Shown piece by piece: positions 1 through 24,543 of a DNA stretch of 24,543 nucleotides (its first letter is position 1; each line of letters begins with the position of its first letter). A model generated the notes under the pieces. It worked only from the letters and a program-made list of their open reading frames with translations, did no database searches and was not told the origin of the DNA. Location: positions 1 through 24,543 of IMG/VR virus record IMGVR_UViG_3300046804_001294. One strand, 5' to 3'. This DNA is from a virus. Both the position numbers and the translations under genes were made by a program.

Positions 1-2
1 CG

Positions 3-320
3 CCTCCACCGCCGCCGCCGGACCCGGCGATGATCCTGGCGCAGGTGGAGCAGCAGAAGATCATGGCGGACATCCAGAACAAGCAGGCCGAGCTCGAGCT
101 CAAGCGGCAGCAGATGCTCCTCGAGGACGACCGCGCCCGCGACAAGCAAGAGGCGGAGATGATGCTGCGCGCCTACGAGATCCAGCTCAAGAGCGGGACC
201 GCCGTGGACGTGGAGCAGATCAAGGCCATGATGGCTGCGCCGCGTGTCGCGAGCCCGAGCGTGCAGCAGCCGGTGATCCCGGAGATCGGGCCGGCGCCGC
301 AGATGCCGCCGATCGGGTGA
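3..320 (+). CDS. Portal protein, C-terminal fragment (partial at left edge)
   Basis: The reading frame is open to the left edge, so this is the end of a longer gene; the first visible codons encode a run of prolines followed by DPAMILAQVEQQKIMADI. The visible 105 residues are a Gln/Glu/Lys/Met-rich helix followed by a Pro-rich tail. That is the usual end of podovirus-type portal proteins, the dodecameric ring through which DNA is packaged and ejected. Position supports this: scaffold and capsid genes lie downstream, as expected of a head module. The core portal domain lies outside the window, so the name rests on tail composition and context. A different head or internal protein with a helical tail is the alternative. 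Confidence 0.65.
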   Translation, partial: PPPPPPDPAMILAQVEQQKIMADIQNKQAELELKRQQMLLEDDRARDKQEAEMMLRAYEIQLKSGTAVDVEQIKAMMAAPRVASPSVQQPVIPEIGPAPQMPPIG

Positions 321-323
321 CGC

Positions 324-509
324 ATGAAGGAGCTCATCCCGATCCCGGCGCCGAACCCGAACGTGGCCCCCGCGGCCTATACGCCGCAGTACCACAATCA
401 GGTCAACAACCAAAACCGGCTCTATTTTTCGACGCTGGATAACATCAACCGGGAAGTACTCCCGACCGTCCATAGTCTTAACGTCTTGCACTGGCTGGGG
501 CCGCCGTAA
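324..509 (+). CDS. Small hypothetical phage protein (61 aa)
   Basis: This gene starts at ATG four bases after the portal stop, with GGGTGA of the previous gene's end as a plausible ribosome site. The protein is Pro/Asn-rich at the N-terminus (PIPAPNPNVAPAAYTPQYHN) and ends in a hydrophobic stretch, NVLHWLGPP. It has no membrane segment, signal peptide or recognisable motif. Its stop overlaps the next start by one base (TAATG), so the two are probably translated together. Its place between portal and a small beta-rich protein suggests a minor virion or assembly role, but I do not recognise a function. Confidence 0.65.
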   Translation: MKELIPIPAPNPNVAPAAYTPQYHNQVNNQNRLYFSTLDNINREVLPTVHSLNVLHWLGPP

Positions 510-850
510 TGGCAAACTTTCAGGACATCGTCGGGCTCAGGCTAGGGCGCGGGCAACTCACGACCTCGTACGCTACGGTTTATACGTGCCCGGCAGACAA
601 GCGTGCATATATCAAAGATATAAATCTTTGCAATACGCACTCTGGAAAAGAGCACGCGTACGTTGCGATCGTGCCATCTGGCCAGACCGCTGGCGCAGCG
701 TACGAGATCCTGAGTAACTACGGGATAGACGCGTACACGGTATATCGCTGGACCGGGTTACAGATCCTAAACGCCGGGGACACGATCCAGGTCAAGGGAA
801 GCGGCAGTAATTTAATCACCATCTATGTGAGCGGCGCGGAGGCTGTCTAA
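509..850 (+). CDS. Small beta-rich putative virion protein (113 aa)
   Basis: The start is fixed by a TAATG overlap with the preceding gene. The sequence alternates short polar and hydrophobic segments (TTSYATVYTCPADKRAYIKD, AGDTIQVKGSG, NLITIYVSGAE). This looks like a compact beta-sandwich of the kind seen in head-decoration or fibre-tip proteins of phages. Such proteins often carry a CPADKRAYI-like strand after a TTxYxTVYT strand and a GDTIxV turn near the end. No catalytic motif is visible. The DNA is a little more AT-rich than the neighbouring genes, which is compatible with mosaic origin. Decoration or minor structural protein is an inference from shape and position only. Confidence 0.65.
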   Translation: MANFQDIVGLRLGRGQLTTSYATVYTCPADKRAYIKDINLCNTHSGKEHAYVAIVPSGQTAGAAYEILSNYGIDAYTVYRWTGLQILNAGDTIQVKGSGSNLITIYVSGAEAV

Positions 851-851
851 C

Positions 852-2090
852 ATGAGCAACGCATTTCGGGGTCAAGCACAATACATGACGCCAATTTATT
901 CGCAGGCCCCGACGGGCGGCTTCAACATGTCTGGCTATGGTGGAGACACCATGCAAGACCTCGGAGACCTCGGAGACCTCAGCGGCCTCGCCAACTTTGG
1001 CGCCGTGAGCGGCCCCGCCTCGATGGGCGGCGGCTATAGCATGTTTGGGTCTTATAGCCCGACGCCGTACCAGCAACAGGATTACACCGGCGGATACATG
1101 CCGGGCTATGGCGCGCAACTGCCGCAGCAGTTTGGCGGCTATGGCGGCGGCTACGGTCGTGGATATGGCGGCTTTGCGAGCCAGTTTGGCGGCCGCTTTG
1201 GCGGCGGCTACGGCGGCGGGTTTGGTATGCCGCAGCCGCAGCAGCCGAACGTAAACGACCTATTTGGTCAGTATATGTTTGGCCAATATTATGGTCAGCC
1301 GGCCTTCAACCCGTTCCAGGCCACGTCCATGTTTGGCGGCGGCCGGCGTGGCGGGTTTGGCGGCGGCCGACGCGGCGGTCGCGAGCGTATGTTCCCAACT
1401 CAGCAACCAGAAGTTCAAGCATATGCCCCCCAGCCGCCGCGCATGACATGGTCTCCGCCTATGCCGGCGCAGCCGCCCGTAAGTCCGCCGGCCCCGGTTA
1501 CACCAGCGCCAGCGCCAGTGCCAAGCCAGCAAAACCAGAGCTCAAACCCAGACTATTGGTACACCAAGCTGGTCGAAAATAACCCAGGCATTGACACAGA
1601 CCGCGCAAGACAGCTCGCTGAAGAGCGCGCCGCAGTATTTCGCGGACAGGCTCAATCGCAACAGCAGACGACGCAACAGCCGCCGTCACAGCCACAGGCT
1701 CCAAACATTTACGATCCGTCAAACGATGACTGGGGCCGTGGTGAGGGTCAAATCAATGCCGCAGATTTGCCAAGCGGATTTAATTGGCAGGCGTATCTTG
1801 ATGCGCCGTCAAACGCCGATCTTCGCGCGGCAGGGCTTGATACGCCAAGCGAGGCGGCGCGTCATTATTTGAAATATGGTCGTAGTGAAGGAAGGAATTT
1901 AGGGGCGGCAGCGCCATCTGCGGCGCCATCAATAACGCAACCAGTCAATCAACCTGCGACACCATATTTCCCATCCGTGACGCAGCCAGTAGAGACCACG
2001 ATGCCGTACGATCTTGGCGACCTCAGTGGCCTCTCTAGACTCGGCGGCTTTGACCCATACGGCCGGTTTGGCGCGTTTAACTTTAGGTGA
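852..2090 (+). CDS. Gly/Tyr/Arg-rich low-complexity protein with a C-terminal YLxxxxDLxxAG/HYLxYGRxEGR motif
   Basis: A GGAGG ribosome site (838-842) sits nine bases before the ATG. Residues 1-50 are ordinary and include DLGDLSGL (39-46). Residues about 55-175 are low complexity, rich in Gly, Tyr, Phe and Gln, with YGGGYGRGYGGF-type tracts and two GGGRRGG (RGG-like) elements. Residues about 190-230 are Pro/Ala/Gln-rich. Residues about 310-349 form a compact motif, FNWQAYL..NADLRAAGL..EAARHYLKYGRSEGR. It resembles a short helical repeat found in various bacterial and phage surface proteins. DLGDLSGL recurs at 387-394, just before the C-terminus. The gene lies between portal and scaffold. It is probably a virion or assembly protein, but no function can be assigned. 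Confidence 0.7.
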   Translation: MSNAFRGQAQYMTPIYSQAPTGGFNMSGYGGDTMQDLGDLGDLSGLANFGAVSGPASMGGGYSMFGSYSPTPYQQQDYTGGYMPGYGAQLPQQFGGYGGGYGRGYGGFASQFGGRFGGGYGGGFGMPQPQQPNVNDLFGQYMFGQYYGQPAFNPFQATSMFGGGRRGGFGGGRRGGRERMFPTQQPEVQAYAPQPPRMTWSPPMPAQPPVSPPAPVTPAPAPVPSQQNQSSNPDYWYTKLVENNPGIDTDRARQLAEERAAVFRGQAQSQQQTTQQPPSQPQAPNIYDPSNDDWGRGEGQINAADLPSGFNWQAYLDAPSNADLRAAGLDTPSEAARHYLKYGRSEGRNLGAAAPSAAPSITQPVNQPATPYFPSVTQPVETTMPYDLGDLSGLSRLGGFDPYGRFGAFNFR

Positions 2091-2094
2091 CACC

Positions 2095-2244
2095 ATGAAG
2101 CAGGGACTCTATTCAAATATTTGGGCCAAGCGCGAGCGCATCGCGGCCGGCAGCGGCGAGAAGATGCGTAAACCTGGAGCGAAGGGCGCGCCGACCGCCA
2201 AGGCGTTTAAGGCTGCGGCAAAGACGGCGAAGAAGCGCAAGTGA
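2095..2244 (+). CDS. Small very basic protein (49 aa)
   Basis: The ATG at 2095 follows an AGGTGA ribosome-site-like sequence made of the previous gene's last codons. An upstream in-frame ATG at 2014 lies deep inside the previous gene and is rejected. The protein is dominated by Lys, Arg and Ala, with the core KRERIAAGSGEKMRKPG and a Lys/Ala tail ending in KTAKKRK. Similar short proteins recur beside capsid genes of aquatic phages, as far as I recall. The composition suggests binding to nucleic acid or to an acidic partner such as the scaffold, but this is inference. The last codon and stop overlap a GTG start (GTGA). Confidence 0.7.
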   Translation: MKQGLYSNIWAKRERIAAGSGEKMRKPGAKGAPTAKAFKAAAKTAKKRK

Positions 2245-2567
2245 AGACCGCGGCTTGGCAGCGTAAGGAAGGCCAGAGCAAGAAAGGCGGCCTGAACGCC
2301 GCGGGCCGCGCGTCCTATAAGCGCGAGACGGGCGGCACGTTAAAGCCGCCAGTGAAGGGCGAGGCACAGTCGCCCGAGCAACTGCGCCGGAAGGGATCGT
2401 TTCTGACGCGCATGGGGTCGATGCCTGGGCTGCTCTTTGACGAGCAGGGCGACAAGACGCGCCTCAAGTTGAGCCTCGAGGCGTGGGGACACCGTGGAGA
2501 TAAAGCGAGCGCGGTCGCCAAGGGGCGGCGACTGCTCGAGAGATACAGGAAGCAAAAAGATGGCTGA
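2241..2567 (+). CDS. Small basic phage protein, DUF6321-like (108 aa)
   Basis: Translation begins at GTG 2241, overlapping the previous TGA (GTGA). No ATG fits the conserved N-terminus KTAAWQRKEGQSKKGGLNAA. The pattern of WQRKEG, GGLNAAGRASYKRETGG, LKPPV and SFLTRMGSMPG matches a small basic family common in phage genomes, which I recall as DUF6321. Lys, Arg and Gly dominate, and there is no membrane segment. The C-terminal part, LSLEAWGHRGDKASAVAKGR, is probably helical. The role is unknown. Its place between portal and scaffold suggests something needed during head assembly or packaged with DNA. The end overlaps the next gene by eight bases. Confidence 0.7.
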   Translation: MKTAAWQRKEGQSKKGGLNAAGRASYKRETGGTLKPPVKGEAQSPEQLRRKGSFLTRMGSMPGLLFDEQGDKTRLKLSLEAWGHRGDKASAVAKGRRLLERYRKQKDG

Positions 2568-4011
2568 ACCAAGGCGCCGCGGATTATTAAATGAGCTTGA
2601 AGAGCTCGCTCGTAGCACCTACGAAGATCCACAGGTGCAGGCGCAGATCGGTATGCTCCGCGGCGCTGGTCGCGGGCTCTACGGAATCGTTGAGCCTTTT
2701 TTATCTCCAAGAGAGACCGCGCGCGGGTTGCTCGCGACGGGGCAGGAGTTTGCAAGAGACCCAGGGGCCGCGACAAAGTCGATGCTTCAGGCAGAGGTTG
2801 ACCGCGCCATCGCCGCGCCTCAAGACCCAGAGGCCCTGGGAGAATATGCCGCGTCGTTTGTAAACCCGTTTCGTGTCGCCGGCTCTATGCGACGAATGAT
2901 GAGCCCGGCAGATGGCGGATCATATCGTGGCCAGGGGATTGATGTCCCAGACGCGGCACCGGTAGACGAATCATATTTTAATCTTGAGGGGCTCACGACG
3001 CAGCCATCTCGTTCAGTAGAGATCCCGCGATACACTCCGCCCCGCGGCGCTCCGGGCTACATGCAAAGGCTGGCAGGGAACGAGCGCGCATATAATCAGA
3101 TACTAGACTGGGCCAAAAAGGGCATGACCGAAGAGGGCCTCGGGTGGTACAACACAGAGGCGCTGCGAAAAGAGTTCATCAAAGAATTTGGTGAAGATGT
3201 CGGCCAGAAAAACTACGAAAAATATATAGACTTGGTGGCCGCAACCAGCGCAGGCGCAAAGACCCCAGCAAACGCGAAGATAGCGTCTTATTATTATCAG
3301 CAGGCAGTGCGTGGAGAGCCGGCGGTTAAGCCGCCAAAGGGCTCTGGATACGGACACAAAATGCAGGCGCTGCACTTTAAGAACGCGGCCGAGATATTGG
3401 CCGGTGGCGCGCTTGATCCAATAGCGAACCCGAAGCGGTACACCTTTGGTGAAAACCTTAAAGGCAACTGGGACTATGCGACCGTGGACAAGCACAACGT
3501 CCGCGCCTTTGCTATCGCATCCAGAGACCCTGATTTTGTAGAGGCGAGGCTGGCAGACCCAGCCGGGACGCCGGCACCTGATTGGTGGAGCGAGAAAAAA
3601 TACGGGGCCTGGAACCCAGAGAAATTTAATCCCCGCAAGTTTATTCAAGAAAACAAAATTAAATGGGAAACGATCCCGCCTACTTGGTTTAAGGAAGCGC
3701 CCACTAAAACAGACTATAAGGCCTTTGAGGACCTTAACCGCAGGCTCGCAAAAGACCTCGGGATATCTCCAGCAGCGGCCCAGGCCGCGCTGTGGCTTGG
3801 GGCAGGTCAAGCGACGGGGCTTGGATCTCCGCCGGTTGCATTTATGAAGATCCTTGAGGGAAGATTGGAAGAGACCGCAAAGAAGCGCGGAATTAGCCGT
3901 GAACAAGCGTTGAAAGATTTTATCCGTGGAAACGCCCCGCTGTTGCAGTTTGGCGGCATGGCCGTTGGGGCTGGTTTGCTTGCCCCGTCGAATGAAGAGG
4001 AGAAAATGTAA
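2560..4011 (+). CDS. Phage protein with HhH-GPD (DNA glycosylase)-like residues (483 aa)
   Basis: I chose ATG 2560 because AGGA at 2547-2550 lies nine bases upstream; in-frame codons before it fall inside the previous gene. Residues 1-160 are Arg/Ala/Pro-rich linker or helix. Residues 195-320 carry GWYNTE (195-200), LVAATSAGAKTPANAK (225-240), KMQALHFKNAAEIL (267-280) and TVDKHNVRAF (308-317). The AATS...N helix followed about 80 residues later by VDxHxxR recalls the HhH-GPD family of base-excision glycosylases, where VDTHxxR carries the catalytic Asp (here D310). The canonical LPGVGxKTA hairpin is not evident, so this is a remote resemblance. A related phage family may be DUF7178. Residues 409-461 (GAGQATGLGSPP..FMKILE) form a second conserved block. 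It may be an injected or accessory DNA enzyme. Confidence 0.55.
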   Translation: MAEPRRRGLLNELEELARSTYEDPQVQAQIGMLRGAGRGLYGIVEPFLSPRETARGLLATGQEFARDPGAATKSMLQAEVDRAIAAPQDPEALGEYAASFVNPFRVAGSMRRMMSPADGGSYRGQGIDVPDAAPVDESYFNLEGLTTQPSRSVEIPRYTPPRGAPGYMQRLAGNERAYNQILDWAKKGMTEEGLGWYNTEALRKEFIKEFGEDVGQKNYEKYIDLVAATSAGAKTPANAKIASYYYQQAVRGEPAVKPPKGSGYGHKMQALHFKNAAEILAGGALDPIANPKRYTFGENLKGNWDYATVDKHNVRAFAIASRDPDFVEARLADPAGTPAPDWWSEKKYGAWNPEKFNPRKFIQENKIKWETIPPTWFKEAPTKTDYKAFEDLNRRLAKDLGISPAAAQAALWLGAGQATGLGSPPVAFMKILEGRLEETAKKRGISREQALKDFIRGNAPLLQFGGMAVGAGLLAPSNEEEKM

Positions 4012-4190
4012 TGCCCAGCAAAAGCACCAAACAAGCGCGCCTCATGGCCGCCGCCGCCCACGACCCAGAGTTCGCCAAGCGCGTCGGCGTGCCGATGAAG
4101 GTCGCCAAAGAATTTAACAAGGCCGACAAGGGCGGCAAGCTCTTGAAGAAGGCGATGAAAAAGAAGCCAAAGAGCGGCCTGCTCGCTTGA
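4011..4190 (+). CDS. Small basic conserved phage protein (59 aa)
   Basis: The ATG overlaps the preceding stop (TAATG). The protein begins MPSKSTKQARLMAAAAHDPE and continues with FAKRVGVPMKVAKEFNKADKGGK. This pattern recurs in short proteins of many phages that infect aquatic and environmental bacteria. The C-terminus is Lys-rich (KKAMKKKPKSG). It has no membrane segment and is probably helical. It is the third small, highly basic product between portal and scaffold. The function is not known. DNA or capsid binding is an inference from charge. The stop overlaps the next gene's TTG start. Confidence 0.7.
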   Translation: MPSKSTKQARLMAAAAHDPEFAKRVGVPMKVAKEFNKADKGGKLLKKAMKKKPKSGLLA

Positions 4191-4456
4191 GCGAGCGAAA
4201 CCCCTACATCGACGCCCGCAAGGGGCAAGAAGCCAAAGACCTCCTCGAGAACCCGATCCTCGTGGAGGCCTTTGGCGTCTTGGAGGGCGAATATCTCAAG
4301 GCGTGGCGAAACAGTAAGCCAGCCGACCAGGAGGAGCGCGAGCGGCTATGGCTCGCGGTCGGCATCCTGGAAGAGATCAAGCGCCACCTGCGCATCGTCG
4401 TAGAGAACGGCGCGATGGCAAAGCGAGACATCGACAAGATCAGCGGCAGGAAATAA
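4187..4456 (+). CDS. Conserved small helical protein with TTG start (89 aa)
   Basis: The only in-frame initiation codon that preserves the N-terminus is TTG 4187, overlapping the preceding TGA (TTGA). The first internal Met is at residue 75, too late. The protein is highly charged and helical: LENPILVEAFGVLEGEYLKA (residues 20-39), then RERLWLAVGILEEIKRHL and a C-terminal RDIDKI. Proteins with this VEAFxxLExEYLxAWR...RERLWxAVxxLExxxxHL pattern sit just before scaffold genes in several podovirus-like genomes. Possible roles are head assembly or a small-terminase-like accessory, but neither is shown. It is followed by a 27-base gap before the scaffold gene. Confidence 0.65.
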   Translation: MSERNPYIDARKGQEAKDLLENPILVEAFGVLEGEYLKAWRNSKPADQEERERLWLAVGILEEIKRHLRIVVENGAMAKRDIDKISGRK

Positions 4457-4483
4457 CCCGCTTGAATCTTGCACAATAGATCT

Positions 4484-5461
4484 ATGAGTCAAACCGGCAC
4501 GGGTACACCCCCCGGAACAATACAGTCCACGCAGGATGCCCTGGAGCAGATGCTCGCCGCCGACGAAGGCGAAAACGAGCAGCTTGAGGCCGAAGCAATG
4601 GACGAGGGTGAGGAGCCTTCCCAGGCAGTCGACAGCGAGTCCGACGGCGTGGAGGAGGAGACCACCGAAGGCGATGAGGAAGCCGAAGAGGCGCCGCCGC
4701 AGGGCCAGACATTCCGCGTCAAGGTTGACGGGGAAGAAGTCGATGTCCCGCTGGATGAGTTGCTGAAGGGTTACTCACGCACCGCAGACTATACGCGCAA
4801 GACGCAGGCGATCGCCGAGGCCAGAAAACAGGCCGAGGCAGAGCTGAATCTAGCGCGGCAGGAGCGGCAGAGATATGCACAGACCTTGGATGCGCTGGAC
4901 GCGCAACTCAAGTCGCTGCAACCGCCCGAGATCGACTGGGACAGGCTCTATCAAGAGAACCCGGTCGAGTGGGTGAGACAGCGCGAGCTGCAACGGTCCA
5001 GGCAGGAGCAGGCGCAGTGGGTGCAGGCCCAGCGCGCCGCCCTGGTACAAAAGCAACAGGCGGATGAGCAACTGAACGCGGAAAAGACCCTAGAGTCTGA
5101 GCGCGGGAAGCTGCTCGAGGCGCTCCCTGATTGGCGCGACCCTGAAAAGGCGCGCGCCGAGAAGGCGAGGATCGTCGAATACGCAACCGGGAGGCTCGGC
5201 TTTAGTGTCGAAGAGATCTCGGACGTATACGACGCACGCGCGGTGCTGGCCCTTCGCAAGGCGATGCTTTACGACGAGCTCATGAGCAAGCGCGACCAGA
5301 TGCGCCCGAAGATCATCCAGAAGGCGCGCCCGATGCGCGCCGGTGTCGCCTCTAGCCCGCAGTCATCAAAGGTCACCGCATCGAAGGCCGCTCTTTCTAG
5401 ACTCGCAAATAGTGGCAGCCACAAAGACGCGGCTGCCGTGTTTGAACAGTTTATAGATTAG
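4484..5461 (+). CDS. Capsid scaffolding protein (325 aa)
   Basis: This is an internal assembly chaperone expected to line the procapsid and be removed before DNA packaging. Residues about 20-72 are extremely acidic (Glu/Asp-rich). Residues about 76-107 contain the conserved block VDVPLDELLKGYSRTADYTR. Long Glu/Gln/Arg coiled-coil segments follow to about residue 215. The basic C-terminus ends near a small helix (ALSRLANSGS, AAAVFEQFID). An acidic N-terminus, coiled coil and basic C-terminal capsid-binding end are typical of scaffolds. The gene sits directly before the capsid gene. ATG 4484 is preferred over the in-frame TTG 4469, although neither has a clear ribosome site. Confidence 0.85.
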   Translation: MSQTGTGTPPGTIQSTQDALEQMLAADEGENEQLEAEAMDEGEEPSQAVDSESDGVEEETTEGDEEAEEAPPQGQTFRVKVDGEEVDVPLDELLKGYSRTADYTRKTQAIAEARKQAEAELNLARQERQRYAQTLDALDAQLKSLQPPEIDWDRLYQENPVEWVRQRELQRSRQEQAQWVQAQRAALVQKQQADEQLNAEKTLESERGKLLEALPDWRDPEKARAEKARIVEYATGRLGFSVEEISDVYDARAVLALRKAMLYDELMSKRDQMRPKIIQKARPMRAGVASSPQSSKVTASKAALSRLANSGSHKDAAAVFEQFID

Positions 5462-5473
5462 GGGTAACACCAA

Positions 5474-6454
5474 ATGTCACAGACAGCCAATACGTTTGAT
5501 ACTTTTGCCGCAAAAGGTATCCGTGAGTCTCTCTCAAACGTGATCTACAACATCTCGCCCGAAGAGACCCCGTTCATGTCGAACATCGGACGCGAGAACG
5601 TCAAGAACACTTATTTCGAGTGGCAGACGGACTCGCTCGCCGCGGCCTCGACGACCAACGCGCAGGTGGAAGGTGACGACGTGTCGTCCTACGACTCGAC
5701 CGCCGCCACGACCCGCATCGGTAACTACACCCAGGTCAGCCGCAAGACCGTCCTCATCTCGGGCACCCTCGAGAGCGTGGACAAGGCCGGCCGTCGCTCG
5801 GAGCTGGCGTACCAGCTCGCGAAGCGCTCTGCCGAGCTGAAGCGCGACATGGAGTCGATCATGCTGACGAACCAGGCGGCCTCGGCTGGCTCTGCCGGCG
5901 TGAGCACGGCCCTGCGCAAGTCGGGCTCGCTCCTCGCGTACCTCAAGACCAACACCGACAAGGGCACGGGCGGCGTTGATCCGGTCTACACGACGAAGCC
6001 GGACGCGACCCGCACGGATGCGACCGACGCTAACCTTCGCACGTTCACCGAGACGATTCTCAAGAGCGTGATCCAGAAGGTGTGGGCCGCTGGTGGCACG
6101 CCGAAGATTCTCATGGTGGGCCCGGTCAACAAGCAGCGCGTTTCGGGCTTCGCGGGTATCGCGGAGATCCGCAAGGAAGTGGTCGGCAACCGTGCCGCGA
6201 CCATCATCGGCGCGGCCGACGTTTACGTGTCCGACTTCGGCAACGTGAACGTGGTCCCGAACCGCTTCCAGCGTGAGCGTGACGCCTTTGTGCTCGACCC
6301 TGAGTACGCAAGCGTCGCCTTCCTGCGCCCGTTCAATACGGTGGAACTTGCAAAGACCGGCGACGCCGAGAAGCGCATGATCCTCGTGGAGTGGGGCCTG
6401 AAGGTCAACACCGAGGCCGCGCACGGTCTCGCCGCGGACCTCACCACGACCTGA
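5474..6454 (+). CDS. Major capsid protein, DUF5309/SU10-type HK97 fold (326 aa)
   Basis: AGGGG at 5460-5464 lies about nine bases before the ATG. The N-terminus (ANTFDTFAAKGIRESLSNVI, then SPEETPFMSNIGRENV), the NYTQVSRKTVLISGTLESVD block, the long helix LAYQLAKRSAELKRDMESIM and the C-terminal PEYASVAFLRPFN...EWGLKVNTEAAHG are typical of the DUF5309 (phage SU10-type) capsid family. About 320 residues is normal for that family. No N-terminal delta domain is fused to it, consistent with a separate scaffold gene upstream. Codon choice is strongly biased to G/C-ending codons, as expected of the most abundant virion protein. A hairpin follows the stop codon. Confidence 0.92.
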   Translation: MSQTANTFDTFAAKGIRESLSNVIYNISPEETPFMSNIGRENVKNTYFEWQTDSLAAASTTNAQVEGDDVSSYDSTAATTRIGNYTQVSRKTVLISGTLESVDKAGRRSELAYQLAKRSAELKRDMESIMLTNQAASAGSAGVSTALRKSGSLLAYLKTNTDKGTGGVDPVYTTKPDATRTDATDANLRTFTETILKSVIQKVWAAGGTPKILMVGPVNKQRVSGFAGIAEIRKEVVGNRAATIIGAADVYVSDFGNVNVVPNRFQRERDAFVLDPEYASVAFLRPFNTVELAKTGDAEKRMILVEWGLKVNTEAAHGLAADLTTT

Positions 6455-6473
6455 TCGCGGTGATATAAACTTG

Positions 6474-6501
6474 GGGGCGGCGGCAACAGGGCCGTCGCCC
6501 C
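6474..6501 (+). terminator. Strong GC hairpin after the capsid gene (partial terminator or RNA-stability stem)
   Basis: An 11-base-pair stem (GGGGCGGCGGC at 6474-6484 with GCCGTCGCCCC at 6491-6501, one G-U pair) closes a six-base loop. It lies 20 bases after the capsid stop in the longest + strand intergenic gap of the window. No T-run follows, so it is not a textbook intrinsic terminator. Stems after capsid genes often act as leaky terminators or protect the upstream mRNA from 3' decay. An extended -10-like TGATATAAA lies just upstream at 6461-6469. Confidence 0.55.
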
Positions 6502-6516
6502 TGAGTTGAGGATGGC

Positions 6517-6837
6517 ATGAATTCAACAGGTAAGCGCCTTTTTGATTACGACCCAGAAACGGGCACGACGAAGTGGTGGCATTACGATGCCGACAAGGAC
6601 GAGGCCAAGATAGAGACGGTCTTTGAGGTCGGCGACCTGATTGAGCAGAACAAAAAGCAATACGCGGACACGGACGAGCGTGCCCGGTACGGCGAGTGGA
6701 GCAAGGTCGCGTCGATACCGATGGCCTTGTTCTACAGGTTAAAGGCAAAGGGGATCATTGACGACCCGGCGGCGATGAAGCGCTGGCTCAACGACCCCGA
6801 TAACAGATTTTTTCGCACGCGTCCGGGGCGTGTATGA
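6517..6837 (+). CDS. Conserved post-capsid phage protein (106 aa)
   Basis: GAGGA (6508-6512) precedes the ATG closely. The N-terminal half is a small beta-rich segment (RLFDYDPETGTTKWWHYDA), the middle DEAKIETVFEVGDLIEQNK is charged and helical, and the C-terminal half reads YGEWSKVASIPMALFYRLKA and then RWLNDPDNRFFRTRPG. The ending VASIP...WLNDPDNRxFRTRPG is a recognisable phage family found right after capsid genes. Its function is unknown to me; a head-completion or early-maturation role fits the position. It overlaps the next start by ATGA. Confidence 0.75.
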   Translation: MNSTGKRLFDYDPETGTTKWWHYDADKDEAKIETVFEVGDLIEQNKKQYADTDERARYGEWSKVASIPMALFYRLKAKGIIDDPAAMKRWLNDPDNRFFRTRPGRV

Positions 6838-7508
6838 GCAGGTCAATAGCGATATTGGTCCCTGCGCGTGATACGGTGATGACCTCGTTTGCGTACGACA
6901 TGGCGCGGGCGATGAGTTACCACACAGCGACGACAGACGACCGTGTTTTGCTCTTCACGAGCCACGGGACTCTAATCGCCTCTCAGCGGATGGAGCTTGC
7001 GCGTCAAGCACTCGAGGAGAAGGCGGACTATCTCCTCTGGCTTGACTCAGACATGCGGTTCCCGAAGGAAACGATCGGGCACCTCATCCTACGCGACAAG
7101 CCCATCGTGGCCGCGAATTACTCCACGCGCCGGATGCCGGTGAAGCCGGTGGCGATGATGGACGGCGGCGGGAAGATTGACCGGGTATATACCGGCCCAG
7201 AGTCCGAGGGCCTGCAAAGTGTCGACTACGTCGGCATGGGCGTGATGATGACGAAGCGCGAGGTGTTTGAAAAACTCGACGCGCCGTGGTTTGCGATCCC
7301 CTACTCAACGGTCGGGAATCACTACATCGGCGAAGACGTCTTCTTTTGCCGCAAGGCGAGAGAGGCCGGGTACGAGATAACGCTGGACCATGATCTCTCG
7401 CAGCACGTAAAACATATCGGCACCTTTGAGTATTCTCACGAGGGTGCCTGGGCGGTGAAGGAACAGGTGGACGGTGGCTCTAACATCATACACAGCGCTC
7501 AAGTCTAG
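6834..7508 (+). CDS. GT-A-type glycosyltransferase-like protein (224 aa)
   Basis: The start is set by an ATGA overlap. The N-terminus is a Rossmann-like strand (SIAILVPARDTVMTSFAYDM). DYLLWLDSDMRFP (65-77) contains the DxD metal and nucleotide-sugar motif at D71-D73. VGMGVMMTKREVFE (133-146) lies where GT-A enzymes have the acceptor-loop GG/G block. GED at 166-168 would supply the catalytic base. H191 and H194 (HVKH) are candidate metal ligands. Domain order and length fit small phage glycosyltransferases related to the GT2/Anp1 group. Lying between capsid and adaptor genes, it may glycosylate a virion protein, or modify host surface sugars; the substrate cannot be read from sequence. The last 35 bases overlap the adaptor gene. 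Confidence 0.75.
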   Translation: MSRSIAILVPARDTVMTSFAYDMARAMSYHTATTDDRVLLFTSHGTLIASQRMELARQALEEKADYLLWLDSDMRFPKETIGHLILRDKPIVAANYSTRRMPVKPVAMMDGGGKIDRVYTGPESEGLQSVDYVGMGVMMTKREVFEKLDAPWFAIPYSTVGNHYIGEDVFFCRKAREAGYEITLDHDLSQHVKHIGTFEYSHEGAWAVKEQVDGGSNIIHSAQV

Positions 7509-8106
7509 CGTCGCCGACTGGCTGAACCGCGACGACCTCACGTCGGTGATCCCCGACTTCATCTCGCTCGCAGAGGCGCAGATGGAGCGGAGGCTCCCGA
7601 CGCAAAAGATGGTCAAGCGCTCCACGGCGACGATCGACACGCCGTTCTCTGCGCTGCCGTCTGATTTTCTTTCGTGTAAGGCTTTGATCCTGACCAGCAC
7701 CTCCCCGGTGCAGCAGCTCGTGTTCTTGTCGGAGGACGAGGTAGACGCAAAAAAATACGTCTACAACGCCACCGGCAAGCCGAAGTATTTTTCGCTGATC
7801 GGGAACCAGATAGAGGTCATGCCCGCGCCTGACACCAGCTACACGGCCGAGCTCACCTACGTGGCGACGCTCGCGAAGCTCTCGGACAGTAACGCATCTA
7901 ACTGGGTCCTCGAGCGCCACCCCGACGTGTATCTCTACGGGTCGCTCCTACAGGCGGCGCCGTACCTGCGCGACGATGAGCGCATAGGGGTCTGGTCTGG
8001 TTTGTACCAGTCCGCGATGGAAGAGATGATGCTGCAAAACGAACGCGCCGCCTTTAGCCAAGGCCGCACCGCAATGACCGTCAAACCGACGAGGGTGATC
8101 CCGTGA
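7474..8106 (+). CDS. Head-tail adaptor (connector) protein (210 aa)
   Basis: The protein starts MALTSYTALKSSVADWLNRD, followed by VIPDFISLAEAQMERRL, the usual opening of adaptor proteins that dock on the portal ring (P22 gp4 or T7 gp11 role). This fixes the GTG 7474 start, which lies 35 bases inside the glycosyltransferase gene; AAGGA and AGGTGG stand just upstream. The middle is beta-rich (YFSLIGNQIEVMPAPDTSYT, ELTYVATLAKLSD), then a helical end contains HPDVYLYGSLLQAAPYLRDD. Length about 210 is normal for the family. It should form the ring joining portal and tail hub. It overlaps the next gene by GTGA. Confidence 0.82.
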   Translation: MALTSYTALKSSVADWLNRDDLTSVIPDFISLAEAQMERRLPTQKMVKRSTATIDTPFSALPSDFLSCKALILTSTSPVQQLVFLSEDEVDAKKYVYNATGKPKYFSLIGNQIEVMPAPDTSYTAELTYVATLAKLSDSNASNWVLERHPDVYLYGSLLQAAPYLRDDERIGVWSGLYQSAMEEMMLQNERAAFSQGRTAMTVKPTRVIP

Positions 8107-8486
8107 GTGCATTTTCTAATTACCTTGAGACCAAGATCCTCCAGCATGTGTTGACAAATACGTCTTACACGTCGCCGACGACGGTGTACTTGGGCCTGCA
8201 CACCGCAGACCCGACCGACGCCGGGACGGGGACGGAGGTGAGCGGCGGATCTTATGCGCGCCAGTCGTGCGCCTTTACGGTGACGGGAGACACGGGCAGC
8301 AACACGAGCGCCGTAGAGTTCCCGACCGCGACGGCGTCGTGGGGCACCGTCGGCTGGATCGCCGTCTGGGACAACGTCACGGGCGGGAACCTGTTATTTC
8401 ACGGCGCGCTGACCTCGAGCAAGACGATCGCCTCGGGCGACGTGTTTCGGGTCCCGGCGGGCGACCTTGATATTACGTTGAACTAA
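8103..8486 (+). CDS. Small conserved phage structural protein (127 aa)
   Basis: Initiation is at GTG 8103 within a GTGA overlap. The start MSAFSNYLETKILQHVL is a helix, followed by beta-rich blocks TVYLGLHTADPTDAGTGTEV, GGSYARQS, FPTATASWGTVGWIAVWD and GGNLLFHGALTSSKTIASGD, ending AAGDLDITLN-like (here PAGDLDITLN). This is a well-populated phage family, usually labelled tail-fibre or minor structural protein. A single compact beta domain after an N-terminal helix would fit a neck or fibre-attachment protein. The neighbours (adaptor before, repeat protein and fibre after) agree. The exact role is not established from the sequence. Confidence 0.75.
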   Translation: MSAFSNYLETKILQHVLTNTSYTSPTTVYLGLHTADPTDAGTGTEVSGGSYARQSCAFTVTGDTGSNTSAVEFPTATASWGTVGWIAVWDNVTGGNLLFHGALTSSKTIASGDVFRVPAGDLDITLN

Positions 8487-8489
8487 TCA

Positions 8490-9335
8490 ATGGCAGGCTA
8501 CGGCTCTGGTTTATATGGCCGTGGCAGGTATGGCATCGACCCTAAAGAGGGCGCTGCCACACTAAACGCGACCGCGGCCCTGTCCTGCATCGGCAGGCGG
8601 GTCCAGTTTGGGGCGGCGGCCCTAAACGGCGCCGCGACGGTGACGGCGGTCGGGGTAAGGGTAAGGCTCGCGGCGTCGGCGCTATCGGCGTCCGCGAGCC
8701 AGTCGGCGTCGGCGCTGATCGTCAAGGACGGCGCCGCAGCATTGAACGGCGCGGCGTCGGTGACGTGCGCCGCAAAGATCGTCAAAGACGGCGCCGCTGC
8801 GCTGTCTGGGGCGGCCACTCTGGCCTCGGCGGCGACCAGAGTACGGCTCGGGGACGCCGCGCTGAGTGCCAGCGCGTCGCTCTCTGCGGATTATCGCCGC
8901 GTCAGGCTCGCGAGCGCCGCGGTCTCTGCCGCCGCGAGCGTATCCGCCTCGGCGGTGCGCGTCGCAGACGGCGCGGCGGCCATGGCTGGGTCGGCCACGC
9001 AGACAGCGACCGCGAAGGTCATCTACCTAGACAGCGCCGCCTTAACCGGCGCCGCGACGGTGGTGGCCTCTTGGGTCCTGGTACAGAGCGCCGCCTGTGC
9101 GGTCTCTGCGGCGGCGACGATGGTGGCCTCCGGGCGCCTCAAGTGGCAGACGGAGCCCGACACGCCAGAGACGTGGACGGCGCAGGGGGACACGGCAGAG
9201 AGCTGGGCCACAGCGGGCGACACGGTCGTCGCGTGGACCCCGGCGAGTGACACGGCAGAGACATGGGCGCCGGCGAGTGACACGGCGAAGACTTGGACGC
9301 AGAAGACACACCCGGCCTATTTGCAGGCCGCTTGA
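8490..9335 (+). CDS. Tandem-repeat virion-type protein: ten 20-residue repeats then 10-residue Trp repeats (281 aa)
   Basis: Residues 1-20 are Gly/Tyr-rich (MAGYGSGLYGRGRYG). Residues 21-220 are ten consecutive 20-residue units with no insertion or deletion, consensus roughly GAAALSGAATVTASAxRVRL. Ala/Ser alternate with Val/Leu, and Arg/Val or Lys/Asp close each unit. Residues 219-269 switch to a 10-residue period, consensus (G/S)DTAETWxxA, with Trp at exactly 219, 229, 239, 249, 259 and 269. The tail THPAYLQAA ends the protein. Alternation of small and aliphatic residues suggests a beta-solenoid or fibrous shaft. It lies directly before the tail fibre, so a fibre extension or adaptor is plausible. 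I do not recognise a characterised homologue. No strong ribosome site precedes the ATG. Confidence 0.75.
   Translation: MAGYGSGLYGRGRYGIDPKEGAATLNATAALSCIGRRVQFGAAALNGAATVTAVGVRVRLAASALSASASQSASALIVKDGAAALNGAASVTCAAKIVKDGAAALSGAATLASAATRVRLGDAALSASASLSADYRRVRLASAAVSAAASVSASAVRVADGAAAMAGSATQTATAKVIYLDSAALTGAATVVASWVLVQSAACAVSAAATMVASGRLKWQTEPDTPETWTAQGDTAESWATAGDTVVAWTPASDTAETWAPASDTAKTWTQKTHPAYLQAA
8550..9149 (+). repeat. Ten in-frame 60-bp (20-codon) tandem repeats
   Basis: The repeats cover residues 21-220 of the 281-residue protein in perfect 60-base register. DNA copies are diverged but recognisable: the GACGGCGCCGC core recurs at 8728 and 8788, each after an ATCGTCAA(G/A) lead. Preserved spacing with diverged bases indicates an old repeat kept in register by selection on the protein. 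Confidence 0.85.
9144..9296 (+). repeat. 30-bp (10-codon) Trp-Asp repeats
   Basis: Six Trp codons occur exactly every 30 bases (9144, 9174, 9204, 9234, 9264, 9294) and five Asp codons at the same period. The unit is (G/S)DTAETWxxA, with GACACGGC(A/G) as the conserved DNA core. The period is half that of the preceding 20-residue array. Confidence 0.85.
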
Positions 9336-9346
9336 GGTAACTAGAC

Positions 9347-11500
9347 ATGGCTGATACGACAACCACCAACCTGGGCCTGACGAAGCCGGAGGTCGGCGCG
9401 TCCTCGGATACCTGGGGCGGGAAGCTCAACACCAACCTCGACACCATCGATGGGATCTTTGCGGGCGCCGGTAGCGGCACCTCGGTGGGACTAAACGTCG
9501 GCACCGGAAAGACCCTCACCGTGGGCGGCACGCAGAACATGTCTGCGCTGACGGCCTCGACCGCGCTGGCGCTCGACGCCAGCAAGAACGTCGTGAGCGT
9601 CACAAACACCGGCACCGGGAACAACGTGCTCTCTGCCTCCCCGACGTTTACCGGGACGATCAGCGGAGCCGCCGCGAGCCTCTCCGGCAACCTCACCTTC
9701 TCGTCCACCGCCCAGCGCATCACGGGCGATATGTCCAATGCGACATTTAGCAGTCGGTTGGCGTTTCAAAGCAGCACGACGAATGGCAATACAAACGTAA
9801 CCACGTTGCCAAATGGAACAAGCACATCGTCAGGAATTCAATGCTACAACGCAGCAGACCCAACAAATGCTGCGTTTGCGAACATAGGCGCAAGTTCAGC
9901 CGAAATTCAATTTCTTTCTGCTATTCGCGGCACCGGCACCTACCTGCCGATGACCTTCTATACCGGCGGCAGCGAGCGTATGCGGCTGGATACGTCGGGG
10001 AATCTCGGGATTGGTACTACGTCGCCGGGGGCAAAGTTACAAATTAACGGTTCCACGGCGCAATATTCACCAAGTGTTGCTGTTAGAACAGCGCCCAATC
10101 AATACGAATGGGGGCATCCCAATACTTCGGGCTATGGCTCGGTAATCGGCGCGGAATCAGGGTCAGGTGCGTCATTTATTGCATTCAATTCTGGCGCTGG
10201 GACAAACAGTAACACCTACCGCACATTTGGGATTCCCGGCAGCGTATTTAGAGCCGACAATGCCGGTGGTTTGGGGCTTTATCGCGTCACGACAGCATCA
10301 GCCGATAATCAATCGCTTACTGGGCCGACAGCCTTTTTTGACTCCTCCGGCAACGTCGGGATTGGTACTGCGTCGCCTTTGGCATGGCTCCAAGTGGGGG
10401 CAGGTACAAATGCCGTTGCGATGACCGGGACGCAACTCCTGTCAGTTAAAACAAGTGGCGCATCGGCTGGGGTAAGCGCAAAACGTGACGGATTTGCTGA
10501 AGTAGGAATGCAGTCTGGCGGCGGTGGCGGTTACGTCGGAACATGGACAAATGATGTTCTTAATATAGTCACCAACGGCACATCAAATGTTCGTATGGTC
10601 GTAGACACCTCCGGCAACGTCGGGATTGGCGGGACGGCACAGGCGTATTCTCGTCTTAATTTACTTGGAACATATCCAACATCCAGCAACGCGACTCAAG
10701 TTGTACGTTTAGACGGCACAATTCCAAGCGGCACAACGGCTAGTTATCGTAGTTTTTTGTCTCGCCCAGTAACGCAAGCAACAGCGTTTACTTTAACCAA
10801 TCTTATCCATTTTGAAGCAGACACTCAAACTTTGGGTGCAGGGTCAGCCGTAACCAATCAATATGGATTTTCTGTTGCAGATAGCCTCACCGGAGCCACC
10901 AACAACTACGGCTTCTACAGCAACATCGCCTCTGGCTCTAACCGCTGGAACTTCTATGCAGCGGGGACGGCGCAGAATTATTTTGCGGGTGATGTGGGTA
11001 TTGGCCGAACGCCCGTTTATCGTTTGCACGTTCAAGGTTCCACTACAACTAGCGCAAATTATGCACTGGTTGTAGAAAATGCAGGCGCAGCCGCAAATCT
11101 GTTTTACGTCAGAAACGACGGGCTGATGATGATTGGTAATGCCGCCAATTCTCCATATAGTTACACCACAGGCAATGCGGCAAATTTATATGTTGATGCG
11201 GGTGGATTGGTTTACAGATCAACGTCATCGCTTCGTTATAAGTCAGACGTAACTGACGCCACACACGGTCTTGCTGACGTACTTAAACTTCGCAGCGTTA
11301 CTTACAAGGCCAAGAACAGCGGCGACACCGTATTTGGCGGCTTGATTGCTGAAGAAGTGCATGACGCTGGGCTGACCGAGTTTGTGGCCTACGACAAAGA
11401 AGGCCGACCAGATGCTATCCATTACGGAAACATGGTGGCTTTGCTTGTGAAGGCTGTGCAAGAACTGACAGCGCGTGTCGCTGAACTGGAGGCTAAATAA
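9347..11500 (+). CDS. Tail fibre or spike protein with C-terminal S74 intramolecular chaperone (717 aa)
   Basis: GAGG at 9334-9337 precedes the ATG. Residues 1-35 (TTTNLGLTKPEVGASSDTWG, then NTNLDTIDGIF) are a common phage fibre attachment start. The middle is a Gly/Ser/Thr/Asn-rich beta fibre with four GNVGIG-type units near residues 218, 335, 423 and 548, each followed by an LxV strand. The last 91 residues are a peptidase S74 (endosialidase-type) chaperone: SSLRYKSDV at 627-635 gives catalytic Ser627 and Lys632, then LRSVTYKAKNSGD, FGGLIAEEVHDAG and a terminal coiled coil (LLVKAVQELTARVAELE). These domains trimerise the fibre and then cut themselves off before the Ser. The protein is probably the receptor-binding fibre. 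From about 9740 the DNA is clearly more AT-rich than the 5' end. Confidence 0.88.
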   Translation: MADTTTTNLGLTKPEVGASSDTWGGKLNTNLDTIDGIFAGAGSGTSVGLNVGTGKTLTVGGTQNMSALTASTALALDASKNVVSVTNTGTGNNVLSASPTFTGTISGAAASLSGNLTFSSTAQRITGDMSNATFSSRLAFQSSTTNGNTNVTTLPNGTSTSSGIQCYNAADPTNAAFANIGASSAEIQFLSAIRGTGTYLPMTFYTGGSERMRLDTSGNLGIGTTSPGAKLQINGSTAQYSPSVAVRTAPNQYEWGHPNTSGYGSVIGAESGSGASFIAFNSGAGTNSNTYRTFGIPGSVFRADNAGGLGLYRVTTASADNQSLTGPTAFFDSSGNVGIGTASPLAWLQVGAGTNAVAMTGTQLLSVKTSGASAGVSAKRDGFAEVGMQSGGGGGYVGTWTNDVLNIVTNGTSNVRMVVDTSGNVGIGGTAQAYSRLNLLGTYPTSSNATQVVRLDGTIPSGTTASYRSFLSRPVTQATAFTLTNLIHFEADTQTLGAGSAVTNQYGFSVADSLTGATNNYGFYSNIASGSNRWNFYAAGTAQNYFAGDVGIGRTPVYRLHVQGSTTTSANYALVVENAGAAANLFYVRNDGLMMIGNAANSPYSYTTGNAANLYVDAGGLVYRSTSSLRYKSDVTDATHGLADVLKLRSVTYKAKNSGDTVFGGLIAEEVHDAGLTEFVAYDKEGRPDAIHYGNMVALLVKAVQELTARVAELEAK
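10344..10629 (+). repeat. Direct repeat: identical 22-bp copies in the fibre gene (10344-10365 and 10608-10629)
   Basis: Two exact copies 264 bases (88 codons) apart encode SGNVGIG. Related, diverged copies are near 9996 and 10985. They mark a repeated structural unit of the fibre and are a possible site of recombination between fibre genes. Confidence 0.8.
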
Positions 11501-11812
11501 ATGGCTACTTGGAAAATTGAAAGCATGATCGTTAAGCCGCAAGACGGCTCGCACACCGACGTCGTAGTAACTGCGGCATGGAGATGTTCTGCCAGCGATG
11601 GCGACAAGACGGCATCCAACTACGGCAGCATGGGCTTTGCCTCACCGGGCGATGACTTCGTGGCCTACCCAAACCTGACCGAAGCCGATGTGCTGGGCTG
11701 GGTGTGGGCAAACGGCGTGGATAAGGCCGAGGTAGAGGCAAACGTAGCGCGTGAACTAGATATGCTCGTCAACCCGCCGACCGTCGCCAAGCCGCTGCCG
11801 TGGAGTAATTAA
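11501..11812 (+). CDS. Conserved small protein after the tail fibre (103 aa)
   Basis: The ATG directly follows the fibre stop, with GGAGG (11488-11492) as ribosome site. The pattern TWKIESMIVKPQDGSHTDVV, VTAAWRCSAS, LTEADVLGWVWANGVDKAEV and NPPTVAKPLPW matches a small family regularly found behind phage fibre genes, which I recall as DUF7936-like. It is a beta-rich N-terminal half with a helical C-terminal half and a PLPW ending. Position suggests a fibre-associated structural protein or fibre-assembly helper, but this is not demonstrated. It overlaps the next gene by TAATG. Confidence 0.72.
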   Translation: MATWKIESMIVKPQDGSHTDVVVTAAWRCSASDGDKTASNYGSMGFASPGDDFVAYPNLTEADVLGWVWANGVDKAEVEANVARELDMLVNPPTVAKPLPWSN

Positions 11813-11970
11813 TGGAACCCGTTAAATTGGAAGTCACGCTGGAAGAAGCGGTCGCTATCGTCAACTTGCTCGGCACCCTGCCGACGAGTCAAGGCGCAGG
11901 GCCGCTCTGGGCAAAACTGAAGGCGCAGGTGGAACCGCTGTTGCCGAAGCCTGAAGAAACCAAGGCGTGA
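11812..11970 (+). CDS. Small hypothetical protein (52 aa)
   Basis: It begins at the ATG of a TAATG overlap and ends in a GTGA overlap, so it is tied to both neighbours. The sequence is a short helix-loop-helix: LEVTLEEAVAIVNLLGTLPT, a Gly/Ser turn, then PLWAKLKAQVEPLLPKPEE. Such TxEEAxxIxxxLGxLPTxxGAxPLWxKL proteins are common as short phage genes near fibre or lysis genes. There is no membrane segment, and I cannot assign a function. Confidence 0.65.
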   Translation: MEPVKLEVTLEEAVAIVNLLGTLPTSQGAGPLWAKLKAQVEPLLPKPEETKA

Positions 11971-12236
11971 ACACCGCGTTCCTGATTATCTTCTTTTTGC
12001 TCCAGATTATTGACATCTGGACGACGGATCGTGCGCTGAAGCTGGGCAAGCGCGAGGCCAATCCCTTGCTCAACTGGCTCTTTCAGCGTTTCGATCCGGT
12101 AGGGACGATGGTGGTGATGAAGGTCGCGGCGACTTACCTTTTGTGGGTCGCTGATATTTATTTCGTCACCGCAGCCTGTTGCGCGTTATACGTCTGGGTC
12201 GTGCTTAACAACTACGGCGTCATCAAGGACAAGTAA
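11967..12236 (+). CDS. Small multi-pass membrane protein, DUF5658-like (89 aa)
   Basis: Translation starts at GTG 11967 in a GTGA overlap. About three hydrophobic segments are visible: residues 4-18, about 46-62 and about 65-82. Between the first two lies DIWTTDRALKLGKREANPLL, the D..TT...L..G..EANPL signature of DUF5658-type membrane proteins, found in phages and bacteria. It should sit in the host inner membrane. A holin or other membrane role is possible because the next gene is also a membrane protein, but it lies 8 kb from the lysis genes. Confidence 0.7.
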   Translation: MNTAFLIIFFLLQIIDIWTTDRALKLGKREANPLLNWLFQRFDPVGTMVVMKVAATYLLWVADIYFVTAACCALYVWVVLNNYGVIKDK

Positions 12237-12458
12237 ATGGATATGCAGATCCTTTTCAATATTGTTGTAGGTATTGCCGGGTTGTTTGGCGGCTGGATCT
12301 TGAACAACATATCTCGTTCCATTGAAAAGTTGGACGAGGATGTCAGAGACATGCCGTTGACTTATGTGACCCAGAACCACTACCAGCGCGATATTGACGA
12401 GATCAAGTCCATGCTGCGGCTCATCTTTGACCGTCTTGAGAACAAGGCCGACAAATAA
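12237..12458 (+). CDS. One-TM protein with helical cytoplasmic tail, holin-like architecture (73 aa)
   Basis: The ATG immediately follows the previous stop; AAGGA upstream can serve as ribosome site. Residues 5-24 (ILFNIVVGIAGLFGGWILNN) form one membrane segment. The rest is a charged helix with ISRSIEKLDEDVRDMPLTYV and IDEIKSMLRLIFDRLENKAD. One TM plus a coiled tail is seen in small holin-like or antiholin-like phage proteins, and resembles the two proteins at 19635 and 19787 in layout. No lipobox or signal-anchor-release features are visible. The exact function is uncertain. It overlaps the next gene by TAATG. Confidence 0.68.
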   Translation: MDMQILFNIVVGIAGLFGGWILNNISRSIEKLDEDVRDMPLTYVTQNHYQRDIDEIKSMLRLIFDRLENKADK

Positions 12459-13933
12459 TGCTGCTACCGATCAACATCCAGCCTGGCGTCTATCGCAACG
12501 GCACCGACTACCAGAGCAAGGGCCGCTGGCGCGACGCCAGCCTCGTGCGCTGGTACGAGGCCACCATGCGCCCCGTGGGCGGGTGGCGCAAGCGCTCGAG
12601 CAGCCAGATGACCGGACTCTGCCGCGGACTCATCGCGTGGCGCACAAACGCCAACGCGCGCTGGATCGGGCTCGGGACGCACAGCAAGCTCTACGCGATG
12701 AACGAGGCCGGGACACTTACCGACATCACCCCAACCTCTGGCTTCACGCCGGGGCAGGCGGACGCGACCCTCAACCTTGGCTACGGCGGCGGAGCGTATG
12801 GTTACTTTGCCTACGGCACCCCGCGGCCAGACACCGGGACCGCGACCCCGGCGACGACCTGGAGCATGGACAACTGGGGCGAATATCTCCTCGCCTGTTC
12901 CAACGCCGACGGCAAGATCCTGGAATGGCAGCTCAACACCGGCGTGAAGGCCGCGGCGCTCACTAACGCCCCGACCAGCAACAAGGCCGTCCTCGTGACG
13001 GCGGAGCGGTTTGTGTTCGCGCTCGGCGCCGGCGGCAACGCCCGCAAGGTGCAGTGGAGCGACCAAGAAGACAACACCATGTGGACCCCCGCCGTGACCA
13101 ACCAGGCGGGGGACATCGAGCTCGAGACGGTCGGGTCGATCGTCGCCGGCAAGCGCCTCCGCGGCGTGAACCTGATCTTTACCGACGTCGACGTACATAC
13201 GGCCCAATACCAGGGGCCGCCGTACGTGTATGGCTTTGAGCGGATCGCGACCGGGTGCGGCTTGATGAGCGCGCAGGCCGTGGCGGCGGTGGAGTCGGTC
13301 GCGTACTGGTGGGGCCCGGCGGGCTTCTTCATGTACGACGGCTTCGTGCGCCCCCTCAAGTGCGAGGTCCTAGACTACGTGGTCGGCAACCTCTCGCAGC
13401 AGCAGCGCTCCAAGGTCTACGCGGTCGCGAATAATCAATTTGGCGAGGTCTGGTGGTTCTACCCGAGCGCCGCCAACACCGAGAACGACTCTTACGTGGT
13501 CTATAACTACCGCGAGAATCACTGGACCATCGGGTCTCTGGCGCGCACGGCGGGCACCGACCGCGGCGTCTTCACGTACCCGATCATGGTCTCGGCAGAC
13601 GGCTACGTCTACGAGCACGAGGTCGGCGTGGCCTACGACGGCGCGACGCCCTACGCGCAGACCGGGCCGATTGAGTTTGGAAACGGCGACAAGATCATGG
13701 TCGCGCGGCAACTGATCGCCGACGAGAAGACCCAGGGGTCGGTGGGGGTACAGTTCAAGACGCGCTTTACGCCCCTCGGGAGCGAGGTCGTCAAGACCTA
13801 CACGATCGACAGCCCCTACACGCCGGTGCGCTTCTCTGGGCGCCAGATCGAGATGAAGATCACGGGCGACACCCTGACCGACTGGCGCGTCGGGACGATG
13901 CGGCTAGACGCGGTCGCGGGCGGCGAGCGATGA
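12458..13933 (+). CDS. Probable tail-hub / nozzle protein with beta-propeller-like repeats (491 aa)
   Basis: The start lies in a TAATG overlap. The opening INIQPGVYRNGTDYQSKGRW, then RDASLVRWYEATMRPVGGWR, is typical of a large phage family placed between fibre and internal-protein genes. The body repeats blocks of short strands with aromatic and Gly turns (WIGLGTHSKLYAMNEAG, WGEYLLACSNADGKILEWQL, AYWWGPAGFFMYDGFVRPLK, GEVWWFYPSAAN, DGYVYEHEVG). These look like blades of a beta-propeller. The C-terminus (RFSGRQIEMKITGD...WRVGTMRLDA) is a beta-sandwich. By position and fold it could fill the role of P22 gp10 or T7 gp12 below the adaptor ring; that equivalence is inferred. Confidence 0.68.
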   Translation: MLLPINIQPGVYRNGTDYQSKGRWRDASLVRWYEATMRPVGGWRKRSSSQMTGLCRGLIAWRTNANARWIGLGTHSKLYAMNEAGTLTDITPTSGFTPGQADATLNLGYGGGAYGYFAYGTPRPDTGTATPATTWSMDNWGEYLLACSNADGKILEWQLNTGVKAAALTNAPTSNKAVLVTAERFVFALGAGGNARKVQWSDQEDNTMWTPAVTNQAGDIELETVGSIVAGKRLRGVNLIFTDVDVHTAQYQGPPYVYGFERIATGCGLMSAQAVAAVESVAYWWGPAGFFMYDGFVRPLKCEVLDYVVGNLSQQQRSKVYAVANNQFGEVWWFYPSAANTENDSYVVYNYRENHWTIGSLARTAGTDRGVFTYPIMVSADGYVYEHEVGVAYDGATPYAQTGPIEFGNGDKIMVARQLIADEKTQGSVGVQFKTRFTPLGSEVVKTYTIDSPYTPVRFSGRQIEMKITGDTLTDWRVGTMRLDAVAGGER

Positions 13934-14301
13934 GCGACGTTGAGGGCATAGAATACGTCGCACCCTTCCGCGAGCTCATAGAGCGTGCGCTGGCGGAAGG
14001 GTACGGGCAACTGAACTATGACGACATCGTCCAGGGGATCAACCGCGGCGAGTACCAGTTTTGGACCGCCAGCAACTCCTGCGTCATCACGACGATAGAC
14101 ATCTTTCCGCGCCTGAAGCAGCTCACGATCATCATCGGCGCCGGGGACTTGGAAGAGATCGACGCGGTCATCAGGCCGGTGATCGAGACCTGGGCCAAGT
14201 CCATCGGCTGCGAGGCGCTGATTATCTTTGGCCGCCCCGGATGGCAGAGGGCGCTTGAGGGCTACAAACGCACCGCGGTGGTGCTGGAAAAAAGACTATG
14301 A
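13930..14301 (+). CDS. GNAT-like phage protein (123 aa)
   Basis: The start is set by an ATGA overlap. The pattern of helix, YDDIVQGINRGEYQFWTASN, strand CVITTIDIFPRLKQLTIIIG, then AGDLEEIDAVIRPVIETWAK and CEALIIFGRPGWQRALEGYK is the shape of the small GNAT-fold proteins in podovirus genomes, often likened to T7 gp13. In T7 that protein is needed for virion morphogenesis. The acetyl-CoA-binding (Q/R)xxGx(G/A) loop is not obvious, so it may be a structural use of the fold. It lies between the tail hub and the large internal protein and overlaps both, which fits an assembly role. Confidence 0.72.
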   Translation: MSDVEGIEYVAPFRELIERALAEGYGQLNYDDIVQGINRGEYQFWTASNSCVITTIDIFPRLKQLTIIIGAGDLEEIDAVIRPVIETWAKSIGCEALIIFGRPGWQRALEGYKRTAVVLEKRL

Positions 14302-16250
14302 GTAACCTGTTTAAGTCCAAGAAGACCGAGACCCAGAAGACGGAGATAGACCCGGCGGTCTATCAAAACGTCCTCGCAAACATTGAGTTGGCAAACCAGC
14401 TGGCCTCGGTGCCGTTTACGCCCTACCAGGGGCTCCTCACGGCGCCCTTCACGCAGGACTATATGCGTGGCGAGGCGATGACGCGCGCCATCGCCGGCGA
14501 GGGCGGCTTCGTCCCAGAGCTGGAGCTGGCCTCGCGGCAGGTACAGCGCGACCTTGGGTTCCAACCAGAGCGCGTCTTTGCGCCGGGGACGCGGCAGCGG
14601 TTCCGCGCGCCGACCGCGCAGGCCGCCACCGTGACGCCGGGGACCGCGGTCGACACGGTGAGCGCGGGCCAGGTCGCGACGCAGTTCGCGCCGGGCGTGA
14701 CCACGGCGGGCCGCGTCGCGACGCAGTTCGCGGCCCCGGCGGTGGGCGCGGGCCAGGTCGGTACGCGCTTCGCGGCGCGTGACGTAGGCGCACCAGGCGC
14801 CGCCCCCATGGCGCAGGGCGCCTCTGTCTTGGGCGAGGACCTCGCGCGCTACCAGAGCCCGTACCAGCAGGCCGTGATCGAGGCCGGGCTCTCTGACATC
14901 TCCCGCGCCGAGGAGCAGGCCCGCGCCGGTCGCGCTGCCCGTGCCACGGCGGCGCGTGCCTTTGGTGGCTCGCGTGCGGCGATTGAGGAAGGGATCGCCG
15001 CGGGAGAGGCGGCGCGTGAGCGCAACCGCTTCGTGGCCGAGCAGCGCGCGCGTGGCTTCCAAGAGGCCGCGGCGATGCGCGAGGCGGACGTGGGGCGCCA
15101 GCAGCAGGCGGCGCTCGCGAACCAGCAGGCGGCTCAAAACGTGATGCAGCTCGCGCAGGCGGGCCAGATCAGCAACCAAGAGCGCGACATCCGGCTCCAG
15201 CAGCTCGGGCTCACGGCGGAGCAGGCGAACGTAGAGGCGCAGATGCGCGCCGCGCTCGCGAACCAGCAGGCCGTGCAAGAGGCCCAGCGCCTCGGCGTCA
15301 CGGCAGAGACCACCAACGTGCAGGCGGCGCTCGAGGCCGAGCGCGCGAACCAGCAGGCCCGCCAAGAGGCGGCGCGGCTGGGCCTCACGGCCGAGCAGGC
15401 GAACCAGCAGGCGATGCTCGAGGCCGCTCGCTTGAACCAAGCGGCGCGTCTCCAGGGCCAGCAGATGACGCAGGGGCAGCAGGAGTTCAACGCGCGCCAG
15501 ATCCAGCAGATTGAGCTCGCCAACCAACAGGCGCGGCAGCGTGCGCAAGAGATGGGCATGACCGCCGAGCAGTTCAACGCGGAGCAGGCCATGCGCGCGG
15601 CGCTCGCCAACCAGGCAGCCGGCGGAGAGGCCGCGCGGTTCCGTCTTGGCGCCGCGACGCAGCTCGGCGACTTTGGGCGGCAGGCGCTCCAGAACCGCTA
15701 CGGCGCCGCGGCGGCGATGACGGGCCTCGGGACGGGGCAGCAGAACTTGATGCAGCAGTACCTTGACCGGCAGTACCAGGAGTTCGCGCGCCAGCAGAAC
15801 TATCCGCTCCAGCAGCTCGCGATCCGGCAGGGCGCGATCGCGGCGAGCCCGTACAACGTGACCCAGACCGGGACCGTGACGAGCCGCCCGAGTTACTGGC
15901 AGATGATGGGACAGATCGGGAGCACGATCGCAGGGTTCTCCGACGAGACCATGAAAAAGAACGTCTCTAAGATCAAGAACCCGCTCGACAAGGTGAACCG
16001 ACTGAAGGGGATCGAGTTTGAGTGGGAAGACGAATACAAGGGAGACGTAGAAGAGAACGGCCAGGAGCCAGAGGGCAAGAGCATGAGCGTCTCCGCGCAG
16101 GACGTGGAGGACGAGATGCCAGAGGCCGTGCAATACGCCGACAACGGCAAGATGATGGTCGACTTCCCGAAGGTGGTCGGGCTCTTGACGGAGGCCGTCA
16201 AAGAACTCGACGCCAAGGTGGAAGGCAAGAAGCGCAAGGGGAAGAAATAA
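14298..16250 (+). CDS. Ala/Gln-rich helical-repeat virion protein with C-terminal S74-like domain (650 aa)
   Basis: The start is in an ATGA overlap. Residues 1-60 contain a basic start and a PFTPYQGLLTAPFTQDYMRG block. Residues 123-159 hold three AGxVxTxFA units 14 residues apart. YQSPYQQAVIEAGLSDISRA and AARAFGGSRAAIE (185-230) match a family in marine and freshwater podoviruses. Residues 303-447 are five indel-free 29-residue helical repeats, consensus LGLTAEQANxQAxLEAARANQQARQEAAR. At 547-553 FSDETMK, with KNVSKIKNPLDKVNRLKG, then FEWEDE, VSAQDVEDEMPEAV and the terminal helix VVGLLTEAVKELDAKV, resembles an S74 chaperone (Ser548, Lys553). The protein could be an ejection protein or a trimeric whisker or fibre; S74 favours a trimeric fibrous assembly. 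Confidence 0.75.
   Translation: MSNLFKSKKTETQKTEIDPAVYQNVLANIELANQLASVPFTPYQGLLTAPFTQDYMRGEAMTRAIAGEGGFVPELELASRQVQRDLGFQPERVFAPGTRQRFRAPTAQAATVTPGTAVDTVSAGQVATQFAPGVTTAGRVATQFAAPAVGAGQVGTRFAARDVGAPGAAPMAQGASVLGEDLARYQSPYQQAVIEAGLSDISRAEEQARAGRAARATAARAFGGSRAAIEEGIAAGEAARERNRFVAEQRARGFQEAAAMREADVGRQQQAALANQQAAQNVMQLAQAGQISNQERDIRLQQLGLTAEQANVEAQMRAALANQQAVQEAQRLGVTAETTNVQAALEAERANQQARQEAARLGLTAEQANQQAMLEAARLNQAARLQGQQMTQGQQEFNARQIQQIELANQQARQRAQEMGMTAEQFNAEQAMRAALANQAAGGEAARFRLGAATQLGDFGRQALQNRYGAAAAMTGLGTGQQNLMQQYLDRQYQEFARQQNYPLQQLAIRQGAIAASPYNVTQTGTVTSRPSYWQMMGQIGSTIAGFSDETMKKNVSKIKNPLDKVNRLKGIEFEWEDEYKGDVEENGQEPEGKSMSVSAQDVEDEMPEAVQYADNGKMMVDFPKVVGLLTEAVKELDAKVEGKKRKGKK
14664..14774 (+). 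repeat. Three 42-bp-period repeats encoding AGxVxTxFA
   Basis: Units start at 14664, 14706 and 14748 (residues 123, 137 and 151 of the 650-residue protein), each nine codons conserved plus five variable ones. The first two share GTCGCGACGCAGTTCGCG; the third is diverged. They lie in an Ala/Val/Thr-rich, probably extended segment. Confidence 0.8.
15204..15638 (+). repeat. Five 87-bp (29-codon) tandem repeats
   Basis: Units cover residues 303-331, 332-360, 361-389, 390-418 and 419-447 with no indel. Four begin with (L/M)G(L/V/M)TAE; the fourth unit (MTQGQQ) is diverged but in register. ANQQA or a variant occupies positions 19-23 of every unit. Twenty-nine residues is 11+11+7, a helical repeat compatible with a nearly straight coiled bundle. 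A degenerate sixth unit may precede at residues 256-284. Confidence 0.85.
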
Positions 16251-16522
16251 TGCAAGTCTCAACCGGGCAAGCAATCTTCAGCGGCGAGACAAACCCGCTG
16301 CTGCGCGCGATGGGCAAAAAAAAGAAGGGCGGCATCATGGACATCCTCGGGCAACTCTCTGGGGCAGGCGCGACAGAGGACGAAGAGGATCTTTCCTCAT
16401 TTCTCGGAAAGGCCGCCCAGGGCAAGGGCGGCGCGCCGGTTTATGACCCGAACAAATATTACGGTGGCCTATACAGTATGTACGGCGGTCGCAAGGTACG
16501 CGGCGGCCTCTTGGGAGAGTGA
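16250..16522 (+). CDS. Small hypothetical virion-region protein (90 aa)
   Basis: The ATG at 16250 lies in a TAATG overlap with the S74-like protein; longer in-frame starts fall inside that gene. Residues 1-20 (MQVSTGQAIFSGETNPLLRA) are followed by GKKKKGGIMDIL, an acidic patch (ATEDEEDLSSFL) and a Gly/Tyr-rich end with DPNKYYGGLYSMYGGRKVRG. The YYGGLYSMYGG end recalls Gly/Tyr-rich linkers in other proteins of this phage. There is no membrane segment. Probably a small internal or neck protein by position; the function is unknown. Confidence 0.65.
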   Translation: MQVSTGQAIFSGETNPLLRAMGKKKKGGIMDILGQLSGAGATEDEEDLSSFLGKAAQGKGGAPVYDPNKYYGGLYSMYGGRKVRGGLLGE

Positions 16523-16524
16523 CA

Positions 16525-17691
16525 ATGGCACTGCTTGATACACTGAGAAAAATTCCACAGCGCATCGGGAAAAACCTTGAGCGCAATATTGGTGGATTGT
16601 TGGGCGAGAACATTGAGGCTCTCTCCGAAGAAGAGCGCCGCGCCATCCGCAGGCAGGCGGCGACCGCAATCTTTGACGCGATGGCGCAGGGTACTACCCC
16701 AACCGCAAACCTTGAGCGCGTGGCCGCGATGGCCGGCGCTAGGCTTGAGGCCCAGAAGGGGCGCGAACGCCAAGCCGCCGCAGAGGCCGCGCTGCCTGCT
16801 ATCGCCGGCCGCGTCTATGGCGGGCGATCGCTTGGACAGATTGAGACGGCCCCAGGCCTTGACCCGGCGTCTCGCCTCACCGCGAGTTACCGCAGAGACC
16901 CCGCAGAGGCGATGGCGATGCTCTCTAGCACCCGCGCTGGTCTAGACGTTGGCCAGATCTCGCCGGCGCTTGCGACCGCGGCACAGGAGGGCATGAAGCC
17001 AGAAGAGTACGTCTATCAAAACGTGCCCGGCGTCGGGCTCGTGGCGGTAAACCGTCGCAACCCAGAGGATCGAAAAGTGATCCAGCGCGAGGTGCGACAG
17101 CGCGAGGCCGTGCAGCCGACGCTGCGGCAGGTGCGTCTACCGAACGGGATGGTCCAGGATATGTGGATCTCGCCGGGACAGTCGACCGGGACTGCGGTCG
17201 GTGCGCCATACACCCCGAAGGGAGAGGGCGGCACGGGCGAGACCCTCAACGCCCGCCAGCAGTCCGGCGTGAACATGACCAGAGACGCTGCGCTCCAGTA
17301 TGCGGCCAACATCACCGGGATGAGCAAAGAATCAATCAGCTCAAAAACACCACAAGAAATTGAGCGCTTGATTATTTCGCGCGGTGGTCGCGTCTTGCAG
17401 GGCGGTACGGCTCGTATGCTTGCAGGGACCCCAATCGTCGGAGACTTTGCAAAGTCAATGATTGAGGCCTACAACGCCGACCTCATCGCGCCATCCACCA
17501 CCGGCGGCGCCGGGATCGCTATGGTGCAAAACCCGACCGGGCCAATTACCGGCCCAGACGTAACGACCGGGACGCTACAGTTCCCGAACGCCATGCTCCC
17601 GGTTGAGGTCCAGGCCCAGATGATCCGCTCTATCCTTGAGCAGGGCGGGCGAGTTGAGCGGTACGACGCAAACGGCAACCCGATCAAGTAA
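16525..17691 (+). CDS. Putative internal virion protein (388 aa)
   Basis: ATG 16525 is preferred over in-frame GTG 16519 because GGGAG at 16513-16517 is then correctly spaced. Residues 1-150 are helical and charged (LRKIPQRIGKNLERNIGGLL, SEEERRAIRRQAATAIFDAM). Residues about 160-235 are extended and beta-like (YVYQNVPGVGLVAVNRRNPE, VRLPNGMVQDMWISPG). The region around 270-320 is helical with Gly-rich turns. The end IRSILEQGGRVERYDANGNP is a common phage C-terminal tail. I see no enzyme motif. It lies between the helical-repeat protein and the glycine-zipper protein, where podoviruses keep internal or ejection proteins. Confidence 0.68.
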   Translation: MALLDTLRKIPQRIGKNLERNIGGLLGENIEALSEEERRAIRRQAATAIFDAMAQGTTPTANLERVAAMAGARLEAQKGRERQAAAEAALPAIAGRVYGGRSLGQIETAPGLDPASRLTASYRRDPAEAMAMLSSTRAGLDVGQISPALATAAQEGMKPEEYVYQNVPGVGLVAVNRRNPEDRKVIQREVRQREAVQPTLRQVRLPNGMVQDMWISPGQSTGTAVGAPYTPKGEGGTGETLNARQQSGVNMTRDAALQYAANITGMSKESISSKTPQEIERLIISRGGRVLQGGTARMLAGTPIVGDFAKSMIEAYNADLIAPSTTGGAGIAMVQNPTGPITGPDVTTGTLQFPNAMLPVEVQAQMIRSILEQGGRVERYDANGNPIK

Positions 17692-17702
17692 GGCAGACAA
17701 AT

Positions 17703-19631
17703 ATGTCCATCAAAGTACCCATGCCGGACGGCACCGTCGCAGAGTTCCCAGAGGGGACAAAGCCAGAGGTCATAGAAAAAGTGCGCCGACAAAAGGCGCA
17801 AATGGCCTCACGCGCGCAGCCACAGCAAGAACCCCCTGGGATGCTCCAGACCGCGATCCGCGGCTTTGGCCAGGGCTTCACGTACGGCGGGGCCGACGAG
17901 GCCATCGCGGCGATTGAGTCCGGCGCGGGGGTCATGCCCTACGGCCAGAGCATGCAGCAGCAGGCCGCGGAGCGCGAGGCAATGCGGCGCGCCAACCCGT
18001 TCACCTATGCAGCCTCGGAGTTTGCCGGCGCGCTGGCGTCTCCTAACCCGTTTGGCAAGCTGACCTCGGTCACGGGGACGGGCGGGCGCCTCTTGACGCA
18101 GGCCGGCATCGGCGGCACGACGGGCGCCATCCAGGGCGCGCTCGAGGCGCAGCCAGATAGTCGGCTCTCTGGCGCGGTCAGCGGCGGAGCCGCCGGCGCA
18201 ATCACTGGGCCCGCCTTTGGCGCGGCGATGGACTTTGCGCGTGGCGCGCGTGCCGTCATGGGGCGCGCGTTTAGGCCAGACGAGCCGCGCGTCGCGTCCC
18301 AGGAAGTCCTCGGCGCGCTACGAGAGGCCGGCCTGACGACGGACCAGTTGCGGCAGCAGATCCTCTCGGGGAGGCCCGGCGAGATCAACCCCCTCGGGAT
18401 GATGATGGGCCAGCCTGGGCAGATGGCCGCGGAACGCGCCGCGCTCGGTGGCGGGCAGGCGGCAGACATAACGCGCGCGGTGTCGGAGGATGTCCTCGGC
18501 GGGTCTGGCGCCCGCGTGATGCAGGTCGTCAACGAGATGACCGGCGGCAACCGTCAATTCACGCAGGACATCCTTAAAAAGTTTAAGGACATGCGCAACG
18601 CGAACGCCACCAAGCTATACGGCGACGCCCGCGCGGTCGGGATCGTGCAAGACGACGAGATCGTCAGCACGATCGTCGGCGACCCGCTGCTGCGCGCGCT
18701 CTACAAAAAGGCGCAGGTCAACGCGCAGCGTCAAGAAAAAATAAAGCTCCCGGATCTTGTCGATAAAAACGGGGACCTGATCCAGAACGCCTACCCGTCC
18801 GTGGCCGCGCTTGATTACCTCATGCGCGCGGTGGGCGCAAAGAGAGACCAGGCGTTTCGAGCCGGAGACGTGAACGCCTCTGGTATCAAGGCGCTCTTTG
18901 ACCAGCTCGATACACGCGTCAAGGCGTTGGTGCCAGAATATGCCGCGGCGCGTGCTCGGTTCTTTGAGGACTCTGAGCTGATACGGCTCTCTGAGCTTGG
19001 CCAAAAATTCAGCGCGATGTCCGAGTCTGATCGCAAGGTCGCGCTCCGTGCACTGAGCCCAGAGCAGCAGTCTGTGGTGCGCGACACCGCACGAGACGCC
19101 TTCTACAACAACCTCGCCCGCATGGACGACGCCGGGATGGCGCGCGCACTTGTCTCGAGCAAACAGAACAGGGACTTCCTTGATTTCATTGCAGAGACGC
19201 CGGAGCAGGCCGCGCAGGCCGCGCTTCGGATCAAGCAAGAGCGGCGCCTCCAGGAGTTTGCCCGCAAGATCAACCCGAACATCGGGTCGGACACGGCGCG
19301 CAGGATGGCGGCAGGCGGCGCAGGCGTCGACCAACTGGCGCGTACCGAGCAGGTCGCGCAGTTTGCTATGGGCAACAGCGCGTCGCGTTTTATGACGCTC
19401 TTGAACATTGCGGGCGGCCGGCTCCGTGGACTGACGCCCGCGGTGCGTGAAGACATGGCCCGTATGCTGACCCAGATGGACCCACAGCAACAGATGGCCG
19501 TGCTAGACAGGCTTGATATTGAAGACCAAAAATTGATGCGAGACGCGGCAACCCGCGTGGCAAAAAAGGTGGGCTCTGTGCAGTTTGGTGGGCGGCTCCC
19601 TGGGCTGCTGTCTACACAAGAAGAGAAGTAA
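17703..19631 (+). CDS. Putative ejection / internal virion protein with glycine-zipper segment (642 aa)
   Basis: Residues 1-30 (IKVPMPDGTVAEFPEGTKPE then VIEKVRRQK) form a small N-terminal module seen on many phage internal proteins. Residues about 100-180 contain FAGALASPNPFGKL, AGIGGTTGAIQGAL and GAVSGGAAGAITGPAFGAAM: a Gly/Ala zipper able to enter membranes, typical of injected proteins that help DNA cross the cell envelope. Residues 190-640 are long charged helices (FTQDILKKFKDMRNANATKL, LVPEYAAARARFFEDSELIR, ARRMAAGGAGVD). No peptidoglycan-hydrolase motif is visible. It follows another internal-protein candidate and precedes the lysis genes, the usual place for ejection proteins. Confidence 0.72.
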   Translation: MSIKVPMPDGTVAEFPEGTKPEVIEKVRRQKAQMASRAQPQQEPPGMLQTAIRGFGQGFTYGGADEAIAAIESGAGVMPYGQSMQQQAAEREAMRRANPFTYAASEFAGALASPNPFGKLTSVTGTGGRLLTQAGIGGTTGAIQGALEAQPDSRLSGAVSGGAAGAITGPAFGAAMDFARGARAVMGRAFRPDEPRVASQEVLGALREAGLTTDQLRQQILSGRPGEINPLGMMMGQPGQMAAERAALGGGQAADITRAVSEDVLGGSGARVMQVVNEMTGGNRQFTQDILKKFKDMRNANATKLYGDARAVGIVQDDEIVSTIVGDPLLRALYKKAQVNAQRQEKIKLPDLVDKNGDLIQNAYPSVAALDYLMRAVGAKRDQAFRAGDVNASGIKALFDQLDTRVKALVPEYAAARARFFEDSELIRLSELGQKFSAMSESDRKVALRALSPEQQSVVRDTARDAFYNNLARMDDAGMARALVSSKQNRDFLDFIAETPEQAAQAALRIKQERRLQEFARKINPNIGSDTARRMAAGGAGVDQLARTEQVAQFAMGNSASRFMTLLNIAGGRLRGLTPAVREDMARMLTQMDPQQQMAVLDRLDIEDQKLMRDAATRVAKKVGSVQFGGRLPGLLSTQEEK

Positions 19632-19634
19632 CTC

Positions 19635-19790
19635 ATGGACCTCTTCGAGATCTTTACCCGCGCGTGGCCGATGGTCTTGGCGTTTATTACGCTGATTATC
19701 GTGCTGTCAAAACTTGACCTGCGAGTGGCGGTGCTTGAAGAGAAGGTCAAGACGCTGTTCGACTTAATCAACAAGAAGTCAGACAAATGA
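19635..19790 (+). CDS. Small one-TM protein of the lysis region (51 aa)
   Basis: The ATG comes four bases after the previous stop, where GAAGAGAAG gives a weak ribosome site. Residues 10-26 (AWPMVLAFITLIIVLSK) are one membrane segment. The rest is an amphipathic helix (LDLRVAVLEEKVKTLFDLIN) ending in Lys-rich residues. One TM with a short coiled coil fits a pinholin/antiholin-like or i-spanin-like protein. No partner lipoprotein (Rz1-like, with a lipobox) was found nearby. The end overlaps the next gene by ATGA. Confidence 0.7.
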   Translation: MDLFEIFTRAWPMVLAFITLIIVLSKLDLRVAVLEEKVKTLFDLINKKSDK

Positions 19791-20044
19791 ACATGCAAAA
19801 GATCGTCGATATGCTGTTCCCGGTGTTGCTGGCCGCGGTGGGCTGGCTACTAAGCGAGATCGCGTCGTTCCAAAATCGGCTGATTGCGATTGAGAGCAAA
19901 ATGCCGATTTTGATTACCGAAGATGGCGTAATTATTGACAGCCCACAATCGGCGGCGGCGCGACAACGATTGAAAGATGATCTGCTAGACGACATCCATG
20001 ACCTACAGGTGCGCGTTAAATTGATGGAAGAACGCGGAAAATAA
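19787..20044 (+). CDS. One-TM coiled-coil protein of the lysis region (85 aa)
   Basis: The start is in an ATGA overlap. Residues about 9-28 (MLFPVLLAAVGWLLSEIASF) are a membrane segment with aromatic flanks. Then come QNRLIAIESKMPILITEDGV, IIDSPQSAAARQRLKDDLL and HDLQVRVKLMEERGK. The combination of MLFPVLLAA.GWLL, an ITxxGVxxDSPxSA block and HDLQVRVKLLEER matches a small phage family common in marine podoviruses and myoviruses. The layout suggests a membrane-anchored coiled-coil dimer. Because it sits right before the holin and lysozyme genes, a regulatory (antiholin) or spanin-like job is plausible, but unproved. Confidence 0.72.
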   Translation: MNMQKIVDMLFPVLLAAVGWLLSEIASFQNRLIAIESKMPILITEDGVIIDSPQSAAARQRLKDDLLDDIHDLQVRVKLMEERGK

Positions 20045-20054
20045 GGGGACCATC

Positions 20055-20525
20055 ATGCTCGACACACTCCTCGGCGGCGTATTTGGTGGACTCCTGCGTC
20101 TAGCGCCAGAGGCGCTCAAGTTCTTCGACAGCAAGAACGAGCGCAAGCACGAGCTCGCGATGCTCGAGGCGGAGATGAAGTTCGCCCAGGTGAAGGGCGA
20201 GATCGCGATGAAGCAGACCGAGGCCCAGATGACGATGGCCGAGGTGGCGGCAATCGGCGAGGCGTTCAAAGAACAGGCCGATACGGCGAAGTCCGCCGGG
20301 TGGTTCGTGGCGGCGCTCTCTGCGCTGGTGCGCCCCGTGACGACGTATCTCTTTGTCGTGGCCTACGCGCTCGTGAAGATCGCGGCGTTTCAGATCGCGC
20401 TCGCGCAGGGCGGCGACTGGAAGTCTGTCTTGATGTCGCTCTGGTCGGCCGACGACATGGCGGTCCTTAACATGGTGCTCTCGTTCTGGTTTGTGGGTCG
20501 CGTCTATGAACGCACCAAGGCTTGA
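20055..20525 (+). CDS. Holin, GTA-type three-TM family (156 aa)
   Basis: AAGGGGA (20043-20049) precedes the ATG. Residues 1-24 include a Gly/Leu-rich hydrophobic helix (LLGGVFGGLLRLAPEALKFF). Residues 25-80 are a charged helix of Lys/Glu/Met. Residues about 83-116 (WFVAALSALVRPVTTYLFVV and onward) and about 131-148 (DMAVLNMVLSFWFVGRVYE) are hydrophobic. SALVRPVTTYLF and the FWFVGR ending match the 3TM holin family first noted in gene transfer agents. It would open the inner membrane so that the lysozyme encoded by the overlapping next gene can reach the wall. Confidence 0.82.
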   Translation: MLDTLLGGVFGGLLRLAPEALKFFDSKNERKHELAMLEAEMKFAQVKGEIAMKQTEAQMTMAEVAAIGEAFKEQADTAKSAGWFVAALSALVRPVTTYLFVVAYALVKIAAFQIALAQGGDWKSVLMSLWSADDMAVLNMVLSFWFVGRVYERTKA

Positions 20526-20970
20526 CGAGGCGATCGAGGCCGCGGCGACACTCTGTAGGCACTTCGAGGGCTTCAGGAGCAAGCCCTATATTTGCCCGGC
20601 TGGCTTCCCTACACAGGGTTTTGGAACCGTCTTCAAGCCAGACGGGACCCGTGTATCAATGGATGACCCACCGATCTCGGTCGAGCAGGCCGAGGCGTGG
20701 CTCATGTCAGAGCTGCGGACCAACTACGGCGCCGGGATACTGAAGGCCAGCCCGAACCTCATAAACCACCCGAGGGCCTTGGCGGCGGCCATTGATTTTG
20801 CATACAATCTTGGCGTCTCACGGTATAGGGCGAGCACGTTGCGAAAGCGACTACAGGCCGAGGACTGGGAGGGGGCCAAAGAACAACTCATGCGCTGGAC
20901 CAAGGCCGGCGGTCGTGAGTTGCCGGGCCTTGTCCGACGCCGCAAGGCCGAGGCGGGCCTTTTGCCGTGA
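20506..20970 (+). CDS. Endolysin, phage lysozyme (GH24, T4-like) (154 aa)
   Basis: ATG 20506 lies 20 bases inside the holin gene; an in-frame TTG 20491 would add only five residues. The lysozyme core reads HFEGFRSKPYICPAGFPTQG: Glu21 aligns with T4 lysozyme Glu11, Cys30 with Asp20 and Thr36 with Thr26 (spacing of 9 and 6 residues is exact). Cys at the Asp site occurs in several GH24 phage lysins, and the T4 D20C change is known to keep activity. LAAAIDFAYNLGVSRYRAST, then RKRLQAEDWEGAKEQLMRW and LPGLVRRRKAEAGLL complete the family pattern. There is no signal peptide, so it needs the holin. It cleaves peptidoglycan glycosidic bonds. Confidence 0.92.
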   Translation: MNAPRLDEAIEAAATLCRHFEGFRSKPYICPAGFPTQGFGTVFKPDGTRVSMDDPPISVEQAEAWLMSELRTNYGAGILKASPNLINHPRALAAAIDFAYNLGVSRYRASTLRKRLQAEDWEGAKEQLMRWTKAGGRELPGLVRRRKAEAGLLP

Positions 20971-21269
20971 AGCCACGCACCGACGGCATCCCCAAAAAGT
21001 TCCAACTCGCGGGCCACACGATCGAGGTGCGGACGGTGCCGCGCTCTAAGTGGAGGCACGGCAAGAACTGCGTCGGAATCTGGCTCCCGGACGTGTATCG
21101 AATAGAGGTCGTCAGCAGCCTGCGCGGCAGCGCGCGGCAGCAGGTCTTTACGCACGAACTCATCCACGCCCTACTCGATGTCGCCGGCCACGACGACCTC
21201 TCGCGCAACGAGCAGCTCGTCGATCGCCTGGGGCACCTCCTACAGCAAGCCATGACCACGATGGAATGA
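20967..21269 (+). CDS. Small HExxH metalloprotein (100 aa)
   Basis: It starts at GTG 20967 in a GTGA overlap with the lysozyme. Residues 1-50 are beta-rich (FQLAGHTIEVRTVPRSKW, CVGIWLPDVYRIEVVSS). QQVFTHELIHALLDVAGHDD holds the HExxH zinc site at H63, E64 and H67, and E82 (SRNEQLVDRLG) is the likely third ligand after helix continuation. This is the layout of short phage zincin-like proteins (ImmA/IrrE or SprT relatives). It may be a protease, or a structural zinc protein; the substrate is unknown. The position right after the lysis genes is odd for an ImmA-type regulator. It overlaps the next gene by ATGA. Confidence 0.75.
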   Translation: MKPRTDGIPKKFQLAGHTIEVRTVPRSKWRHGKNCVGIWLPDVYRIEVVSSLRGSARQQVFTHELIHALLDVAGHDDLSRNEQLVDRLGHLLQQAMTTME

Positions 21270-22009
21270 GGCGCCACCTCATCATCCCCGACGCGCAGGT
21301 CAAGCCGGGGAGCCGCATAGATCACGTCAAGTGGGCCGGCGAGGCGATCCTCGACTATCGCCCCGACGTGATCGTGTGCCTCGGAGACTGGTGGGACCTG
21401 CCGAGCCTCAACAGCCACGCCGAAAAGGGCAGCGCGGAGCTCGAGGGCGCGCGATACCAGGGAGACATCGACGCCGGCAACAAAGCATTCCGCCTGCTCG
21501 ACAGTTACCTCAAGCGCTCGCGCAGCAAGACGTGGCACCCGCGGCGCGTATTCCTCGAGGGCAACCACGAGAACCGCGCCAACCGCGTATCAAAAAATGA
21601 CCCGAAGTGGCAGGGCGTTATCGGCTCGCAGAATTGCCAGACGCTAGACTGGGAGCGCCACCCGTTCCTCAAAATCGTGGAGATCGATGGGGTCGCGTAT
21701 TGTCACTACTTTGCCAACCCCTTTAGCGGCAAGCCGATCGGCGGCACCATCGTCAACCGACTGAACTCTATCGGCAAGTCGTTCGTCCAGGGCCACCAGC
21801 AGGGCTTCCTGTACGCGAGCAAACAATACCCCGACCACGTTAAGCACGGCCTCGTCGCGGGGCGCTTTTACCTAGAGCACGAAAACTATCGCCCAGACGA
21901 CGTGCAAAAATCTGAGTGGAACGGGATCGTCGTCCTTAACGGCGTGCGGCGCGGCGATTATGACCTCATGCCGCTGCGGATGGACTACCTGCGCCGCAAG
22001 TACGGCTAG
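21266..22009 (+). CDS. Calcineurin-like metallophosphoesterase (247 aa)
   Basis: ATG 21266 lies in an ATGA overlap; upstream in-frame codons belong to the previous gene. The metal motifs are in order: HLIIPDAQVKPG (D9, Q11 where most have DxH), CLGDWWD (G40, D41, D44), FLEGNHENR (G99, N100, H101, E102), YCHYF (H147) and VQGHQQG (G176, H177, Q179 where most have GHxH). So two His ligands are replaced by Gln. The family hydrolyses phosphodiesters or phosphomonoesters of nucleic acids, nucleotides or proteins. The target here is unknown; an enzyme acting on DNA, RNA or nucleotide signals is possible. It is the last gene of the + strand block and its stop shares CTAG with the opposite strand. Confidence 0.8.
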   Translation: MRRHLIIPDAQVKPGSRIDHVKWAGEAILDYRPDVIVCLGDWWDLPSLNSHAEKGSAELEGARYQGDIDAGNKAFRLLDSYLKRSRSKTWHPRRVFLEGNHENRANRVSKNDPKWQGVIGSQNCQTLDWERHPFLKIVEIDGVAYCHYFANPFSGKPIGGTIVNRLNSIGKSFVQGHQQGFLYASKQYPDHVKHGLVAGRFYLEHENYRPDDVQKSEWNGIVVLNGVRRGDYDLMPLRMDYLRRKYG

Positions 22010-22086
22010 CGCCCGCGCTTAATCGCGAGCAACACCAACACCACGCACGCCAGCGCCGTGGCGGCGTCGATCAAAAAATCAATCAC
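22006..22086 (-). CDS. Very small putative membrane peptide (26 aa)
   Basis: The - strand frame starts at GTG (22086-22084), overlapping the stop of the upstream 102-residue gene (GTGA), the same coupling seen across this genome. The peptide MIDFLIDAATALACVVLVLL, ending AIKRGR, is one membrane helix with a positive end. Its TAG stop sits in CTAG shared with the convergent phosphoesterase stop. The coding status is inferred from the overlap and the hydrophobic pattern. It could be a chance frame. Confidence 0.45.
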   Translation of the reverse strand: MIDFLIDAATALACVVLVLLAIKRGR

Positions 22087-22391
22087 GACACGCGCAGCGC
22101 AGACTCGGCGATCGCCGACGCGCCGGGCGCGTTTGACTTTGCGATGTCCTCGAGCGCAGACCTGTAACGCTCGATGATCCCGCGCTGCATCATGTCCTGG
22201 TGCGTCGCCTCCACGCGCCAGCGCATGATCCCAGATCGCTCGTGCTCGAGGGCCTCGATCCGCTTGACGTAAGCATCGAGCCGATCCTGTTGCTCCTGGA
22301 TGATGACGCGCAGCTCCTCCTTGGTGCGCGCGCCGCTCAACCAGGCATCTAGCCACGCCCTCGGGGGGCTCTCCGTGTCTACTGTCACCAT
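22083..22391 (-). CDS. Hypothetical coiled-coil protein (102 aa)
   Basis: ATG 22391 has GGAA a few bases upstream. The protein starts with Pro/Trp-rich residues (ESPPRAWLDAWLSGARTKEE), followed by a long charged coil, LRVIIQEQQDRLDAYVKRIE then ALEHERSGIMRWRVEATHQD. It ends in RYRSALEDIAKSNAPGASAI and AESALR, a short helical motif common in small phage and plasmid proteins. There is no enzyme motif. It is separated from the next upstream gene by a 64-base gap (22392-22455) in which I see no clear promoter or terminator. The role is unknown; position suggests an early or middle accessory gene. Confidence 0.65.
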   Translation of the reverse strand: MVTVDTESPPRAWLDAWLSGARTKEELRVIIQEQQDRLDAYVKRIEALEHERSGIMRWRVEATHQDMMQRGIIERYRSALEDIAKSNAPGASAIAESALRVS

Positions 22392-22455
22392 ATAAGTTCC
22401 GGCTACCGCGACGGGGCCGGTGCTCCGTCTCTAACCACGCGGCTTGGCTCTAGGG

Positions 22456-22770
22456 TTACTTGTCCATCATCTCCATGTCGTCATATATCTGCGCCGCCTT
22501 CGTGCAGAACCACGCCGCCTTGCGTAGGTCCTGCCCAAAGTTATCCTTCCGCCCGGCGCGGGAGAGGTACTTGAGCGCAGAGCCGTGGCAGTACGCGACC
22601 GCACCCTCGTGGCCGAGGACGGCCTGGATGTAGTCGATCGCCTCGATCTTCTGCCCGTCTGGCAGCGCGATCTTGTAGTGGCGCGGGTCGTTCACCACGT
22701 CCTCAACGTCGTCGATAAACCCGAGCCCATCAAAGGGCGGCGGTATCTCTGCGAGCCTGTCCTGTGCCAT
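22456..22770 (-). CDS. DUF3310-like protein (104 aa)
   Basis: ATG 22770 is preferred because GAGG lies six bases upstream; an in-frame GTG at 22782 overlaps the previous stop and is a possible alternative adding four residues. The core VVNDPRHYKIALPDGQKIEA then IDYIQAVLG, HGSALKYLSRAGRKD and LRKAAWFCTKAAQIYDDM matches the small phage/bacterial DUF3310 (SaV-like) family: N-P-x-H-Y, I-E-A-I-D, K-Y-x-x-R and a D-L-x-K-A-x-W helix. The family is often found in phage replication/nucleotide-metabolism regions. Its biochemical activity is not established. The His/Asp/Glu positions suggest a nucleotide-binding helical bundle, which is inference. Confidence 0.85.
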   Translation of the reverse strand: MAQDRLAEIPPPFDGLGFIDDVEDVVNDPRHYKIALPDGQKIEAIDYIQAVLGHEGAVAYCHGSALKYLSRAGRKDNFGQDLRKAAWFCTKAAQIYDDMEMMDK

Positions 22771-22778
22771 ACGCAGCC

Positions 22779-22922
22779 TCACCCTGCTACCAGCCGGGCG
22801 GCGCGTATGGCGATCCCGACAAAGAGACCCACCGAGACGGCGGCCGCCACCGCCACAAAGAGCGTCACCAGGACATACAACACCGTGACGATCGTATCCG
22901 TCGCAATATCTTTGTCCGTCAT
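22779..22922 (-). CDS. Small one-TM protein (47 aa)
   Basis: The ATG at 22922 overlaps the nuclease stop (ATGA). The product has a short polar start (TDKDIATDTIV), then a hydrophobic, Val/Ala-rich membrane segment (TVLYVLVTLFVAVAAAVSVG, LFVGIAIRAARL). It is long enough for one or two passes and has no known motif. A membrane protein in an early block could affect host membrane functions or superinfection, but nothing in the sequence decides this. Confidence 0.6.
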   Translation of the reverse strand: MTDKDIATDTIVTVLYVLVTLFVAVAAAVSVGLFVGIAIRAARLVAG

Positions 22923-23626
22923 GCTGCCCTCTTCTTGAGCTTTTCGTTAAGGTCGTGCAGCGCCCGCAGGTGCAGGAACGCCGGCCAGGCGTCGTCGTCG
23001 AGCGACGGGTAGAAGTGGTGCCCAAAGTCGCCGTTCTCTTTCGAGAACCGCAGGACGTGATACCCGCCGTCGATCTTGTTTCCGCTGGTCTCTTCGTAGG
23101 CCTTGGCGTACGCCGCGACCTGCATGAGGTACTCCGGGTACACCGCGCCAGAGGTCTTGAAGTCGCCCAGGACCAGCTTACCGTTGAGGCGCCCGATGAA
23201 GTCCAGCGTCCCGCCGTAGCGGTGCGCCTCCGACAACACCGGGACCTCGCAGTCGATGATCTCGAGCTGCGTCCCCTTGACCCAGAACTCAAACCCCGAA
23301 TAAGCGCTCACGACCTGCGCGCGAAACGCCGCGGGCTCCGAGGTCTTCGCGTTCTGCATGACCTTCTCGAGGTGCGCCATGGGGTCCGCGCCCTTTACAA
23401 AGGCCTCGCACATCTCGTGGACGCAGGTCCCGATCGCGAGCGCGTCGTTGCCCTCGTAGAGGCCGGCCGGGGCGTCCCTGCCCTGTCCCTCCAGCACCCC
23501 GTGTGCGCGGCCAGTCTTGTAGGCCCAGAGCAAGAGCGCGCCGGGGTCCTTGATCTTTAAGATGGTGGTGACGGACGGCACCTTCGTGCCGTCTGCCAGT
23601 TTATATCCGGTGCGTGACGTGGCCAT
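22919..23626 (-). CDS. PD-(D/E)XK exonuclease, RecB/Cas4-like (235 aa)
   Basis: ATG 23626 overlaps the preceding stop (TGATG). The N-terminal half reads VPSVTTILKIKDPGALLLWA, then LAIGTCVHEMCEAFVKG, with H70 in the GxxxH motif I typical of RecB-family nucleases. The catalytic core follows: RYGGTLDFIGRLNGKLVLGD gives D142, and GDFKTS gives D155 and K157. EYLMQVAAYAKAYEE supplies the Q169xxAY motif. Length and motif spacing fit phage exonucleases of the PDDEXK_1 type. No Cys cluster for an iron-sulfur site is visible, so it is not a full Cas4. It probably processes DNA ends in phage replication or recombination, perhaps with the upstream 209-residue protein. Confidence 0.85.
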   Translation of the reverse strand: MATSRTGYKLADGTKVPSVTTILKIKDPGALLLWAYKTGRAHGVLEGQGRDAPAGLYEGNDALAIGTCVHEMCEAFVKGADPMAHLEKVMQNAKTSEPAAFRAQVVSAYSGFEFWVKGTQLEIIDCEVPVLSEAHRYGGTLDFIGRLNGKLVLGDFKTSGAVYPEYLMQVAAYAKAYEETSGNKIDGGYHVLRFSKENGDFGHHFYPSLDDDAWPAFLHLRALHDLNEKLKKRAA

Positions 23627-24255
23627 CAAAACACCAGCGAGTCGTCTTTGAACTCCTCGGCCGCCGCGGGCGCGGCCTTGGCGGGGGCCTTCGGCGGGTC
23701 GATGATGCGGCCCGCGATCTTGTCCTGGACCCACGCCGGGAGCTTGTCAAAGACCGCCGCGTCTGGCGACTCCACCGAGTACCAGAGCGACTCGCCCTCG
23801 AGCGTCGGTGCCGGCATACCCTTCGGCAGCGGCATGATGCTCGTGAGGTTCGCGTAGGTTTTCTCACCTTTAACGGCGTGCGTTATATTGATGAAGGCCG
23901 GCTTGCCCAGGACGTTCACGAGGTCGAACTTCTTGAGCTCCTCGGGCGTGAAGGCGCGACCGCGCCAGGACTGGAGCAACTGCCGCAGGGTCGCCTTTTC
24001 GTTGAGCGACAACCCGACCGTGCGAGAGATCACCGCCGGGAGGCTCTTCGTCTCGCCGTCCTTCGTGATCTCTACGCGCTCCGAGGGAATCTGGAACCGC
24101 AGCAGCAGCGTGCGCTTTGGCGCGAACTGGCCGCCGGGGCTCGGCTGAACGCCAAGGTCCACGAGCATGTCGCAGACCGCGGCGTAGGCGCCCGCCTCGA
24201 TGGGCTTGCGCTCGGGGTAGTTTCCGCCTGGAGAGGCGCTGACGTAGATAGACAT
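23626..24255 (-). CDS. Conserved phage protein, candidate DNA-binding partner of the nuclease (209 aa)
   Basis: An excellent ribosome site, AAGGAG (24268-24263), precedes ATG 24255. The protein opens MSIYVSASPGGNYPERKPIE, then GAYAAVCDMLVDLGVQ, TLLLRFQIPSERVE, GLSLNEKATLRQLLQSWRGR, FTPEELKKFDLVNVLGKPAF, INITHAVKGEKTYANLTSI and MPLPKGMPAP. A Pro/Ala linker leads to an acidic end, EEFKDDSLVF. This pattern recurs in phages beside recombination nucleases, where it is often thought to be a single-strand DNA-binding protein: beta-rich body and acidic tail, like T7 gp2.5 or SSB. The acidic tail is what partner enzymes usually contact. SSB-like identity is inferred, not shown. Confidence 0.75.
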   Translation of the reverse strand: MSIYVSASPGGNYPERKPIEAGAYAAVCDMLVDLGVQPSPGGQFAPKRTLLLRFQIPSERVEITKDGETKSLPAVISRTVGLSLNEKATLRQLLQSWRGRAFTPEELKKFDLVNVLGKPAFINITHAVKGEKTYANLTSIMPLPKGMPAPTLEGESLWYSVESPDAAVFDKLPAWVQDKIAGRIIDPPKAPAKAAPAAAEEFKDDSLVF

Positions 24256-24272
24256 TTACTTACTCCTTCGTT

Positions 24273-24283
24273 TACACAGTGTA
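24273..24283. promoter_or_regulatory. Perfect short palindrome upstream of the early gene (possible operator)
   Basis: TACAC-A-GTGTA is symmetric about its central base and lies just upstream of the AAGGAG of the 209-residue gene. On the - strand a weak TGTAAA resembles a -10 element overlapping it. It could be an operator site or a coincidence. No repeat of it was noticed elsewhere. Confidence 0.25.
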
Positions 24284-24291
24284 GATACAGT

Positions 24292-24420
24292 TCACCAAAG
24301 ATTGTGCGGGGACCCGGCGCGACGCCGAGAGCTCCGCCAGTTTGGCGGGGGAACCGACCGCCAACTTTCGTTTGCCGCACTTTGTAGGCGGCGGATTAAA
24401 TCTAAGACCCAGCGGATCAC
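24292..24420 (-). CDS. Possible small basic protein or leader peptide (42 aa)
   Basis: A GTG (24420-24418) overlaps the stop of the upstream 38-residue gene (GTGA) and has GGAGGAG a few bases before it. The product starts MIRWVLDLIRRLQSAANESW and has an Arg/Pro/Ser-rich end with two WRS units. It resembles no family I know. Because the frame overlaps a set of mutually exclusive inverted repeats, it could be a translated leader instead of a functional protein. If it is not real, 24256-24416 is a 161-base leader region. Confidence 0.35.
   Translation of the reverse strand: MIRWVLDLIRRLQSAANESWRSVPPPNWRSSRRRAGSPHNLW
24315..24364 (-). other. Inverted repeats forming alternative hairpins in the early leader
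   Basis: Read on the - strand, TTGGCGG (24364-24358) can pair with CCGCCAA (24348-24342), which can instead pair with TGGCGG (24339-24334). A third stem, CGGCG with CGCCG around a CGA loop, lies at 24315-24327. There is no T-run. Mutually exclusive stems suggest attenuation or translational control, but short GC stems arise often by chance in GC-rich DNA. Confidence 0.3.
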
Positions 24421-24533
24421 CACTCCTCCGGTCGCAGGATCGCGCACACAATCGCCGCCACACCGAAGACCGCAAAGGCCCCGGCGAGGGTCATCCACTC
24501 TTCAAAGGTGGCAAAGCCGGCGACGAGTTCCAT
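24417..24533 (-). CDS. Very small one-TM protein (38 aa)
   Basis: ATG 24533 lies in a TGATG overlap with the end of a gene running off the right edge (only its last few codons are in the window). The product MELVAGFATFEEWMTLAGAF, continuing AVFGVAAIVCAILRPEEW, is one hydrophobic helix flanked by acidic and Trp residues. Two further tiny membrane proteins (47 and 26 residues) occur on this strand. The function is unknown. Confidence 0.55.
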   Translation of the reverse strand: MELVAGFATFEEWMTLAGAFAVFGVAAIVCAILRPEEW

Positions 24534-24543
24534 CACGCCACCC

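What the first reader, a model, noticed from the sequence alone, without database searches (positions are those of the whole stretch)
8550..9305. Indel-free 20-residue repeat protein that switches to an exact 10-residue tryptophan repeat
Ten 20-residue units stand in perfect register (residues 21-220), then six Trp residues exactly ten apart (219-269) with a DTAETW motif. The period halves at the junction, and the last Trp-bearing residue of the first array (W219) is already in phase with the second. The DNA copies are diverged while spacing is strictly kept, so selection acts on geometry. The gene precedes the tail fibre. This could be a beta-solenoid shaft or a molecular ruler for fibre length. 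I know no characterised protein of this build.
Basis: partly seen in the sequence, partly recalled or inferred. Interest (0 to 1): 0.7.

Follow-up and report, generated by a model that had tools for sequence, protein, structure and literature searches.

The report
Threading repeat protein beside phage fibre beads
A phage gene encodes a chain of exactly 20-residue units and sits next to the gene for a known fibre-bead protein, and many other phages have dissimilar proteins with the same 20-residue pitch in that place, so it is probably the string that holds and counts the beads of a fibre.

Summary
ORF 8490-9335 (+, 281 aa) has ten indel-free 20-residue units (residues 21-220), then six Trp exactly ten apart (219-269). 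Whole-unit variation holds: 57 of 58 distinct relatives could be read, with 2, 6, 7 or 10 units and Trp steps always 10.

The gene upstream (8103-8486) is the bead protein of podophage GP4 fibre I (Pfam Gp80, E 6.8e-50; PDB 8jou). Among 112 clusters of proteins encoded just downstream of gp80-like genes, 54 show a 20-residue period (z>=3), against 2 of 58 upstream-gene clusters. They share an N-terminal [aromatic/aliphatic][G/N]-x3 triplet (27 of 54) and a 10-residue Trp array. In three actinobacteriophages the periodic gene lies on the other side of gp80.

Best explanation: an extended strand that strings gp80 beads, so unit number sets fibre length. It fits the 'rope' I recall from the GP4 abstract (paper not held). 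Threading is inferred. AlphaFold2 suggests a confident beta-solenoid, but AF2 gave solenoids for 36 of 50 random 10x20-residue repeats in a published test. Mass-spectrometry evidence is mixed, and 58 of 112 clusters lack the period.

The parts
8103..8486 (+). gp80-like fibre-bead protein, 127 aa (GTG start), the presumed partner
   Evidence: Pfam PF23140 'Podophage GP4 fiber I protein gp80' E 6.8e-50; PDB 8jou_a E 1.1e-11; AF2 model of the fused reading hits 8jou_a, E 8.3e-5, TM 0.76 of target. PHROGs names the family phrog_240 'head protein'
8490..9335 (+). repeat protein, 281 aa, 3 nt after the gp80 stop codon
   Evidence: ORF; gp80 ORF present in 81 of 81 loci L001-L081, L001 being the window; gap 2-5 nt in the 79 of 81 where it was measured
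8490..8549 (+). N-terminal cap, residues 1-20, YG-x3-YG-x3-YG triplet (MAGYGSGLYGRGRYGIDPKE)
   Evidence: most conserved stretch of the family; motif in 27 of 54 period-20 clusters versus 1 of 58 others
8550..9149 (+). ten 20-residue units, residues 21-220
   Evidence: lag-20 z 12.5, coherent to lag 100
9144..9332 (+). 10-residue Trp array (W219 to W269) and C-terminal tail KTHPAYLQAA
   Evidence: spacing 10 throughout; 74 of 85 Trp-Trp spacings are 10 in the C-termini of the period-20 clusters
7474..8106 (+). tail adaptor / virion structural protein upstream of gp80
   Evidence: phrog_2941 E 1.1e-49; an adaptor-like ORF in the locus marks the context in which 38 of 47 clusters are periodic
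9347..11500 (+). downstream tail-fibre protein, 717 aa
   Evidence: PHROG tail-fibre families at its C-terminus, best E 8.8e-13; no Pfam match up to E 1

Best explanation
The protein is the string of a bead-on-string fibre attached near the neck. Its capped N-terminus anchors one end; each 20-residue unit, run out as beta-strand and turn, docks onto one gp80-like Ig-type bead (protomer or dimer), so beads are spaced exactly 20 residues apart and their number, hence fibre length, is fixed by the unit count. The 10-residue Trp array is a second binding track at the other end, perhaps for the adhesin or tail fibre encoded next. Shown: repeat geometry, whole-unit variation, adjacency to gp80, and the recurrence of the 20-residue period, N-cap and Trp array in dissimilar proteins beside gp80. 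Inferred: physical threading, the unit-to-bead ratio, and which end anchors where.
For: gp80-like gene directly upstream: Pfam 'GP4 fiber I protein gp80', PDB 8jou 'Fiber I and fiber-tail-adaptor of phage GP4'. Among 112 clusters (40% identity) of the protein next downstream of gp80, lag-20 z>=3 in 54, best lag 20 in 44; mean z 3.58 at lag 20, 0.02 at 19, 0.38 at 21. Upstream-gene clusters 2 of 58, gp80 itself 0 of 15; other neighbours 7 of 106, 6 of 113, 3 of 100. With an adaptor-like ORF in the locus 38 of 47, without it 16 of 62. N-cap triplet 27 of 54 versus 1 of 58; Trp spacing 10 in 74 of 85. Whirlwind, Gmala1 and prophi62-1 have a periodic protein on the other side of gp80 (z20 7.7, 3.6, 4.9). 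GP4-type loci (gp80 98-100% identical to 8jou_a): the next gene, 325 aa, has about 11 units by eye (z20 5.9 over residues 17-240), against 10 gp80 chains in 8jou. Threading precedent: in Sf14 one gp30 chain threads through two whiskers (PMC11821841, passages); its neighbour gp31 (9c39_K) has the gp80 fold. BcepIL02 gp55 and gp56 are both annotated virion-associated; gp56 has z20 7.6.
Against: No structure shows the contact. The 'rope' of GP4 fibre I is recalled from an abstract; the paper is not held, and no PDB chain matches the GP4-type counterpart, so rope and repeat gene are not tied by any tool result. AF2 gives the units a regular, solenoid-like strand pattern (pLDDT above 90 in mid-array), and the same pattern again in the fused reading, where contacts could not be examined. 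JC1 virion MS reports gp53 (gp80-like) but not gp54, the gene after it (PMC9144972); phiM5 gp18 lacks the 'detected in phage particle proteome' note of gp16, gp17 and gp19. 58 of 112 clusters show no 20-residue period next downstream of gp80; 17 of these have such an ORF elsewhere in the locus. Of the three reversed cases, Gmala1's best lag is 14 (z 4.6) and prophi62-1's is 40. Sf14 gp30, the threading precedent, has no 20-residue period (z20 0.6). Odd unit numbers (7) do not fit two units per dimer.
Confidence: 0.6

Rival explanations
1. A free-standing beta-solenoid rod (20 residues per coil; 10-residue half-coils in the Trp part) that carries or spaces the tail fibre, with gp80 only at its base.
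For: AF2 model: per 20 residues a 3-residue and an 11-residue strand, the latter split in some units; block means of pLDDT up to 97 in mid-array, pTM 0.69, 121 of 281 residues at 90 or more. 'Solenoid' is my reading of this pattern and of the weak, non-significant Foldseek hits, several of them to beta-helix proteins; coordinates were not seen. A 20-to-10 change fits coil and half-coil.
Against: AF2 made solenoids of 36 of 50 random 20-residue units repeated ten times (PMC11795689, section read). No PDB fold match at E<=0.001. Does not explain why the period tracks gp80 across dissimilar proteins. Residues 1-16 and 233-275 are below pLDDT 50.
Confidence: 0.18
2. A trimeric beta-fibre shaft that joins the tail body to the fibre encoded next, length set by repeats, independent of gp80.
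For: Gene precedes a tail-fibre gene; beta-prone alternating repeats; whole-unit variation.
Against: Trimers could not be modelled here. The constant neighbour is gp80 (81 of 81 loci), and the 20-residue period recurs in clusters with dissimilar units.
Confidence: 0.12
3. A non-virion assembly factor (length-measuring scaffold or chaperone for gp80 fibres) that leaves before maturity.
For: Counterpart not reported by virion MS in JC1 and not flagged in phiM5.
Against: BcepIL02 gp56 and BcepMigl gp57 are annotated virion associated; the JC1 paper implies MS for Bcep22 and BcepIL02 but not BcepMigl. Ala/Ser-rich peptides may be poor MS targets (inference).
Confidence: 0.07

Closest known systems
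Fibre I of Ralstonia podophage GP4 (PDB 8jou; Zheng et al. 2023, not held; 'five gp80 dimers linked by an elongated rope protein' is recalled from the abstract)
   Same: gp80-like bead gene next door; loci with 98-100% the same gp80 carry a 20-residue-period protein right after it; about 11 units by eye against 10 gp80 chains in 8jou
   Different: Rope identity not confirmed by any search; the GP4-type protein shares the period, a partial N-cap and the locus with this one, and has spacings of 19 and 22 among its 20s by eye
Sf14 neck whiskers gp30/gp31 (PDB 9c39; PMC11821841, passages read)
   Same: gp31 has the gp80 fold; the adjacent gene's product threads through the whiskers
   Different: gp30 (166 aa) has no 20-residue period (z20 0.6) and no N-cap triplet by eye
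A-1(L) bead-chain neck fibre gp82-gp81-gp80 (PMC10966104, passages read)
   Same: Five bead-chain fibres anchored on a pentadecameric neck protein
   Different: Modelled beads are trimers joined head to tail without a string; its gp80 shares only a number with GP4 gp80; sequences not compared here
phrog_19041 'virion structural protein' (BcepMigl and GP4-type loci)
   Same: Same locus position, 20-residue period
   Different: No match to the window protein up to E 1

Membership tests
GP4 fibre I string ('rope') class, as defined here | gene directly beside a gp80-like bead gene | tested here: met
   PF23140 E 6.8e-50, 3 nt gap; gp80 ORF in 81 of 81 loci, gap 2-5 nt in 79 of 79 measured
GP4 fibre I string ('rope') class, as defined here | 20-residue period | tested here: met
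   z 12.5 for the array, 15.4 for the whole protein
GP4 fibre I string ('rope') class, as defined here | N-terminal [Y/F/L..][G/N]-x3 triplet | tested here: met
   MAGYGSGLYGRGRYG; the family representatives carry it
GP4 fibre I string ('rope') class, as defined here | sequence match to a deposited rope chain | not testable with these tools
   no PDB chain matches this protein or the GP4-type counterpart up to E 10; chains of unknown residues are not in that set
GP4 fibre I string ('rope') class, as defined here | binds and threads gp80 dimers | not testable with these tools
   needs complex modelling or experiment
GP4 fibre I string ('rope') class, as defined here | unit number equals bead number | tested here: inconclusive
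   about 11 units by eye versus 10 gp80 chains in one system
beta-solenoid rods | solenoid fold | tested here: inconclusive
   AF2 strand pattern suggests it, but AF2 is biased on exactly this repeat geometry; no PDB match at E<=0.001
known families in Pfam and PHROGs | profile match of the repeat protein | tested here: not met
   Pfam best E 0.49, below cut-off; PHROGs none up to E 1

The most novel reading that the evidence does not exclude
A widespread, unnamed class of phage proteins, dissimilar in sequence but sharing an exact 20-residue pitch, N-cap triplet and 10-residue aromatic tail, strings gp80-type beads into neck or tail fibres in podophages and actinobacteriophages; the gene's unit count is a genetically encoded ruler for bead number and fibre length, and it names the rope of GP4 fibre I.
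Probability: 0.4. Interest if true: 0.75.

Novelty: new variant of a known kind. Interest (0 to 1): 0.62.

Why it matters
If right, a feature readable from sequence (20-residue pitch beside gp80) identifies the string of bead-chain fibres in many unannotated phages and predicts fibre length from unit number. Natural variants with 2 to 10 units make that a direct test. It would also be a length-control principle different from the tail tape measure: one short motif per bead.

Tried and rejected
Profile searches of the repeat protein in Pfam, PHROGs and PDB sequences gave nothing. tblastn in phage records gave two weak hits, on the Trp array only. Foldseek of the repeat model: no PDB hit at E<=0.001; one BFVD hit at that level, E 4.3e-5, an uncharacterised Caudovirales protein. 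A natural gp80-repeat fusion was looked for among the 19 gp80 ORFs over 190 aa; two had z20 3.6 (L237, L240), but their N-termini look like over-extended ORF starts and neither is convincing. A general 10-residue half-unit inside the 20-residue arrays was tested and is not general: mean z at lag 10 is 0.19 over 52 trimmed arrays (2 of 54 too short), with z>=2 in 11 of 52; the GP4-type protein does have it (z 4.9). Searches of the open-access library for a described string or 20-residue repeat protein listed none that I recognised as such; the GP4 fibre paper is not held, so I cannot say whether it named the gene. Clusters at 40% identity are not independent lineages, so the Fisher values are nominal. 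My notebook entry giving L056 and L060 eight units was a miscount; they have seven.

Full report
What is there. ORF 8490-9335 (+) encodes 281 residues: a 20-residue cap MAGYGSGLYGRGRYGIDPKE, ten 20-residue units (21-220), a Trp array with W at 219, 229, 239, 249, 259 and 269, and a tail KTHPAYLQAA. The array is periodic at 20 with z 12.5 and stays in phase to lag 100. At DNA level the units average 51% identity, lowest at codon position 3, and Tandem Repeats Finder reports nothing. The period is therefore kept in the protein, not by recent DNA duplication (inference).

Relatives. A scan of IMG/VR gave 93 relatives, of which the best 80 were kept; they hold 58 distinct ORFs, one of them identical to the window's. 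Fifty-five were parsed automatically: 2, 6, 7 or 10 units and 3, 4 or 6 Trp, every Trp step exactly 10, no exception. One of these, L034, is cut by the contig end, so its count of 3 Trp is not real; four others do have 3. L056 and L060 use a GTG start and have 7 units and 6 Trp. L069 is cut by the contig end and was not counted. In an alignment of 34 of them the gaps in the 20-residue array are whole units, and those in the Trp array are mostly 20 residues.

Neighbourhood. The gene starts 3 nt after an ORF (8103-8486) that matches Pfam Gp80, 'Podophage GP4 fiber I protein gp80', at E 6.8e-50, and PDB chain 8jou_a at E 1.1e-11; that sequence has 10 chains in the entry. PHROGs calls the family 'head protein'. 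A model of the two genes read as one chain finds 8jou_a, titled 'Fiber I and fiber-tail-adaptor of phage GP4', with TM-score 0.76 of the target. [quoted passage not shown] that chain g is gp80 is my inference. From memory only, the GP4 abstract says each fibre I is five gp80 dimers linked by an elongated rope protein; the paper is not held.

Test across phages. An HMM found a gp80 ORF in 283 loci, L001-L283, including 81 of 81 in the first set (L001 is the window); there the gap to the repeat gene is 2-5 nt in the 79 loci where it was measured. In 15 loci there was no downstream ORF and 3 proteins were under 80 aa; the other 265 downstream proteins gave 112 clusters at 40% identity. Lag-20 z is at least 3 in 54 and the best lag is 20 in 44. 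Mean z is 3.58 at lag 20 and 2.53 at 40, but 0.02 at 19 and 0.38 at 21. Controls: gene upstream 2 of 58, gp80 itself 0 of 15; second and third genes downstream 7 of 106 and 6 of 113; second gene upstream 3 of 100. Where an adaptor-like ORF is in the locus, 38 of 47 clusters are periodic; where upstream DNA is held without one, 16 of 62; 3 clusters lacked upstream DNA. The gap from gp80 to the periodic gene is 30 nt or less in 49 of 54 clusters. The units printed for 17 examples look very different from one another, so the common element is the pitch.

Other shared features. An N-terminal triplet [YFWLIVM][GN]-x3-[YFWLIVM][GN]-x3-[YFWLIVM][GN] lies in the first 30 residues of 27 of 54 period-20 clusters, 1 of 58 other downstream clusters, 0 of 58 upstream clusters, none of 217, 181 and 236 control proteins, and in 0.3% of shuffles. 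In 34 of 54 clusters there are two or more Trp in the last 70 residues, and 74 of 85 spacings are 10; in the 27 non-periodic clusters with two or more Trp the spacing of 10 occurs three times and 8 is the commonest. The 20-to-10 change is thus a trait of much of the class. A 10-residue half-unit inside the 20-residue part is not general.

Counter-cases. 58 of 112 clusters show no period next downstream; 17 of them have a period-20 ORF elsewhere within the locus. Venkman, ctXG6705 and DB2 virus carry other genes there; DB2 has a 22-residue repeat protein with a Trp array three genes on. In the actinobacteriophages Whirlwind, Gmala1 and prophi62-1 (siphophages, recalled) the periodic protein is the gene before gp80 (z20 7.7, 3.6, 4.9), though Gmala1's best lag is 14 and prophi62-1's is 40; the genes after gp80 in Whirlwind and Gmala1 are not periodic (z20 0.0, 1.0). 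Lietuvens and Mvi-JY20 show none in the gene tested (1.5, 0.9) and Itty13 is marginal at 2.7.

GP4-type loci. With the 8jou gp80 as query, IMG/VR gave five loci with gp80 98-100% identical. The next gene encodes 325 residues, starting MRYALNVAPINGW in L284. Over residues 17-240 it shows lag-20 z 5.9 and lag-10 z 4.9; over the whole protein lags 10 and 20 are equal at 5.0. By eye it has about 11 units spaced 20, 20, 19, 20, 20, 20, 20, 22, 22, 20 (sequence), so register is not perfect there. It matches phrog_19041 'virion structural protein' and no PDB chain up to E 10; neither does the gene after it at E 0.001.

Precedent for threading. [quoted passage not shown] Sf14 gp31 is chain 9c39_K, which the fused model also matches (TM 0.71 of target); gp30 is encoded directly before it. 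gp30 itself has no 20-residue period.

Structure prediction. The repeat protein alone (34-row alignment) gives pLDDT 76, pTM 0.69; mid-array blocks reach 90-97 with a 3-residue and an 11-residue strand per unit, the longer one split in places, while residues 1-16 and 233-275 are below 50. The fused reading gives pLDDT 68, pTM 0.51 and the same strand pattern. Coordinates were not seen; 'solenoid' is my reading. I give it little weight: in PMC11795689 (abstract and section 3.1 read) AF2 turned 36 of 50 random 20-residue units repeated ten times into solenoids. A solenoid of ten coils would also be about 5 nm long (4.8 A per coil, general knowledge), too short to string several beads.

Virion evidence. 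BcepIL02 gp56 (z20 7.6) and BcepMigl gp57, in the same position, are annotated virion associated; the JC1 paper credits MS to Bcep22 and BcepIL02 but says it is still wanted for BcepMigl. In JC1 itself, MS reports gp53 (gp80-like) but not gp54, the next gene (PMC9144972, passages; its period was not tested). phiM5 gp18 lacks the proteome note.

Conclusion. The most likely mechanism is a strand that strings beads at a 20-residue pitch. Adjacency, pitch, cap and tail are shown; binding, stoichiometry and orientation are inferred.

Noticed in passing
window 14298-16250 (+): 650-aa protein with a C-terminal Peptidase_S74 chaperone domain (Pfam E 2e-10) that also matches a DNA-ejection PHROG (phrog_4287, E 5e-11) and several tail/baseplate PHROGs: a self-chaperoned ejection-like protein would be unusual.
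   Followed up: no
window 852-2090 (+): 412-aa Gly/Tyr/Gln/Pro-rich low-complexity protein, no Pfam match up to E 1.
   Followed up: no
L061 3580-3948: Natural variant with only two 20-residue units but the full six-Trp array; by eye its last unit resembles that of L057, as if inner units were lost by recombination.
   Followed up: partly
L082 6648-8174 (DB2 virus gp11, annotated 'ribonuclease E'): Best period is 22 residues (z 12.2) rather than 20, ending in a similar 10-residue Trp array; the annotation looks wrong.
   Followed up: partly
L297 1762-2958, L302 1819-2973, L298 1930-2967: Mycobacterium and Gordonia phage genes (annotated minor tail protein or hypothetical) just before a gp80-like gene carry a 20-residue period.
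   Followed up: partly
L129 4396-5877 and L148 1138-2568: About 20 regular units in one protein, by eye, predicting much longer fibres if units count beads.
   Followed up: no
L084 5432-6076: An annotated HNH endonuclease gene lies directly after gp80, where the repeat gene is expected.
   Followed up: no
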